Assembly: GCA_027459645.1 (NCBI GenBank)
Contig: DAIDHQ010000030.1
Location: 186,001-250,000, forward strand
DNA length: 64,000 nucleotides
From: Vulcanimicrobiota bacterium
GTDB taxonomy: Bacteria > Vulcanimicrobiota > Vulcanimicrobiia > Vulcanimicrobiales > Vulcanimicrobiaceae
Reading direction: 5' to 3'
Position 1 is the first letter of the stretch. Each line of letters starts with the position of its first letter. The notes beneath the pieces were generated by a model that was not told where the DNA came from, made no database searches, and was given only the letters and a program-made list of their open reading frames with translations. A program made the position numbers and the translations under genes. Shown here one piece after another: positions 1 through 64,000 of the stretch.

Positions 1-2
1 AG

Positions 3-863
3 TGGGAGTTCGAACCGTTCGGTGCTGGCCGGCCCGGTTGGCACATCGAATGCTCCGCCATGGCGCGCACGCTACTCGATCCGCAAGGCCAAGGGTTCGA
101 TATCCATGGCGGCGGCGCCGATTTGATCTTCCCGCATCACGAGAACGAGATCGCGCAGAGCGAGCCGTTGATGCCGCATCCGCCGATGGCGAACGTGTGG
201 CTGCACGGTGGCCTGTTGAATTTCGAAGGCCGCAAGATGTCCAAATCGCTGGGCAACTTCGAACCGCTGGTCGATTTGCTGGCGCGTCACGATCCGCAAG
301 CGGTGCGCATGACGTTTTTGACGACGGGCTACAGCAAGGTGATGAACTTCACCGAAGAGTCGCTTTCCGCATCGTATGCGAATCTCGAAAAGCTCAAAGC
401 GGCCTATCGCCGGATCCACGGTGACGGTCCGCTCGAACCGCGTCACGACGTGCACGCGTCGATCGCCGAGAGCGTCGCAGCCGCACTCGACGACGACGTG
501 AATACCTCGGCGGCGCTGGCAGCGCTGCTGGCGTTTGCAAAGGATGCGACGCCGGCCGACGCGGGCGCATTCGAAACCGCGCTCTGGCTGCTCGGCGTCG
601 TTCCAAATGCGTCGTGGCTCGAAGAGGCGCGCGCGCAGTTGCCCGCGGACGTGCTCGAGCGGCTGCATTCGGAATTCGGCGGAGAGATCGCGTTCGACGG
701 CGCATCGGCGGAAGAAGCGATCGGCATGGTGATCGAACGCCGCTCGCAGGCGCGCGCCGCCAAAGATTGGGCGGCTTCGGATCGCTTACGCGACGCACTC
801 GCGCGCTGCGGCATCGCTATCAAGGATTCGAAGGAGGGCACCACGTGGACCGCCGCCGGATAA
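3..863 (+). CDS. cysS: Cysteinyl-tRNA synthetase, C-terminal part (5' truncated by window start)
   Basis: Frame 3 reads WEFEPFGAGRPGWHIECSAMARTLL...FDIHGGGADLIFPHHENEIAQSE...KMSKSLGNF: HIGH-class signature incl. KMSKS; the ORF track begins at an internal Met (60). Confidence 0.97.
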   Translation, partial: WEFEPFGAGRPGWHIECSAMARTLLDPQGQGFDIHGGGADLIFPHHENEIAQSEPLMPHPPMANVWLHGGLLNFEGRKMSKSLGNFEPLVDLLARHDPQAVRMTFLTTGYSKVMNFTEESLSASYANLEKLKAAYRRIHGDGPLEPRHDVHASIAESVAAALDDDVNTSAALAALLAFAKDATPADAGAFETALWLLGVVPNASWLEEARAQLPADVLERLHSEFGGEIAFDGASAEEAIGMVIERRSQARAAKDWAASDRLRDALARCGIAIKDSKEGTTWTAAG

Positions 864-1645
864 ATCGCGGCCCCCGCACGCCGCAGCGGCGCCGGGAAGC
901 GCGCCTGGATTTTGACGACGTGATGTACGGCATCCACGTCGTCGAGGAGGCGCTCAACGCAAACGAACCGCTGCGCGCAATCCACGTCTCCGACGATCGC
1001 AAGCGCGATCCGTTGCTGCGGAAAATCATCGCCGAGGCCAAGGAACGCAACATTACGGTGCGCTTCGAAGACCGCGGCTTTTTCGCGCAGCTTCCCTATA
1101 AAACGCATCAGGGCGTTATTGCCATCGCGCCGCCGTTCGAGTACGCGAGCCTGCACGACGTACTCGGGAAGCGCAAGACCGGCTTCGCGTTCTTCGTCTT
1201 GCTCGACCACCTGACCGATCCGCACAACGTGGGCGCGATCGTGCGCAGCGCCGAATGTTTTGGCGCCGATGCGGTGATCGTGCCCGAGCGGCGTTCGGCC
1301 GGAATTAACGCGACGGTGCGCAAAGCTGCGGCGGGCGCGGCCGAGCATCTGCCGATCGTGCGCGTTTCGAACATCAACGATGCGATCCGTCAATTGAAGA
1401 AGGCGGGCATCTGGGTGGCCGGCGCCGATGCGGGCGAGCGGTCCGTCGAGCTGTCGGAAGCCGATTTTCGGCGGGATATTGCGCTCGTGATCGGAGCGGA
1501 AGGCGAGGGGCTTGCCCAGCTGGTCCGCCGAGAGTGCGATTATCTGGTACGCATTCCGATGCGCGGCGTTACGGAGTCGCTCAACGCCTCGGTCGCCGGA
1601 GGCGTCCTCATGTACGAAGTCCTGCGGCAAAGGTCGCAGGCGTAG
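845..1645 (+). CDS. rlmB: 23S rRNA (guanosine-2'-O)-methyltransferase, TrmH/SpoU family
   Basis: YGIHVVEEALNA...LLDHLTDPHNVGAIVRSAECFGADAVIVPERRSAGI...IGAEGEGLAQLVRRECDYLVRIPMRGVTESLNASVAGGVLMYE; GTG 845 (or ATG 922) start; overlaps cysS end. Confidence 0.93.
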   Translation: MDRRRINRGPRTPQRRREARLDFDDVMYGIHVVEEALNANEPLRAIHVSDDRKRDPLLRKIIAEAKERNITVRFEDRGFFAQLPYKTHQGVIAIAPPFEYASLHDVLGKRKTGFAFFVLLDHLTDPHNVGAIVRSAECFGADAVIVPERRSAGINATVRKAAAGAAEHLPIVRVSNINDAIRQLKKAGIWVAGADAGERSVELSEADFRRDIALVIGAEGEGLAQLVRRECDYLVRIPMRGVTESLNASVAGGVLMYEVLRQRSQA

Positions 1646-1655
1646 GACGCCAACA

Positions 1656-1670
1656 GGAACCGACGGTTCC
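1656..1670. promoter_or_regulatory. Palindrome GGAACC-GAC-GGTTCC upstream of sigH promoter (operator or rlmB terminator hairpin)
   Basis: Perfect dyad read directly, followed by TTTATCC. Confidence 0.4.
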
Positions 1671-1677
1671 TTTATCC

Positions 1678-1706
1678 TTGACGGGGGCAGGACCCCCTCC
1701 TATAAT
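1678..1706 (+). promoter_or_regulatory. Consensus-like sigma-70 promoter for sigH: TTGACG-N17-TATAAT
   Basis: TTGACG 1678-1683, 17-nt spacer, TATAAT 1701-1706. Confidence 0.75.
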
Positions 1707-1781
1707 CACGTGGATGCGTCGCGCTCGACGGGCTCCGGCCCGCGTTTTTTCGGCGCATCGGACCACGAGGCGAAAAAATTC

Positions 1782-2429
1782 ATGGCTATGACCCATCCCA
1801 TCTCGGATGGTTTGGAGTACAACGAGAGAGCGGACGAAGATCTCGTTGCCATCGCGAAGTCGGGCGACAATCTCGCGATGGAGTACCTGCTCAACAAGTA
1901 CAAGAATTTCGTCAGAATCAAGGCCAAGAGCTACTTCCTGATCGGCGCCGACCGTGAGGACATCATCCAAGAGGGTATGATCGGCCTCTATAAGGCTGTG
2001 CGCGACTTTAAGGCGGACAAGCTTTCGAGTTTCCGCGCGTTCGCGGAGCTGTGCATCACGCGTCAGATCATCACCGCTATTAAGACGGCGACGCGTCAAA
2101 AGCACATCCCCCTCAACCAGTACATCTCGTTGAACAAGCCGATCTACGACGAAGACAGCGAACGTACGCTCCTCGACGTGATGGCGTCGCAAAAGACGTC
2201 CGATCCCGAAGAGCTCGTCGTGACGCAAGAAGTCTCCGACGACATCCGGCAGCGGATTCGACAGAATCTTTCCGAGCTCGAATCGCAGGTGCTCGAATCG
2301 TACCTGGAAGGTAAGAGCTATCAGGAGATGGCGCGCGATTTAGGCCGCCACGTGAAATCGATCGACAACGCGCTGCAGCGCGTGAAACGCAAGATCGAAA
2401 AGAATCTCGCGGAGTTCGAGTTTCAGTAA
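1782..2429 (+). CDS. sigH: RNA polymerase sigma factor SigH (Spo0H) family
   Basis: MAMTHPISDGLEYNERADEDLVAIAKSGDNLAMEYLLNKYKNFVRIKAKSYFLIGADREDIIQEGMIGLYKAVRDF; located downstream of cysS-rlmB as in Firmicutes. Confidence 0.93.
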   Translation: MAMTHPISDGLEYNERADEDLVAIAKSGDNLAMEYLLNKYKNFVRIKAKSYFLIGADREDIIQEGMIGLYKAVRDFKADKLSSFRAFAELCITRQIITAIKTATRQKHIPLNQYISLNKPIYDEDSERTLLDVMASQKTSDPEELVVTQEVSDDIRQRIRQNLSELESQVLESYLEGKSYQEMARDLGRHVKSIDNALQRVKRKIEKNLAEFEFQ

Positions 2430-2452
2430 GCCGAAGGATGGAAAGCGAGAGA

Positions 2453-2480
2453 GGCCCGCACGAACGTGCGGGCCCTTTTT
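2453..2480 (+). terminator. Rho-independent terminator after sigH
   Basis: GGCCCGCACG-AA-CGTGCGGGCC followed by TTTTT. Confidence 0.85.
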
Positions 2481-2490
2481 ATGTATTCAC

Positions 2491-3516
2491 CTACTCGCCA
2501 GGCGTGAGCACCATGCGAAAGCGGGCTTTGCCGCTCATCATCTTTTCGTACGCCTCGGCCGCCCGTTCGAGCGGCATCGTTTCGATTTCCGGCCGAACGC
2601 CCGTCAAGACGCTAAAGCGAAGCGTGTCTTCGGAATCGACGTTCGTGCCCGACGGCCACGCCTTTACCGAGTGGCGTCCGCCGATCATCTGGGCCGTCTC
2701 GAGGGGCAGCGGCTCCATCGATGCGCCCACGATAAGAACCTGACCGTCGATCGCGAGCGCCTGCATGAGGGGCTGGATCGCTTTGGCGTCGGTTACGGTG
2801 GAAAGCACGAGCTTCGCGCCGCCGAGTTTGTTGAGTTCGGCAGCCAGGTCGTCGCGCGTGCTATCGAGATAGCTTGCGGCACCCAGCTTTTTCGCGTGCT
2901 CGGCTTTCTCCGCGCCGCGTGCCACGGCAACGACGTGGAATCCCATCTTCGCGGCATACTGCACGGCGAGATGGCCGAGTCCACCGACGCCGAGCACGAC
3001 GACGACGTCGCCCGGCCTCGCAACGCTGTGCCGAAGCGAATTAAATGTGGTCACGCCGGCGCACATCAGCGGCGCCGCATCTTGAAACGAGAGACCTTCC
3101 GGTATGCGCGCGAGAGCGACCGCCGGAACGTTTACGTAATTCGCATATCCGCCGTCGTACGCCATGCCGGGAACTTGAAGGTTGCGGCAGGTAATGAAGT
3201 CGCCTCGCCGGCAGCGGTCGCAATGCCCGCAGTGTCCTCCATGCCAGCCGACGCCGACGCGATCGCCGACGTTCCATCCTACGACGTTCTCACCGAGCGC
3301 ATCGATCGTGCCGGCAATCTCGTGCCCTGGTGCGCGCGGATAGGTGATGCCCGGAAAGGCGTTGTGAACCGTGAAGGCGTCGCTGTGACAGATCCCGCTT
3401 GCGCGAACGCGGATTCGCACCTGACCCGGCGCGGGGTCGGGAAAATCGACCGTGACGATCTCGAGAGCCGCCGCATCGGCCGTGGGAACGCGAGCCATCG
3501 TTACTTTGGTACTCAT
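2491..3516 (-). CDS. Zinc-dependent alcohol dehydrogenase (MDR family)
   Basis: GICHSDAFT...GHEIAGTIDALG...GHCGHCDRCRRGDFITC (structural Zn Cys), GVGGLGHLAVQYA Rossmann motif. Confidence 0.92.
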   Translation of the reverse strand: MSTKVTMARVPTADAAALEIVTVDFPDPAPGQVRIRVRASGICHSDAFTVHNAFPGITYPRAPGHEIAGTIDALGENVVGWNVGDRVGVGWHGGHCGHCDRCRRGDFITCRNLQVPGMAYDGGYANYVNVPAVALARIPEGLSFQDAAPLMCAGVTTFNSLRHSVARPGDVVVVLGVGGLGHLAVQYAAKMGFHVVAVARGAEKAEHAKKLGAASYLDSTRDDLAAELNKLGGAKLVLSTVTDAKAIQPLMQALAIDGQVLIVGASMEPLPLETAQMIGGRHSVKAWPSGTNVDSEDTLRFSVLTGVRPEIETMPLERAAEAYEKMMSGKARFRMVLTPGE

Positions 3517-3555
3517 AGAACCGTAACGACACGTGAACGCGCCGGAACGTTGCTT

Positions 3556-3915
3556 TTACGTTCTTTGATGCAGACCGAAGACGTTGCCGTCGGGATCGAG
3601 ACACCATTCCGAGAAGCACGCGCCCGGTTCGCCGGTGCCGAAACGCTTGACATAGGAGCCGCCCAGCTCGACGACGCGTTTGCCGAGCGCCTCGGCTTCA
3701 TCGACGCCGAAGACGATGCCGCCCGTCGGCGTAAACTCCGTCGCCGAAGGGTCGCGTCCGATTGCAAACGTGTTGCCGTCCGGCAACTCGTATTCGACGT
3801 AGAAATCCTGGTACTCGACGCTCGCGCTGAGGTCGAGCAGCTCTTCATAGAAGGCGCGCAAGCGCTTCATGTCGCGCGTTTGTATGATGACGAAATCGAA
3901 GCCGCGGGTCTTCAT
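3556..3915 (-). CDS. VOC (glyoxalase/bleomycin-resistance-like) family protein
   Basis: MKTRGFDFVIIQTRDMKRLRAFYEELL...FSEWCLDPDGNVFGLHQ; start trimmed from longer ORF. Confidence 0.85.
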   Translation of the reverse strand: MKTRGFDFVIIQTRDMKRLRAFYEELLDLSASVEYQDFYVEYELPDGNTFAIGRDPSATEFTPTGGIVFGVDEAEALGKRVVELGGSYVKRFGTGEPGACFSEWCLDPDGNVFGLHQRT

Positions 3916-3917
3916 CG

Positions 3918-4277
3918 CTAACGGAACGTTACCGTATACACGTCGACGAGCGGCTTTCCGCCCACTGAAATCGTGGCGCGCAGCCTGCACGCAGTTCCTG
4001 CCGGCCCTTCGACGTCCGCTCCGTAGGTGGCAAATGATTTGATCGTGCGCAGCCGCGCCTCGATCTTGCCCGAACAATCGCCCAGCTTCACGATTTCGTA
4101 GTGCGGTTGCCAGCGGGAATTGTACGTTCCGAACTCAAGGTAGGTAAGCTTGCCTGCCGGAGCGGTAAAAGATGTACGCGGGCCGGGGCAAAAGCTTCCG
4201 CAGGCCATTGCATAGGCCGTCGTCGCTGCAAGCGCCGCACCGAGGGCGAACGGCATCGTCCCTTTTTTCATGCTCAT
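3918..4277 (-). CDS. Small secreted hypothetical protein
   Basis: MSMKKGTMPFALGAALAATTAYAMACG signal-peptide-like N-terminus. Confidence 0.6.
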   Translation of the reverse strand: MSMKKGTMPFALGAALAATTAYAMACGSFCPGPRTSFTAPAGKLTYLEFGTYNSRWQPHYEIVKLGDCSGKIEARLRTIKSFATYGADVEGPAGTACRLRATISVGGKPLVDVYTVTFR

Positions 4278-4333
4278 CACCACCGTTTCTCTTACGTTCT
4301 CTGCTCTTGGGACGCCCTGCGGGATATCCACGT

Positions 4334-4669
4334 TCATCCCTGCTTCCCCATCTGCTCCACGATTGCGTCATAGATCGCGTATTTTTCATCGACCGGGTCG
4401 ACCACCATGACTTCCGGCGCAGCACCGGCCTTCTCGAACGCGACAGTGACTTTGCCTTTGGCGCAGACGTCCATGCAACTGGTCGAGATCACGCGAATCG
4501 GGCCCCACTCCCCGTGTTCCTTGAGTTCCGCCTTCAGCCAGTCGCGCAGGTTGAAGTCGCCGATTTTTTCCGCGACCTCCGGAGCCTCTTCGGGGATGCG
4601 TTCTTTGAAGCAGCGTTCGCAAACGAGGACGAGGCCGCTATTGGTCCATTTCGGTTTAACGGGTTGCAT
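4334..4669 (-). CDS. Thioredoxin-like [2Fe-2S] ferredoxin-type protein
   Basis: VLVCERCFKER...STSCMDVCAKGKVTVAF Cys pattern. Confidence 0.7.
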   Translation of the reverse strand: MQPVKPKWTNSGLVLVCERCFKERIPEEAPEVAEKIGDFNLRDWLKAELKEHGEWGPIRVISTSCMDVCAKGKVTVAFEKAGAAPEVMVVDPVDEKYAIYDAIVEQMGKQG

Positions 4670-4726
4670 GGGGCCCGAGCTATTGGCGATGCAGGCTCGG
4701 TTATCCCGCGACGCGTGCGATCGCGG

Positions 4727-4798
4727 AGCCGGAGGTGGGATTCGAACCCACGGCCCCCTACTTACAAGGTAGGCGCTCTACCCCTGAGCTACTCCGGC
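4727..4798 (-). tRNA. tRNA-Thr (anticodon TGT)
   Basis: Reverse complement GCCGGAGTAGCTCAGGGGTAGAGCGCCTACCTTGTAAGTAGGGGGCCGTGGGTTCGAATCCCACCTCCGGCT folds as a full cloverleaf; CCA not encoded. Confidence 0.97.
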
Positions 4799-5319
4799 TT
4801 GGTGCGCGACGGCAAGTCCGGTTCAACCAATTCGGCGAGCTTCCTTGGCAAAGGAAAGGGCGTTGCAGCAGTAATGAGACGCTTCTGCTTCGGCGCAGCA
4901 CCACGAAGGGGATTCGCACGGCCACCCCAGCGATCTGCTCGCCCTTTCCCTCTGTTTAACCCACGAAAAGTCGAGGTAAGCGAATGGCAATTCGGACACA
5001 GCAACGCGAGGTTCTCAACGTTGGTGTTCTGCCAGTTTCCGTCGATGTGCTCGATCTCCACGGGTACGCGCCCGGTACGAGGATGCCGCTCTTGCCAGTT
5101 GCATCGCGAGCACTTCTCGCCATGTTTCCATATAAGATAACGTCGCAAGAACCTTGGATTATGCGATGGCGGATATAGACCACTCTCAAGCAAATGAACG
5201 CGAACCTTGAAATCATGTTCGTACATACAGGTGGTCGAACAAAACCGGCGGCCTTCTTTTGAACAACGGTTGCCGCAATTGTTCGAACACATCGGGATCG
5301 TTGGTTTCTTGGGATTCAT
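4789..5319 (-). CDS. HNH endonuclease; stop codon lies inside tRNA-Thr(TGT)
   Basis: CSNNCGNRCSKEGRRFCSTTC zinc ribbon; CSRCNWQERHPRTGRVPVEIEHIDGNWQNTNVENLALLCPNCHSLTSTF HNH core; TAG stop = tRNA nt 8-10. Confidence 0.88.
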   Translation of the reverse strand: MNPKKPTIPMCSNNCGNRCSKEGRRFCSTTCMYEHDFKVRVHLLESGLYPPSHNPRFLRRYLIWKHGEKCSRCNWQERHPRTGRVPVEIEHIDGNWQNTNVENLALLCPNCHSLTSTFRGLNRGKGRADRWGGRANPLRGAAPKQKRLITAATPFPLPRKLAELVEPDLPSRTKPE

Positions 5320-5336
5320 GCCTCAAGCATGAACGA

Positions 5337-6128
5337 TCAGTGTGCCACCTGTATGTCATTGAAAAATCGGTCGAGCGAGGTCGTGAAACGCTCGAAGCCG
5401 TCGCGATGCAGGCTGTGTCCCAAGCCTTCAAAGATTTCGATGCGAACCCTCGGTGAATGCGTGCGTTCGATCTGGTCGATCGTGGAGGCGGGAACGATCG
5501 ATTCTTCGCGATCGGCTAACGCGAGCAGCATCGGTCTGTTGTAATCGGCGATGCGCGCGCGAAGATCCCACGAGCCGTCGCGATTTTCGTCGCGAAGTCC
5601 GGCGATCGGCGCCGTCGTCATGTGCCGCACGCCGAGCAGCGTGCCTTCCACGTCGTCGGGATGCCGATCGGCATAGAGCCGGCGGACGGCCGCGTCGCGA
5701 TCGTTTCCCGCGGCGGAAAATTGCGCGTCGAGTTCCTCGATGTATTCGGCGTACCACTCGTCGGGTGCTTGCACGAGCATCGGATCGATCGCCACGACGC
5801 CGCGCACGTCCAGTTCTTCGCCTGCACCGATAACGACGGCGCCGCCCCACGAATGTCCTAACAGTACGTCGACCTTGCCGATCGCTGCCGCTACGTTGAT
5901 CGCGTCCCACACCCCGCGCTGCAGGGACATCGGGCCGCGCACGCCGGCGCTGTCGCCGTGACCGCGCTGATCGTAGGCGACGAACTGCATGCGATCGGCA
6001 TAGCGCTTTGCAAGGCGCAGCCACGACCGGCGCGAGCCCGTCATGCCGTGCACGCAGAGCACCACGGGCCCGCGGTCGCCCCAGCGCTCGACGCTCGTGA
6101 CGGCGCCGTCGTCCAGCGTAACGATCAT
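5337..6128 (-). CDS. Alpha/beta-fold hydrolase
   Basis: VLCVHGMTGSRRSW...GHSWGGAVV nucleophile elbow...GLGHSLH. Confidence 0.92.
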   Translation of the reverse strand: MIVTLDDGAVTSVERWGDRGPVVLCVHGMTGSRRSWLRLAKRYADRMQFVAYDQRGHGDSAGVRGPMSLQRGVWDAINVAAAIGKVDVLLGHSWGGAVVIGAGEELDVRGVVAIDPMLVQAPDEWYAEYIEELDAQFSAAGNDRDAAVRRLYADRHPDDVEGTLLGVRHMTTAPIAGLRDENRDGSWDLRARIADYNRPMLLALADREESIVPASTIDQIERTHSPRVRIEIFEGLGHSLHRDGFERFTTSLDRFFNDIQVAH

Positions 6129-7012
6129 GACGCGTGCTGCGCGTGGCGCCCGGGGAAGGTCAGTTCGGAAACGCCGGATTTGTCGAGCTCGCCGAGCCCG
6201 AGACGTTTCATCAATTCGAACTGTTCGTAAGCTGCCTGCGCTAAGGGGAGCCGCAGATGTTCGTCGCGCGCGAGACCGAGCGCGATACCGGAATCCTTCG
6301 CTGCATGTTCGGCAGAAAAATATACGTCGTGTTCGCGATTTTGCATGTCGGCGCCGTCGGTTTCCAGGACGCGCGAGTTTGCGCCCGTTTGCGAGAAGAC
6401 CTCGCGCAGCACGTCGAGATCGAGCCCGAGCGCGGATCCGAGCCCAAGTCCCTCCGCAAGACCCGCGGTGTTAATGTTCATGACCATATTCACGAGCGCC
6501 TTGACTTGCGCGGCGCGCCCCGCCTCGCCGATGTATTTGAGCGACGAACTCATCTTTTCGAACATCGGGCGAAGGCGATCGTAGACCTCGCGCTTGCCGC
6601 CGATCATCAGATACAGCGTACCGTTGCGCGCTTGCGGAATGGAACTTGCCATGCAGGCTTCAACCGCGTGCGCGCCCGCTGCTTCCGCCGCGCGTTCGAC
6701 TTCGACGTGGACGCTCGGCGTAACGGTCGCACAGTTGACGAAGATGCGTCCCGAAGCGCCTTTGAGTAACGCGCCGCCCGAAAAGATCTCGCGCATGGCG
6801 GCATCGTCGCTGACGACCGTGACGATCACGTCGCTCAACTCGGTCACGCGCGCGAGCGAATCGGTGACCTCGCCGCCGGTCTCGCGTGCGGTCTCTTCAG
6901 CCGCTGCGCGGTTTACGTCGTAGAGCGCTGCGATCGTGTACCCGACGTCGTTGAGACGGCGAGCGATATTCGCGCCCATGCGGCCCGTGCCGACGATGCC
7001 GATTCGTTCCAT
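6125..7012 (-). CDS. NAD(P)-dependent oxidoreductase, 3-hydroxyisobutyrate dehydrogenase family
   Basis: MERIGIVGTGRMGANIARRLNDVGY...MIGGKREVYDRLRPMFE...KALVNMVMNINTAGLAEGLGLG. Confidence 0.92.
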   Translation of the reverse strand: MERIGIVGTGRMGANIARRLNDVGYTIAALYDVNRAAAEETARETGGEVTDSLARVTELSDVIVTVVSDDAAMREIFSGGALLKGASGRIFVNCATVTPSVHVEVERAAEAAGAHAVEACMASSIPQARNGTLYLMIGGKREVYDRLRPMFEKMSSSLKYIGEAGRAAQVKALVNMVMNINTAGLAEGLGLGSALGLDLDVLREVFSQTGANSRVLETDGADMQNREHDVYFSAEHAAKDSGIALGLARDEHLRLPLAQAAYEQFELMKRLGLGELDKSGVSELTFPGRHAQHAS

Positions 7013-7015
7013 GTC

Positions 7016-8596
7016 TTATCCCTTCAACATCTCGCGCGCGGCATTCCAGCCGGGCGCTCCCATCACGCCGCCGCCTGGATGTGCGGCCGAGCCGCACATG
7101 TAGAGGCCTTTGACCGGCGTGCGATAGTTCGCATAACCCGGCACCGGGCGAAACATATACAGATTGTGCAGCGGCATCGTCCCTTGAAAAATGTTGCCTC
7201 CGGTCAACCCGAATTTCGCTTCGATATCGACGGGCGTGAGAATCTGCCGGTCGAGCACCGAGTCCTTAAAGCCCGGCGCATAGCGCTCGACGATATCGAA
7301 GCAGCGATCGGCGAACTCGGCCTTGTTCGCGTCGGTCCAGGGACCGTCTTTACGCGCGTAGGGAGCGTACTGCACGAACATCGATGCGAGGTGTTTCCCC
7401 GGCGGAGCGATCGTGTCGTCGAGCGACGACGGCAGGCACATCTCGACGACCGGCTCGCGCGAGGGCATGCCGTATTTCGCATCGTCGTATGCGCGTTCGA
7501 TAAAATCTTGGTCCGGGCAGAAGTGCACGGTGCCGTGATGCTGCAGCCCCGGCTCGTGCCCGGGAAGCGCGGTAAAACTGGGAAGCTTGTCGATCGCAAC
7601 GTTGATCTTCACCGACGCGCTCTCGTACCCAATGCGCGCAACGGCGTCGCGGAACTCCGGCGGCAACGACCGCGGGTCGAGGAATTTCTCGAAGGTCAAG
7701 TGCATGTCGACGCCGCTTGCAATCTTCTTCGCGTAAAATTCGTCGCCGTTGCGCAACGCGACGCCCGTCACGGCGCCATTCTTCGTGAGGATCGTTTCGA
7801 CTTCGGCTTCCGTGCGAATCTCGACGCCAAGATCCTTGGCCGCGCGCGCAATCGATTGCGTCAATCCGCCCATGCCGCCGCGCATGTACGCCCACACGCC
7901 CTTCTTGCCGTTGGTTTCACCCATCACGTGATGGAAGAGCACGTACGCCGTGCCGGGCATCGACGGCGCCATAAACGCGCCGATGATCGCGTCGGTCGCG
8001 ATCGTGCCTTTGAGTTCTTCCGATTCGAACCAGCGATCGAGAATGGGACGCGCGGCGCCGCTGAGCATTTCGATCGCCTCGTTCATCGCGGGGCCCATTC
8101 TTTGCATCGAGCGTCCGAGCTTGCCCATCTCCAAGAGATCGCCGATACCCGGCTTGAGCACGTTGGGCGGAATCTGCGTGAGCGTCGGTTCGATGACCGA
8201 CGCGACGCGTTCCAGCATCGCCTCGTATTTCGGGTACGCTTCCGCGTCGTGCTTGCTGAACTTCGCGATCTCTTGCGTATCTTGCGCGAGGCCGCGACCG
8301 AGCATGAGATACCGGCCGTCTAAAAAGGGCGAGAAGGACGCCGGGTTGCGCTCGATCGCCTCAAAGCCGTGCGCCTTCAAATTGAGGTCGCGGACGATCT
8401 CCGGGCGGAAGAGGCTGTTGACATAGGCCGCGGTCGAGACCTTATAGCCCGGGAAGGTCTCCTCGGTGACCGAGGCGCCGCCAACGATGTAGCGGCGCTC
8501 CAGGACGAGAACCTTCCACTTGGCTTTGGCCAGATATGCGGCGGTGACCAGGCCGTTATGGCCCCCGCCAATAATGATGGCATCGTAGGTGCTCAT
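7016..8596 (-). CDS. FAD-dependent oxidoreductase of the phytoene desaturase/PYROXD2-like family
   Basis: MSTYDAIIIGGGHNGLVTAAYLAKAKWKVLVLERR...MRGGMGGLTQSIARAAKDLGVEIRTEAEV...LYMCGSAAHPGGGVMGAPGWNAAREML. Confidence 0.92.
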   Translation of the reverse strand: MSTYDAIIIGGGHNGLVTAAYLAKAKWKVLVLERRYIVGGASVTEETFPGYKVSTAAYVNSLFRPEIVRDLNLKAHGFEAIERNPASFSPFLDGRYLMLGRGLAQDTQEIAKFSKHDAEAYPKYEAMLERVASVIEPTLTQIPPNVLKPGIGDLLEMGKLGRSMQRMGPAMNEAIEMLSGAARPILDRWFESEELKGTIATDAIIGAFMAPSMPGTAYVLFHHVMGETNGKKGVWAYMRGGMGGLTQSIARAAKDLGVEIRTEAEVETILTKNGAVTGVALRNGDEFYAKKIASGVDMHLTFEKFLDPRSLPPEFRDAVARIGYESASVKINVAIDKLPSFTALPGHEPGLQHHGTVHFCPDQDFIERAYDDAKYGMPSREPVVEMCLPSSLDDTIAPPGKHLASMFVQYAPYARKDGPWTDANKAEFADRCFDIVERYAPGFKDSVLDRQILTPVDIEAKFGLTGGNIFQGTMPLHNLYMFRPVPGYANYRTPVKGLYMCGSAAHPGGGVMGAPGWNAAREMLKG

Positions 8597-8698
8597 GACG
8601 CCCTTTCTATTCGGAGGAAGCGGGATACGCCCCGATGGATGCCTGGCCCTGCGATGTGATTTCCGAATGATTTTCGGCGCGAAAGAGAGGATCGGGTA

Positions 8699-9808
8699 GT
8701 GGATACGTTCGCGAAGGCCACGGTGGGCTGCGGAGCGCTCACGCTCGACCGAAGCTGGTATACCGATCCCTTCGTCTTTGCAGACGAGCGCAAGCGCATC
8801 TTCGAGCGCGATTGGATCTGCGTCGGACGCACCGACGCGATCCCCAACGCCGGCGACTATCTCTTGGCAAACGCCGCAAACGAATCGCTGATCGCCGTGC
8901 GTGGAAGCGACGGCGCCGTGCGTGCGTTCTATAACGTGTGCCGCCACCGTGGGACCCGCCTGTGCGAAGCTTCATCGGGGCATTTCAACGGATCGATTCA
9001 GTGTCCGTATCACGCGTGGACGTACGGTCTGGACGGCAATCTTCGCATCGCACGCAATATGTCGGACGTGCCGGGCTTCGACGTGACCGCTTATCCGCTG
9101 CGCGAAACGCGTCTTGCGCTTTGGGAAGGCTTCGTTTTTGTTTCGCTGGCCGAGGAGTCCCAGCCGTTCGAAGAAGCATTCGGACCGCTGCTGCATCGTT
9201 TCGACCGTTGGCAGATTGGTTCGTTGCGTACCGCAGCCTCGATAGACTACGAGGTTGAAGCGAACTGGAAGCTGATCGTGCAGAATTACTCCGAGTGCTA
9301 TCATTGCCCGCTCGTGCATCCGCAACTGGAGAAGCTCTCACCCTCGGATTCCGGCCGCAACGACTTGGACGAAGGACCGTTCCTTGGCGGTTATTCAGAA
9401 CTTCGCGGCGATGCAAGCCTCACGACGAGCGGGCAGAGACAACGCGCGCCGGTCGGCATGGTCAGTGGAGACGATCTGAGACGCGTGTACTACTACGCCA
9501 TCTTTCCGTCGATGCTCTTGAGCCTCCATCCCGACTACGTGATGGTGCACGAGCTGCGTCCGCTCTCGACCGGCAGCACGCAGATCCGCTGTTCTTGGCT
9601 CTTCGATCCCGACGCTATGGGCGCGCCCGATTTCGATCCGAGCGATGCGGTGGATTTTTGGGACATGACGAACCGCCAAGATTGGCACGTGAACGAATTA
9701 ACGCAAGCCGGAGTGCAATCGCGCTCGTATACACCAGGTCCCTATGCGAACGCGGAAGGATTGCTCGCCGCATTCGATCGCTATTATCTGAAACGGATGC
9801 AGCCGTGA
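8699..9808 (+). CDS. Rieske [2Fe-2S] aromatic-ring-hydroxylating oxygenase, alpha subunit
   Basis: CRHRGTRLCEASSGHFNGSIQCPYHAWTYGLDG Rieske CxH...CxxH; SECYHCPLVHPQL mononuclear Fe site; GTG start. Confidence 0.94.
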   Translation: MDTFAKATVGCGALTLDRSWYTDPFVFADERKRIFERDWICVGRTDAIPNAGDYLLANAANESLIAVRGSDGAVRAFYNVCRHRGTRLCEASSGHFNGSIQCPYHAWTYGLDGNLRIARNMSDVPGFDVTAYPLRETRLALWEGFVFVSLAEESQPFEEAFGPLLHRFDRWQIGSLRTAASIDYEVEANWKLIVQNYSECYHCPLVHPQLEKLSPSDSGRNDLDEGPFLGGYSELRGDASLTTSGQRQRAPVGMVSGDDLRRVYYYAIFPSMLLSLHPDYVMVHELRPLSTGSTQIRCSWLFDPDAMGAPDFDPSDAVDFWDMTNRQDWHVNELTQAGVQSRSYTPGPYANAEGLLAAFDRYYLKRMQP

Positions 9809-10245
9809 ACGTTCGCCGCGCAACCCCGGCGGATTTAGAAGCCCTGCTGCCGTTGGTGCACGGCTACCGCCGGTTTTACCGGCAAGAACACGATGCTCAG
9901 CGCGAGCGCGCGTTCATGGAAGCGCACCTGCGGGACGGAACGAGCGTCGTATACGTAGCCGAAGAAGACGGAACGCTCGTAGGGTTCGTGCAGCTCTTTC
10001 ACACCTTTAGCACGGTGTTTCTGGCGCCGGCACTAATCTTGGAAGACCTCTTCGTCGATCCTGGCGTTCGCGGTCGCGGCGTCGGCAGCGCGCTTATCGG
10101 CGCCGCGGAGGAGTACGCGCGAGCGATCGGCGCTGCGGTGATGTTTCTCGAAACGGCGGTCGACAACGTGCCGGCGCAGGCAGTCTACGAACGCAAGGGC
10201 TGGACGCGCGAGTCACAGTTCTATAAATACAACGCTCCGCTCTAG
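9805..10245 (+). CDS. GNAT family N-acetyltransferase
   Basis: MNVRRATPADLEALLPLV...LILEDLFVDPGVRGRGVGSALIGAAEEYAR...LETAVDNVPAQAVYERKGW; GTG start overlapping preceding TGA. Confidence 0.93.
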   Translation: MNVRRATPADLEALLPLVHGYRRFYRQEHDAQRERAFMEAHLRDGTSVVYVAEEDGTLVGFVQLFHTFSTVFLAPALILEDLFVDPGVRGRGVGSALIGAAEEYARAIGAAVMFLETAVDNVPAQAVYERKGWTRESQFYKYNAPL

Positions 10246-10284
10246 GCGGGAACATTCTACCCTCGTCGGGGCCTCTCTCTTACG

Positions 10285-10824
10285 ATGAACCAATTACTCT
10301 CATCCGCGCTCGCAGGCGATCCGGCTGCGCTCGAAGGCTTGATTCACGAGATTTGGCCGCGATGCTACCGTCTTGCGGCGGCGGTGATCGGGGACCGTGC
10401 GCTCGCCCAAGACGCGGCGCAAGAGTCGTGCGCCATCGTCTACGTCCGGTTACGCAGCTTGCGGGACCGCTCGGCTTTCGATGCATGGCTCTATCGCATC
10501 GTGATGCGCGAAGCAACTCGCGTACGCAGACGCATACCGGCGAACGTGCCGCTCTACGACGATGCGTCCTTCGCACCCGATGAAACGACGTCGATCGACG
10601 TGTGGCGCGCGCTCGCGCAGCTTCCGGAGGATCAACGCGATGCGGTGGTGCTCTTTTATTTTCACGATCTACGAACGGAAGATATTGCGGCCATCGTCGA
10701 CGTTCCGCATGCAACCGTGCGAACTCGCCTGATGCGTGCGCGCGAGCGCTTGCGCGCGTCGCTCGGCGACTACGCGAACGATCTTCACGTGCAGCAAGGA
10801 GAGGTACAACACTATGCCGTCTGA
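10285..10824 (+). CDS. ECF-type RNA polymerase sigma factor
   Basis: ALAQDAAQESCAIVYVRLRSLRD...FDAWLYRIVMREATRVRRR...LPEDQRDAVVLFYFHDLRTEDIAAIVDVPHATVRTRLMRARERLR. Confidence 0.9.
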   Translation: MNQLLSSALAGDPAALEGLIHEIWPRCYRLAAAVIGDRALAQDAAQESCAIVYVRLRSLRDRSAFDAWLYRIVMREATRVRRRIPANVPLYDDASFAPDETTSIDVWRALAQLPEDQRDAVVLFYFHDLRTEDIAAIVDVPHATVRTRLMRARERLRASLGDYANDLHVQQGEVQHYAV

Positions 10825-11863
10825 GTTTTCGAATGCCGGAAAGGCATCGCTACGTGCCATTGCGGTGCCGCCGCTCGTGATGAATGCCGTTCGCGCCCGA
10901 GCGCAGGAACGGCGTTCGCGTACGGGACTACGCCGCATCATCGTGGGCGCGACGCTTGCGATCGGCATCCTTGGTGCGGCAACGGTTGCCGTGGTCAAGA
11001 ATGCCGGCGTAGACCTTTGGGTGAGCGGCAATAAGGGTGCGTTCATGATGCATTCGCTCGAATGGATCCGCTCTCCGCAGGCATCGGAATTCCGCGCTGC
11101 CGTCGCAAACGCGACCTTCCCAGTGGTATATCCCGTCGGTTTGCCGGCTGGAGCGAAACTCGTGGACATGCAGGTTGCGCCGCAAGGTGCTCCGTCGACC
11201 GTCATGCTCGCTTATCGAGGCCCGGGCGAATTTCACGCCGATTTCATCCTGGCAAATCCCAAAATCGTGAATGCAGCCAAGTTCGGTCCCGGCGGCGCTC
11301 AACCGCACTTCGGTCACATCGACACGTGGCGCGTCGGTGACGAGGTCGTCGTCGTGCCAAAAGGTCTGCTGAGTGCTGCTGCAATCGATCGCATCGAGAG
11401 CGCCATGCGGAAGACGTCGCCGGCCGCAAGCGCTGCCGATGCGCAGAGCCGTCTGCTGCCGTTCATCGTCCTGGGCGGTATCGACCGCGTGGTAACTGCC
11501 GCGCGTTATGCTCCATCCACGGGGTCGAGCGTGCTTATAGAGGATTCGCAGGTGCGTTCGCTTCCCCGGCGCATCGCGGCGCGCGATCCGTTCGTCGACA
11601 ACCGCGTTCAGTCACTCTCCGGGTTCATCTACGAGAAAGGAAAACTCTCCGGTGCTCGTTCTAAACCGGTGCCCGGCGTCTCCTCGAAAAAGGTGGTCAT
11701 CAATCTCGACGGCATGAAAGCCATCGAATCCGCGCTGCGAGCACACGGAATGCTGCAATGCCGGTGTGACGTGCTCTTCCACCGCGGTGCGGCAGCATAT
11801 ACGATCTGGGCCCTTCCGCTCGGTCACGGCGCCGTGAGCAAGTACGTCGTGCCTGCGACCTAA
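10814..11863 (+). CDS. Putative membrane-anchored anti-sigma / DUF4367-like protein, coupled to ECF sigma
   Basis: N-terminal cytoplasmic segment, single TM (RRIIVGATLAIGILGAATVAVV), large extracytoplasmic domain; overlaps sigma gene. Confidence 0.6.
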   Translation: MPSEFSNAGKASLRAIAVPPLVMNAVRARAQERRSRTGLRRIIVGATLAIGILGAATVAVVKNAGVDLWVSGNKGAFMMHSLEWIRSPQASEFRAAVANATFPVVYPVGLPAGAKLVDMQVAPQGAPSTVMLAYRGPGEFHADFILANPKIVNAAKFGPGGAQPHFGHIDTWRVGDEVVVVPKGLLSAAAIDRIESAMRKTSPAASAADAQSRLLPFIVLGGIDRVVTAARYAPSTGSSVLIEDSQVRSLPRRIAARDPFVDNRVQSLSGFIYEKGKLSGARSKPVPGVSSKKVVINLDGMKAIESALRAHGMLQCRCDVLFHRGAAAYTIWALPLGHGAVSKYVVPAT

Positions 11864-11942
11864 GACGGTTCGGGCGCCCTTGCGAGGACTCGCGGCCTTT
11901 GGTATCGTACCGAGGTTAGCCGCCGCCGTTGCGGAGGCTCGC

Positions 11943-12005
11943 GGCACCTGGATGGTGCCGGGAGATTCCGAGCACACGACGTGCGGTCGCACCGAAAGGT
12001 GCGAC
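11943..12005 (+). other. Two hairpins upstream of tRNA-Tyr, second capped by GAAA tetraloop
   Basis: GGCACC-TGGAT-GGTGCC (11943-11959) and GTCGCACC-GAAA-GGTGCGAC (11986-12005). Confidence 0.5.
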
Positions 12006-12012
12006 GGGATCC

Positions 12013-12100
12013 GGGTAGGTGGTCGAGTGGTTAAAGGCACCGGACTGTAAATTCGGCGCGCGAAAGCGCTACGCTGGTTCGAATCCAGCCCTGCCCACCA
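12013..12100 (+). tRNA. tRNA-Tyr (anticodon GTA), CCA encoded
   Basis: GGGTAGG...CCGGACTGTAAATTCGG...long variable arm...CCTGCCCACCA cloverleaf. Confidence 0.97.
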
Positions 12101-12131
12101 TTTCGGGGGTCGCATTGCGGCCCCCATTCAC

Positions 12132-12205
12132 GCGGGCGTTGCATAGTGGTAGTGCCTCTGCCTTCCAAGCAGATAGCGCGAGTTCGATTCTCGCCGCCCG
12201 CTCCA
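12132..12205 (+). tRNA. tRNA-Gly (anticodon TCC), CCA encoded
   Basis: GCGGGCG...TCTGCCTTCCAAGCAGA...CGCCCGCTCCA cloverleaf. Confidence 0.97.
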
Positions 12206-12251
12206 ACGATGCTGCCAGACGTATGGCACGATCGCTCGGTACGCTTGTTTC

Positions 12252-12722
12252 ATGAAGCGGAACACGAAGCTGGTCGGCGATATCTCCGAAGCAAACGTCA
12301 TGGCGGCTCTTCTGGAGGCCGGGTACTCGATAGCGGTACCGTTCGGCGAAAATCAGCGCTACGACCTCATCGCCGAACGGGACGGAATGTTTCTGCGCGT
12401 GCAAGTAAAGACTGGCAGACTTCGAAACGGCGTGATCCTTTTCAATGGTTATAGTTCGCACAGCCATCGGAAAGGAGTGTCCTGTCGGCGATACGCCGGC
12501 GATGTCGATCTTTTCGGCATCTACTGCCGGCAGAACGAGACAGTCTATCTCGTCCCCATCGCCGACGTTCGCTTGAAAGGATCGCTTCGAGTGGTGCCGA
12601 CCGCGAACGCTCAGCGGGAGAAGATTCGATGGGCGGACCAGTATCGGGTCGGAGCGGCTTCCTCGAAGGCAGTAGGGCCCGAGGGCGCAGGTGGAGTATC
12701 GTTGTTCGGTTCGCCGCCGTAG
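12252..12722 (+). CDS. PD-(D/E)XK endonuclease resembling group I intron-type homing nucleases (I-Ssp6803I-like); stop codon lies inside tRNA-Thr(GGT)
   Basis: TKLVGDISEANVMAALLEAGYSIAVPFGENQRYDLIAERDGMFLRVQVKTGRLRNGVILF: GDxxE...RYDLI...QVKTG core; TAG stop = tRNA nt 8-10. Confidence 0.8.
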   Translation: MKRNTKLVGDISEANVMAALLEAGYSIAVPFGENQRYDLIAERDGMFLRVQVKTGRLRNGVILFNGYSSHSHRKGVSCRRYAGDVDLFGIYCRQNETVYLVPIADVRLKGSLRVVPTANAQREKIRWADQYRVGAASSKAVGPEGAGGVSLFGSPP

Positions 12723-12787
12723 CTTAGTGGTAAAGCATCACTTTGGTAAAGTGAAGAGCACCAGTTCAATCCTGGTCGGCGGCTCCA
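12713..12787 (+). tRNA. tRNA-Thr (anticodon GGT), CCA encoded
   Basis: GCCGCCGTAGCTTAGTGGTAAAGCATCACTTTGGTAAAGTGAAGAGCACCAGTTCAATCCTGGTCGGCGGCTCCA cloverleaf. Confidence 0.97.
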
Positions 12788-12795
12788 GAATAGTC

Positions 12796-12826
12796 AAAGA
12801 GCCCCGCGTTTTCGCGGGGCTCTTTG
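12796..12826 (+). terminator. Strong (bidirectional-capable) terminator after tRNA-Thr
   Basis: AAAGAGCCCCGCG-TTTT-CGCGGGGCTCTTT. Confidence 0.85.
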
Positions 12827-12844
12827 TATTTTGCGGCGTGCGCG

Positions 12845-13249
12845 CTAGCCTTCGATGTGCGCGTCGTTCGCGGTAAAGCGCATCCGTTTGTTGCCGGGAC
12901 CGAAAAGCGTCCCGGTGATGACGCCGTCGTGTATTCTTCCGGTCAAGCGAGAATTGCCCGCGCGGCCGAAGTCGATCCAGACGCGGCTTCCGTCGATCCC
13001 GCCAGTTACGGCGACGAAGTCGTTGTTGTCGGCGGGACGGTAGTATCCGGTGATGATTCCCTCTTTCGAGGTACGGATCTGCAAGCGGCCGGTATACGGT
13101 ACCGCAAAGCCGGCAACCGGCTGAATGTCGGTGGAATACACGACCGTTTTGTTGGTATGGATCTCGGCTGCGAATGCATACGCCGGTACGGCAGACGCAA
13201 GCACGATCGCGGCGACGATCCGCTGGTAAGAGCTCAGAATATGCTTCAC
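12845..13249 (-). CDS. Secreted hypothetical protein
   Basis: GTG start; (V)KHILSSYQRIVAAIVLASAVPAYAFAAEIHT signal peptide. Confidence 0.6.
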   Translation of the reverse strand: MKHILSSYQRIVAAIVLASAVPAYAFAAEIHTNKTVVYSTDIQPVAGFAVPYTGRLQIRTSKEGIITGYYRPADNNDFVAVTGGIDGSRVWIDFGRAGNSRLTGRIHDGVITGTLFGPGNKRMRFTANDAHIEG

Positions 13250-13360
13250 ATTGTGTATAACGCTCGGACCCGGTGATCTGTTTCGTGCCCCGGAAGTCCC
13301 AATCGGCGCGCGGACACCTAGCCCTGGTTGTAAGTTCGATATTCCCATAGCATCCGCAGT

Positions 13361-14143
13361 ATGCCAAATTCCGTACTTCGTTTGAACGTTGCGGCCGCTG
13401 CAGCCGCGCTATCACTGGCTGCATGCGGCGGCGGTGGAGCAGGCGGCGGCACAACGCCGGGCGCTCCGATGCCGCAACCCAGTGCGAGCGCGCCGGTTCC
13501 ATCTCCCACGCCGACGCCGCCGGTTGCGGGGTCGAACACCATCGAAACGTCGCAGGGGGCGACGATCGGGCAGCCGGGCGGGTTTACGCCGATGCTGGGA
13601 AATACGGCGAGCGGCGGAACCGGGCAGCCGGTCGACGGAACGACGTGCGACACGCAAATGTCGGACAACTACCACGTCCACGTATATTTGGGCGTGATCG
13701 CGAATGGCCAGCAGATGGCCTTACCCGCGGGCGCCGGAATGGTCAACCCGCAACCGCCAGTGAACGGCTTTGTGAATCTCGCGACGTGCTTCTATCATCT
13801 GCATACGCATGATTCCAGCGGCATCGTGCACATCGAAGATCCCGATCCGCAAAATCTCCCGGTGACGCAGTCGCTGTACACGTTGAAAACGTTTCTCGAC
13901 ATTTGGGGCGTCACCGCCGACGCCAATCATTTCGGCCCATTCCAAGGACCCGTCGAGGTTTTTACCTCCGGGCAAACCTACCAGGGCAACAGCAACGGCA
14001 GCACGGTTAACGCGTCGTCCTACACGTACTACGGCGACGATCCCACGAACATTCCGCTCTACTCGCACGAAGTAATTTGGGTGGAAGTCGGCCCGACGTA
14101 TCCGACTTCGCTGCCGAGCGTGCATTTCTACATGCCGCAATAA
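13361..14143 (+). CDS. Putative lipoprotein with conserved His-rich HVHVYLG/HLHTHDSSGIVHIE segment
   Basis: Lipobox LSLAAC, Gly/Pro-rich linker, then globular domain. Confidence 0.75.
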   Translation: MPNSVLRLNVAAAAAALSLAACGGGGAGGGTTPGAPMPQPSASAPVPSPTPTPPVAGSNTIETSQGATIGQPGGFTPMLGNTASGGTGQPVDGTTCDTQMSDNYHVHVYLGVIANGQQMALPAGAGMVNPQPPVNGFVNLATCFYHLHTHDSSGIVHIEDPDPQNLPVTQSLYTLKTFLDIWGVTADANHFGPFQGPVEVFTSGQTYQGNSNGSTVNASSYTYYGDDPTNIPLYSHEVIWVEVGPTYPTSLPSVHFYMPQ

Positions 14144-14146
14144 CGC

Positions 14147-14185
14147 AAGAGCGCTCGATGCCTTGCTTCGGCATCGAGCGCTCTT
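14147..14185. terminator. Bidirectional terminator hairpin between convergent genes
   Basis: AAGAGCGCTCGATGCC-TTGCTTC-GGCATCGAGCGCTCTT. Confidence 0.75.
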
Positions 14186-14195
14186 CGTTCATCCT

Positions 14196-14498
14196 TCAGC
14201 GAATCGTGGTGCGGTCGCTGCCGCCGCGCAGGCCGAAGAGCCCAATAAGACCGATCAATCCAAGCCAACCCCAGGCGCCATACCCGCCGCTCGTTCCGGT
14301 CGTCGTCGTGTCCGTCGTCGAACCGGTCGTACTCGTGCCGGTACCCGTACCCGTCGTTCCCGTGTCGGTGCCCGGCGACGCCGTCGTAGTAGCGCCGGCC
14401 GGCGACGTGGCGGTCGCCTGTGCCGATGCGTGAAGCGGGACGAATGTCGCGGCAAGCGCGAAGATCGTCGCGGAAGCGATTTTCGAAAAACCTCTCAT
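14196..14498 (-). CDS. Small secreted Thr/Gly-rich protein with WGxxGxxG-type C-terminal anchor
   Basis: Signal peptide; TDTGTTGTGTGTSTTGSTTDTTTTGTSGG; C-term YGAWGWLGLIGLIGLFGLRGG. Confidence 0.65.
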   Translation of the reverse strand: MRGFSKIASATIFALAATFVPLHASAQATATSPAGATTTASPGTDTGTTGTGTGTSTTGSTTDTTTTGTSGGYGAWGWLGLIGLIGLFGLRGGSDRTTIR

Positions 14499-14536
14499 AG
14501 CATCTCCCCGTGTGTGTTGCTAGAGAGGTTCTACCC

Positions 14537-15424
14537 TCAACCGTTACGCTTGAGAATCTCCACGACTTCAGCGATCACTCGGTCGGCATCTTGCGGCGCG
14601 ACCTGCACGGTTCCCGCGCCAACGTGGCCGCCGCCGCCATAGGCGGCAAGCATGTCGCCGATCGACGTGTTGCAGTCTCGCTTGAGAATGCTGTGACCGA
14701 CTTGGATCGACGTGAATTCACCGTTGCGGCCGTCGGCGATGCGGATCGACACGTTTGCTGCCGGAAAGAGATCGTAGATGATGAAGCGATTGCCGCTGGG
14801 AAGATCTTTCAGACCGCGAACGTCGGTTAATACCACATTACCGTCTTCGCGTGAGGTCGCTTTGAGGTGTTCCCGGAACGCTCGTTCCTCGGCTTTAAGG
14901 CGTTCGACGTGTTTGGCGACCTGCGGATCGTTCAAAATCTGATCGACGGTGCGTTCTTTGGCCAACTGCATGAGATGGCGGAAGTAATCTTTGAAGGCTC
15001 CCAGGCCGCTACGGGGATCGAGCGTATACCCGACGAGAATCCATCCTTGCGGATCGTTGATGTCATCGCGCGTGAGCAACGCAGCGTCGAGCTTGTCCGT
15101 CGCTTCGAGCAATTCCGCATAGCGCGCGAAACGATCGGATTTATAGTGATGGGCGATGACGCGCGCCGCACTGGGCGCGATCTCGAAACCGCCCTTCATC
15201 TCCGGATTCCACGCCGCGTCGGCTTGGCTCGCGTGGTGGTCGAACCAAAGCGCGGCGCGCGAGTCGTAAGGAAGATTGGCGAGGATGTCGTTCGCCGTCA
15301 CCGCAACCTTGCCGTCCTGCACGTCTTTGGGGTGAGCGAAATCGACTTCGTCGATCGCTTCGACCTCTTGGAGTAAAATCGCGGACGTCAAACCGTCAAG
15401 ATCCGCGCGTGTAATCAAACGCAT
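14537..15424 (-). CDS. DHH-family phosphoesterase
   Basis: LITRADLDGLTSAILL...LWFDHHAS...GGGGHVGAGTVQV motifs; start at Met 15424. Confidence 0.8.
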   Translation of the reverse strand: MRLITRADLDGLTSAILLQEVEAIDEVDFAHPKDVQDGKVAVTANDILANLPYDSRAALWFDHHASQADAAWNPEMKGGFEIAPSAARVIAHHYKSDRFARYAELLEATDKLDAALLTRDDINDPQGWILVGYTLDPRSGLGAFKDYFRHLMQLAKERTVDQILNDPQVAKHVERLKAEERAFREHLKATSREDGNVVLTDVRGLKDLPSGNRFIIYDLFPAANVSIRIADGRNGEFTSIQVGHSILKRDCNTSIGDMLAAYGGGGHVGAGTVQVAPQDADRVIAEVVEILKRNG

Positions 15425-15520
15425 CGTCTGGGGTCCTCCGAAGGCGCCTCTTCGATGAAGCGAGGGGGCGCTCCCACGCGGCCGCATCCGGCCGCCCTCC
15501 GCTGGCGTTGGTATGAGCGT

Positions 15521-15925
15521 ATGAACGACAATACGCTACGAAAGAGCGAAGCCGAATGGCTCGCAGAACTGGGTCCGGAACGCTATCGGATTCTCCGCCA
15601 AGCCGGAACGGAGCGCCCATTTACCGGGTCGCTGCTGGACGTCCGGGAGGACGGCACCTACGTTTGCGGCGCCTGCGGAAACGAACTCTTTACCGCCGAT
15701 GCAAAGTTCGAATCACACTGTGGGTGGCCGTCCTTCACGCAGCCGGAGGAGCAGAAGAACGTGCGGCTACTCGAGGACCGAAGCCACGGCATGCTGCGCA
15801 CGGAAGTACGCTGCGCCCGCTGCGATTCGCACCTCGGGCACGTTTTCGACGATGGCCCCGGTCCGTTGGGAACGCGTTACTGCATCAACTCGCTCTCGCT
15901 GAATTTCCGGCCGAAGTCGCCGTAG
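15521..15925 (+). CDS. msrB: Peptide-methionine (R)-S-oxide reductase
   Basis: ERPFTGSLLDVREDGTYVCGACGNELFTADAKFESHCGWPSF...RCARCDSHLGHVFDDGPGPLGTRYCINSLSLNF. Confidence 0.96.
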   Translation: MNDNTLRKSEAEWLAELGPERYRILRQAGTERPFTGSLLDVREDGTYVCGACGNELFTADAKFESHCGWPSFTQPEEQKNVRLLEDRSHGMLRTEVRCARCDSHLGHVFDDGPGPLGTRYCINSLSLNFRPKSP

Positions 15926-16502
15926 TTTCGTGAAAGGCGCGGGCCGTAGAATTCCACGCGTTCGAAATCTCTTGACGGCTGCGGTCGACGGCAGCCGTAT
16001 CGACCTCGACGCCAGGCGTCACGTTCAACTCGCGAAGCACGATCGAAGGAATGCAGTCCCCGATTCGCATGATCGCGTTCGCGTAATCGGTCAAGTGGCG
16101 CTGGGCGAGGCCGGCAACGTCGTCGTCGGACATGCCGACCGCCGTCGCGAGCAACTCAGAATAGCTCGCGCAGCACAGGGCGAGCGCCGTATAGTCGTCG
16201 CGAAGCGCCTTCGAAACTTTGGTCTTACGCACTTTGTCGATCGCGCCCGCGACGACGCCTTCGATTTCGGTGACGGCGCTCTTGATCGGCGAGGTTTCTT
16301 GGCCGCCCAAGCGGTCGAGCTGCACTTTGAGCGCGTCGGCGTGCATTTCGGAGAGCGCCGCCAGGCGATTCACGACGCTTGCGGCATCGACGTATTCCTG
16401 CACGTCGGCATCGTTGCGCTGCGTCTCGAAAGGGATGCGAACGTGGCGCTCCACGGCCAACATATCGCTCACGTAGGTTGCAAGGCTGTGCTGATCGGAC
16501 AT
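15885..16502 (-). CDS. Hypothetical helical protein, possibly ferritin-like
   Basis: MSDQHSLATYVSDMLAVERHVRIPFETQRNDADV...; overlaps 3' end of msrB antisense. Confidence 0.6.
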   Translation of the reverse strand: MSDQHSLATYVSDMLAVERHVRIPFETQRNDADVQEYVDAASVVNRLAALSEMHADALKVQLDRLGGQETSPIKSAVTEIEGVVAGAIDKVRKTKVSKALRDDYTALALCCASYSELLATAVGMSDDDVAGLAQRHLTDYANAIMRIGDCIPSIVLRELNVTPGVEVDTAAVDRSRQEISNAWNSTARAFHETTATSAGNSARAS

Positions 16503-16512
16503 GAAGACCTCT

Positions 16513-17052
16513 CTAATCTTGAAGCGTGCGTCGTAGCTGCATCGGGTCGTACCCAAAGGAGGGCAGCCGGCTGCAGATCGACGCAAAGGCGTGTTCGTCG
16601 ATCTGCGGCGTGCGGGAAAGAATCCAAAGAAAGCGACGCTTCGGTTCGCCAACTACGGCATACGAATAATCGCCGGCAAGGTCTACGATCCAATAATCTC
16701 CGCGCGCGAGCGGGCCGAACGAGACGCGAAGTTTTGCGTTCGTTTCCGGATCGCTCACCGTCGCCCAGCCTTCGATCGCGCGAAGCTTGCCGCGGCTCGT
16801 CACGCAGGAATTGACGACGCGCACGCGTTTGCCGCGCAACGTATAATTCGCGGTAGCATTTTTTGCGCAATCGCCTTCGAACGGCGTAGGATAACGAGCG
16901 ATTTCGAACCAACGCCCCTCGTATCGCGCGAGATCGACGTACGGAACCGTGTCGAGCGAGCGTCTTCGATGACGCATCCGTTTTATTCCGATGCCGGTTG
17001 CCAGGCCGACGAACAAGCCGGCGCTTGCGCTAAGCCAACGCGCATTTTCCAT
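16513..17052 (-). CDS. Lipocalin family protein (Blc-like)
   Basis: VDLARYEGRWFEIARYPTPFEGDCAKNATANYTLRGKRVRVVNSC...YWIVDLAGDYSYAVVGEPKRRFLWILSRTP. Confidence 0.92.
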   Translation of the reverse strand: MENARWLSASAGLFVGLATGIGIKRMRHRRRSLDTVPYVDLARYEGRWFEIARYPTPFEGDCAKNATANYTLRGKRVRVVNSCVTSRGKLRAIEGWATVSDPETNAKLRVSFGPLARGDYWIVDLAGDYSYAVVGEPKRRFLWILSRTPQIDEHAFASICSRLPSFGYDPMQLRRTLQD

Positions 17053-17160
17053 ATGCGCGGTGTACCCAACAATTGTCGTCCTTCGAACGAACTGCGTACG
17101 CCTTCCGGCGTTCGCTTGCTACAATTGCACGAGAGTCCAGATCGTAAGGAGGCTCGGGAT

Positions 17161-17472
17161 ATGCTCGTTAAGGACCGTGTGGGCGTACTCGATATCGAAC
17201 GACGCGAAGAGATGGCATTCCAGCTCGCCGTTCTCCAAGATGCAAGCCAGCAAGCGGACGAATACTGGGGGAACTGGTTGTGGCAGCGCGAGCAGCCACA
17301 TTTCGGACCGAGCGGGGCCTTGATCGACGCCTTGTGCGATCGCTACGACGTGGGTACCGTCAAGGGCGCGTGGCGCAAGTGGTTCGACGTCCTGACGAGT
17401 TGGGAGTTCGTCGACGCGCTTATCGGACGAGACGCGCGAGGAATTGTGGCCGATGCCCAACGTGTTCGTTGA
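17161..17472 (+). CDS. Hypothetical protein
   Basis: MLVKDRVGVLDIERREEMAFQLAVLQDASQQADEYWGNWLW; no family recognised. Confidence 0.5.
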   Translation: MLVKDRVGVLDIERREEMAFQLAVLQDASQQADEYWGNWLWQREQPHFGPSGALIDALCDRYDVGTVKGAWRKWFDVLTSWEFVDALIGRDARGIVADAQRVR

Positions 17473-17905
17473 AGGCGCGCACCAGCGATTCGATTCCCTG
17501 GCGGTCTTCCACCGAGAACCGCGCCTTGTCCGGACTATCGATGTCAAAGACGCCGTAGCATCCGCGTTCGTCGCCGACCGGCACGACGATCTCGGAGGCG
17601 GACGCGCTGTCGCACACGATGTGATCCGCAAAGGCCCCGACGTCGTCGACCACCAGCGTTGAGCCTGCCGTAAACGCTGCTCCGCAGACGCCTCGGCCCG
17701 AGGGTAAGCGCGTACACGCGGGCTTGCCGTTGAAGGGACCGAGGACCAGATCTCCCGCGTCGTCCGCGAAATAAAAACCGGCCCAGTTCAGGCGTGGGAT
17801 TTCGTGGTAGACGAAGGCGGCGAAGTTTGCGGCGCTGGCGAGAAAATCGGATTCTCCGGAGAGCAACGCTTGTACCTGAGCGGTAAGCAACGGATAGTCG
17901 GGCAT
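17420..17905 (-). CDS. msrC: Free methionine-(R)-sulfoxide reductase, GAF-domain fRMsr
   Basis: LNWAGFYFADDAGDLVLGPFNGKPACTRLPSGRGVCGAAFTAGSTLVVDDVGAFADHIVCDSASASEIVVPV. Confidence 0.9.
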   Translation of the reverse strand: MPDYPLLTAQVQALLSGESDFLASAANFAAFVYHEIPRLNWAGFYFADDAGDLVLGPFNGKPACTRLPSGRGVCGAAFTAGSTLVVDDVGAFADHIVCDSASASEIVVPVGDERGCYGVFDIDSPDKARFSVEDRQGIESLVRAFNEHVGHRPQFLARLVR

Positions 17906-17941
17906 AACGGAGGTTTCTCCCAGACGGTGGTGTTTGCTTTT

Positions 17942-17956
17942 TACCTCGCTGAGGTA
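17942..17956. promoter_or_regulatory. Perfect palindrome TACCTC-GCT-GAGGTA in divergent msrC/Crp-like intergenic region
   Basis: Read directly; between divergent starts 17905(-) and 17983(+). Confidence 0.45.
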
Positions 17957-17982
17957 CAAAGCGGGTACGACGGGAGAGGTGT

Positions 17983-18756
17983 ATGTTCGAGGTCCAGAAA
18001 GGATCGTCGCGCAGCATTGTCGGGTCCACGCTACCGGCCGTCCACGCCGTATTCGGGAACCGCCTGCTCGACGCATTAGCGCGGGAAGACGTCAATCGTC
18101 TCTCGCCGCACATCAGACGGGTGTTTTTGCATCGCGGGCAAGTGCTCAACGCGCCCGGCGAGCCTCCGGAATTCGTGTACTTTCCGATCGACGCGCTGGT
18201 CTGGAGTTGGACGGCGACGACCGGGGCGGAACGGCCGACGTCCTTATTTGCCTCCGGACGCCGCGGCGCTGCGCCGCTGGCGGAATTGTTGGGGGTTCGA
18301 TCGATTCCGGTCGAGGTTGCGGTGCTCTCTCCCGGGAGCGCGTGGCGGTTGCCGCTCTCCGCGCTGGGGGGTGCGGGACGAAGCGTCGAGTCGTCGATGC
18401 AGGCGTTGCTCTCGCGGTATGCCTACGCGTCGTTCGCCGCCAGCAGTTTTCATTTGGCGTGCAACTCCGAACACAATGTCGACCGGCGTCTTGCACGTTG
18501 GCTGCTCTTTATCATGGATGAAACCGGAAAGCCGGAAGCATCGCTGACGCACCAGCAGATTGCCGACGTTGCCGCGATCCGCCGTCCTTCCGTTTCGCTC
18601 GCGTTTTCGGATTTACAACGCCGCGGAATCATTCGCGTTCATCACGGGCTCGTGCAGATTCTGGATCGCGAGCGCCTCGAACGAGAAACCTGCCCCTGCT
18701 ACACCGCCGTGCGTGACCTCATGGAGGAAACGTTCTCCGACGAAAGCGCGTCCTAA
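17983..18756 (+). CDS. Crp/Fnr family transcriptional regulator
   Basis: cNMP-like N-domain and C-terminal winged helix LTHQQIADVAAIRRPSVSLAFSDLQRRGIIRVHHGLVQILDRERLE. Confidence 0.85.
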   Translation: MFEVQKGSSRSIVGSTLPAVHAVFGNRLLDALAREDVNRLSPHIRRVFLHRGQVLNAPGEPPEFVYFPIDALVWSWTATTGAERPTSLFASGRRGAAPLAELLGVRSIPVEVAVLSPGSAWRLPLSALGGAGRSVESSMQALLSRYAYASFAASSFHLACNSEHNVDRRLARWLLFIMDETGKPEASLTHQQIADVAAIRRPSVSLAFSDLQRRGIIRVHHGLVQILDRERLERETCPCYTAVRDLMEETFSDESAS

Positions 18757-20006
18757 TGCCAGCGGATAAAGGCGAGTGACGCCGCGGTAATGATACCGGT
18801 GATGACCCAGCCTGCCGTGGAGAGCCAGGCGGGCGCAATTTCGCCGTGCATCATCTTTCGATCGCGGCTGAGCAAGACGAGCAGCGAGAGCGTTACCGGC
18901 GTACCGATCCCGCCGGCTATAGAAGCGATGAAGAGCAGTTTGAGCGGCGGAATCGCAAGCAGCGTGAACGCCGTACCCGTCGCGACGCAGACGAACAGCG
19001 TTGCATAGAATCGCTTTGCGTCCCGCGGATGCTTGTCGAGCGATCCGCCCCAGCGAAACGTCGAGCTGACCGCGTTCGCGGTTCCGGCTGCAAGCACCGG
19101 CAGCACGAGCATTGACGAGCCGAAGAGGCCGATGCCGAAGACCATGGAGGCCCATTTACCCGCGATCGGTGCGAGCGCTTGCGCCGCTTCCTGTGCGGTG
19201 TTAATGCTTTTATGATGCACGCCCAGCGTCGCGGCCGTTCCGACGAGGATGAACCACAGCACCAGCCCCGTGATAAGCGTTCCCGGTAAGGCTGCGAGCT
19301 GAATCGCCCACACCGCTCGCTTCGGCGGCGCTTCGTCGGCGATCTCGACCGTCTGCCAATAATACGAATACGTGGTGAGCGCCGTTCCGATGAGGGCGAT
19401 GATGGTCGAAACGTAGAGGTTGTCGTTTTTGAAGTGCGGGATGAAGCCGAGCGCGACCGCATGCCAATTGGGACGCGCGAGAAACGTGGTTGCGACGTAG
19501 GCGAGAAACGCCAACGGCAGCACGATGAGCACGCGCCGCATGCGTTCCATGTTGCTAAAGATGAGTAGCACCACGATCCCGAGCGAGATCGGCACGAGCC
19601 ACCATTCATACGGGATGGGCGTCAGCAGATGCAGTGCCGCGGCGCCGGCTTCCAAATCGGCCGCATACGTGACGATATTGACGCCGAGGATGCAGACGAG
19701 CGAAAGAAGTGCGATCCACAGTCCGTAGCGGCGCCGAATCGCCGATTGCAGACCTTCGCGGCAAACGGTGGCTACTTGCGTTCCGATCGCTTGGACGATC
19801 GTGAACATCGGAATGATGAGAACGAGCAGCCACTCGAGGCCGTAGACGATCGTCGCGCCGGCGATTGCGAGCGTTCCGACCGTCGTGGGATCGTTGTCCG
19901 AGGCGGCGCTGATGAGACCCGAGACGAACGAGGCTTTCGACGCCTCGACCGCCTCGGTGTCGTTGAGCAGTTCGCCGACGGTCTCTTGCGCGTCGTCGCT
20001 ACGCAG
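18753..20006 (-). CDS. NRAMP family divalent metal transporter; 5' end uncertain (only CTG start candidates upstream of Met 19808)
   Basis: Open frame upstream of the listed Met encodes SFVSGLISAASDNDPTTVGTLAIAGATIVYG (NRAMP TM1 DPxx region), continuing MFTIVQAIGTQVATVCREGL...TFLARPNWHAVALGFIPHF. Confidence 0.8.
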   Translation of the reverse strand: MRSDDAQETVGELLNDTEAVEASKASFVSGLISAASDNDPTTVGTLAIAGATIVYGLEWLLVLIIPMFTIVQAIGTQVATVCREGLQSAIRRRYGLWIALLSLVCILGVNIVTYAADLEAGAAALHLLTPIPYEWWLVPISLGIVVLLIFSNMERMRRVLIVLPLAFLAYVATTFLARPNWHAVALGFIPHFKNDNLYVSTIIALIGTALTTYSYYWQTVEIADEAPPKRAVWAIQLAALPGTLITGLVLWFILVGTAATLGVHHKSINTAQEAAQALAPIAGKWASMVFGIGLFGSSMLVLPVLAAGTANAVSSTFRWGGSLDKHPRDAKRFYATLFVCVATGTAFTLLAIPPLKLLFIASIAGGIGTPVTLSLLVLLSRDRKMMHGEIAPAWLSTAGWVITGIITAASLAFIRWH

Positions 20007-21186
20007 TTACCAGTCGCTCCGCATGCGCAGTCCCGTTCCCATGCCCCTGGAGTTGTGCCGGTGGAAGCAGTTCGACCTTCAGCCAACCCGGCTCGTGTTT
20101 CGAGAACGACTGGTATGCTGAGACGGCATCCTCGATGGGCTCTTGCTTGGTCAGAAGCTTCGACGGCGAGATCGTGCCGTCGGCGGCGAGGCGTACGAGC
20201 ATCGGAAGGTAGCGGCGGTGAGGGCAGTCGCCCATGCGCAGCGTGACGTTCTTGCCAAAAGCTTTGCCGATCGGGAACGTCGTCTGTGCCGGCGGATACA
20301 CGCCTACCAGGCTGATGTGTCCGGCTTTAGCGACGATCTCCACCGCCCATTCCAGCGCCTGCGAAGGTTTGTCGCCCGGTGCGAATCCGTCGTTTGGCGG
20401 GCCGCCGCGGCCGTAGGCGTCGATGCCGACCGCATCGATCACGCAATCCGCACCCGTCCCGCCGGTAAGCGAGGCGATGGCTTCGACGGGGTCTTCGCTC
20501 ATGAAATTGATGGTTTCCGCGCCTTGCTTGGCGGCCATCTCCAAGCGGTTTTCGACGCAATCGATCGCGATGATCCGCCCCGCGTCGAAAAGCTTCGCGC
20601 TTGCGATCACGAGTTGCCCGACGGACCCGCATCCGAGCACGACGACGAGGTGGCCCGGTTTGATCGACGCCATGTCCGCCGCAAAATAGGCCGTCGGAAA
20701 GATATCGGAGAGCACGATCGCGTCGTCGTCGCTCACCGAATCGGGCAGTTTCACCGCGCCGACGTTGGCGAACGGAATGCGGGCGTATTCGGCTTGGAGA
20801 CCTTTGATGTTTCCGGAATCTTTCGGCCCTCCGAAAAACGCCGTGTTCTTCGGATTGACGGGATTGGCGTCGTTGCATTTCGAGTAGTAGGATGCGCGGC
20901 AGTAGGAACACGTTCCGCAACCGATGGTCGATCCGACGACGACGCGATCGCCTGCTTTGAGATTACGGCAGTCCCGGCCGGTCTCTTCGACGATGCCGAC
21001 CGCTTCGTGTCCGACGGTTTGGCCTTCTTGCATGCCTTCGAACGAACCGCGTACGAAGTGAAGATCCGTGCCGCAGATCGCGCTCGCCGTCGTGCGTACG
21101 ATGGCGTCGTTCGGCGCCTCGATCTTCGGTTCGGGGACGTCGTCGATCCGGACGTCCCCGATGCCGTGATACACGACCGCTTTCAT
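19999..21186 (-). CDS. Zinc-dependent alcohol dehydrogenase (formaldehyde-dehydrogenase-like MDR)
   Basis: MKAVVYHGIGDVRIDDVPEPKIE...ICGTDLHFVRG...GHEAVGIVEE...GCGTCSYCRASYYSKC...GCGSVGQL. Confidence 0.93.
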   Translation of the reverse strand: MKAVVYHGIGDVRIDDVPEPKIEAPNDAIVRTTASAICGTDLHFVRGSFEGMQEGQTVGHEAVGIVEETGRDCRNLKAGDRVVVGSTIGCGTCSYCRASYYSKCNDANPVNPKNTAFFGGPKDSGNIKGLQAEYARIPFANVGAVKLPDSVSDDDAIVLSDIFPTAYFAADMASIKPGHLVVVLGCGSVGQLVIASAKLFDAGRIIAIDCVENRLEMAAKQGAETINFMSEDPVEAIASLTGGTGADCVIDAVGIDAYGRGGPPNDGFAPGDKPSQALEWAVEIVAKAGHISLVGVYPPAQTTFPIGKAFGKNVTLRMGDCPHRRYLPMLVRLAADGTISPSKLLTKQEPIEDAVSAYQSFSKHEPGWLKVELLPPAQLQGHGNGTAHAERLVTA

Positions 21187-21205
21187 GTAAAATACCTCGT
21201 TCTGC

Positions 21206-21583
21206 TCAAGGATGCTGATTCGTAAAGGGGGTGTTCTGATCGTAGATCAGCTTCCAGTTGTCCCCATCTTTGACGAAAAGCAAAAACAAGAGAAAGCGCG
21301 TGAGTCCTTGAGTTGTGGAGTAGCGAACGTTCGTCAGCGCCCATGCAGCGCCGTCGCGTTCCTCACTCCACACCACCGACGGCTCGAATACCCAGCCGCC
21401 CTCCGCGAACCACCCGCGATGTGCGGCCACGGCGTCGTCGTATCCGTGAATGATCGAACCGGTCGGTCCGATCAGGCGCACGTCGTGATGCAGCGTGCGC
21501 GCGAAGCGCTCGACGTCGCGACGCGCAATCGCATCGAGATGTTCGGTGAGTGCGTTCGAGAATGCGGTTTGGCGATCGATCAC
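21206..21583 (-). CDS. SnoaL/NTF2-like (DUF4440-type) protein
   Basis: IDRQTAFSNALTEHLDAIARRDVERFARTLHHDVRLIGPTG...; GTG start overlapping SDR stop. Confidence 0.7.
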   Translation of the reverse strand: MIDRQTAFSNALTEHLDAIARRDVERFARTLHHDVRLIGPTGSIIHGYDDAVAAHRGWFAEGGWVFEPSVVWSEERDGAAWALTNVRYSTTQGLTRFLLFLLFVKDGDNWKLIYDQNTPFTNQHP

Positions 21584-22308
21584 GGCCAGGACGTCTCCTC
21601 GTTCGGGCAAATCAACAGCTCGCGCACGTCGCAACCCTTCGGTTGCGCGAGTGCGAAAACGACCGCCGCAGCAACGTCCGAAGGCGCGTTGAGCCGGGCG
21701 TCGGGTCCCGGCTTGTACTGCGGATCGCGTCCGTCGAAGAACGACGTCGCCATGCCGCCGGGAAGCAAGAGCGTTACGCCGACGCGCCCGCGCAGTTCGG
21801 CCGAGAGCGCGCGCGTGAAGCCGACCACGCCGAATTTGCTCGCGCAATAGGCGGTCGCATCGGAGAGCGCCCGCAGCCCGAGGGTCGAAGCGACCGTCAC
21901 GATACGTCCTTCGTGCTTTTCCAGATACGGTAGTGCGGCGCGAACGAGCGCGGCCGTTCCGATCAGATTGACGCCGATCACGCGCTGCCACTGGTCGAAC
22001 GGAACCTTGTCGAACGGTCCGCATGCGTCGATGCCGGCGTTTGCGACGACGCCTCGCAGATTGCCGTGTTTTGCGGCGGCTTCCGTGACGGCGCGTTCGA
22101 CTGCCGCGGCATCGCTTACATCCACCCGCACGTAATCGCGGCTCCCGCGCGCGTCGCGAACGTCGAAGACGACGGGCGTACCGCCGGCCTCGGCGATTGC
22201 GTCGGAGATCGCTGCCCCGAGCCCCGACGCGCCCCCCGTAACGACGTACGTTCCGGAAAGTCTGGGCGCCGTCGTTGCGGCTGCCGATTCACGAATGACC
22301 GTTTCCAT
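21580..22308 (-). CDS. SDR family NAD(P)-dependent oxidoreductase
   Basis: YVVTGGASGLGAAISDAIAEAGG...VVANAGI...STLGLRALSDATAYCASKFGVVGFTRAL. Confidence 0.93.
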   Translation of the reverse strand: METVIRESAAATTAPRLSGTYVVTGGASGLGAAISDAIAEAGGTPVVFDVRDARGSRDYVRVDVSDAAAVERAVTEAAAKHGNLRGVVANAGIDACGPFDKVPFDQWQRVIGVNLIGTAALVRAALPYLEKHEGRIVTVASTLGLRALSDATAYCASKFGVVGFTRALSAELRGRVGVTLLLPGGMATSFFDGRDPQYKPGPDARLNAPSDVAAAVVFALAQPKGCDVRELLICPNEETSWP

Positions 22309-22320
22309 TCTGGTATGCTC

Positions 22321-23271
22321 CTATGCGTGTGTCGTTGATAAAGCCGTTTTGAACCACGCGAGCGTCTGCGCGAGGCCTTCGGCCATCGGTGTGTGCGCGC
22401 GCCACTGCAGCACGTCGCGAACGCGCGTGAGATCAGGGCGGCGCTGTTTCGGATCGTCTTCCGGAAGGGGTAGCGACCGCACGCGCAACGGTACGCCGGC
22501 AAGTTCGGCGATCGTTCGCGCAATCGTCATTACCGTGACCTCCTCGTCGCTCCCGAGATTCACGAGCCAGTGTGCGGGCGAGTCGACTGAGGCAAAGCGC
22601 AGAATCCCTTCCACGAGATCGTTTACGTAACACAGCGAGCGCGTTTGGGACCCGTCGCCGAAAACCGTAAACGGTTCGCCCGAAAGCGCTTGTGTGATAA
22701 ACGCCGGCACGACGCGGCCGTCGCGGCGCCGCATGTGAGGTCCGTACGTATTAAAGATGCGCACGATGCGCGCGTCCAAAGCAAACGCGCGCCGGAACGT
22801 CGCGACGAGCGCTTCCCCGTAACGCTTTGCCTCGTCGTAGCACGAACGCGGTCCGATGGGATTGACGTTGCCCCAATAAGTTTCCCGCTGGGGATGTTCC
22901 AGGGGGTCACCGTAGGTTTCCGACGTGGAAGCGTAGATCAAGCGCGCGCCCTTTGCGAGCGCGAGCGACGCGCAACGTTCGGTTCCAAGGGAGTTCACCC
23001 GTAGCGTCTCGAGCGGTCGTTCCGCATAATCGATCGGGCTTGCGGGCGACGCGAAATGAAAGACCGCATGAAGCGCGTCGAAGGCGGGAAGCCCCGCGCA
23101 CACGTCGGCCTCCACGAAGCGAAAGCGTTCCGATTCGAGCAATGGTGCGACGTTCGCGAGGTCGCCGGTGGATAGATCGTCGATTCCCGTCACCGTATGT
23201 CCCTCGGCGACGAGCGCCTTCGCAAGATGCGAGCCGAGAAAGCCCGCCGCGCCCGTGACGAGCGCAATCAT
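22321..23271 (-). CDS. NAD-dependent epimerase/decarboxylase, UDP-glucuronate decarboxylase-like
   Basis: MIALVTGAAGFLGSHLAKALVAEGHTVTGIDDLSTGD...FHFASPASPIDY...STSETYGDPLEHPQRETYWGNVNPIGPRSCYDEAKRYGEAL. Confidence 0.88.
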   Translation of the reverse strand: MIALVTGAAGFLGSHLAKALVAEGHTVTGIDDLSTGDLANVAPLLESERFRFVEADVCAGLPAFDALHAVFHFASPASPIDYAERPLETLRVNSLGTERCASLALAKGARLIYASTSETYGDPLEHPQRETYWGNVNPIGPRSCYDEAKRYGEALVATFRRAFALDARIVRIFNTYGPHMRRRDGRVVPAFITQALSGEPFTVFGDGSQTRSLCYVNDLVEGILRFASVDSPAHWLVNLGSDEEVTVMTIARTIAELAGVPLRVRSLPLPEDDPKQRRPDLTRVRDVLQWRAHTPMAEGLAQTLAWFKTALSTTHA

Positions 23272-24584
23272 GCGGTCACCGCGTGCGAGCGGGGGCGCGC
23301 GATGCCGACATAGCGATACCCGAGAGCGCGCATGCGCGCGGCATCGAGTGCGTTTCGAAAATCGAAGATCAGCGGAGTTCGCATCCGTGTTCGCTGTTCT
23401 TCCCAATTCATCGCGACGTATTCGTGCCAGCCGGTCGCGAGCACGGCGAAGTCTGCGCCGAGAAGGGCGTCGCTTGCATGTTGGGCGTACTGCGCCTTGT
23501 CGCGCAACGCGGCTCGCCCCGCACCGAGCGCGAAGGGGTCGTGAACGCACACGTTCGCGCCGCGATTGTGAAGCGAACGCACGAGCGGAAGAGCGGGCGA
23601 TTCCCGCACGTCGTCGGTATTGGCTTTAAAGCTCAAACCCAGGACGGCCGCGCGGCTGCCCTCGACGTCACCGTGATGCGCTTCGATCGACGCGAGCGCC
23701 CGCTCGATCTGACGACGGTTGACGTCCAGCACCGCTTGCAGTAACGCCGGCTCGATCGCGTGCGAGCGCGCGACGTGGGCGAGCGCGCTTACGTCTTTAG
23801 GCAAGCAGGACCCCCCGAAGCCAAGGCCCGGCTGCATATACCCCCGACCGATGCGACGATCGTATGCAATGCCTTCGAGAACGTCGTCGACGTCGGCGCC
23901 CGTCGCCTCGCAGATGTTCGAAAGTTCGTTTGCGTAGGAGATCTTCATCGCGAGAAACGCGTTTGCCGCGTACTTGATCATCTCGGCCGTGTGCGGTTGC
24001 ACGACGAGGACGGGCGCATCGATGGCCCGGTAGAGATCCCTCAACAACGATGCGGCCGTTTCGTCGGCGGTTCCGATCACGATGCGATCGGGATGCATGA
24101 AATCGGCGATGGCGCTGCCCTCGCGTAAGAATTCGGGATTGCTCGCTACCGCGAAGGTTCGGGCGCCTCCCTCGCGTTCGAGAATGCGTGCGACCAAATC
24201 GGCGGTCTCAACGGGGACCGTCGATTTATTAACGACGAGCAGACCGGAAGCTGCATGATGCGCGATCGCGCGCGCGGCTTGGCGAACGTACGTCAGATCG
24301 GCATCGCCCAACGGACCGACGGGCGTACCGACCGCTATAAACGCGATCTCTCGTGCGCGCAATGCTTCTTCGATTGCGGATGTAAAACGCAGGTGGCCTT
24401 CGCGCGTGACGCGCACGACGAGCGGCGCCAAGCCCGGCTCGTAGAAGGGCAAGCGGCCTTCGCGCAGTTGCGCGATCTTCGTAGTGTCGGTGTCATACGC
24501 GACGACGTCGTTGCCGAACGACGCGAGGCATGCTGCGGTAACGAGTCCGACGTATCCAGTTCCGCAAACGGCGACGGTATGCAT
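23268..24584 (-). CDS. UDP-glucose/GDP-mannose dehydrogenase family protein
   Basis: MHTVAVCGTGYVGLVTAACLASFGNDVVAYD...KYAANAFLAMKISYANELSNICEATGADVDDV...GLGFGGSCLPKDVSAL. Confidence 0.95.
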   Translation of the reverse strand: MHTVAVCGTGYVGLVTAACLASFGNDVVAYDTDTTKIAQLREGRLPFYEPGLAPLVVRVTREGHLRFTSAIEEALRAREIAFIAVGTPVGPLGDADLTYVRQAARAIAHHAASGLLVVNKSTVPVETADLVARILEREGGARTFAVASNPEFLREGSAIADFMHPDRIVIGTADETAASLLRDLYRAIDAPVLVVQPHTAEMIKYAANAFLAMKISYANELSNICEATGADVDDVLEGIAYDRRIGRGYMQPGLGFGGSCLPKDVSALAHVARSHAIEPALLQAVLDVNRRQIERALASIEAHHGDVEGSRAAVLGLSFKANTDDVRESPALPLVRSLHNRGANVCVHDPFALGAGRAALRDKAQYAQHASDALLGADFAVLATGWHEYVAMNWEEQRTRMRTPLIFDFRNALDAARMRALGYRYVGIARPRSHAVTA

Positions 24585-24720
24585 GCACGCTTCGTTGCCA
24601 TTCGTGCGTGCGATTCAACGCGCGCAACATGTTATGTTGCGAACAGCACGTGCGCATAACAACGCGCTTATTGGGAATCGTTTTGGGCGTGCCCCCTTTT
24701 GTGAAGGACGAGTAAGCGGA

Positions 24721-26391
24721 GTGAACGTTCTCGGTATCAACGCAGTTTTTCATGACAGCAGTGCGACGCTCGTTCGCGACGGTGAGATCGTCGCTGCTGC
24801 GGAAGAAGAACGTTTTACGCGCCGCAAACATGCTAAGCCGTGCGTACCGTTTAGCGCCTGGGAGCTTCCCGTGCAATCCGCCCGCTGGGCGCTTGAGTTC
24901 GCGGGTCTTTCGCCCGAAGACGTCGATGCGGTCGCCTACTCGTACGATCCGGATCTCGCGCCGGGCGATCACGCTACGGACGTGACCCAAGATGCATGGG
25001 AGCCTTTGCGGACGCTCTACGCGCGTCGCTTTCCGCTTTTTCTCAAGACGGCGCTTCCGGGAATCGAAGGGGCACGCGTCGAGTTCGTGCCGCACCACGT
25101 CGCTCACGCGGCTTCGGCATATCTTGCCGCTCCATTCGAACGATGTGCGGTGCTCGTCCTCGACGGGCGCGGTGAATCCGCATCGGGACTGCTCGGCGTC
25201 GCGCGCGGGGGCGACTTGGAAATGCTCGCCTCGGCATCGTTGCCGCATTCGCTCGGCTTCGTTTATGAGGAACTCACCGAGCACCTCGGGTTTCATCGCT
25301 CGTCGGATGAGTACAAGGTCATGGGCTTGGCGGGATACGGAAAGCCTCGTTACATCGAACGCTTTCGCGAGATCGTGCGCGTGGAAGGGCCGCAGTTCTT
25401 TGTGGACGGACTCGATTATCGGCAGTTCGTTGCACCACGCCGCGACGGTGAAGCGTTCTCGTCGGAACATGCCGACCTGGCATGCAGCGTGCAGCAGCGC
25501 TTGGAAGAGGTCGTTCTCGAGCTCGCGCGCTGGTTGCACGCGCAGACGGGCGAGCGCAACATCGCAATGGCCGGCGGCGTGGCGCTCAATTGCGTGGCCA
25601 ACGCAAGGCTTGCGGCAGAAGGACCGTTCGAGCGCGTCTGGGTGCAGCCGGCCGCCGGAGATGCGGGGACGTCGCTCGGCGCGGCGCTCTTTGTCGCTCG
25701 TGCCGACGGCGATCGCGTGCAGCCGATGCGCAGCGCCGCGCTCGGCCGTCAATGGGACGACGATGCGATCGAGCGGTGGTTGCAAACCGCGGGCATTGCC
25801 TACGAACGCTCGAGCGATATCGCGAAGCTCGTCGCGCAAACGATTGCCGACGACGGCATCGTGGCCTGGTTTCAGGGGCGCAGCGAGTTTGGGCCGCGGG
25901 CGCTCGGGCACCGCAGCTTGCTCGCCAACCCGCGTTACGCGCGAAATCTCGAACGGCTCAACGACGTCAAAGGGCGCGAACAGTTTCGGCCCGTCGCACC
26001 CATGGTGCTCGAGGAACGCGCCGGCGAGATCTTTATCGGAGCGTTGCCGAGCCCGTTCATGCTCTTCACGCATCGGGTTCGAGAGGAATGGAAAGAGCGC
26101 ATTGCGGCAGCAGTCCACGTCGACGGAAGCGCTCGGATACAGACGGTGAATCGCGAACGCGAGCCTCTGGTCGCCCGCATGCTCGACGAGGTGGACCGGC
26201 TGACGGGGACGCCCGTCGTCATTAACACGAGTTTGAATACCGCCGGGCGTCCGATGGTCGACGACGTTCGCGACGCTCTCGAATGCTTCGGTTCCGCGCC
26301 GATCGACCTGCTTGCCATCGGTTCGTTCGCGATTCGGCGTTGGAACGCGTTTGCATCGCGCGCGGAGCGCACTATGGTCGCGGCGCGATGA
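24721..26391 (+). CDS. Carbamoyltransferase (NodU/CmcH family)
   Basis: VNVLGINAVFHDSSATLVRDGEIVAAAEEERFTRRKH...NIAMAGGVALNCVANARL...GRSEFGPRALGHRSLLANPR...TPVVINTSLNTAGRPMV; GTG start. Confidence 0.95.
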   Translation: MNVLGINAVFHDSSATLVRDGEIVAAAEEERFTRRKHAKPCVPFSAWELPVQSARWALEFAGLSPEDVDAVAYSYDPDLAPGDHATDVTQDAWEPLRTLYARRFPLFLKTALPGIEGARVEFVPHHVAHAASAYLAAPFERCAVLVLDGRGESASGLLGVARGGDLEMLASASLPHSLGFVYEELTEHLGFHRSSDEYKVMGLAGYGKPRYIERFREIVRVEGPQFFVDGLDYRQFVAPRRDGEAFSSEHADLACSVQQRLEEVVLELARWLHAQTGERNIAMAGGVALNCVANARLAAEGPFERVWVQPAAGDAGTSLGAALFVARADGDRVQPMRSAALGRQWDDDAIERWLQTAGIAYERSSDIAKLVAQTIADDGIVAWFQGRSEFGPRALGHRSLLANPRYARNLERLNDVKGREQFRPVAPMVLEERAGEIFIGALPSPFMLFTHRVREEWKERIAAAVHVDGSARIQTVNREREPLVARMLDEVDRLTGTPVVINTSLNTAGRPMVDDVRDALECFGSAPIDLLAIGSFAIRRWNAFASRAERTMVAAR

Positions 26392-27371
26392 TCGAATACG
26401 CGATCGTCGTGCCGACCATCGGCAGACCGAGCCTACGCGCGCTACTGGACTCACTTGCTGCGGGAACGGAGGCGTTGCCGGAACGCATCCTGATCGTCGA
26501 CGATCGCCGTAGCGGCGATCCGCTCGATGCGCGGGCGCTCGCTCCGCAGCTCGCCGGCCGTATTACGTTGCTCCGAAGCGGAGGACGCGGACCCGCTGCT
26601 GCCCGCAATTGCGGGTGGCGTAGCACGCAAACGCCGTGGGTCGTGTTCGTCGACGACGACGTCGTGCTCACCCGGCGGTGGTGCGCCGACCTGCAGCGGG
26701 ATCTCGCGAACGCAGAAGCTTCGACGGGCGGAATTCAAGGGTGCGTCGAGGTGCCGATGCCGGCGTCGCGCGCGGCAACCGATTGGGAACGCAACGTGCG
26801 CGGATTGATGGATTCGATGTGGATCACCGCGGACATGGCGTATCGCCGCGAAGTGCTCGAGCGTACGGGCGGCTTCGACGAGCGTTTTAAACGCGCGTAT
26901 CGCGAGGACGCGGATCTCGCGATTCGCGCGCGTGCGGCCGGCTTTTCGCTGACGGCGGGCGTGCGCCGGAGCGTGCATCCCGTCCGCGAGGCCGACCGGT
27001 GGATCAGCGTGCGTCTGCAACGCGGGAACGCCGACGACGTGCTCATGCGCGCGCTTCACGGTCCGCAATGGCGCGAGCGGGCAGGGTCTCCGCGCGGACG
27101 CTTCCCGTTCCATGCTGCCACCGTTGCGGCGGCCGGGTTCGCACTCGCCGGCGCGCTCGAGCGCCGCAGCACGATCGCGCTTGCGGGAGCGGCAGTATGG
27201 CTTGCATTGACCGCGGACTTCGCGTGGCACCGCATCGCGCCCGGTCCAAAGACCCGCGCGGAGATCGCAACGATGGCTGTTACGAGCGTGGTCATTCCTT
27301 TTGCGGCCGTCTATCATAAACTTCGCGGCGCGGTGATGCTTCGCTCGCTGATCTCCCGTGAGGCGGCGTGA
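26388..27371 (+). CDS. Glycosyltransferase family 2
   Basis: MIEYAIVVPTIGRPSLRALLDSL...GPAAARNCGWRSTQTPWVVFVDDDVVL...RTGGFDERFKRAYREDADLAIR. Confidence 0.93.
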   Translation: MIEYAIVVPTIGRPSLRALLDSLAAGTEALPERILIVDDRRSGDPLDARALAPQLAGRITLLRSGGRGPAAARNCGWRSTQTPWVVFVDDDVVLTRRWCADLQRDLANAEASTGGIQGCVEVPMPASRAATDWERNVRGLMDSMWITADMAYRREVLERTGGFDERFKRAYREDADLAIRARAAGFSLTAGVRRSVHPVREADRWISVRLQRGNADDVLMRALHGPQWRERAGSPRGRFPFHAATVAAAGFALAGALERRSTIALAGAAVWLALTADFAWHRIAPGPKTRAEIATMAVTSVVIPFAAVYHKLRGAVMLRSLISREAA

Positions 27372-27895
27372 AGGAGCGCGCGATACTCTTCGACCGCGAC
27401 GGGACGCTGATCGTGGACGTGCCGGGAAATCGCGATCCGGAACGCGTCGAACTGATGCCCCACGCGGCCGATGCGCTGGCGCTCGCGCGCGAGTGGGATT
27501 ACGCCGTCGCCGTCGTTACCAACCAACCGGCGATCGCGGATGGCACCATCGATCATAGGAGCATGTTCGCCATTCACGCGCGCATCGAAGAACTCGCCGG
27601 TCCGATCGACGGTTGGTTCGTCTGCATTCACGGTACCGATGGCGGCTGCGAGTGCCGTAAACCCGAACCAGGTTTGATCGTCGCGGCGTCGGCGCGTTTG
27701 GGTATTCCGACGTCGCGCTGCACCGTGATCGGCGACATCGGTGCGGACATGGAAGCGGCACACGCCGCCGGTGCCGCGTGCGTGCTCGTTCCGACGCGCG
27801 TCACGCGCACGGAAGAAATCGCTGCGGCGCCGCGCGTGGCGCACGACGTCTTGGATGCGGTGCGGCTGGTCGTTTCCGGCGGAGTGACGCCGTGA
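27368..27895 (+). CDS. HAD hydrolase, GmhB/HisB-N-like (heptose bisphosphate phosphatase-like)
   Basis: ILFDRDGTLIVDVPGNRDPERVELMPHAADAL...CIHGTDGGCECRKPEPGLI...VIGDIGADMEAAHAAG. Confidence 0.85.
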   Translation: MKERAILFDRDGTLIVDVPGNRDPERVELMPHAADALALAREWDYAVAVVTNQPAIADGTIDHRSMFAIHARIEELAGPIDGWFVCIHGTDGGCECRKPEPGLIVAASARLGIPTSRCTVIGDIGADMEAAHAAGAACVLVPTRVTRTEEIAAAPRVAHDVLDAVRLVVSGGVTP

Positions 27896-28905
27896 AGCGC
27901 GTTCTTGCCGTCCGTCAAGACAACAACGGCGACGTGGTGTTGATCGGTCCCGCGCTGCGAGCGATGTCCGCGTCGGCGCACGTCGACCTTTTGTGCGGGC
28001 CGCGTGGTTCCGCAGCCGGTACATTGCTTCCGGGCGTGCGTGAAGTGTTCGTATGGGAAGCGGCATGGATCGATGCGGAACCGCGTACATGCACGCGCGG
28101 TGACGTCGACGGCTTCGTGGATGCTCTCGCCGGGCGTTACGACGAAGCGGTGATCTTTACGTCGTTTCATCAGAGCCCGCTTCCGATGGCGTTGCTGCTT
28201 CGCATGGCCGGAGTAGCGCGTATCGGTGCGATTAGCGTCGATTACGCGGGGGCATTGCTCGACGTGCGCCATCGCATCTCCGAGGACGTGCACGAAGTCG
28301 AGCGCGCGCTCTCGCTTGCGGCGTCGATGGGCTATACACTGCCCACCGGGGACGACGGCCGCCTTCGTTTGCGGGAACTTCCGGCCATATCGGCGTTCGG
28401 GGGACCGTTCGTCGTCGTGCATCCGGGCTGTACGATGCCGGCCCGGACGTGGCATGCCGACGGTTTCCGCGAAACGGTTCGCGCGCTGGGCGATGCCGGA
28501 TTTACGGTCGTAGTGACCGGTTCGCGCGACGAACGCGAACTCACGTCGTTTGTTGCAGGCGGCCATCGGCGGGCGCGCGATGCCGGCGGAACGACGACGT
28601 TTGCCGAATTTGCGGCGATCGTGCGGGACGCGAGCGTGGCTATCTGCGGGAACACCGCAACGACCCACGTGGCGGCTGCCGTAGGTACGCCCGTCGTCGA
28701 GATTTTTCCGCCGACGATTCCATTTGCGCGCTTCCGGCCATGGCGCGTGCCCTTCGAAGTCTTCGGCGACGGTGGCATCGTCTGCGCCGGCTGCCGCGCA
28801 CGCATCTGCCCGCACGCGGGGCATCCGTGTCTGCGCGACGTGCATCCCTCGGAGCTCGTTGCTGCGGTTCGGCGTCTCGCCGGCGTTCGCGAGCTTGCGT
28901 CGTGA
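27892..28905 (+). CDS. Glycosyltransferase family 9 (heptosyltransferase-like)
   Basis: MKRVLAVRQDNNGDVVLIGPALRAM...VVHPGCTMPARTWHADGFRETVRAL...CGNTATTHVAAAVGTPVVEIFPPT. Confidence 0.88.
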   Translation: MKRVLAVRQDNNGDVVLIGPALRAMSASAHVDLLCGPRGSAAGTLLPGVREVFVWEAAWIDAEPRTCTRGDVDGFVDALAGRYDEAVIFTSFHQSPLPMALLLRMAGVARIGAISVDYAGALLDVRHRISEDVHEVERALSLAASMGYTLPTGDDGRLRLRELPAISAFGGPFVVVHPGCTMPARTWHADGFRETVRALGDAGFTVVVTGSRDERELTSFVAGGHRRARDAGGTTTFAEFAAIVRDASVAICGNTATTHVAAAVGTPVVEIFPPTIPFARFRPWRVPFEVFGDGGIVCAGCRARICPHAGHPCLRDVHPSELVAAVRRLAGVRELAS

Positions 28906-29834
28906 AGATCGTCATGTGGCACGTGCACGGTTCCTACATGACCGCATTCGTGCGGGGCAAACATACATACCTCATACCGACCTTGCCCGAACGCGGCGCG
29001 GACGGACGAGGGCGCGCCGAAACTTGGGAGTGGCCGGAGAACGTCGTGGAGTGCGAACCCGAACGGCTCTACGACGAACGTCCGGACCTCGTCATCTTGC
29101 AGCGTCCGCACGAGTTCGAGCTCTTCACGCAATGGACGGGCTTGGTTCCGGGACGCGACGTACCGGCCGTCTATCTAGAACACAACGCGCCGCAAGGACG
29201 CATCAACGACATGCGTCATCCGATGGCGGAACGCGACTCGATTTCCGTCGTGCACGTTACGCACTTCAACCACTTGTTTTGGGACTGCGGTACCGCGCGC
29301 ACGTTCGTCGTCGAACACGGCGTGGTCGATCCCGGACACCGCTATACGGGCGAATTCCCGCGTGCGGCGGTCGTTATTAATGAAGCGCGCCGGCGCGCGC
29401 GCGTAACGGGAACGGACCTCTTGCCGCGTTTTAATGCCGCGGTCCCGGTGGATGTATTCGGTATGGATGCCGGGCCGATCGGTGGATACGAAAATTTACC
29501 GCAAGAGCGGATGCACGACGAAATCGCGCGCCGCCGTTTATACATACATCCGATCCGTTGGACGTCGCTCGGTCTTGCGCTGATCGAGGCGATGCATTTA
29601 GGTATGCCGGTCGTAGCCGTCGCCGCAACGGAAGTGCCGGATGCCGTTCCCTCCGATGCCGGCGTCGTTTCCACCGACGTCGGCGCGCTGGTCGACGCCA
29701 GCGTTTCCCTGCTCAACGATCCCGACCGGTGTATAGAGATGGGCCGCCGCGGACGCGCGTACGCGTGCGAGCGTTTCGGCCTCGAGCGTTTCCTTGCCGA
29801 TTGGGATCGCGTCTTCGAGGAGGCCGTCTCATGA
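28902..29834 (+). CDS. Glycosyltransferase (GT4/GT1-like)
   Basis: MKIVMWHVHGSYMTAFVRGKHTYLIP...YIHPIRWTSLGLALIEAMHLGMPVVAVAATEVPDAVP. Confidence 0.85.
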   Translation: MKIVMWHVHGSYMTAFVRGKHTYLIPTLPERGADGRGRAETWEWPENVVECEPERLYDERPDLVILQRPHEFELFTQWTGLVPGRDVPAVYLEHNAPQGRINDMRHPMAERDSISVVHVTHFNHLFWDCGTARTFVVEHGVVDPGHRYTGEFPRAAVVINEARRRARVTGTDLLPRFNAAVPVDVFGMDAGPIGGYENLPQERMHDEIARRRLYIHPIRWTSLGLALIEAMHLGMPVVAVAATEVPDAVPSDAGVVSTDVGALVDASVSLLNDPDRCIEMGRRGRAYACERFGLERFLADWDRVFEEAVS

Positions 29835-31042
29835 AAATCGCTTTCGTTTCCGAACATGCGAGCCCGCTCGCGGTTCTCGGGGGCGTCGATGCCGGCGGAC
29901 AGAACGTTCACGTTGCGGCGCTGGCCGAGGCGCTAGCTCGTAACGGGGACGAAGTCCGCGTCTACACGCGGCGCGACGATGGCCGTTTGCCGGCGACCGT
30001 GCCGTTCTGCACGGGCGTTCTCGTCGATCACGTCGACGCCGGGCCGGCGACGCCGATCGAAAAAGATCGTTTGCTTCAATATATGCCCGCGTTCGCTCGG
30101 GAACTCGAAACGCGTTGGGGCGATTGGCGTCCCGACGTGGTGCACGCGCATTTTTGGATGTCCGGCCTTGCGTCGCTGCAAGCGGCAGGCGTTCTCGATC
30201 TTCCGGTGATTCAAACGTTCCACGCCTTGGGAATCGAAAAGCGCCGCCATCAAGGCTCGAAGGACACGAGTCCGAAGGCGCGCCTGCGGGTGGAAGAGCG
30301 CATCGCGCGCGAGGCGACGCACATCGTCGCCACGGCTACGGCGGAGGCGTTCGAGCTGGTGCGCATGGGTGCGCGCCGCAGCGACATCACCGTCGTGCCG
30401 TGCGGCGTCGATCTCTCGCAGTTTGCGGCGCTCGGGCCGAGCGAACCGCGCTCGAACCGCCGTAACCGCCTGCTGTGTTTGAGCCGGCTGGTGGAGCGCA
30501 AAGGTATCGCGGACGTCATTAGTGCGCTCAAGCTCTTGCCGAACACCGAACTCGTCATCGCGGGCGGTCCCGATCGCGAAGCGTTGTGGGAAGATGTGGA
30601 GGCCCGGCGCCTTCGTGAGATCGCGCGCGGACTCGGCGTGGAAGATCGGGTCGAGTTTCGCGGACGCGTCGAGCGGATCGACGTCCCGCGCCTGCTTCGT
30701 TCTGCGGACGTCGTCGTGTGCTATCCGTGGTACGAACCGTTCGGCATCGTGCCGCTCGAAGCCATGGCATGCGGGGTTCCCGTCGTGGTTTCGACGGTTG
30801 GCGGTCTGGTCGACAGCGTGGTCGACGGCGTGACGGGATTGCACGTGGAGCCCCGTTCTCCGATCGCGCTCGCGCAAGCTATCCGTACGCTGTTGGAAAA
30901 CGAAAAGATGCGCTACGCGCTCGGAGTGGCGGGCGCTAGGCGCGCGAACGAACGCTACGGATGGCCGCGCATCGCTTCCGACACGCGTTCGGTCTACGCG
31001 CGCGCCATCACCGAGAAGCAGTTCGCAGCGCAAGCATCGTGA
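29831..31042 (+). CDS. Glycosyltransferase family 4
   Basis: MKIAFVSEHASPLAVLGGVDAGGQNVHVAALAEAL...VVHAHFWMSGLA...CLSRLVERKGI...PWYEPFGIVPLEAMACGVPVVVSTVGGLVDSVVDGVTGLHV. Confidence 0.94.
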   Translation: MKIAFVSEHASPLAVLGGVDAGGQNVHVAALAEALARNGDEVRVYTRRDDGRLPATVPFCTGVLVDHVDAGPATPIEKDRLLQYMPAFARELETRWGDWRPDVVHAHFWMSGLASLQAAGVLDLPVIQTFHALGIEKRRHQGSKDTSPKARLRVEERIAREATHIVATATAEAFELVRMGARRSDITVVPCGVDLSQFAALGPSEPRSNRRNRLLCLSRLVERKGIADVISALKLLPNTELVIAGGPDREALWEDVEARRLREIARGLGVEDRVEFRGRVERIDVPRLLRSADVVVCYPWYEPFGIVPLEAMACGVPVVVSTVGGLVDSVVDGVTGLHVEPRSPIALAQAIRTLLENEKMRYALGVAGARRANERYGWPRIASDTRSVYARAITEKQFAAQAS

Positions 31043-32004
31043 GGTCGGCTATGACGACCGGGCGCCCGCGGCTGATCATGCTGCGGGCGCTCGGCCTCGG
31101 CGATTTTCTCACCGGCGTGCCCGCCTATCGCGCGATCGCGCGCGCGTTTCCGGGGCACCATCGCATCCTGGCCGCGCCGGTGGCGTTCGCGCCGCTTGCC
31201 GAATTGTGTGGCGACATCGACGAAGTGGTCGATACGCGTGGCCTTGAAGCGCTCGATCCGGAGTTGCACGGCGCCGATATCGCCGTCAACCTCCACGGCC
31301 GTGGGCCGCAAAGCCACCGGCTGTTGCTCGAAACCGAGCCGCGGCGATTGATCGCCTTTGCGAATCCGGACGTCGGCGTACCGGCCGGCGCTCCGCGGTT
31401 CGAGCAACACGAGCACGAGGTGCACCGCTGGTGCAGAATGCTTTCGGAGTCGGGCGTTGCCGCCGATGCGGCCGATCTCGGATTGGAGCCCCGGCCCTAT
31501 CTCGGACGTTTCCGCGGTGCCGTCGTATTGCATTGCGGCGCGTCGAGCGAATCGCGCTGCTGGCCCGTTGCGCGGTGGATCGAATTGGCACGCTCGTTGC
31601 AGCGAGACGGTTACGCGGTCGTACTGACCGGGAGCGCGGCGGAGTTTCGCCGTTGCCGCATCATTGCCCGTAACGCGGAGATACCGATCGATCGCGTCCT
31701 CGCCGGAAAGACGCGCTTGGACGAGCTGGCATCGCTCGTTCGCGCGTCGCTTGCGGTCGTATGCGGCGATACCGGTCTCGCACATTTTGCAACGGCGGTC
31801 GGCACGCCGTCGGTCGTGCTTTTCGGTCCGGTCAGCCCGGAGCAATGGGGACCTCCGCCGGAGCGACGCCAGCATCGCGTGCTTTGGCGCGGTACTACCG
31901 GCGATCCGCACGCGGACCGGGTGGATCCGGGACTCGCATCGATCGGCGTGAGGGAGGTTCGCGCAGAATTAGACGCGCTTTTCGCGACGCGTCGAGCCGG
32001 GTAA
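31039..32004 (+). CDS. Glycosyltransferase family 9
   Basis: LIMLRALGLGDFLTGVPAYRAIARAFPGHHR...VVCGDTGLAHFATAVGTPSVVLFGPVSPEQWGPP. Confidence 0.88.
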   Translation: MRSAMTTGRPRLIMLRALGLGDFLTGVPAYRAIARAFPGHHRILAAPVAFAPLAELCGDIDEVVDTRGLEALDPELHGADIAVNLHGRGPQSHRLLLETEPRRLIAFANPDVGVPAGAPRFEQHEHEVHRWCRMLSESGVAADAADLGLEPRPYLGRFRGAVVLHCGASSESRCWPVARWIELARSLQRDGYAVVLTGSAAEFRRCRIIARNAEIPIDRVLAGKTRLDELASLVRASLAVVCGDTGLAHFATAVGTPSVVLFGPVSPEQWGPPPERRQHRVLWRGTTGDPHADRVDPGLASIGVREVRAELDALFATRRAG

Positions 32005-32039
32005 ACACGCGAAGAGACATTCCATTGTAGGAGGCTGCC

Positions 32040-32798
32040 GTGGCAACTGCACGCCGCACGACGGATCACGACGAAATTCGCCGCTGGATAGAAGAGCGTG
32101 GGGGACGTCCCGCGCAGGTCGAGGGAACCGGCGGAATGCTTCGCGTCGATTTCGGCGAGGACGATCCCGGGCTGCAAGCGATTGACTGGGACACGTTTTT
32201 TCGCATCTTCGACGATAGCGGTCTCGGATTTCTCTACGATCCCGACGGTCACATGAACAAGTTCATTCAAGTCGGCGAAGACCAGACGGGGATCGGCAAG
32301 ACCGAGCCCCGCGAGGCAGATCGACGCCGGCAAAAGGGAGGGCGCAAGGCCGTGGCTGCAAGAAAAAAATCGACGTCCCGCAAGAAGACGTCTTCGCGCA
32401 AAAAGACGTCGTCCAGAACCTCGACGTCGTCACGCAAGAAAGCATCGTCACGAAAGACGACGTCGTCACGCAAGAAGACCTCGCCGCGAAAGAAGCGTTC
32501 GTCGGGCAAGACGAGCGCACCGCGCAAAACGAGCACGACTCGGAAGAAGAGCTCCGCGAAGAGATCGAGTGGATCGAAGAAGAGCGGCGGACGTAAATAC
32601 TCGCGCAAGTCCGGCAAAAAGGTCGAACGTGCAATGCACGAGATGAAAGAAGGCAAATTGCGTTCGGGAACCAAGGGGCCGAAGGTCAAGAGTCGCAAAC
32701 AAGCGATCGCCATCGGTCTTTCCGAAGCGCGCCGTGAGGGCGCGCGCGTTCCGGCGCGACGCAAAGGCCGCAAGTCGAGCCCGCGGAAAAAACGGTAG
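32040..32798 (+). CDS. Histone H1-like basic protein: N-terminal domain + K/S/T-R repeat tract + DUF6496-like C-terminal tail
   Basis: RRTTDHDEIRRWIEERGGRPAQVEGTGGMLRVDF; (R/S)KKTSSRK repeats; KVERAMHEMKEGKLRSGTKGPKVKSRKQAIAIGLSEARREG. Confidence 0.8.
   Translation: MATARRTTDHDEIRRWIEERGGRPAQVEGTGGMLRVDFGEDDPGLQAIDWDTFFRIFDDSGLGFLYDPDGHMNKFIQVGEDQTGIGKTEPREADRRRQKGGRKAVAARKKSTSRKKTSSRKKTSSRTSTSSRKKASSRKTTSSRKKTSPRKKRSSGKTSAPRKTSTTRKKSSAKRSSGSKKSGGRKYSRKSGKKVERAMHEMKEGKLRSGTKGPKVKSRKQAIAIGLSEARREGARVPARRKGRKSSPRKKR
32370..32540 (+). repeat. Degenerate tandem repeat encoding KKTSSR-type units
   Basis: Repeated AAGAAGACGTC(G/T)TC(A/G)CGCAA-like units within the basic protein gene. Confidence 0.7.
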
Positions 32799-32800
32799 CG

Positions 32801-33160
32801 TTAGAGCGTTTGCGCCGGCCGTTGATGCAGCGGCCGGTGCAGAACCGTGAGGCGATCGAGTCCGGCGATCGAAATCAAGCGTCCGACCGGATCGTCGTCG
32901 CATTCGAACGTGCAAGGAATGCGGCGATCTTCGCATTCGCCGGCGAACTCGGTCATCGCGCCCAAGGTGGCCGGATCGATCAGCGTGACGCGGCGGCAGT
33001 CGACGTTGACCTTTCCCGCGAGTTGCGGCATGCGGTGCAGCACGGCGACCAACTGAGTTCGCGTTTCGAGACCCCACGATCCCGAGAGCCAGATTCTAAA
33101 GCCGAAGGGCGCGTTTTCGTCGAGAACGCACAGCGCGCGGGGTGTTTTGAACGACTGCAT
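32801..33160 (-). CDS. STAS-domain protein (anti-sigma factor antagonist-like)
   Basis: FRIWLSGSWGLETRTQLVAVLHRMPQLAGKVNVDCRRVTLIDPATLGAMTEF. Confidence 0.65.
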   Translation of the reverse strand: MQSFKTPRALCVLDENAPFGFRIWLSGSWGLETRTQLVAVLHRMPQLAGKVNVDCRRVTLIDPATLGAMTEFAGECEDRRIPCTFECDDDPVGRLISIAGLDRLTVLHRPLHQRPAQTL

Positions 33161-33276
33161 GCCTGCCTATCGTACAACGACCAGTCTGGGAAGCCGTCGA
33201 GAGTGTACGCAAGCGCACGGAATCTAGCGGGCGCTACGCGAACTACCGTAGCTTCCGGGGAAATGGAGTTATCGTT

Positions 33277-34911
33277 GTGTCGGATCCGTTGCTAAGCGAG
33301 CGCACGGCAAACAGCGATCGCTCGCTCATGAAGCGCGCGGCTACGTTGTTGGCTACCGACTTGTCGCTCGGCGAGCTGTTCGAGCGGCTAACGCGGATGC
33401 TGGCCGAATATATCGACTCTTCCGTCGTGTTTATCGCGCTCGCCAGGCCGGATCAGCGCCATTCCATCGAATACTTTTACGATCATGGCGAGATAAGGCG
33501 ATATCCACATATAGAGTTAGGGCCCTCATCCCGGGCGCGCGAGGTCATCCGCACCGGAGAGATCGTGTGGGGGCCGCGCCCCGAGGTCTGGGCGCCGATG
33601 GGAACCACCCCCATACATCACGACCGCCCCTGGACCAACGACACCGTCTCGGCGATCTTCGTGCCGATGAAGTCCGGCGGCGACGTCGTCGGGGCCCTGA
33701 GCGTCCAAAGCATACGCGAAAATGCCTATACCGAGGACGACGTCGAGATGATTGCTGCGATCGGCCATTATCTCGGTGTGGCCGTGCAAAACCAGCGCAT
33801 GTATCAAGCGCTGCAGCGCACGGCGGAATACGATCCGTTGACGGGTCTTGCGAATCATTCGCGCATGTTGCGTGAGTTGGATTCCGCGCTCAACGAAGCG
33901 ACGTCGACGCGCCCCGCCGTCGCGGTCATGCTAAACATCGTGAACTTCGGCATGTTCAACGAAACGTACGGCTATGCCGAAGGCGACGAGGTGCTGCGCC
34001 GCATCGCCGATGCGTTACGCGAATTCGAAGACGCCGACGACAGTATTACCGTCGGGCGCTTCGGCGGCGACATGTTCATGGTGCTGCTTCGCGACACCGT
34101 CGCCGATTTGGTTCCGCATTTCGTCGCTCGTCTCAGCGCGCGGCTGAATGAAATTGCTTACGTCGCTCGCACGCAGACGCTCCCGGTTTCCATCGCCTGC
34201 GGTTACGGCATCGCCCCGGTCGATGCGGGAACTCGTCCGGAACTCATCGCGTTGTGCGTCCACCGCACGCGGTTGAGCCGTAAGCAGGGCTGCCGTCCCG
34301 TCGGAGAAGACGACGTCGACGCCTATACCGTCCACGGCTCCTTTGCGGGCATCGAAACGATCGTCGAAGCGCTGCTCGATCGCGACCCGTTCACGCGCGT
34401 CCATCTGCTTCAAGTCAATACGATGGCGAAGATGTGGTCGGAATTCAATCTGGATCTCGACCGCGCGGCGCTTGCAAAATTCCTTCAAGCCAGCCTGCTC
34501 CACGACGTCGGAAAGCTGCTCGTCTCCGACAAAATTCTCGTCAAGCCGGGACGGCTCTCGCCGCTGGAATACGAAGCGGCAATGCAGCACGCGTCGTTCG
34601 GCTTCAATATCCTCGCGCAGTACCCGGGTTACGAAGACGTCGCGCGGATCGTTTCACAGCATCACGAGCGGTGGGACGGCACCGGCTATCCGAACGGTCT
34701 CGCCGGCGATGCCATCGATCCGATCGCGCGCGCCGTTTCGATTTTGGACGTGTTCTCGGCGATGGTCGCCGATCGCCCCTACCATCGCGGCATCACCGAA
34801 GATGCCGCACTCGCCGAGTTGCAACGCTGCGCCGGCACGCAGTTCGATCCGGTCCTCGTCGACCGCTTTATCGTATGGCGTGAGGACGCGCGGCCGCCGA
34901 GACTCGCCTAA
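33277..34911 (+). CDS. GAF + degenerate GGDEF + HD-GYP signalling protein
   Basis: GAF domain; TAEYDPLTGLANHSRM...GRFGGDMFMV (GGDMF instead of GGDEF); SLLHDVGKLLV...SQHHERWDGTGYPNGLAGDAI HD-GYP. Confidence 0.9.
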   Translation: MSDPLLSERTANSDRSLMKRAATLLATDLSLGELFERLTRMLAEYIDSSVVFIALARPDQRHSIEYFYDHGEIRRYPHIELGPSSRAREVIRTGEIVWGPRPEVWAPMGTTPIHHDRPWTNDTVSAIFVPMKSGGDVVGALSVQSIRENAYTEDDVEMIAAIGHYLGVAVQNQRMYQALQRTAEYDPLTGLANHSRMLRELDSALNEATSTRPAVAVMLNIVNFGMFNETYGYAEGDEVLRRIADALREFEDADDSITVGRFGGDMFMVLLRDTVADLVPHFVARLSARLNEIAYVARTQTLPVSIACGYGIAPVDAGTRPELIALCVHRTRLSRKQGCRPVGEDDVDAYTVHGSFAGIETIVEALLDRDPFTRVHLLQVNTMAKMWSEFNLDLDRAALAKFLQASLLHDVGKLLVSDKILVKPGRLSPLEYEAAMQHASFGFNILAQYPGYEDVARIVSQHHERWDGTGYPNGLAGDAIDPIARAVSILDVFSAMVADRPYHRGITEDAALAELQRCAGTQFDPVLVDRFIVWREDARPPRLA

Positions 34912-35606
34912 GGCGAAATCGTCACCGGTAAGGTCGCGATGTTGTCGTTGATGTCGCGAACGGTGATCGTGCAACTCCCCGGCGCCTTCGCCGCGATCTT
35001 GAGACTGAGCTCGTTGCCCGTCGTGGCGAGAATTTGCACGTCGGCGACCTTGCCGCAATCGCTATTGAGTGCGAGCGATCCGCCGCCGCGCGCGAGAACC
35101 AGTTGCGAGTTTCCGGGCGCACTCAACCGCAATTCGAGCGTTGCCGGGGTCACCGAAATCGCCGATGGATTGGATGGCTGCGTCGCCTGGGCGGACGTCG
35201 CGTTTCCGGCTTGCGGCCAGCGGGTTCCGTCGGTGAATTCTACCGAGTCGACATCGCATCGGACCGACGGCTTACCGAAGAGGCTGTTGAGAATCATCGG
35301 CAGCGCGAACTGGCCGCGCGCGACGCGGTAGCGGTGGTCGATCTCGATGCCGGGCGAAAACGTGCCTTCGTCGCGAATGATCTGCGAGGTCCCGTTGATA
35401 TCCGCGCGGATATTCACCACGCGGGCAACCTTGCTGGAGTTATTCGTAAACTTCGCTGCCAGCCCGCTGACCTGCGCCGCGAGGCTGCTGGTGTTGTCGT
35501 AGAGCAAGCTGCACATGTTCAACTGCACCGGAGGGGCCGGTGCCTGCGCGACGTCGTTGCCGAGCGCCGCGGCGAGCAGTGGGGCTAAAAGGACCGAAAG
35601 CAACAT
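34908..35606 (-). CDS. Secreted hypothetical protein
   Basis: Start at Met 35606: MLLSVLLAPLLAAALGNDVAQ signal peptide; longer ORF start rejected because it covers tRNA-Arg antisense. Confidence 0.65.
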   Translation of the reverse strand: MLLSVLLAPLLAAALGNDVAQAPAPPVQLNMCSLLYDNTSSLAAQVSGLAAKFTNNSSKVARVVNIRADINGTSQIIRDEGTFSPGIEIDHRYRVARGQFALPMILNSLFGKPSVRCDVDSVEFTDGTRWPQAGNATSAQATQPSNPSAISVTPATLELRLSAPGNSQLVLARGGGSLALNSDCGKVADVQILATTGNELSLKIAAKAPGSCTITVRDINDNIATLPVTISP

Positions 35607-35666
35607 GCCGCACGGTTCTGGGCGCTTGGAGGCGCCCCTTTGAGGCGCGGCAAAACTTGCCGCCAC

Positions 35667-35740
35667 GCGCTCGTAGCTCAATTGGATAGAGCAAGGCACT
35701 CCTAAGGCCGAGGTTGGCGGTTCGATTCCGCCCGAGCGCA
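35667..35740 (+). tRNA. tRNA-Arg (anticodon CCT), CCA not encoded
   Basis: GCGCTCGTAGCTCAATTGGATAGAGCAAGGCACTCCTAAGGCCGAGGTTGGCGGTTCGATTCCGCCCGAGCGCA; anticodon stem has two A-G mismatches. Confidence 0.85.
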
Positions 35741-35796
35741 ATGCGCCTTCTTCAAATGCTCATTGCGGCGTAAAGGGAGTTTCCTACGCTCTGGCA

Positions 35797-37071
35797 ATGA
35801 AAGGCTTACGAGTGGACGGCTTGGGCAACGGTCTCGCCACCGACCTTTTGGTGGCTTTGTGTGACCGCGCGCCAGATGCGGTCTGCGTGATGGAACGGCA
35901 CAACGACGACGACTATCGTTTTGCTTACCTCAATGCCGCGTTCGAACGGCTCTACGTGTGCAGGCGCAGCGCGACGCTCGGTAGCGACGTTCGCGCGTTC
36001 ATGCGCGAGCGAAGCGAACCCGAGGACCAGGAGCGGGTCGCGGAGGGGCTTGCGCGCGACGAGCCGTTTCGCGTCAGGCGGCAGCTCCGCCGACCCGACG
36101 GCACCCGCGTTGCCTTGGAGGCCAATTTTCAGCCGCTTCCCTGGACGGGCGGACGGCGCTGGCTCTTTACCAGCCGGGAAGTGACCGCCGAATTCAGGCG
36201 GCACGTGCGCATGACGCAGTTGGCCGCAGCCGTCGAGCGCGGCTTCGACGGCGTTTCGATCAGCGTGCGCGAGGGCGACGACTGGGCGTTTAGCTACCTG
36301 AACGAAGCCTTCACGCATATGACCGGTTACACGATCGAAGATCTTGAAGGCCGGCACTGGAGCGCCTTGATTCCGGATCGCCTGAAGCTCGAGAACCTGC
36401 GCGCCGCCCTGTTGTCGGGTCAGCAAGTACGCGTCGAGATGGAACTGCGCAAGAAAGACGGCACCGAGGCAACTTTTGAGGCCGCCATTCAGCCGCTCAA
36501 AGGCACCGGCAGCGACTATGAATCGATGGTGACCGTCCTTCGAGACGTGACCGAGGTGAGGCGGCGCGAGGAACAATTGAGCTACGAGGCTCAACACGAC
36601 TCGCTGACCGGGCTGTTGAACCGACGCGCGTTCGAACGAATGGTGAGCGTGGCGATCGATATGACCAGGCAGGGGCCCGTTCACGCGCTGATCTTTGCCG
36701 ACCTGGACGGTTTCAAAGACGTCAACGACCGGTTCGGCCACGAGGCGGGGGACGACGTGCTCAAGTGGGCTGCGGCCGCGTTTAAGCACGTGCTCTTCGA
36801 TACCGACGAGGTCGCGCGATGGGGAGGGGACGAGTTCGCGGCGCTACTTCTTCACTGCTCCGTGGAGAACGCCGTTACCAGCGCGAATTCGATCCTCGAG
36901 AGCTTCCTGCAAGCTCCGCAGCGCCGCAACACCGGGATGAGCTTGGGCGTTGTCGCCGTCCTGCCGGGGGAGACCCCGGCTCAGGCGATCCAGCGTGCCG
37001 ATGCCGCCTGCTACCTTGCCAAGGCCGCCGGCGGCGGACGGGTCTGCGCCGGGGTCGCAGAGGAGGCGTGA
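35797..37071 (+). CDS. PAS-PAS-GGDEF diguanylate cyclase
   Basis: YLNEAFTHMTGYTIEDLEGRHW PAS; HDSLTGLLNRRAFERM...FADLDGFKDVNDRFGHEAGDDVL...ARWGGDEFAALL. Confidence 0.94.
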   Translation: MKGLRVDGLGNGLATDLLVALCDRAPDAVCVMERHNDDDYRFAYLNAAFERLYVCRRSATLGSDVRAFMRERSEPEDQERVAEGLARDEPFRVRRQLRRPDGTRVALEANFQPLPWTGGRRWLFTSREVTAEFRRHVRMTQLAAAVERGFDGVSISVREGDDWAFSYLNEAFTHMTGYTIEDLEGRHWSALIPDRLKLENLRAALLSGQQVRVEMELRKKDGTEATFEAAIQPLKGTGSDYESMVTVLRDVTEVRRREEQLSYEAQHDSLTGLLNRRAFERMVSVAIDMTRQGPVHALIFADLDGFKDVNDRFGHEAGDDVLKWAAAAFKHVLFDTDEVARWGGDEFAALLLHCSVENAVTSANSILESFLQAPQRRNTGMSLGVVAVLPGETPAQAIQRADAACYLAKAAGGGRVCAGVAEEA

Positions 37072-37116
37072 GCCCTTGCGCCGGTTCGTTCGCCTGTGAT
37101 ACAGTCTGTTAGCGCA

Positions 37117-37140
37117 AAACGCCTCGTCGGGGCGTTTATT
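37117..37140 (+). terminator. Hairpin + T-rich, terminator or leader attenuator before rpmG
   Basis: AAACGCC-TCGTCGG-GGCGTTT-ATTT. Confidence 0.5.
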
Positions 37141-37159
37141 TCATGTGTGGTAGACTGAG

Positions 37160-37324
37160 ATGGCAAAAAAAGAGAACCGCGTGATGGTGGTCCTGGCTTG
37201 CACGGAGTGCAAGCGTCGCAACTATAACACGCAAAAAAATAAGCAGAAGACTACGGACCGGTTGGAGTTGAGCAAGTACTGCCGCTTTTGCCGTTGCCAT
37301 CGCTCGCATCGAGAGACCAAGTAG
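37160..37324 (+). CDS. rpmG: 50S ribosomal protein L33 (zinc-ribbon form); below size cutoff of supplied ORF track
   Basis: Direct translation: [54 protein letters not shown]. Confidence 0.95.
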
Positions 37325-37413
37325 CAGTACTATCAAGGCCCTCGCCGCACGAATGTGGCGATGGTCGGAGATTTTTGGGTCTGGCGAGCTAACGAGGCCA
37401 GGCACAAAAAGAT

Positions 37414-37489
37414 AGGGCGGTAGCTCAATTGGTAGAGTAGCGGTCTCCAAAATCGCCGGTTGCAGGTTCGAGTCCTGTCCGCCCTGCCA
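37414..37489 (+). tRNA. tRNA-Trp (anticodon CCA), CCA encoded
   Basis: AGGGCGGTAGCTCAATTGGTAGAGTAGCGGTCTCCAAAATCGCCGGTTGCAGGTTCGAGTCCTGTCCGCCCTGCCA. Confidence 0.97.
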
Positions 37490-37508
37490 AAACCCCGGGA
37501 GTTAATGT

Positions 37509-37760
37509 GTGGTGAACGAGCAAAAGAAGAATTCGGTTCAACGGAGCGGCGCGGCTGCTGCGGCGGGACAACCTGCCAGCGGCGATTTCGTCCGCGGCGT
37601 GATGACCGAGCTTCGTCGCGTGACGTGGCCGACCCGCGATGAGTGGGTGTCGGCAACCGTTCTGACGATCGCGCTAGTGGTCGGGATCGGGTTGTTCACG
37701 TGGGCGCTCGATCAGTTCTTCACGTGGCTCTTCAACATCATTCACCCGATCAATCTGTAG
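37509..37760 (+). CDS. secE: Preprotein translocase subunit SecE
   Basis: FVRGVMTELRRVTWPTRDEWVSATVLTIALVVGIGLFTWALDQFFTWL; upstream of nusG. Confidence 0.95.
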   Translation: MVNEQKKNSVQRSGAAAAAGQPASGDFVRGVMTELRRVTWPTRDEWVSATVLTIALVVGIGLFTWALDQFFTWLFNIIHPINL

Positions 37761-37762
37761 CG

Positions 37763-38407
37763 ATGACCGAATACGAACAGGATGTCGACGCTTCCGTCGA
37801 CGTCGAATCCGACGAACTCCACGACGCCGTCGCCGAACCGGCCGAGTCCGAACGTCCCGCGGCCAAAGCCAAGGACAACCGCAACTGGTTCGTGATCCAC
37901 ACGTATTCCGGTTACGAAAACAAGGTCAAGGCGAATCTCGAGCGTCGCATCCATTCGATGGGCATGCAGGACAAAATTTTCCGCGTGCTCGTGCCGATGG
38001 AAGACGAAGTCGAATTCAAAGACGGCAAGCGGAAGATCACGCCGAAGAAAGTTTTCCCCGGCTACGTTCTGGTCGAGATGATCATGGACGACCAGTCCTG
38101 GTACGTCGTGCGCAACACGCAAGGCGTCACCGGATTCGTCGGCAGCCCAGGCCCCGGTGAAAAACCGGTGCCGCTGCAAGATAAAGAAGTCAAGACGATT
38201 CTCAAGCAGATGGGCATCGAGGCTCCCAAGCTCAAGATCGATTTCCGCAAGGGCGACCGCGTCAAGGTTACCTCGGGCCCGTTCTTCGACTTCACCGGTG
38301 TCGTCGACGAAATTCAGCCCGAGAAGGAGCGCTTGCGCGCCCTCATCTCGATCTTCGGCCGCGAAACGCCTGTCGAGTTGGAGTTCTTCCAAGTGGAGAA
38401 AGTGTAA
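37763..38407 (+). CDS. nusG: Transcription termination/antitermination protein NusG
   Basis: NWFVIHTYSGYENKVKANLERRI...KKVFPGYVLVEMIMDDQSWYVVRNTQGVTGFVG...GDRVKVTSGPFFDFTGVVDEI. Confidence 0.98.
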   Translation: MTEYEQDVDASVDVESDELHDAVAEPAESERPAAKAKDNRNWFVIHTYSGYENKVKANLERRIHSMGMQDKIFRVLVPMEDEVEFKDGKRKITPKKVFPGYVLVEMIMDDQSWYVVRNTQGVTGFVGSPGPGEKPVPLQDKEVKTILKQMGIEAPKLKIDFRKGDRVKVTSGPFFDFTGVVDEIQPEKERLRALISIFGRETPVELEFFQVEKV

Positions 38408-38412
38408 CGCAG

Positions 38413-38775
38413 GCATCCTGACGCTGGGCGTCGTGCCGGCGCGGCTCTGAACGAGCTGCGGAGCCAGGATGGCGAGAGCAGCGAGGAAGTGCAGCAGGAG
38501 CGATTCCACGATGGAATCGCGAGGAGCGGCGCGCAGGCACGATGGCCAGCGTTGGAGGCCGGAATTGCGCGAACGTAGCGCGATAGGGTAGTATCTAACG
38601 GTTTCTTGCGGGAGCGACCCCGGCTCGCAAGATTTATGAGGGGAAGGCTTGCTTCGCTGTCGCGAAGCGCGCCGCAGACGAGAAGCCTCGCGACGAGCGC
38701 CGGAGCCAGGATTGGCGAGAGGCGCGAGCGCGGGAACAGGAGCGCGACACGACGTCGCGCGACGAGTGTCTTCGA
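38413..38775 (+). other. Structured, partly duplicated nusG-rplK intergenic region
   Basis: GGAGCCAGGAT(T)GGCGAGAG at 38460 and 38702, each followed by CAGGAGCG and a hairpin with different stem sequence; further stems CGCTGG/CCAGCG + TCGTGCC/GGCACGA and AGGCTT/AAGCCT. Confidence 0.6.
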
Positions 38776-38827
38776 GTCGCGGTGCGCGTGCGAACAGCAG
38801 CAAAACCGTACACGAAGAGGACACATC

Positions 38828-39253
38828 ATGGCCAAGAAGGTCGTCGGAAAAATCGGGCTGCAACTGCCCGCCGGCAAAGCGACCCCGGCTCCGCCGGTCG
38901 GTCCCGCGCTCGGACCGTACTCCCTGAATATCATGGACTTCTGCAAGCAGTACAACGAACGTACGCAATCGCAGGCGGGCATGATCATTCCGGTCGAGAT
39001 CACCGTATTCGAAGATCGCACGTTTACGTTTATCACGAAGACGCCGCCGGCGTCGTTCCTGATCAAACAGGCGCTGAAGCTCGAGTCCGGATCGAAAGAA
39101 CCCAATCGCAACAAAGTCGGCAAACTGACGAACGCGCAACTGGAAGAGATCGCGAAGGTGAAGATGCCGGACATCAACGCCAACGACATCGATGCAGCGA
39201 AGAAGATCATCGCCGGCACCGCTCGTTCGATGGGCGTGGAGGTGGAAGCCTAA
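38828..39253 (+). CDS. rplK: 50S ribosomal protein L11
   Basis: [46 protein letters not shown]. Confidence 0.98.
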
Positions 39254-39954
39254 TGCCGCAGCATCACGGAAAACGCTACAAGAACCTGGTTGCGAACTAC
39301 GACAAGAAGACGCTCTACGCGCCGGCCGAAGCGATCGAGCTCGTGAAGAAGAACGCGAACGCGAAATTCAACGAGACGGTCGAGATTCACATTCGCCTGG
39401 GCGTCGATCCGAAGAAGAGCGATCAAAACGTGCGCGGCACGGTTCTGCTTCCGCACGGCACCGGCCGTACGGTCCGCGTGATTGCCTTCGCGAAGGGCGA
39501 CAACGCAAAGGCCGCACAAGAAGCAGGCGCCGATCTCGTCGGCGATCAGGATCTGATCGACAAGCTCAAAGCCGGGTTCACCGATTTCGACGTCGCGGTT
39601 GCAACGCCGGACATGATGGCGCAAGTCGGTAAGGAACTCGGCCGTATCCTGGCACAGAAGATGCCGAATCCTAAAGCCGGTACGGTCTCGCCCAATATCG
39701 CGGGCGCTATTCGCGACATCAAGGCCGGTAAGGTCGAATATCGCCTCGACAAGAGCGCGATCATCCACACCATCGTCGGCAAGTCTCAGTTCGAAGCGAA
39801 CCAGCTCGTCGAGAACGTGATGGCGCTCGTCGATGCGATCGTTCGCGCCAAACCGGCTGCGGCGAAAGGCACCTACCTCAAGAGCGTGACGCTTACGAGC
39901 ACGATGGGGCCGGGCGTGAAGATCGATCCGAATCGCATCAAAGCCACCGTGTAA
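39253..39954 (+). CDS. rplA: 50S ribosomal protein L1
   Basis: [74 protein letters not shown] overlaps rplK TAA. Confidence 0.98.
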
Positions 39955-39988
39955 TCCATCTAGAAAACGCAAAGAAAACCTCAAGAGC

Positions 39989-40023
39989 AAGCAGCGCCCT
40001 TCTTACTGGGGGCGCTGCTTTAT
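39989..40023 (+). terminator. Rho-independent terminator after rplA
   Basis: AAGCAGCGCCC-TTCTTACTGG-GGGCGCTGCTT-TAT. Confidence 0.75.
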
Positions 40024-40079
40024 CGTTCATCCGGGGTACAAGTGTACGGCTTGTAATTTGAGGAGGCGTTTTACCTGGG

Positions 40080-40472
40080 ATGGATCTGAAGGCCCGCAAT
40101 TCTAACCAAGGCGCTACCGATGTGGATGCCCACGCCCGCGCGATGTCGCTGCCGATCGGCCGCGTCGTGGCCGCACTCGTGGATGTCCTGGGGGCGACGG
40201 CGGTTTCGCAGATAGGCGGAGTCGGCGAAACGCGCGCCGTCACGCAATGGACCGACGGCCGGACGCCGCAGCGCGCGAACGTCTTGCGCTTTGCCTTTCA
40301 GCTGCTGATGACGATTGCGGTAGACGGCGAGCGGGACGTCGCCCGCGCATGGTTTTCCGGGAGCAATCCGCACCTGCGCGATCAGGTACCCATCTTGATG
40401 CTGCGCGATCAGCCCCTCACCGAGATCGCCGCGACGATGATGGCGGCTGCGCGGGCCTTCGCCGCGCGCTAA
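40080..40472 (+). CDS. MbcA/ParS/Xre antitoxin-like protein (no toxin gene adjacent)
   Basis: VALVDVLGATAVSQIGGVGETRAVTQWTDGRTPQRANVLRFAFQLL...ARAWFSGSNPHLRDQVPILMLRD. Confidence 0.6.
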   Translation: MDLKARNSNQGATDVDAHARAMSLPIGRVVAALVDVLGATAVSQIGGVGETRAVTQWTDGRTPQRANVLRFAFQLLMTIAVDGERDVARAWFSGSNPHLRDQVPILMLRDQPLTEIAATMMAAARAFAAR

Positions 40473-41077
40473 AACCGTTCGAAGAACGCGACGCGCCCGG
40501 TTTCCAAATCGTAGACCGCCGCTACGACGGCAACGTCACCGCGCGCTACGGCGTCGCGTACGATCCCGGAGCGATCGATGACCGCGCGCGCGTTCAGACG
40601 CGCGTTTTCTTCGACCGCGCGTTCCCACCATCGTCCGTTGCTCGTGCGCGTCTCGAGCGCGGCAGGAATGATGGCATCGGCGAGACGCTGCATATGGCCT
40701 TCGAGGCGCGTGCCGCGTTCGACGTGATCGAGCGCGGCTTGCACGGCACCGCATTTGGTGTGTCCGAGCACCACCACGAGCATGGTTTTTAAAACGGTGA
40801 TTCCATACTCGATCGTTGCCAGGACGTCGTCGTTGACGATGTTCCCCGCCAGACGCGTGACGAACAGATTACCCGGCTGCTGATCGAAGATCGTTTCGAT
40901 CGGTACGCGTGAATCGGAACAGCCGAGAATCGTTGCGAAGGGGGCTTGACCGCTCGAGAGCTGCACCCGTTCGGCGGAAGGCGCCGGCGCGAGCGGACGC
41001 TCTTCGACGAAGCGGCGGTTCCCTTCGATGAGGCGCGCCACCGCTGCGTCGAGCGTCGCCGGACGGGTGAACGGCAT
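40469..41077 (-). CDS. Beta-class carbonic anhydrase
   Basis: ILGCSDSRVPIETIFDQQPGNLFVTRLAGNIV...VVLGHTKCGAVQAA. Confidence 0.95.
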   Translation of the reverse strand: MPFTRPATLDAAVARLIEGNRRFVEERPLAPAPSAERVQLSSGQAPFATILGCSDSRVPIETIFDQQPGNLFVTRLAGNIVNDDVLATIEYGITVLKTMLVVVLGHTKCGAVQAALDHVERGTRLEGHMQRLADAIIPAALETRTSNGRWWERAVEENARLNARAVIDRSGIVRDAVARGDVAVVAAVYDLETGRVAFFERF

Positions 41078-41080
41078 CTA

Positions 41081-41758
41081 CTAAACGATGGTTACGCGGC
41101 CGCTCTGCAAATCGTACATCCCCGCGGCGATCGAAAGCGTGTTGGCTTCGACGGCCTTTGCGACGATGCTCGAGCGCGTATGCAGCGACGCGGCGTTCAT
41201 CTTGACGTTTTGCACGGTGGCATTGTGCACCCAATCGCCGGCGCTTCCCTTCGAACTTTTTGCGGCCGGTAGGAGCGCGTCGACGAGCCCTTGGATGTGC
41301 GACGGTTGCGCTTTGCCGTCTTTGGCGTATTGAACGGTCGCTTTGATCGCGCCGCAGGAGGTGTGCCCGAGAACCAAGATCAGCGACGACTTGAGTACCG
41401 CGACGCTATATTCGATCGAGCCCAGGCCGTGATCGTCGACGAAATTGCCGGCGACGCGAACCCCGAAGACGTTACCCGGAATTTGATCGAAGACCGTTTC
41501 CACCGGAACGCGGGAATCCGAGCAGCTGACGATGATCGCAAAGGGGCTTTGCCCGTGCGCGAGTTCGAGGCGCCGTGCCGTGAGCGGCGGGCATGTCGGC
41601 TTGCCGGCTACGAAGCGGGCGTTGCCCGCCATGAGTTCGTGGAGAGCCTTTGCTGCAGCCGGATGCAGGGGGGCGGCATCGAGCCGGGTGGCCGCCGAGA
41701 GGGCGGCAAGGGTGCCGCCGGCCAGGAAGGCCGACCGGCTGAACGAGCGGTCATTCAT
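41081..41758 (-). CDS. Beta-class carbonic anhydrase with N-terminal export signal
   Basis: MNDRSFSRSAFLAGGTLAALSAATRLDAA + IVSCSDSRVPVETVFDQIPGNVFGVRVAGNFV...LVLGHTSCGAIKA. Confidence 0.93.
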   Translation of the reverse strand: MNDRSFSRSAFLAGGTLAALSAATRLDAAPLHPAAAKALHELMAGNARFVAGKPTCPPLTARRLELAHGQSPFAIIVSCSDSRVPVETVFDQIPGNVFGVRVAGNFVDDHGLGSIEYSVAVLKSSLILVLGHTSCGAIKATVQYAKDGKAQPSHIQGLVDALLPAAKSSKGSAGDWVHNATVQNVKMNAASLHTRSSIVAKAVEANTLSIAAGMYDLQSGRVTIV

Positions 41759-41839
41759 TAGAGGGGCTCCTTTCCGAACGAGTGGTTCGCGAGCGCCTTG
41801 CGTGGACCCGCCGCGCTGTGGTAGTCTAGGCGACGGCTC

Positions 41840-41983
41840 CGAAGACCGTAGCTGATCCTTTGGATCTTAAGTTTCGAGTTCCTCAACGTGAGGGATCGAA
41901 GGGCTACCGAGGTGCGTTGATAGGGATTTCCGCTTTTGGCGGCTTTCTTCAAGCGCCCTCCGGACGGATGGAGCGCTTTTTTA
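41840..41983 (+). promoter_or_regulatory. Ribosomal protein L10 leader with attenuator
   Basis: AGACCGTAGCTG...CTTAAG...GGGCTACCGAGGTGCG pattern plus attenuator AAGCGCCCTCC-GGACGGAT-GGAGCGCTTTTTT (41951-41983) upstream of rplJ. Confidence 0.75.
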
Positions 41984-42008
41984 GTTCCAAGAAAGCGACT
42001 AAACGTCA

Positions 42009-42542
42009 ATGCCAACCGCAAAAAAAGAAGCAGCGGTAGAAGAGTTACGCGAACGGCTCGCCGGCTCGCAGAACTTGTTCCTGACCGACTTTGCGGGCCT
42101 CACCGTCGAAGAGATAACCAAACTTCGCGGCGAGCTTCGTAAGGACGGCAGCACGTATGCGGTCGTCAAGAATACGCTTTTCAAGATTGCCGCCGGCGAA
42201 GATATCGCCAAGCAGCTTGATGCGTTTCTGGCCGGTCCGACCGGCATCGTTTTCGCAGGCACCGATCCGGTTGCCCCCGCGAAGGCGATCAAACAGTTCG
42301 CAGACGACAGCAAGAAACTCGGGATCAAGGCCGCGATCGTCGACGGTAAATTCGCCGACAAATCGCAGATCGAAGCGCTCGCTTCGCTCCCGCCCAAGGC
42401 CGAGCTCATCGCCAAACTCGTCGGTTCGCTTGCAAGCCCCCTGCGCGGTCTCGTCACCGTTCTTTCGGGCAACCAGAGCGGACTCGTCCGTGTGCTTAAC
42501 GCTATCCGCGAGCAAAAAGACGCCGCGGGTTCGAACGCTTAA
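42009..42542 (+). CDS. rplJ: 50S ribosomal protein L10
   Basis: MPTAKKEAAVEELRERLAGSQNLFLTDFAGLTVEEITKLRGELRK...YAVVKNTLFKIA. Confidence 0.97.
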   Translation: MPTAKKEAAVEELRERLAGSQNLFLTDFAGLTVEEITKLRGELRKDGSTYAVVKNTLFKIAAGEDIAKQLDAFLAGPTGIVFAGTDPVAPAKAIKQFADDSKKLGIKAAIVDGKFADKSQIEALASLPPKAELIAKLVGSLASPLRGLVTVLSGNQSGLVRVLNAIREQKDAAGSNA

Positions 42543-42563
42543 TTTTAGGAGATCCGATCAATC

Positions 42564-42941
42564 ATGGCAGTTGCCGAACTCATCGAACAAATCGATAAAC
42601 TCACCGTGCTCGAGCTCGCGGACCTCGTCAAGCAGCTCGAAGAGAAGTATGGCGTCAGCGCGGCCGCGCCGGTCGCAATGATGGCGGCTCCGGGTGCCGG
42701 CGGCGGCGCCGCGGCTCCGGCGGCCGAGAAGACCGAATTCGACGTGATTCTCGCGAATGCGGGCGCGGAGAAGATCAAGGTCATCAAGGCGGTTCGCGAG
42801 ATCACGAACCTGGGCCTGACCGAAGCCAAATCGTTCGTCGAAAGCGCGCCCAAAGCCGTCAAGGAAGGCGTTCCGAAAGACGAAGCCGAGTCGATCAAGA
42901 AGAAGCTGGAAGAAGCCGGCGCCACCGTCGAAATCAAGTAA
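42564..42941 (+). CDS. rplL: 50S ribosomal protein L7/L12
   Basis: [25 protein letters not shown]...[48 protein letters not shown]. Confidence 0.98.
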
Positions 42942-42952
42942 TTTCGTCGCCA

Positions 42953-43031
42953 TTTTCCGCCGGCTGTCGTTGCCGGCATACTCGTGGTCGCTTTGACCAC
43001 TTCGTATGCCGTCGCCTAAGCCGACGGAAAA
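42953..43031. repeat. Long imperfect three-segment hairpin immediately 3' of rplL
   Basis: TTTTCCGCCGGCT/AGCCGACGGAAAA, inner GGCATAC/GTATGCC, apical GTGGTC-GCTTT-GACCAC. Confidence 0.7.
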
Positions 43032-43075
43032 TCGCTCGAAATTCCCAACGGACGGATTCGGTAGGATAAAGCAAG

Positions 43076-43106
43076 CGGGGATGCAAACAGCGTCCCCGTT
43101 TTGTTT
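43076..43106 (+). terminator. Terminator of the rplJL unit
   Basis: CGGGGATGC-AAACA-GCGTCCCCG-TTTTGTTT. Confidence 0.75.
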
Positions 43107-43133
43107 ACGCATCAGCAAATCGTCGCGGCGCTC

Positions 43134-43604
43134 ATGTGGGTCGCCATCATCGCACTAATCCTCTATCGTTCGGCGCGTCCTCAGCGCACGACGGTTTCGA
43201 GGATGTGGACCTACGCGATACTCTTAATGGCACTCGGCGCCTTCGCGATCTATGGGTACGAGCGGCTGAGCCCCGCACCCGCATGGCAGATCGTTCTGGC
43301 GGTGATACTCGGAATAGCGGCCGGTATTCCGGTCGGGATGCTTCGCGGGCACCACACGACCGTCAGTGCAACGGACCAGCACGGCGTCATGCAACTCGGA
43401 CCTTCCTGGATCACGGCGCTCATCTACATCGCGGCCTTCGGCGCTCGCTCCGTTCTGCGTTTGGCCTTTCCGTTGCATAGCGCGCTCGGAACGGTCGTCG
43501 GCGACGGAGCCCTCGTCTTTGCGATCGCGATCATCGGCACCACGTATTGGGTCGTCTACCGCAAGTATGAAGCGCTCGATCACGCAACGGAGGCGGCGTC
43601 GTGA
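43134..43604 (+). CDS. Multi-pass membrane protein of unknown function
   Basis: MWVAIIALILYRSARPQRTTVSRMWTYAILLMALGAFAIYGYE; ORF-track TTG start (43101) overlaps the terminator, so ATG 43134 preferred. Confidence 0.65.
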   Translation: MWVAIIALILYRSARPQRTTVSRMWTYAILLMALGAFAIYGYERLSPAPAWQIVLAVILGIAAGIPVGMLRGHHTTVSATDQHGVMQLGPSWITALIYIAAFGARSVLRLAFPLHSALGTVVGDGALVFAIAIIGTTYWVVYRKYEALDHATEAAS

Positions 43605-43870
43605 TCGACCGCGTCGCGACGATCGAGTACCGGAGGCCTTCGGGTGCGCGGGTGTCGCTCGCGCTCGACAAGTACGAAAACGAACCCGACTTTCAGACCT
43701 ACGCGCTGACGCGCTTCGTCGACCCGCACGACCCCGGTTTTGCAACCTTCTCGGGTTTCGACGTGCGCGACGAACTGCTGGCGCTGCTCGGCTCCAGCTT
43801 CGCCGATAACGAATCGCCGGAATTTACGGACGCACGCGACCGATTGATCTCGAGCTTCGACCGGCTTTAA
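43601..43870 (+). CDS. Hypothetical protein, coupled to preceding membrane protein
   Basis: GTG start overlapping TGA; MIDRVATIEYRRPSGARVSLALDKYENEPDFQTYALTRF. Confidence 0.55.
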   Translation: MIDRVATIEYRRPSGARVSLALDKYENEPDFQTYALTRFVDPHDPGFATFSGFDVRDELLALLGSSFADNESPEFTDARDRLISSFDRL

Positions 43871-43946
43871 CGGTTCGTGCCGCTCGCATCGCCGTTTTAC
43901 GTCGCGGCCTAAGGCCGGGCTGGCCTCGCATGAATCGCTAGCGTAT

Positions 43947-43962
43947 TGAAACGACTGTTTCA
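43947..43962. promoter_or_regulatory. Candidate TetR operator TGAAAC-GACT-GTTTCA
   Basis: Perfect dyad 20 bp upstream of the TetR start. Confidence 0.6.
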
Positions 43963-43981
43963 CATGTGTTAGCATCGGCGG

Positions 43982-44584
43982 GTGGCTCGTCCTTCCGTCG
44001 ATGATCTCTCCCGTCGCGAACAGCTGCTCGAAGCGATCGTCGATTACGTGTTCGAACACGGCCTGAGCGATCTATCGCTCCGGCCGCTCGCCGACGCCGT
44101 AGGAAGCAGTCCCCGCGTGCTGCTCTATTACTGGGGATCGAAGGCCGAACTGATTCAAGCGATCGTCGAAGGCGTTCGCGCTCGTCAGCTCGTCACGTTC
44201 GCGTCGATGAGAGAGACGTACTACGCGAGCCCTCGCGAGGCGTGCCTCGATGCTTGGAAGCTCATGACGCAGCCGAAGCACGAGCCGCTCTTTCGCTTGT
44301 TCTTCGAACTCTTCGGGCTCGCACTGCAAGACCGGACCACGTATGCGTCCTTTCTGCATCACGCGATCGAGGACTGGATCGTCTTTTTCTCGCGTCCGCT
44401 GATCGACGGGGGCAGTTCCGAAGCCGACGCCCGCGCATACGCCACGATGCTGCTCGCCGGCTTCCGGGGATTCATGATGGATTTCTGCGCGACCCGCGAT
44501 CGACGGCGGGTCGAGCGCGCGCTGACGCTGTGGCTCGACTCCGTGAAAAACGTAGAGGGAAAGGATTCACGCCGTGCCCGCTAA
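43982..44584 (+). CDS. TetR/AcrR family transcriptional regulator
   Basis: SRREQLLEAIVDYVFEHGLSDLSLRPLADAVGSSPRVLLYYWGSKAELIQAIVEGVRAR. Confidence 0.92.
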   Translation: MARPSVDDLSRREQLLEAIVDYVFEHGLSDLSLRPLADAVGSSPRVLLYYWGSKAELIQAIVEGVRARQLVTFASMRETYYASPREACLDAWKLMTQPKHEPLFRLFFELFGLALQDRTTYASFLHHAIEDWIVFFSRPLIDGGSSEADARAYATMLLAGFRGFMMDFCATRDRRRVERALTLWLDSVKNVEGKDSRRAR

Positions 44585-45851
44585 GCGAAGGGCCGCAATG
44601 ACGTTTATCTTCGTTACCGTGCTGCTCGACATGATCGCGCTCGGGATCATCATCCCGGTCTTTCAGCCGCTGATCATCAGCTTCGAACACGGTAACTTCG
44701 CCTACGCGTCAATTGCGACCGGCATCTTCGCGACCGTATTCGCGATCGTTCAATTCTTTGCATCGCCGGTTCTCGGCACGCTCTCCGACCGCGTGGGGCG
44801 CCGCCCCGTCGTGCTGCTCTCGAATCTTGGAACCAGCTTCGACTACGTCATTCTCGCGCTCGCACCGAACCTGTGGTGGCTCTTTCTGGGCCGCATCGTG
44901 TCGGGCGCGACGACCGCAAGCATTACCGTCGCGAGCGCATACGTAGCCGACGTGACGCCGGCCGACAAGCGGGCGGGCGCGTACGGATTGATCAGTGCCG
45001 CTTTCGGCGTCGGCTTCGTGATCGGACCGGCCATCGGCGGATTTCTCGGGGCGCACGATCCGCGTCTGCCGTTTTGGGTGGCGGCCGCGTTGAGCCTGAT
45101 GAACTTTTTCTACGGGTTCTTCGTCCTGCCGGAATCGCTCGCGCCCGAACATCGCAACGCGTTTTCGTGGAAACGCGCGAATCCGCTCGGATCGCTGAAA
45201 CTCCTCCGGCGTCATCGCGAACTTTCCGGACTCGCGCTCGTCGTACAGATCGGCTACGTCGCGCACGAAGCGCTTCCGCAGCTCTTTATACTGTACACGA
45301 TGTTCGCCTATGCCTGGACGATGCGCACGATCGGCGTCTCGCTCGCCGTCGTCGGTATTCTGACGATCTTGATTTCGGCGTTTCTGATTCAACCGCTCGT
45401 CGATCGCCTCGGCGAACGCAAAGCGATGCTCTTCGGATTGTTTTTCGGCGCGGTCGGATTCTTCATGTACGGCGGAAATCAGATACTCTTCTGGATTGCA
45501 ATCGCCGTCAATATGCTCTGGATGATCGCGGCGTCGGCTTCGCAGGCAATCATGACGCGGCGCGTGGAAAAATTCGAACAAGGCGAACTTCAGGGTGCGA
45601 TCAGCATGCTGCGCAGCATCGGCATGATCGTCGGCCCGGCTATATTCACGGGCATCTTCGCGTTTTCGATCGGCGGCGGCCATGCGTGGAAATTGCCGAG
45701 CCTCGGCTGGGACGCCGGCGGTGTCCTGCTTTTCGTGTCGCTCGTGGTGGCCTATTATGTCACGAGCCCGCGCGATAACGTGCGCGAGCTCGTGGACGTG
45801 GCTGGGGCCGTGGAAGCGGCACTCCCCTCGGAAGTGCCGCTCGCGGAGTAA
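44574..45851 (+). CDS. MFS transporter, TetA/TCR-like
   Basis: FVTVLLDMIALGIIIPVFQPLI...SPVLGTLSDRVGRRPVVLLSNLG...GRIVSGATTASITVASAYVADVTPADKRAGAYGLISAAFGVGFVIGPAIGG. Confidence 0.93.
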   Translation: MPAKRRAAMTFIFVTVLLDMIALGIIIPVFQPLIISFEHGNFAYASIATGIFATVFAIVQFFASPVLGTLSDRVGRRPVVLLSNLGTSFDYVILALAPNLWWLFLGRIVSGATTASITVASAYVADVTPADKRAGAYGLISAAFGVGFVIGPAIGGFLGAHDPRLPFWVAAALSLMNFFYGFFVLPESLAPEHRNAFSWKRANPLGSLKLLRRHRELSGLALVVQIGYVAHEALPQLFILYTMFAYAWTMRTIGVSLAVVGILTILISAFLIQPLVDRLGERKAMLFGLFFGAVGFFMYGGNQILFWIAIAVNMLWMIAASASQAIMTRRVEKFEQGELQGAISMLRSIGMIVGPAIFTGIFAFSIGGGHAWKLPSLGWDAGGVLLFVSLVVAYYVTSPRDNVRELVDVAGAVEAALPSEVPLAE

Positions 45852-45852
45852 C

Positions 45853-47901
45853 TTACCAGATCGCGCAGCGTTGCTTTGCCGGACGAACCATCGGGCTTCC
45901 GGCTTTACAGCCCCACGCTTTCGCGAATGCCGGCATGTTGGAGACGGTCGCGTTCACGCGGAACTTGTCGTAAGCGTGCACGTCGGTCTTCGCGCGTAAC
46001 GCGATGGTTTGCGCGCGTTGGCTGCTGGCCCATACGTGCGCCCATCCTAGGAAGAAGCGCTGTTCGGGCGTGTAGCCGTCGATGATCTTACGCGGATGCT
46101 TCGCCTGCCAGCGTTCGAACGCCTTATAGGCGATCGTCAAGCCGCCAAGGTCCGCCGTCGCTTCACCGACGACGAGCTTGCCGTTTTCCTTCACGCCCTT
46201 TTCGGGAGAGAGCGCGTCGTACTGGTTGATGATGCACTGTTCGCGGGCGTTGAACTTGGCTTTGTCCGACGGCGTCCACCAGTTCGCAAGGTTGCCCTTC
46301 GCATCGAACTGGCTACCTTCGTCGTCGAATCCGTGCGTCGACTCGTGTCCGATCACCGCACCGATGCCGCCGAAGTTCATCGCCATGTCGCCGGTTGCCG
46401 AGAAGAACGGCGGTTGCAGAATGCCGGCGGGGAAGACGATTTCGTTCACCGTCGGGTCGTAATAGGCGTTGACGGTCGGCGGCGTCATACCCCACAACGA
46501 GCGGTCGACGGGCTTATTGATGTGCGCGTAATCGAACTTGTTGTTGAACTGGTAGGCCGCGATCAGATTGCTCGCGTAAGCGCCGTTCGTGACGTCGAGT
46601 CCCGCGTAGCTGCGCCACTTATCCGGATAGCCGATCTTGAGCATGAACGCGTCGAGTTTCGCCTGCGCCTTCGCCTTGGTCGCCGGCGACATCCACGAGA
46701 GCTGGCCCATGTCGCTGCGCAGCGTCGACTTCACGTATTTCACCATTTCGAGCGCTTGCGCTTTTGCCGACGGCGGGAAGACCTTGGCGACGTAGACTTG
46801 GCCGAGCGCTTCGCCGAGGTTGCGGTCGACGGAGGCGGTACAGCGCTTCCAGCGGTCCAGCTGCTGCTTTGCGCCCGTCAGCGTTTGTCCGTAGAACGCG
46901 AAGTTCGCCTGCTCGAACGCATGGGGAAGGGCGCTGGCAAACGTATGGATCGTCTGCCATTTGAGGTAGGTCTTGATCTGCGCCGGCGTCCACGTCGCGA
47001 GATCCGACGACAGCGCCGCAAAATACTTCGGTTGCGCGACGTTGATCGCTTCGGGCGTAATGCCCGAGTCTTTGAAGAAGGTCGCCCAGTCGAAGTTGGG
47101 CGCGAGTTTCTGGAGTCCCGCGAGGTCCATCTTGTTGTAGACCTTCTGCGGATCGCGTTCTTCGACGCGCGACATCTGGGCCTTCGCCAGCGTCGTTTCC
47201 ATCGTCATGACGGTTTGCGCGTCGGCCGCCGCTTGCGCCGGCGTCTCACCCAGCAGCGCGAACATCTGCGTGACGTGCGCGACGTACCGTTGCTGCAGTT
47301 TCTTGCTGGCTGCGTCGGTCTTCAAGTAATAATCGCGATCGGGAAGTCCCAGGCCGCCTTGACCGATTTGGGTGATGCTCATCGAGCTGTTTTTAAAGTC
47401 GGCGCCGGAACCGATTCCGAAGAATGCGTTGACGTTTGCAAGCAGCAGTTGCGCGAGCGCCGGTGCGAGCGTCCGAGAACTCGCGACGCCGTCGATGGCG
47501 TTCATCAACGGTTGCAGCGGCGCGGTCCCCGCTTTGTCGATCTCGGCCGTATTCATGCACGAACCGTAGAACGATCCGATTTTCTGCTCGTTACTGCCCG
47601 GCGCGGCGTTGGCTTTATTCGCCGCTTCGAGAATCGAGTGCAGAACGTCCTGATTGTGGTTATAGAGGATGTTGAACGAGCCCCAGGTCGAGTATTGGGG
47701 CGGAATCGGATTGTGTTTGATCCAGTTGCCGTTGGCAAACTGATAGAAATCCGTGCACGGCTTGCACGTCTTGTCCATCCAGGAAAGACCGATGCCGGTC
47801 TTGGCGCCCATGGCCGCGCGAACGGAACCGTTGGTCGCGACGAGCGCAGCGATGGCGAGGACTGCGCACGAGCGCAGCGCAGATGAAAACGTGAATCGCA
47901 T
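45853..47901 (-). CDS. M13 family (neprilysin-like) metallopeptidase, secreted
   Basis: Signal peptide; MDKTCKPCTDFYQFANGNWIKHNPIP; VNAYYDPTVNEIVFPAGILQPPFF...GAVIGHESTHGFDDEGSQFDAKGNL...GEATADLGGL. Confidence 0.95.
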   Translation of the reverse strand: MRFTFSSALRSCAVLAIAALVATNGSVRAAMGAKTGIGLSWMDKTCKPCTDFYQFANGNWIKHNPIPPQYSTWGSFNILYNHNQDVLHSILEAANKANAAPGSNEQKIGSFYGSCMNTAEIDKAGTAPLQPLMNAIDGVASSRTLAPALAQLLLANVNAFFGIGSGADFKNSSMSITQIGQGGLGLPDRDYYLKTDAASKKLQQRYVAHVTQMFALLGETPAQAAADAQTVMTMETTLAKAQMSRVEERDPQKVYNKMDLAGLQKLAPNFDWATFFKDSGITPEAINVAQPKYFAALSSDLATWTPAQIKTYLKWQTIHTFASALPHAFEQANFAFYGQTLTGAKQQLDRWKRCTASVDRNLGEALGQVYVAKVFPPSAKAQALEMVKYVKSTLRSDMGQLSWMSPATKAKAQAKLDAFMLKIGYPDKWRSYAGLDVTNGAYASNLIAAYQFNNKFDYAHINKPVDRSLWGMTPPTVNAYYDPTVNEIVFPAGILQPPFFSATGDMAMNFGGIGAVIGHESTHGFDDEGSQFDAKGNLANWWTPSDKAKFNAREQCIINQYDALSPEKGVKENGKLVVGEATADLGGLTIAYKAFERWQAKHPRKIIDGYTPEQRFFLGWAHVWASSQRAQTIALRAKTDVHAYDKFRVNATVSNMPAFAKAWGCKAGSPMVRPAKQRCAIW

Positions 47902-47942
47902 CAGGGGTAGTACGCCCGGTGCCGGGCGCCTCCCCCTGCGCG

Positions 47943-48714
47943 TTATCGAAGCGGCGTTCCCGACGACGGGTTCGGATTGAAGCGGCCGAAGGTCGACGGA
48001 TCGGCGCGGAATTCGTTTTCGAGATCGGTGATGCGGTGGTTGTCGTCGGGATGGTCTGAGAGCATCTCCATCGGCGGGGCCGGTTGCCCCTGGAAGCGCT
48101 TGAAGAGCCAGACCATGCCCCACGGATTCTCACCCGCTTGGGCGCAGATGTAGGCGCCCGTGTGATCGGCCGCGCTTTCGACCGGGCGCGAGAAGCTCAG
48201 GCTCTCGAGTTGTGCGCCCGTTCCCAGGACGAATTGTCCGAGCCGGCTGTTGCCGACGAGTAGGCTCGCCAAGCCCGCAAGAAGCGAGAGATTCTGGTTC
48301 TTGCGCGCGAGATTATACACGTCGTGATGGATATCGTGCGAGACCTCGTGGCAGAGCACGCCGGCGAGTTCCTGCTGGTTTTGCGCGAAGGTCATCATCG
48401 CGGTCGTGACATAGACGTGACCGCCCGGAACGCTAAACGCATTGGGCGATTTGTCCCGAACCAAATAAAACTGGAAGGGCATGAAGTACTGCTTGTCCGC
48501 CACGCCGGCGATCCGATGCGCGATCGGATCCAAGATGCGGTAGCGCGGGTCGGACTGCGGAACGATCTTCCCCGCGCTGCTGAGTTTCTGCCATTCTTGC
48601 TGGCCGACTTGCAGTTCCCACTGCTGCTCCTGGGTGTATGCATAAGCGGGCAGCGCCGCCGCAACAACGAGAGCGGCGAGAACGGCGGAGGTCAATCGGG
48701 CAAGCGTTCGCATT
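47943..48714 (-). CDS. M48 family metalloprotease, secreted
   Basis: MRTLARLTSAVLAALVVAAALPAYAY; GGHVYVTTAMMTFAQNQQELAGVLCHEVSHDIHHD; ESAADHTGAYICAQAG. Confidence 0.92.
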
Positions 48715-48798
48715 AATCGTGTTATTCCCACATTGGTAACAACGACTCCGGCACCCGCAAGAGTTGCCCGGTAGCCCGCGCTCACCGTTTATTAACGA

Positions 48799-48824
48799 AA
48801 AGGGCCGCCTTGCGGCGGCCCTTT
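48799..48824. terminator. Terminator of hppA (convergent/adjacent)
   Basis: AAAGGGCCGCC-TTGC-GGCGGCCCTTT. Confidence 0.7.
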
Positions 48825-48845
48825 GGTCTCTCTAGATCGCTGCTG

Positions 48846-50945
48846 CTAGTGGACGAGGAATGCCACGAGGAGCAACGCGACGATGTTGAGGACCTTGATC
48901 ATGGGGTTGATCGCCGGTCCCGCGGTGTCTTTGTACGGATCGCCGACCGTGTCGCCGGTGACGGCGGCTTGGTGAGCGATCGAACCTTTACCGCCGAACT
49001 GGCCGTCTTCGATGTACTTCTTCGCGTTGTCCCACGCGCCGCCGCCCGTCGTCATCGAGATCGCGAGGAACAGCCCCGTGACGATCGATCCGACGAGGAT
49101 GCCACCCATGATCTGCGCGCCCGTATTTCCGGGGAGCACGTTGAAGTAGCTCAGGAGCACGACAATGACGGGAACGCCGACCGGGATGAGCGCGGGAACG
49201 ATCATCTCTTTGAGCGCCGCCGTCGTTACGATGCCTACGGTCGTACCGTAATCGGGCCTTGCCGTGCCTTCCATGATGCCGGGAATCTCGCGGAACTGAC
49301 GGCGCACCTCTTCTACGACCGCACCGCCGGCGCGGCCGACGGCCTGCATCGAAAGCGACGCAAAGAGATACGGCAGCAAACCGCCGATGAACAATCCGCA
49401 CAGCACGTACGGATCGCCGATCGCAAAGGATACCGGGTTCGTCGCGCAAGCGGCGCCCGATGCTTTGCAATGATTCGTTAGCTCTTGCAGAAAGGATGCG
49501 AAGAGCACGACCGCTGCGAGCGCTGCCGAACCGATCGCGTAGCCTTTGGTAACGGCCTTGGTCGTGTTGCCGACGGCGTCGAGCGGATCGGTGACGTTGC
49601 GAACGTCTTCGGGCATCTCGGCCATTTCCGCGATGCCGCCAGCATTGTCGGTGATCGGTCCGAAGGAGTCGATCGCGACGACGATACCGGCGAGCGAGAG
49701 CATCGCCATGACGGCGATACCAACGCCGTACACGCCGGCGAGTCCGTAGCTGACGAGAATGCCGATGACGATGACGATCGCGGGAAGCGCGGTGCCTTGC
49801 ATCGAGACGGCAAGCCCCGCGATAATATTCGTCGCGTGACCGGTAACGGACGCTTTCGCGATGCTGCGCACCGGCCCGAATTGCGTGCCGGTGTAGTACT
49901 CGGTAATGACGGTGATCAAGCCGGTGATTACGACGCCCACCAGCGCGCAGAAGAATATCGACGTTGCGCTCACGTCGGTCGAAGCGCCGAACACGTTCTG
50001 CGCGGCAAACCAGAAGCCGACCAGCGCGAGAACCGAGGCAACGATCATGCCGTTGTAGAGCGATCCCATGATGCGCGTCTTCGAGACTTTGCCGAGTCCG
50101 ACGATCCACGATCCGATGATCGACGCGACGATCGAGAGTGCGCCGAGGATTAGCGGGAACGTCGTTGCTCCGGGAACCTTGTCGCCGAAGATCAAGTTGC
50201 CCAGCAACATTGCGGCAACCGTCGTGACGCAATAGGTCTCGAAGAGATCGGCCGCCATACCGGCGCAGTCTCCGACGTTGTCGCCCACGTTGTCAGCGAT
50301 GACCGCCGGATTGCGCGGATCGTCTTCGGGGATGCCGGCCTCCACTTTGCCGACGAGATCCGCACCGACGTCTGCAGCCTTCGTATAAATGCCGCCGCCC
50401 AGGCGCGCGAAGACCGAGATCAGCGAGCAGCCGAATGCGAGGCCGACCATGGCGCCGAGCGATTTGCCTGCGTCGCCGCCGTTGACGCCGAGCAGGATCC
50501 AATAGTATCCCGACACCGCCACGAGGCCCAGGCCGACGACCAGCATGCCGGTCACCGTGCCGCCGCGGAAGGCTACGTTGAGCGCCGGACCCAAGCCGCC
50601 GCGGGCCGCTTCGGCCGTCCGAACGTTCGCGCGCACCGAGACGATCATGCCGAGAAAGCCGGCGGCGCCCGAGAGTATCGCGCCGATGAGGAAGCCTACC
50701 GCGGCCTCCCAGGCCAGCGCTTTGTCAAAATAGATGAGGATGGCGAGAATGACTGCGACGATCGCGATCGTCGTATATTGGCGTTGCAGAAAGGCCATCG
50801 CGCCTTCCTGAATGGCTGCGGCGATCGTTTTCATGCGCTCGTTGCCGTCCGGCTGCCGGATCACCCAAAAGGTGAGGATGAAGCCATAGACCACGGCGAG
50901 CAAGCCACCGATCAAGCCGGCCCAAATTGCGGGTTGTGCCGTCAC
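48846..50945 (-). CDS. hppA: Membrane proton-translocating pyrophosphatase, K+-independent type predicted
   Basis: [64 protein letters not shown] motif; C-term [22 protein letters not shown]. Confidence 0.97.
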
Positions 50946-51030
50946 GTGTTTAGGTCCTTAACGAGAGGAGATGCAGCAATACGGCGCCCATCCAGGGGGC
51001 GCCACTGACCCGTCCGGTTCCCCCGGCTTC

Positions 51031-51573
51031 TTAGGTATCCTGCTGTTTGAAGCGCTCGTAGGCTTCCGAGATAATGCGACGGGCGTACGCACCGTCACGC
51101 CAGGCGCCGACGGCGGTCTTCTTGCCTTCGAGGGCCTTGTAGGTCTCGAAGAAATGCGAGATCTTGCGCAGCAAGTGCGGGAAGATCTGCGAGTAGTTGT
51201 AGATCTCTTCGAAGGCCGGCTCACCGACGGGAACCGCCAGGATCTTGTCGTCTTCCTTGCCGCCGTCGGTCATCTCGAGCAGCCCGATGGGACGCGCCGA
51301 GACCAGGCATCCGGGGAACGTCGGTTCGATGACCAGGACCAGCACGTCGAGCGGGTCGCCGTCGAGCGCGAGCGTCTGCGGGGCAAAGCCGTAGTCGCCG
51401 GGGTAGTGGATGGCGGAATGCAGCGCCCGGTCCAGCCGGAAGATGTCCAGCGTCTTGTCGTACTCGTACTTGTTGCGCGACTTCTCCGGAATCTCGACGA
51501 TGACGTTGATCTCATCGGGATGATTGTCGCCAAGCGGCAAATTGAGATAGTTGCGCGAGCCGGGTTCGGACAT
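51031..51573 (-). CDS. ppa: Soluble inorganic pyrophosphatase (family I)
   Basis: VIVEIPEKSRNKYEYDKTLDIFRLDRALHSAIHYPGDYGFAPQTLALDGDPLDVLVLV. Confidence 0.96.
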   Translation of the reverse strand: MSEPGSRNYLNLPLGDNHPDEINVIVEIPEKSRNKYEYDKTLDIFRLDRALHSAIHYPGDYGFAPQTLALDGDPLDVLVLVIEPTFPGCLVSARPIGLLEMTDGGKEDDKILAVPVGEPAFEEIYNYSQIFPHLLRKISHFFETYKALEGKKTAVGAWRDGAYARRIISEAYERFKQQDT

Positions 51574-51628
51574 GGTCAGACAAGCGTACCACAGGCCCGC
51601 TGCCGGAAATGTTGTAAAGGTGGAGGCG

Positions 51629-52834
51629 ATGGAAGAGGTCGACGTTTTGATCGTCGGGGCCGGACCGGCGGGTACCACCGCGGCGCGCGAGCTCGCTCGC
51701 GCGGGCATTGCGGCGGTGGTGCTGGAGAAGGACGCCGTGGTCGGCGAAAAACGCGTCTGCGCGGCTGGATTGCGGCCCGGCTTTTGCGAGACGTTCGACC
51801 TTCCGCGCAGCGTCGTCCATTGCGATACGCCGCGGCTCGCGCTTTTCGATGAAGACGCGCGCGAATACGAAGTGATTTTTGGTCCCGGCCACACGAGTAC
51901 GCGAGAGCAGCTCGACGGCACGATGGCGCGTCTTGCGAGCGACGAAGGGGCGGAGATTCGCACCCGGTCGCTTCTGCGTTCGTTTCAGTCCGACGGCAAC
52001 GCCACGATCGTAGAATACGCCGACACGCGCGTGGGCGAACGGCGTCGCATTCGCGCCCGTTCGCTCTTTCTCGCGCAAGGCGCGACCGCGCGTTTCGACG
52101 CGCTCGATCCTGCGCGGCGTTTCGACGATCGGCGGTGGAACGACGGATTGATGACGACCTTGCAGTACCGCGTGTATCTCGATCGTCCCGCCGACCCGGT
52201 CGCATACCGCACGCTCGAACTTCACTATTACCGCGCGCCGGACGGACGGCAGATCGTCGCGTGGATGTTTCCCAAGCGCGATCATCTTGCGATCGGCCTC
52301 GGACTGACCGGCAAGCTCGGCGGCTCGGCGCTTCGCGAGGAACTCGATCGCTTCACCGAACGCGTCGGCAGTCGTCTGTATCCGGCCGCGAAGACGCTGC
52401 GTGTAAAGGAAGAAGGGCATCTGCTCTACGGCGGATGGCCGCGTCAACCCGTTGCCGAGGGAAGCGCGATGGTGGGCGGGACAGCAGCCGGTCTCGTGGA
52501 CGCGACCAACGGCGAAGGCATCTACGAAGCGGCGATGAGCGGACGAATCGCCGCCGAAACGATCCAAGCGTCGCGCAACGACCGTACGCGCGCCGCGCAG
52601 ATGTACGCATCGCGGCTCAACGCGCGTTTCAAGCGCCGTCTGGAGCATCGGGTGAAGCTGATGCGCTTCCTCGAAGCGCGCCCGGCGCGATACGGCATGC
52701 TCTTCGAACAATTGGCGTCCAGCCGGCGGTTCTCGGACGCGCTCTATCGAGAGCAGCACGAGCGAACGGCGTTCGACCGGGTCCTCCTCTACGCGCACGC
52801 TTTACGCTTCGGGGTGAGGGCTTCGTTCGTCTAG
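51629..52834 (+). CDS. Geranylgeranyl reductase-family FAD-dependent oxidoreductase
   Basis: VDVLIVGAGPAGTTAARELARAGIAAVVLEKDAVVGEKRVCAAGL...GGTAAGLVDATNGEGIYEAAMSGRIAAETI. Confidence 0.88.
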   Translation: MEEVDVLIVGAGPAGTTAARELARAGIAAVVLEKDAVVGEKRVCAAGLRPGFCETFDLPRSVVHCDTPRLALFDEDAREYEVIFGPGHTSTREQLDGTMARLASDEGAEIRTRSLLRSFQSDGNATIVEYADTRVGERRRIRARSLFLAQGATARFDALDPARRFDDRRWNDGLMTTLQYRVYLDRPADPVAYRTLELHYYRAPDGRQIVAWMFPKRDHLAIGLGLTGKLGGSALREELDRFTERVGSRLYPAAKTLRVKEEGHLLYGGWPRQPVAEGSAMVGGTAAGLVDATNGEGIYEAAMSGRIAAETIQASRNDRTRAAQMYASRLNARFKRRLEHRVKLMRFLEARPARYGMLFEQLASSRRFSDALYREQHERTAFDRVLLYAHALRFGVRASFV

Positions 52835-52855
52835 GCGGCGAAGCGTCGCCAAGGC

Positions 52856-53677
52856 GTGTCGACGATCGTTATTTCGGAGGCCGAGTTCCAATCGCTTCGC
52901 GATATCATTCGCGAGCGTTTTGGCATTTTCTACGACGATACGAAACAGTTCTTGCTGCAGAGCCGTCTTCAGACGCGACTGCTGAAGGTGCGCGCGCAAG
53001 ACTTCGGCGCGTACTACCGTTACCTGATCTCTTCGCCGGATCGTGAGACGGAATGGGCCGAGCTCGCGTCGGTCCTTTCGAACAACGAGACGTATTTTTT
53101 CCGCGAGCGGGCTCAGTTGGAAGTACTGGCGACCGAAGTTCTCGACGGGGCGCTCAAGAGCGGCGGCAAGTTGCGGGTCTGGTCGTCGGCCAGCTCCACG
53201 GGCGAAGAGCCGTACACCATCGCGATGATGCTGATGGAAACGCATCGCATCTCCCCCGCGTCGATCACCCTTCACGCAACGGATCTGTCGCCGCGGGCGC
53301 TGGAGAAGGCCACGACCGGCTTCTATCGCGAGTTGTCGTTCCGCGCGACGCCGCCGGAAATGGTCCAAAAGTACTTCCGCCCGTTCCAAGGTGGTTTCTT
53401 CATCAGCGACGACATTAAAAAGATGGTCGAGTTCTCGCGCCTGAACCTGCTGGATGCAAAAGCGGTGGCCGCAATGGGGCAACACGATGCGATTTTTTGC
53501 CGCAACGTGCTGATCTATTTCGACAAGCCGACGCAGAAGCGCGTGGTGGAGGCCTTTGCGGCGGCGCTGCGCCCCGGAGGATATCTGTTCTTGGGGCATG
53601 CGGAGTCCATCATGCGGTTGACGGATCTCTACGAACCTCTCGTTACACCCAAAGCGATCTACTACAAGCGGAAGTAA
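52856..53677 (+). CDS. cheR: Chemotaxis protein methyltransferase CheR
   Basis: NNETYFFRERAQLEVL...RVWSSASSTGEEPYTIAMML...ATDLSPRALEKA...DAIFCRNVLIYFDKPTQKRVVEAF...LFLGHAES. Confidence 0.96.
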   Translation: MSTIVISEAEFQSLRDIIRERFGIFYDDTKQFLLQSRLQTRLLKVRAQDFGAYYRYLISSPDRETEWAELASVLSNNETYFFRERAQLEVLATEVLDGALKSGGKLRVWSSASSTGEEPYTIAMMLMETHRISPASITLHATDLSPRALEKATTGFYRELSFRATPPEMVQKYFRPFQGGFFISDDIKKMVEFSRLNLLDAKAVAAMGQHDAIFCRNVLIYFDKPTQKRVVEAFAAALRPGGYLFLGHAESIMRLTDLYEPLVTPKAIYYKRK

Positions 53678-53704
53678 AGACCGCATTTTCAGGATGATAA
53701 CGGC

Positions 53705-54787
53705 ATGATCAACGTACTGGTAACCGACGATTCGGCGTTCATGCGGCGCGCGATCACGATGATGATCGACAAGGAAGCCGACATGAAAGTCGTCGCGACC
53801 GCACGCAGCGGTGAAGAAGCGATCACGAAAGCGCTGCAGATCAATCCCGACGTGATTACCATGGACGTCGAGATGCCCGGAATGGGCGGACTCGAAGCGG
53901 TGCGGCAGATCGTCGCGGATCACAGGATTCCGATCATCATGTGCAGTTCGCTCACGCGCGAAGGCGCCGAGACCACGTTCCGCGCGCTCGAGTTGGGCGC
54001 CGTCGACTTTATTCCGAAACCCGATGCCGCCTACGTCAACATTCAAGACGTCGCGCGCGATTTGGTCGCGAAGATTCGCGCCGTGTCGCGGCGCGGCGCG
54101 CAACCGGCGCAGCCGATCGTTCATGCGCCGCACCCGGCGGCCGAGCCCGAACGAATCGTCGTCTCCCCGCCGCTGCGTCCCGCCGTTCGCCGGCCCTCGA
54201 CCTCTCAATACGAATGCATTGCGATCGGAACGTCGACGGGCGGTCCCGTCGCGCTCTCGCACGTCGTGCCGTTGCTGCCGGCCGATTTCCCGCTGCCCGT
54301 CTTGATCGTGCAGCACATGCCGATGGGCTTTACTCGTCCCTTGGCCGACAGGCTCAACGCACAGAGCAAGATCACGGTGCACGAAGCGGCCAACGGCATG
54401 ATTCTGGAACCGGGCGCGGCGCTCGTCGTCCCGTCGGGCAAGCAGCTGGTGCTGCGTCGCAGCGGCATCGAGACGGCCGTCGGTCTGACCGATGACGACG
54501 GCAGCTCGCTGCACGTACCGAGCGTCGATGCGATGATGGAGCAAGTCGGTGAAGCGTACCGTCGCGCGGCAATCGGCGTCATTCTCACGGGAATGGGCCA
54601 AGATGGGGTAAAGGGTTTACGTAAGCTTAAGGAACTCGGCGGTTACGTTATTGGGCAGAATGAGGCAACGTGCGTGGTGTACGGTATGCCGCGCGCAGCA
54701 CAAAAAGAAGGGCTCGTCGACCGCGAGATCCCGCTCGACGATATCGCCGGTACGTTGTGCGAGATGTCCGGTGTGGCGAAGTCTTAA
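53705..54787 (+). CDS. cheB: Chemotaxis response regulator protein-glutamate methylesterase CheB
   Basis: [20 protein letters not shown]...[21 protein letters not shown]...[46 protein letters not shown]...[14 protein letters not shown]. Confidence 0.97.
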
Positions 54788-54885
54788 CGCGCGACGGGCG
54801 CACGAATCTTGGCCTGCAGTAGGAGCCTGCTTTAGAATTGTGAATAGGGGCAGAGACGCGCACGGCGCGCGTCGTTCGGGGTTGC

Positions 54886-55812
54886 ATGAAGCTGGGCCGT
54901 AGTCAACGTAGCTACGTCATCGGCGGCGTCGAACTCTCACGAGAAGAGATCGTTCACAAGTACTTACACCTGGTGAAGTATGTGGCTGGTCGAATCTCGG
55001 TCAACCTCCCGCCGAACGTCGAGATCAACGATCTCATTAACGACGGGATTTTGGGTTTGATCGACGCCATCGAAAAATACGACGACGCGCGTGGCGTGAA
55101 GTTCGAGACCTACGCAATCACCCGCATCAACGGGGCGATCTTGGATGCCCTGCGCTCGCTCGACTGGGTTCCCCGCGCCGTACGCCAGCGCGCGCGAGAG
55201 CTCGAGCGCACGTATCAAGAACTCGAAATCGAGCTCGGCCGCGCCCCCAAAGAAGACGAAGTCGCCAAGCGGCTCGGGCTCTCGATCAAAGAACTCGATC
55301 AGTTGGTTCAACGCGTGCGCGGTACGGCCGTGCTTTCGCTCGAAGAGTTTCTCCCCAACGAAAAGGGCTACGAGATTCCGCTCGTCGATACGCTGCGCGA
55401 CGACGAGAACGACGTCATGAGCGAGGTCGAAGCGCGCGAGGTTCGTTCGGAACTCGTCGAAGCGGTCGAAAGCCTTCCGCCGCAAGAGCGTACCGTCATC
55501 AAGCTCTATTATTTCGACGGGCAGACGCTCAAAGAGATCAAGGGCGCCTTGGGCGTTTCCGAATCGCGCGTGTCGCAGATCCACGCGCAAGCCGTGATCC
55601 ATCTGCGCCAGCGCCTGCGCGAGCTTCGCAACGATCTGGGGTATCGGGAAGACGACCCCAACATCAAGCAAAAGTATCTCAGGAAGCCTCAGCCCGGGGC
55701 CGATATTAAAGTAGAACGAACGTTGCGCGGGGAAGTAACTGGCCATGGCGATACGTCCCGTGGATCTGCAACTCGCCTACCTGGCCGCACCGCAGAACGC
55801 GGCCCAGGTTAA
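54886..55812 (+). CDS. fliA: FliA/WhiG family (sigma-28) RNA polymerase sigma factor
   Basis: YLHLVKYVAGRISVNLPPNVEINDLINDGILGLIDAIEKYDDARGVKFETYAITRINGAILDALRSLDWVPRAVRQRARELE. Confidence 0.94.
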   Translation: MKLGRSQRSYVIGGVELSREEIVHKYLHLVKYVAGRISVNLPPNVEINDLINDGILGLIDAIEKYDDARGVKFETYAITRINGAILDALRSLDWVPRAVRQRARELERTYQELEIELGRAPKEDEVAKRLGLSIKELDQLVQRVRGTAVLSLEEFLPNEKGYEIPLVDTLRDDENDVMSEVEAREVRSELVEAVESLPPQERTVIKLYYFDGQTLKEIKGALGVSESRVSQIHAQAVIHLRQRLRELRNDLGYREDDPNIKQKYLRKPQPGADIKVERTLRGEVTGHGDTSRGSATRLPGRTAERGPG

Positions 55813-56068
55813 TAGCGCCCAGCAGGGCCCTCAAGCCGCGCAAGCCGCGGCGCAGAATGCCTTCGTGGCTCAGCTCCAGCAGCGCGAAGAGAGCATCGCC
55901 GAAACCACGCACGCCGAAGGTACCAAGATTCGAACGAATCCCGACGGGAGCGGAAATTCGGGCGGCTATACGCCGCAGGAGCGGCGCCGACAGCATGCTG
56001 CCCCGGACGAATCGAGCATCGATTTTGCCGGCAGTGATGGCGAACATTTTATCGACGTCACGGCGTAG
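55745..56068 (+). CDS. Hypothetical protein, overlaps fliA 3' end
   Basis: MAIRPVDLQLAYLAAPQNAAQVNSAQQGPQAAQAAAQ; start 5 bp after typical spacing from GGGG-like RBS. Confidence 0.6.
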   Translation: MAIRPVDLQLAYLAAPQNAAQVNSAQQGPQAAQAAAQNAFVAQLQQREESIAETTHAEGTKIRTNPDGSGNSGGYTPQERRRQHAAPDESSIDFAGSDGEHFIDVTA

Positions 56069-56078
56069 GCGCTAAGCG

Positions 56079-57929
56079 ATGGGCAGCTTGGACCCCCTTG
56101 CCGCCTTCGCTCTGCAGGCGGTTGCCAACGCGCAAGCATCGATCGATGAAGCGATCCTCAACCTCGGTACGCTCGTCGAAAGCATCCGCGCCCAGGTCTC
56201 GGTGGGAGAGATACTCAACGCAACGGTCCTTCCGCCTGAGAACGGCTCCGACCGTTTGCAGCTGCTCGGTCAAACCGTCTCCGCCCAACTGCCGCCCGGT
56301 ATCTTTCCGGGCGAAAACGTCGCACTTCAGGTAACCGGCTTTACGCCCAACGCCGTCTTGGTGCGCAACTTGGGGACGAGCTTACCCGCACAATCGCCCT
56401 CACCGCCGCAGCCCGCCGTACCCTCGGGACAAATGCCGCCGCCTGCTGCAGCTGCGCCGTCTGCACCCGGCGTCCAGCGCCCCGGGGCCCAGCTGCCGCC
56501 GTCCCAACCGGCTTCTACGTCGCCCGCACCGGCGCAGCCCTCGCCGGGGAGTGCCCCAGGCCGGTCTACGAGCGTGCCCGTTCCGTCGGGAACCCAGACG
56601 CCGGCGCCCCCCTCCGTCGCGCCGCCGCGCGAAATCTTCGTGGCTGCTTCCGTTCGCGACGCCGAAGGGCTGCCGCCAGCCGCGCTGGGCGACCAGCCCG
56701 CTCCGACCCCCGAACTGGAGGCGCGCATCGCCGCAATGCGAGCGGCTCCGCCCCTCGGCAAGCCGGCGCCGCCGGCGCCTTCGGGCGTGCCGGCGCGTGC
56801 GACGCCGAACCTGCCTCAGCGCGGCGCGCCGCCCGTCCCGCCGTTGAATCCCGGTGACGTGGCCCTGGCGGTACAACGTGCCACGATCGAACGCAGCGCG
56901 CTCTCGCGAACGGCGATACCGAACGACGCGCTCCCGCAACCGTCGGCGTCAGCGCCCGTCGCAAGCGCCCGGCCGACCCCCGAAGCGGCGTTACTCGCAC
57001 GGCTGGGCGTTCCGGTTTCCGCGACCACGCTCGCCGCTGCGCGCATCGTCGAGAACGCCACGCAGTCGTTGACGAGTGCGTTTGAAAAACTCGATGCGAT
57101 ACTCGCGCGGCAGGCGCCGAACGAAACGCTCGTATCGTTGCGGTCGCTCCTCTCGTTCGTCGGCCGCCTCGACCTGCGCAATACGACCGCGCTTCCCGAA
57201 CAGATCGCGGCCTACGTCTCCAACGTCGTTACCGGAGCGGAATCCAAGCTCGCGCAAATCGTTCGCGCGTGGAGCGCGTCGGCGGACCTCAACGGCGGCA
57301 CTAGTCTCCCCTTTGCGGAGCAAGCTTCGCAAACGGCGGAAGCGCCGGCGGCGCTGGCCGCGCGCGCAGCAGAACGCGGGATCGCCTTGCAGCACGACGT
57401 AAAAACCGCATTGCTCGCGCTGAGCGCGAATCCGCCCCAAGGCTCGCCGCCGCAGGTCGCCGCCGCGCTACGCGACGCGCTCTCCGCGACGACCGCCGTG
57501 CAGTTGAACGCGCTGCAACAGCAGATGAACGAACCCAACGCCATCACGATCGCGCTGCCGGCGTATTATCACCAAAACGGCGCACCGGCGCGCCTGCGAA
57601 TCGCTAAAGATGCGCCCGACGGCAAGAACCGGCTCGACGCCGATAATTTCCACATCGCTTTCGTGCTGGATACGGCATCGCTTGGAACCGTAGCGATCGA
57701 TTTGCAAACGGCCGGGCGAAGCGTGAGCGTCGACGTCAAAACGGAAACGCCGCGTGCGGCCGATCGATTCCGCAGTTCGCTCGGCGATCTGCGCGGGCGG
57801 CTCGAAGATCTGCACTATCGGGTTGCGTCGATCGGCGCGGCGATCGCGCCGCGCGGCACGGGTGCGCTCGCGCCGGCGCCGGCACCAACGGCGAAACGCT
57901 CCGACTCAAACGTGGACGCCCAAGCATGA
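56079..57929 (+). CDS. FliK/YlqG-like protein: Pro/Ala-rich linker and C-terminal hook-length-control-like domain
   Basis: N-term globular segment, long P/A/S-rich region, C-term LRIAKDAPDGKNRLDADNFHIAFVLDTASLGTVAIDLQTAGRSVSVDVKTE. Confidence 0.7.
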   Translation: MGSLDPLAAFALQAVANAQASIDEAILNLGTLVESIRAQVSVGEILNATVLPPENGSDRLQLLGQTVSAQLPPGIFPGENVALQVTGFTPNAVLVRNLGTSLPAQSPSPPQPAVPSGQMPPPAAAAPSAPGVQRPGAQLPPSQPASTSPAPAQPSPGSAPGRSTSVPVPSGTQTPAPPSVAPPREIFVAASVRDAEGLPPAALGDQPAPTPELEARIAAMRAAPPLGKPAPPAPSGVPARATPNLPQRGAPPVPPLNPGDVALAVQRATIERSALSRTAIPNDALPQPSASAPVASARPTPEAALLARLGVPVSATTLAAARIVENATQSLTSAFEKLDAILARQAPNETLVSLRSLLSFVGRLDLRNTTALPEQIAAYVSNVVTGAESKLAQIVRAWSASADLNGGTSLPFAEQASQTAEAPAALAARAAERGIALQHDVKTALLALSANPPQGSPPQVAAALRDALSATTAVQLNALQQQMNEPNAITIALPAYYHQNGAPARLRIAKDAPDGKNRLDADNFHIAFVLDTASLGTVAIDLQTAGRSVSVDVKTETPRAADRFRSSLGDLRGRLEDLHYRVASIGAAIAPRGTGALAPAPAPTAKRSDSNVDAQA

Positions 57930-58228
57930 GCTTCTTCGATTTTCGTAAACGCCAGGCGAAGCGGCCCGCGGCGGCGGCGCTGCAGTACGATCCGCTCAAA
58001 CCCGAACCGCCGCAGGTGCTCGCGGTGGGCCGCGGGGTAACCGCGGAAGAGATCGTGCGCATCGCACACGAACACGACGTTCCGCTCTACGAAGATGCGG
58101 GATTAGTGGAAGCGCTCGCGCGGCTCGACGTTTCGGAGTTCGTTCCGCGCGAGCTCTATGCGGTCGTCGCGCACGTGCTCGCCTATGTCTATCGTGTCGA
58201 CGCCGAAGCGAAAGGTAAGACGGGATAG
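57926..58228 (+). CDS. EscU/YscU/HrcU/FlhB C-terminal-domain homolog (YlqH/FhlB-like)
   Basis: AAALQYDPLKPEPPQVLAVGRGVTAEEIVRIAHEHDVPLYEDAGLVEALARLDVSEFVPRELYAVVAHVLAYVYRVD. Confidence 0.88.
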   Translation: MSFFDFRKRQAKRPAAAALQYDPLKPEPPQVLAVGRGVTAEEIVRIAHEHDVPLYEDAGLVEALARLDVSEFVPRELYAVVAHVLAYVYRVDAEAKGKTG

Positions 58229-58229
58229 C

Positions 58230-58736
58230 GTGGCCTGGAAACGGCAGTGGTGGTCGAAGACGATGCGCGATCAACGCGATTGGATCAAAGAACGCCGCGA
58301 CACGCAAATCGGGGGACACCTCGAGATGCACTTGAGCGGACGGCAGTATACGGTCGAGTTCGTCAACGGCCTCGCACCGGCGAGATACGCCATCGATCGG
58401 GAACACGCGTTCAACGAAGACAACGGGCGGGTGGACGATGCGGAGTTCTCGCAGATCGTCGCCGCGCTCAAGATGGCGACGCACGACTGCTTCGGCGCCA
58501 CGGTGCACGCGTACGCCCCGTCGTCTTCGGTATTCGAGATTCACTTTCGGCCGGGGATGTCGCCGTTCGGCAACGGTCGCCGCGTCTTTATCGAAGGGCG
58601 GCTTGCCGATTTGATGCAGCCCGAACTGGGCGACGGCAGCGTGGTCTTCGAATATCCCGTTCGGGTGGATGGCGCGGCGCCCCAGTGGGTTCGCATGCGC
58701 GCCGACACGATTACCGGCCTCGACCCGGTCGCTTAA
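58230..58736 (+). CDS. Hypothetical protein
   Basis: GTG start; VAWKRQWWSKTMRDQRDWIKERRDTQIGGHLEMHLSGRQYTVEF. Confidence 0.55.
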   Translation: MAWKRQWWSKTMRDQRDWIKERRDTQIGGHLEMHLSGRQYTVEFVNGLAPARYAIDREHAFNEDNGRVDDAEFSQIVAALKMATHDCFGATVHAYAPSSSVFEIHFRPGMSPFGNGRRVFIEGRLADLMQPELGDGSVVFEYPVRVDGAAPQWVRMRADTITGLDPVA

Positions 58737-58791
58737 AAAGCCGTCCGTATCGAACAGGAGTTCGATACTTTCCCTCGGAAGGTAGAGTTCC

Positions 58792-59721
58792 GTGAGCTGG
58801 TTTCAACGGTTGCGCGCGTCCCTCGGGAAGGCCCGCGACAGCTTTACGGCAGTCCAGAACCTCGGCCGCGCCAAGGCGCCGCTGACCGAAGCGTTCTGGG
58901 ACGATCTCGAAGATCTGCTGATCATGGGCGACTTCGGCGTTCCCACCACGGCCAAGATTCTCGAAGGCCTGCGCACCGTCGCCAAACAGGAAGCGTGGAA
59001 GACCACCGATCAGCCGGTGGCGCGCTTCCACAAAGACGTCGAACGTTTCCTGACGCTCCCCGGCGGCGAATTGCACCTCACCGGAACTCCCGCGGTGGTG
59101 CTCGTCGTGGGCGTCAACGGCAGCGGCAAGACCACGACGATCGGCAAGTTGGCGGCGCGGCTTCACGACGAGGGAAAACGCGTGCTGCTCGTTGCCGGCG
59201 ATACGTTCCGCGCCGCCGCGACGGAGCAGTTATCGATTTGGGCGGATCGCAGCAAGAGCGAAATCGTCCGCGGTAACGAAGGCGCCGACCCGGCGTCGGT
59301 CGTGTTCGACGGGGTTGCGGCGGGTAAGGCGCGCAACGTCGACGTGATCTTAATCGATACCGCCGGACGGTTGCAGACCAAAGCCAACCTGATGGAAGAA
59401 CTCAAGAAAATTCGCCGCGTGATCGAACGCGAGCTCGGGCGCGCACCCGATGAAACGCTGCTCGTCGTCGACGGAACGACCGGGCAAAACGCGATCTCTC
59501 AAGCAAAGCTCTTTCACGAGGCGACGCAGCTCACGGGCGTGGTCGTCACCAAGCTCGACTCGACGGCGAAAGGTGGCGTACTCGTCGCAATCGTCGACGA
59601 ACTCGAGATTCCGATCAAGTTCATCGGCCTCGGCGAGACCGTCGATGCGCTGCGGCCCTTCCATCCCGCCGAGTTCACGGCCGCGTTGTTCGAAGACGCC
59701 CCGGACTCCCTTTCCGTGTGA
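58792..59721 (+). CDS. ftsY: Signal recognition particle receptor FtsY
   Basis: [60 protein letters not shown]...[24 protein letters not shown]...[12 protein letters not shown]...[15 protein letters not shown]. Confidence 0.95.
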
Positions 59722-59733
59722 CCCTCTTCCAGA

Positions 59734-59751
59734 ATGCCAACCATGTGGCAT
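59734..59751. promoter_or_regulatory. Inverted repeat ATGCCA-N6-TGGCAT upstream of recA (candidate LexA/SOS operator)
   Basis: Perfect 6-bp half sites in the 52-nt ftsY-recA gap, adjoining TATAGC (possible -10). Confidence 0.5.
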
Positions 59752-59773
59752 ATAGCGATGATGTACTAACCGC

Positions 59774-60874
59774 GTGAACGTGATAGCAGAAACAGCAAAA
59801 CGAGTGAAGCGAGAGGATAAAACGATGGCAGCGCAAGACGAACGTCAAGTCGCCCTGAGCAACGCCCTAGCCCAGATCGAGCGCCAGTTCGGCAAAGGCT
59901 CGATCATGAAGATGGGCGACTTCCAGGAACGCATGGCGTTTGAAGTCGTCCCGAGCGGATCGATCGCACTCGATCTTGCGCTCGGCGTGGGCGGTTTCCC
60001 GCGCGGACGCATCGTCGAGATCTACGGCCCGGAATCGAGCGGTAAGACGACGCTTGCACTGCACGCGATCGCCGAAGCGCAAAAGGGCGGCGGCACGGCG
60101 GCATTCATCGACGTAGAACACGCGCTCGATCCGAATTACGCGGCGGCGCTCGGCGTGGATCTCGACAACCTGCTGGTCTCGCAACCAGATACCGGCGAAC
60201 AAGCGCTCGAGATCGCGGAAATGCTCACGCGCAGTAACGCCGTCGACGTCATCGTCATCGACTCGGTCGCAGCGCTCGTAACTAAGGCCGAACTCGAAGG
60301 TGACATGGGCGACGCGCACGTCGGTTTGCAGGCGCGCTTGATGTCGCAGGCGTTGCGTAAACTCACCGCCGCGATCTCGCGGAGCAAAGCCGTGATGATC
60401 TTCATCAACCAGCTGCGCGAAAAAGTCGGCGTGATGTTCGGCAACCCCGAAACGACCTCCGGCGGACGGGCCCTGAAGTTTTACGCCTCGGTGCGGCTCG
60501 ACGTGCGCAAACTGGAGCAGATCAAGATCGGGCAAGACGTCGTCGGATCTCGCACGCGCGTCAAAGTCGTGAAAAATAAGGTCGCGCCGCCGTTCCGTCA
60601 AGCGGAGTTCGATATCACCTACGGGCACGGCATTTCGAAGATGGGCTCGATCCTCGACGTCGCGCTGGAACAGAATATCGTCGGTAAGAGCGGATCGTGG
60701 TATACCTACGGCGATCAGCGCATCGGTCAAGGCCGCGAGAACGCGAAGGCGTTCCTCGAAGAACACGGCGACGTCGCGGGTGAGATCGAAACGAAGATCC
60801 GCGAAGCGTTGGCAAAAACCGTTTCGAAGAACGGTCACGCCGCAACGCCCGTTGCTGCCGCTTCCGAAGAGTAA
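59774..60874 (+). CDS. recA: Recombinase RecA (alternative start ATG 59825)
   Basis: [19 protein letters not shown]...[70 protein letters not shown]. Confidence 0.98.
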
Positions 60875-60877
60875 CGC

Positions 60878-61360
60878 ATGGCGTCGGCCTATGCGGCGGC
60901 GCTCGGCATGCTCGCGCGTCAGCGGCTGACGGAAGCGCAGCTCTGGCAGCGTTTGGCCAGAAAAGGCTACGACGACGACACCGTTGCCGGTGTCGTCGCT
61001 CGTTGTCGTGAGGAGCGTTTCCTGGACGATCGCCTCTTCGCACAGTTGTACGTCGAGCGCAAGCGTAAAGCCGTCGGCGACACGCGTTTGGTAGGAGAGC
61101 TCGTCCGCAAAGGCATCGATCGCGACGCGGCGCACGATGCGGTCCGCGCCCTTGAAGACGACGAACGCGCCCGCTGCTCGCGCGCGCTCGAATCGATCCT
61201 TGCGAAAAAACCCGAAACGTCCTATCCGATGGCTGCACGACGGCTGGAGCGTCTCGGCTTCCCGGCTTCAACCATCTATCGTGCGTTGCGCGAACGCGCC
61301 TCAGTCGTCGGCTTCGGCCTCGGCGTTTTCGGGAGCGACCTGCGCGTAGTTGAGGATTGA
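60878..61360 (+). CDS. recX: Regulatory protein RecX
   Basis: [78 protein letters not shown]; directly downstream of recA. Confidence 0.9.
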
Positions 61361-62182
61361 AACCAGGAGCACGCCGCCCAAAGAGTTGCCGATAAAGACC
61401 GGCAGCAGAAAATCTCGCAGGTAGTGTATCCACGACGCCGAGCCGTGCACGACCGCGTAGAGGCCTTCGACCGATCCGGCGATGATGTGCGAGAGTCCGG
61501 CAGCACCGACGACGTACGTAATGATCAAGACGACCCAAAGGCGCGAATGTGCGGCTGCCGGCAAGAGCCACACCATGAGCGCGATTAGCCAGCCCGCAAA
61601 AATGCCTTTGACCAACGTCGCATTAAAACCGTACGAGAGCGTCTGCATACCGATGTGCAGGAACGCGCGCTTTACGTCGGGTTCGAACGCACCACTGCGA
61701 TCGACGAAAAAAGCAAAGAAGAGCGCACCCAATAGATTGGTCGCAAGCACGATCGACCACAAACGCACCACGTTGCCGAACGTGTGCCATTTATCTTTAC
61801 TGTCGAGGAGCGGGATGATCGCCGTAACGGTGTTCTCGGTGAAGAGCTGTTGACGGCCGGCGACGACGATCATGAACCCGAGGGTATATCCCGCGTTCTC
61901 GACGATCGGCCGCCATGGCGCGGCAGGCAACGCGGCGTGCAGCATCCCGGTGGCGACGAGCGAAAATCCCATCGACAGGCCGGCTGCGAGCCCCGAAAAG
62001 GCGAGCGCGGCATTGGGACGTTCGAGTTCTTGTTGCCCTTCGCGACGCACCGTTTCAAAAACGACGGCAGCGCGCGGGCTGGCGCGGCGTTCGGCTTCTT
62101 CGACTTCGCGTTCGGATAATTGCTTCGTCGTCTCGCCTTGCGCCGAATCCGGCGGGCGGACGATTAGTCGCTCATCATTCAC
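61301..62182 (-). CDS. Formate/nitrite transporter (FNT) family protein
   Basis: [25 protein letters not shown]...[26 protein letters not shown]...[12 protein letters not shown]; Met start 62182. Confidence 0.9.
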
Positions 62183-62261
62183 TGACGGTTCGTACCCCGC
62201 GCGGGTCCGCGCCTATCAAGCCTATGTCGCCGGCGGCGCGGCTGCGGGCACTCCCGCGGAT

Positions 62262-62951
62262 ATGGCTTCACCCACGGTCGTCGTCGCCGAAGACGATTCC
62301 GCGATCCGCGAACTGCTCACGCATCACCTCTCCCGTGAAGGGTATACCGTCATCGCCGCCTCCGACGGGCACAGCGCACTGCGCTATGCGCGCCGCGCTG
62401 CGGATCTGCTGATTTTGGACATTGGGCTTCCGGGGATCGACGGATTCGACGTGGCGCGTTCGCTTCAGCGCGATCGCCGCGGCGTGCCGATCCTGATGCT
62501 AACCGCGCGCGCCGACGAGATCGACCGGGTCGTCGGGTTTGAAGTGGGTGCGGACGACTACGTGTGTAAGCCGTTCTCGCCACGCGAGGTGATGAGCCGC
62601 GTTCGCGCGATCCTGAGGCGGACGGGCCGCGCAATTGAAGCGCCGCCGACGCTCTTGAGTTTCGGGCGGCTCGAGATCGACGAACGCGCGCGCGAAGCGC
62701 GCGTCGACGGCAACGATCTCTGCCTGAAACCCCGCGAGTTCTCGTTGTTGCTCGAACTGGCATCGAATGCGGGCATCGCACTCTCACGCGAGCGTTTGCT
62801 CGAACGCGTCTGGGGTTACGACTTTAACGGCGACGCACGAACCGTCGACGTGCACATCCATCGCTTGCGTTTGCGAATCGAAGAGGACGGCACGCTACCC
62901 CACTTCGTGCAGACGATCCATGGGTTCGGTTATAAATTCGTGAGGTCGTAA
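62262..62951 (+). CDS. OmpR/PhoB-family response regulator
   Basis: VVVAEDDSAIRELLTHHLSREGYTV...LLILDIGLPGIDGFDVARSL...VGADDYVCKPFSPREVMSRVRAILRR...RTVDVHIHRLRLRIEEDG...TIHGFGYKFV. Confidence 0.96.
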   Translation: MASPTVVVAEDDSAIRELLTHHLSREGYTVIAASDGHSALRYARRAADLLILDIGLPGIDGFDVARSLQRDRRGVPILMLTARADEIDRVVGFEVGADDYVCKPFSPREVMSRVRAILRRTGRAIEAPPTLLSFGRLEIDERAREARVDGNDLCLKPREFSLLLELASNAGIALSRERLLERVWGYDFNGDARTVDVHIHRLRLRIEEDGTLPHFVQTIHGFGYKFVRS

Positions 62952-64000
62952 TGCCTCGCCGGTTGCTCCGCGGAAGCGAATTTACCGCGCGGTTGTCGGC
63001 GGCTCTCACGCGGGTCGGCGGCGCGGTCCCTTTGTTATTATTCCGCTTGCCGGAGTTCGCGGAGCGGGCGTGGAGCGACGGAAAGAATACCGCGCGAAAG
63101 CTGGAGCGCGCGACCGCACGCGTCTTTACGGCGACGGCCGCACGCGTCGTTCGAGAACCGGATCTGCTCGCGCACGATCCCGGCAGCGATTGGTTTTGCG
63201 TCGCCATGCTCGCTCCGGCTCGCGCGGACTCCGCCTTTGCCTCGCTCGATGCACGCGCCGCGCTCGAAAGGATTTCGGCGACCATGGCGCTTGAGACCGG
63301 ACGGCGGTTCGAGTCGGGATGGTGGTGCGTCGAGAAACCGTTGACGGTGCGCGAGTTTGCGGACGTGCGAACGCGTGCTCTAGAACGCGGTGCGCGCGAG
63401 CGCGAGCGTTACGAGTTTCTTGCGACGGTGGGCCACGAACTGCGCACGCCGTTGACGTCCATCCGCGGGTATCTCGAAACGCTGCTCGACGATCGCGTCG
63501 ACGCGCAGACCTCTCGACGCTTCCTTGAGACGGCGCGGCGGGAAGCGTTGCGCCTAACACGGCTGGTCGACGGCATCTTGGATTTCTCGCTGCTCGATCT
63601 GCACGCTCCCCAGCGCCGTAGCGAGTGCGATGCGCTCGACGTGGCGCGCGCGGCCGTTGAAGCGCTGTTGCCCATCGCGGCCGATGCGGGCGTCGTGCTC
63701 GAAGGACCTGAGGGCGACGCGATGTTCGCACGCATCGACCCCGATGCGTGCATGCACGCACTGCTCAACGTCGCGGAAAATGCGATCAAGTATGCCAGCC
63801 GTCCCGGCCGCGTGCGCGTGTCGCTAAGACGCGTGGATCCGTATCTTACGATTGCCGTCGACGACGACGGTCCCGGCGTCGCGCCCGGTGACCGGGAGCG
63901 CATTTTTTCCTACGGCGACCGGGGCAGCGCTCCGCCCAACTTGCGCGGCCGAGGCGTCGGCCTGGCGATCGTGAGGACGATCGTCGAGCGGGCGGGCGGA
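62951..64000 (+). CDS. Sensor histidine kinase (3' truncated by window end)
   Basis: Direct translation from ATG 62951: RYEFLATVGHELRTPLTSIRGYLETLL (H box), ALLNVAENAIKYASR (N box), DDDGPGVAPGDRERIF, GRGVGLAIVRTIVERAGG. Confidence 0.93.
   Translation, partial: MPRRLLRGSEFTARLSAALTRVGGAVPLLLFRLPEFAERAWSDGKNTARKLERATARVFTATAARVVREPDLLAHDPGSDWFCVAMLAPARADSAFASLDARAALERISATMALETGRRFESGWWCVEKPLTVREFADVRTRALERGARERERYEFLATVGHELRTPLTSIRGYLETLLDDRVDAQTSRRFLETARREALRLTRLVDGILDFSLLDLHAPQRRSECDALDVARAAVEALLPIAADAGVVLEGPEGDAMFARIDPDACMHALLNVAENAIKYASRPGRVRVSLRRVDPYLTIAVDDDGPGVAPGDRERIFSYGDRGSAPPNLRGRGVGLAIVRTIVERAGG

Follow-up and report, generated by a model that had tools for sequence, protein, structure and literature searches.

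The two structures in the nusG–rplK spacer of the genome studied are copies of a previously uncatalogued, dispersed folding repeat of the Eremiobacterota, and the existence of this repeat family is well supported. Its members are dispersed insertions with a conserved structure, they show an asymmetry between strands and lie at the 3' ends of genes, their core is uncoupled from their stem, and one copy carries an arm derived from its host. The repeat is proposed here to be a non-autonomous mobile structured element whose stem, at many loci, would be built locally from the flanking DNA by fold-back synthesis, a reading for which the case is evenly balanced.

The nusG–rplK locus

The window, i.e. 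the whole stretch of DNA analysed, comprises 64,000 nt, and the features of its nusG–rplK region are listed in Table 1. In the following, G000 denotes the genome of the window, G001 a genome of the same genus, and G034 and G074 genomes of the same family. Copy 1 starts 5 nt past the nusG stop codon. An earlier note on this DNA had reported a motif duplicated at 38460 and 38702, together with two hairpins and their enclosing stems. The motif is present at both positions, the hairpins and stems are as described, and each copy folds better than 200 of 200 dinucleotide shuffles (z of -6.2 for copy 1 and -4.0 for copy 2). A competing pairing of CATCCTG (38414) with CAGGATG (38465), also proposed, is not conserved because CATCCTG sits in a copy-specific arm; its partner CAGGATG forms the apical loop that is conserved in the core.

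Table 1. Features of the nusG–rplK region, with positions in the window.
Feature	Position	Strand	Basis or remark
nusG	37763..38407	+	upstream neighbour; Pfam PF02357
Copy 1 including outer stem	38412..38560	+	fold; R1 match 38435-38538, 112 bits
Copy 1, left arm of outer stem P1 (copy-specific sequence)	38412..38443	+	fold, arm test
Copy 1, hairpin P2 (conserved internal loop, apical loop CAGGATG)	38455..38482	+	alignment, fold
Copy 1, hairpin P3 (freely covarying stem, loop CACGATG)	38500..38520	+	covariation, fold
Copy 1, right arm of outer stem P1	38528..38560	+	fold, arm test
nusG–rplK leader hairpin, outside the repeat	38600..38643	+	kept in relatives without the repeat
Copy 2 including outer stem	38656..38798	+	fold; R1 match 38677-38778, 78.5 bits
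Copy 2, hairpin P2	38697..38725	+	fold
Copy 2, hairpin P3 (GCGCGAC/GTCGCGC)	38742..38760	+	fold
rplK	38828..39253	+	downstream neighbour; Pfam PF00298 and PF03946

Among the 30 nusG loci compared, only that of G000 contains the element; the corresponding spacer of G001 is 87 nt long and free of it. In several relatives, this spacer measures 87–122 nt and carries a conserved hairpin, the loop of which (CCCC) is able to pair with a downstream GGGG; a Shine-Dalgarno-like AAGGAG is also present. In family f2, loop and partner have changed together to CCACC/GGTGG, and the genomes of family f3 have almost no spacer at all. The window has the same leader hairpin, with CCCC at 38618–38621 and GGGG at 38640–38643, located between the two insertions. 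The second of these, copy 2, is found within or directly after this leader, just downstream of GGGG. The leader hairpin has no match in Rfam. Judged by this comparison of spacers, it is the hairpin, rather than the repeat, that is the candidate autoregulatory site for a ribosomal protein and probably the ancestral nusG–rplK leader. The two copies are expected to flank the real leader as passengers without regulating it.

Distribution of the repeat family

A DNA search with the spacer against its own genome gave 21 matches across many contigs. The covariance model R1, trained on 16 own-genome copies that include copy 1 and exclude copy 2, found 28 matches in G000. It also recognised the element in 56 of the 98 relatives searched; these 56 belong to the same class as the source, in three families, and the model gave 0 matches in those of the 98 that represent other classes of the phylum. 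The mobile noncoding repeat, one of the options in the earlier note, is supported by the many unrelated loci, the patchy presence and the empty orthologous sites. That note had held that occurrence at many unrelated loci as a plain repeat would speak against its interpretation; the many loci are real, but the repeat is not a plain one, as it shows strong covariation.

An exact-pattern scan of GTDB genomes combined with R1 returned hits, most of which belong to records with the title Candidatus Eremiobacterota or unnamed bacterium. Three further metagenome-assembled genomes (MAGs), with 28, 11 and 10 R1 matches, have the same core and a short outer stem in common; going by the record titles, one is a Planctomycetota and two are Candidatus Kuenenia. 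Weak pattern hits in records titled Saccharibacteria, Pseudohongiella, Rhodospirillaceae, Acetobacteraceae, Oligoflexia, Herpetosiphon and Terriglobia lack the fold of the element and are regarded as chance. The viral contigs searched with the exact pattern contained no match, and a phage origin was rejected on this ground. The covariance models of Rfam (release 15) did not match the repeat; their only hits were tRNAs and one chance match, which fell far short of its gathering score. The whole genomes searched are MAG-type assemblies, in which contig ends often host copies.

A tree of the cores displays genome-specific bursts and several subfamilies in each genome, with orthologous cores within a genus mostly grouped together. 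Four own-genome loci represent subfamilies of the same plan (L443:9202-9362, L456:9621-9783, L459:6095-6270 and L471:18333-18501), that is, a long unique stem and a loop of ~110 nt with two CAGGAKG-type hairpins. In family f3 (L345, L347, L351, L356 and other loci of G045), the core forms a domain within a dispersed element of ~410 nt, which has shared terminal inverted repeats CTGAAGGGGCCGA and an additional conserved domain. Another abundant repeat, GTCATCCTGAGC...GTCGAAGGAC, is in many cases the immediate neighbour of the element in G067 and G000 (L437:1282-1317, L464:8154-8450, L151, L152 and others) and is absent from the window. Apart from the repeat family and the GTCATCCTGAGC repeat, long palindromes are rare in the 1.25 Mb of the own genome that were read.

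Structure, covariation and strand asymmetry

The unit, ~150–165 nt in total, consists of a conserved three-way-junction core of ~90 nt closed by a stem of ~33 bp. From the outside, the long stem P1 is followed by P2 and then P3. P2 has a conserved internal loop (GRA / GRGA) and the apical loop CAGGATG, and P3 has a freely covarying stem and the apical loop CASGATG, so that the two core arms end in near-identical loops (CAGGATG / CACGATG). Among the junction letters, A and GYAG are nearly invariant and CGTC is mostly kept.

The replacement of stems with retention of pairing, first seen between the two spacer copies, turned out to be general. Across 114 copies, 94.7% of the pair cells are standard, compared with 63.8% in shuffles, and every one of the 31 modelled pairs has two-sided changes. 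These figures come from an alignment fitted to the model and therefore lean towards it; when the pairing is slid by 1–3 columns as a control, paired cells drop to 37–50%. Outside the model, the left and right flanks of 102 of 112 copies pair with a score of 8 or more (99th percentile of the null, 8.5). The commonest extension beyond the model is 22–24 nt, which gives the stem its length of ~33 bp.

In the arms outside the model, for which the alignment gave no wobble bonus, mismatches are asymmetric, with 161 G.T against 53 A.C (~3:1; 66 elements against 13). The ratio is 31:5 for elements in sense orientation to both neighbours (>E>) and 67:22 for those antisense to both (<E<). Since the bias has the same sign in both gene directions, the folded + strand itself is favoured independently of the transcription of the neighbours, which was rejected as the cause of the asymmetry. 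What is kept thus seems to be a single folded + strand, either RNA or single-stranded DNA. A strand-biased mutation process could conceivably be the source of the G.T excess.

Genomic location and insertion sites

Neighbouring genes were called with a simple caller based on codon usage, and spacers of 60 nt or more from the own genome served as background. The 99 placed copies comprise 30 in convergent, 66 in co-directional and 3 in divergent spacers, against 50, 255 and 127 of the 432 background spacers. Divergent spacers are avoided (p 6e-10) and convergent ones enriched (p 1.5e-5). In f3, 14 of the 16 copies with two called neighbours lie between convergent genes. Antisense copies outnumber sense copies 44 to 22 in co-directional spacers. 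The insertions are mostly found directly after stop codons, the distance from the end of the model to the neighbouring stop codon often being 17–60 nt.

The element is present in the own genome and absent from G001 at L009, L012, L017, L018 and nusG–rplK, and two element sites of G067 are empty in its congener G013. At the inspected orthologous sites of G001 and G013, both arms and the core are missing. These comparisons show the copies to be insertions; at single sites, precise loss is also possible. The inspected empty sites have no long palindrome, for which reason insertion into existing palindromes was rejected there. No clear target duplication was seen at the inspected ends of elements.

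The infB–rbfA spacer (genes named from sequence) contains an element in five genera and in both orientations (L084, L164, L181, L097 and L113), which suggests repeated insertion into the same spacer. No recurrent partner protein accompanies the copies; the families that recur beside them are housekeeping ones such as infB, rbfA and ATP synthase genes, likewise named from sequence. Neither a PF01797 scan of the genomes nor the neighbourhoods of the copies revealed a mobilising enzyme. The csrA gene lies 1.6 kb from an element copy (L270 and L021; G000:C12:23054-23209 and 24853-24970), to which no significance is attached.

Uncoupling of core and stem

In pairs of copies from the same genome with cores that are 93–97% identical, the similarity of the arms is mostly at background (11–15; null median, 12). 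Most orthologous pairs have an arm similarity of 29–66. For L151/L152, L011/L010 and L148/L155, core identity amounts to 96.5%, 95.5% and 94.2%, and the arms are no more alike than those of unrelated copies. L151 and L152 diverge abruptly and at the same level on both arms. Arms that travel with the core also occur, namely in the recent copies of G037 and in three copies of G067, which share their arms.

Orthologous stems of G034 and G081 were read at four alignable loci (116 stem pairs), leaving out L173/L183, which is mis-paired, and L170/L188, which is shifted by an indel. They contain 17 two-sided changes that keep the pairing, 11 one-sided changes in which a G.U preserves it and about 4 changes that disrupt it. 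As most changes keep the pairing, the stems persist with compensation. One change affects a block of 4 bp on both arms. The site L166/L184 of the same two genomes is too rearranged to be informative. At the orthologous site of L165 (G034) and L177 (G074), both at 2940-3160, the arms are conserved with compensatory differences and P3 is identical, P2 has been replaced, and the core is inverted.

A host-derived arm and the proposed mechanism

The left arm of L018 consists of codons 1–9 of a gene for a phosphatase of the HAD family (Pfam). The SVKGVLFD encoded by the arm aligns with KVRGVLLD in the element-free orthologue of G001 (71% identity overall). The right arm, CGGTGAGCGTCAAGGGCGTCC, repeats this stretch of the phosphatase gene in inverted form, with 20 of 21 nt in agreement and an additional outer part that overlaps another repeat. 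With a left arm of host coding sequence and a right arm that is its inverse, the alignment demonstrates for L018 that one arm belongs to the host and the other is its copy. The right arm of L017 resembles its empty site at a nominal, uncorrected p of 0.013. At the other empty sites, the alignment test mostly gave no significant match of arm to host, the intergenic DNA at the distance of a genus being too diverged to decide. L168 was not counted as a second arm of host coding sequence, as its predicted start codon is doubtful.

Under the proposed mechanism, the copied part would be the core of ~90 nt, one strand of which forms the three-way junction. It would insert into convergent or co-directional spacers, in most cases immediately behind a stop codon. 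The outer stem of ~33 bp would, at many loci, form locally instead of being inherited with the core. One arm would be pre-existing flanking DNA and the other its inverted copy, arising at the core hairpin through fold-back (template-switch) synthesis. Compensatory change would then keep the stem paired because the folded single strand (RNA or single-stranded DNA) matters. Most likely, it is in this folded form that the strand is recognised when the element is mobilised; at transcribed loci, it would sit in the 3' ends of mRNAs.

Fold-back template switching is described to make the arms of inverted repeats match and to invert spacers (PMC8604942, PMC7202029), and both arm matching and spacer inversion are seen here. 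The published process is a mutation of existing short palindromes, not a source of stems for a repeat family. Template switching would explain the locus-specific stems, the block change on both arms, the inversion of the core and L018. Documented for that one copy, it may be the general maker of the stems at the others as well. It does not explain the movement of the core.

Alternative explanations and known elements

A simpler rival, possible if rather improbable, is a MITE-like unit in which arm, core and arm are moved as a whole by a putative transposase, the arms drifting in a compensatory manner and the cores being homogenised by gene conversion. As a joint part of this somewhat doubtful scenario, conversion would stop where homology ends, i.e. 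at the stem. The element is indeed similar to MITEs such as ERIC, NEMIS and Nezha, which are non-coding, 70–300 bp long, have inverted ends and a strong fold, and lie beside genes (PMC3733652). The f3 version looks MITE-like, and terminal inverted repeats are shared among the copies of G037 and G045 but not in most f1 copies; the arms common to recent G037 and some G067 copies, the absence of both arms from empty sites, and the orthologous L165/L177, which combine the same arms with a different P2 and core orientation, fit as well. However, the terminal repeats of MITEs are common to all copies, unlike most arms of the element, for which neither target duplication nor a partner transposase was seen. 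Furthermore, gene conversion over repeats of ~90 nt is expected to be inefficient, the orthologous cores within a genus mostly group together, and an arm made of host coding sequence, as in L018, is at odds with a unit moved whole.

The copies might alternatively be domesticated RNAs at 3' ends, selected locus by locus as bidirectional terminators, protectors of mRNA 3' ends or decoys for a protein such as CsrA. Their placement behind stop codons and between convergent genes, the compensatory evolution at orthologous sites, the presence of csrA and one loop that is mostly AGGA would suit such a role. The TwoAYGGAY RNA motif and CsrA-binding hairpins likewise have two hairpins with similar loops containing GGA. 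Unlike these, the element has no match in Rfam, and its P3 loop is without GGA in about half of the copies, so that the A-N-GGA-N of a CsrA decoy is not generally exposed. The patchy presence with empty sites in the same genus and the preference for the + strand even when antisense to both neighbours also make this role unlikely. An autoregulatory leader of the L11–L1 operon, which the earlier note had considered, would agree with the sense-strand position between nusG and rplK. Such a leader should be conserved in the corresponding spacer of relatives, but the element is missing from that of all relatives examined, is found at many unrelated genes and flanks a different, conserved leader. This function is therefore scarcely conceivable at the locus and, given the other relatives' spacers, refuted as the general role of the element. 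Very unlikely, too, is a REP family mobilised by a RAYT transposase. A REP is a single hairpin of 20–40 bp whose sequence is specific to its family, and REPs of the GTAG type are associated with RAYT genes (PMC3733652). The element resembles REPs and BIMEs in being dispersed, non-coding and folding, in its location near gene 3' ends, in convergent or co-directional spacers and rarely in divergent ones, and in its clusters of opposite orientation; some REP families also sit inside longer palindromes (PMC3733652). Letters similar to CGTC and GTAG occur at the foot of P3. These tag-like letters lie within the junction and helices instead of forming the unpaired end of a 20–40 bp palindrome, and the unit, a multi-branched core of ~90 nt inside a stem of ~33 bp that differs between loci, is far larger than a REP. 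The Y1 transposase domain of RAYT proteins (Y1_Tnp, PF01797), the gene for which would be flanked by the repeat, is absent from G000 and most element-rich genomes, leaving mobilisation by RAYT unsupported.

Implications

With this analysis, a poorly studied phylum, of which Vulcanimicrobium alpinum has been cultivated (PMC9758169), gains a structured repeat family that covaries strongly, had not been catalogued before and is linked to other MAGs, one of them titled Planctomycetota. The results also expose the actual candidate for the nusG–rplK leader beside the repeat copies and are a caution that a long, covarying hairpin between the genes of an operon may have been inserted there. Tentatively, the repeat may represent a class of mobile elements whose core inserts behind stop codons and which then build their own unique stem by inverted duplication of the host flank, with the folded single strand under selection. 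If true, this would be a mode of integration and maintenance not known from REPs, MITEs or relatives of IS200/IS605. With near-identical cores in unrelated stems and an arm derived from a gene, it is now testable whether a repeat can make its own stem from host DNA.
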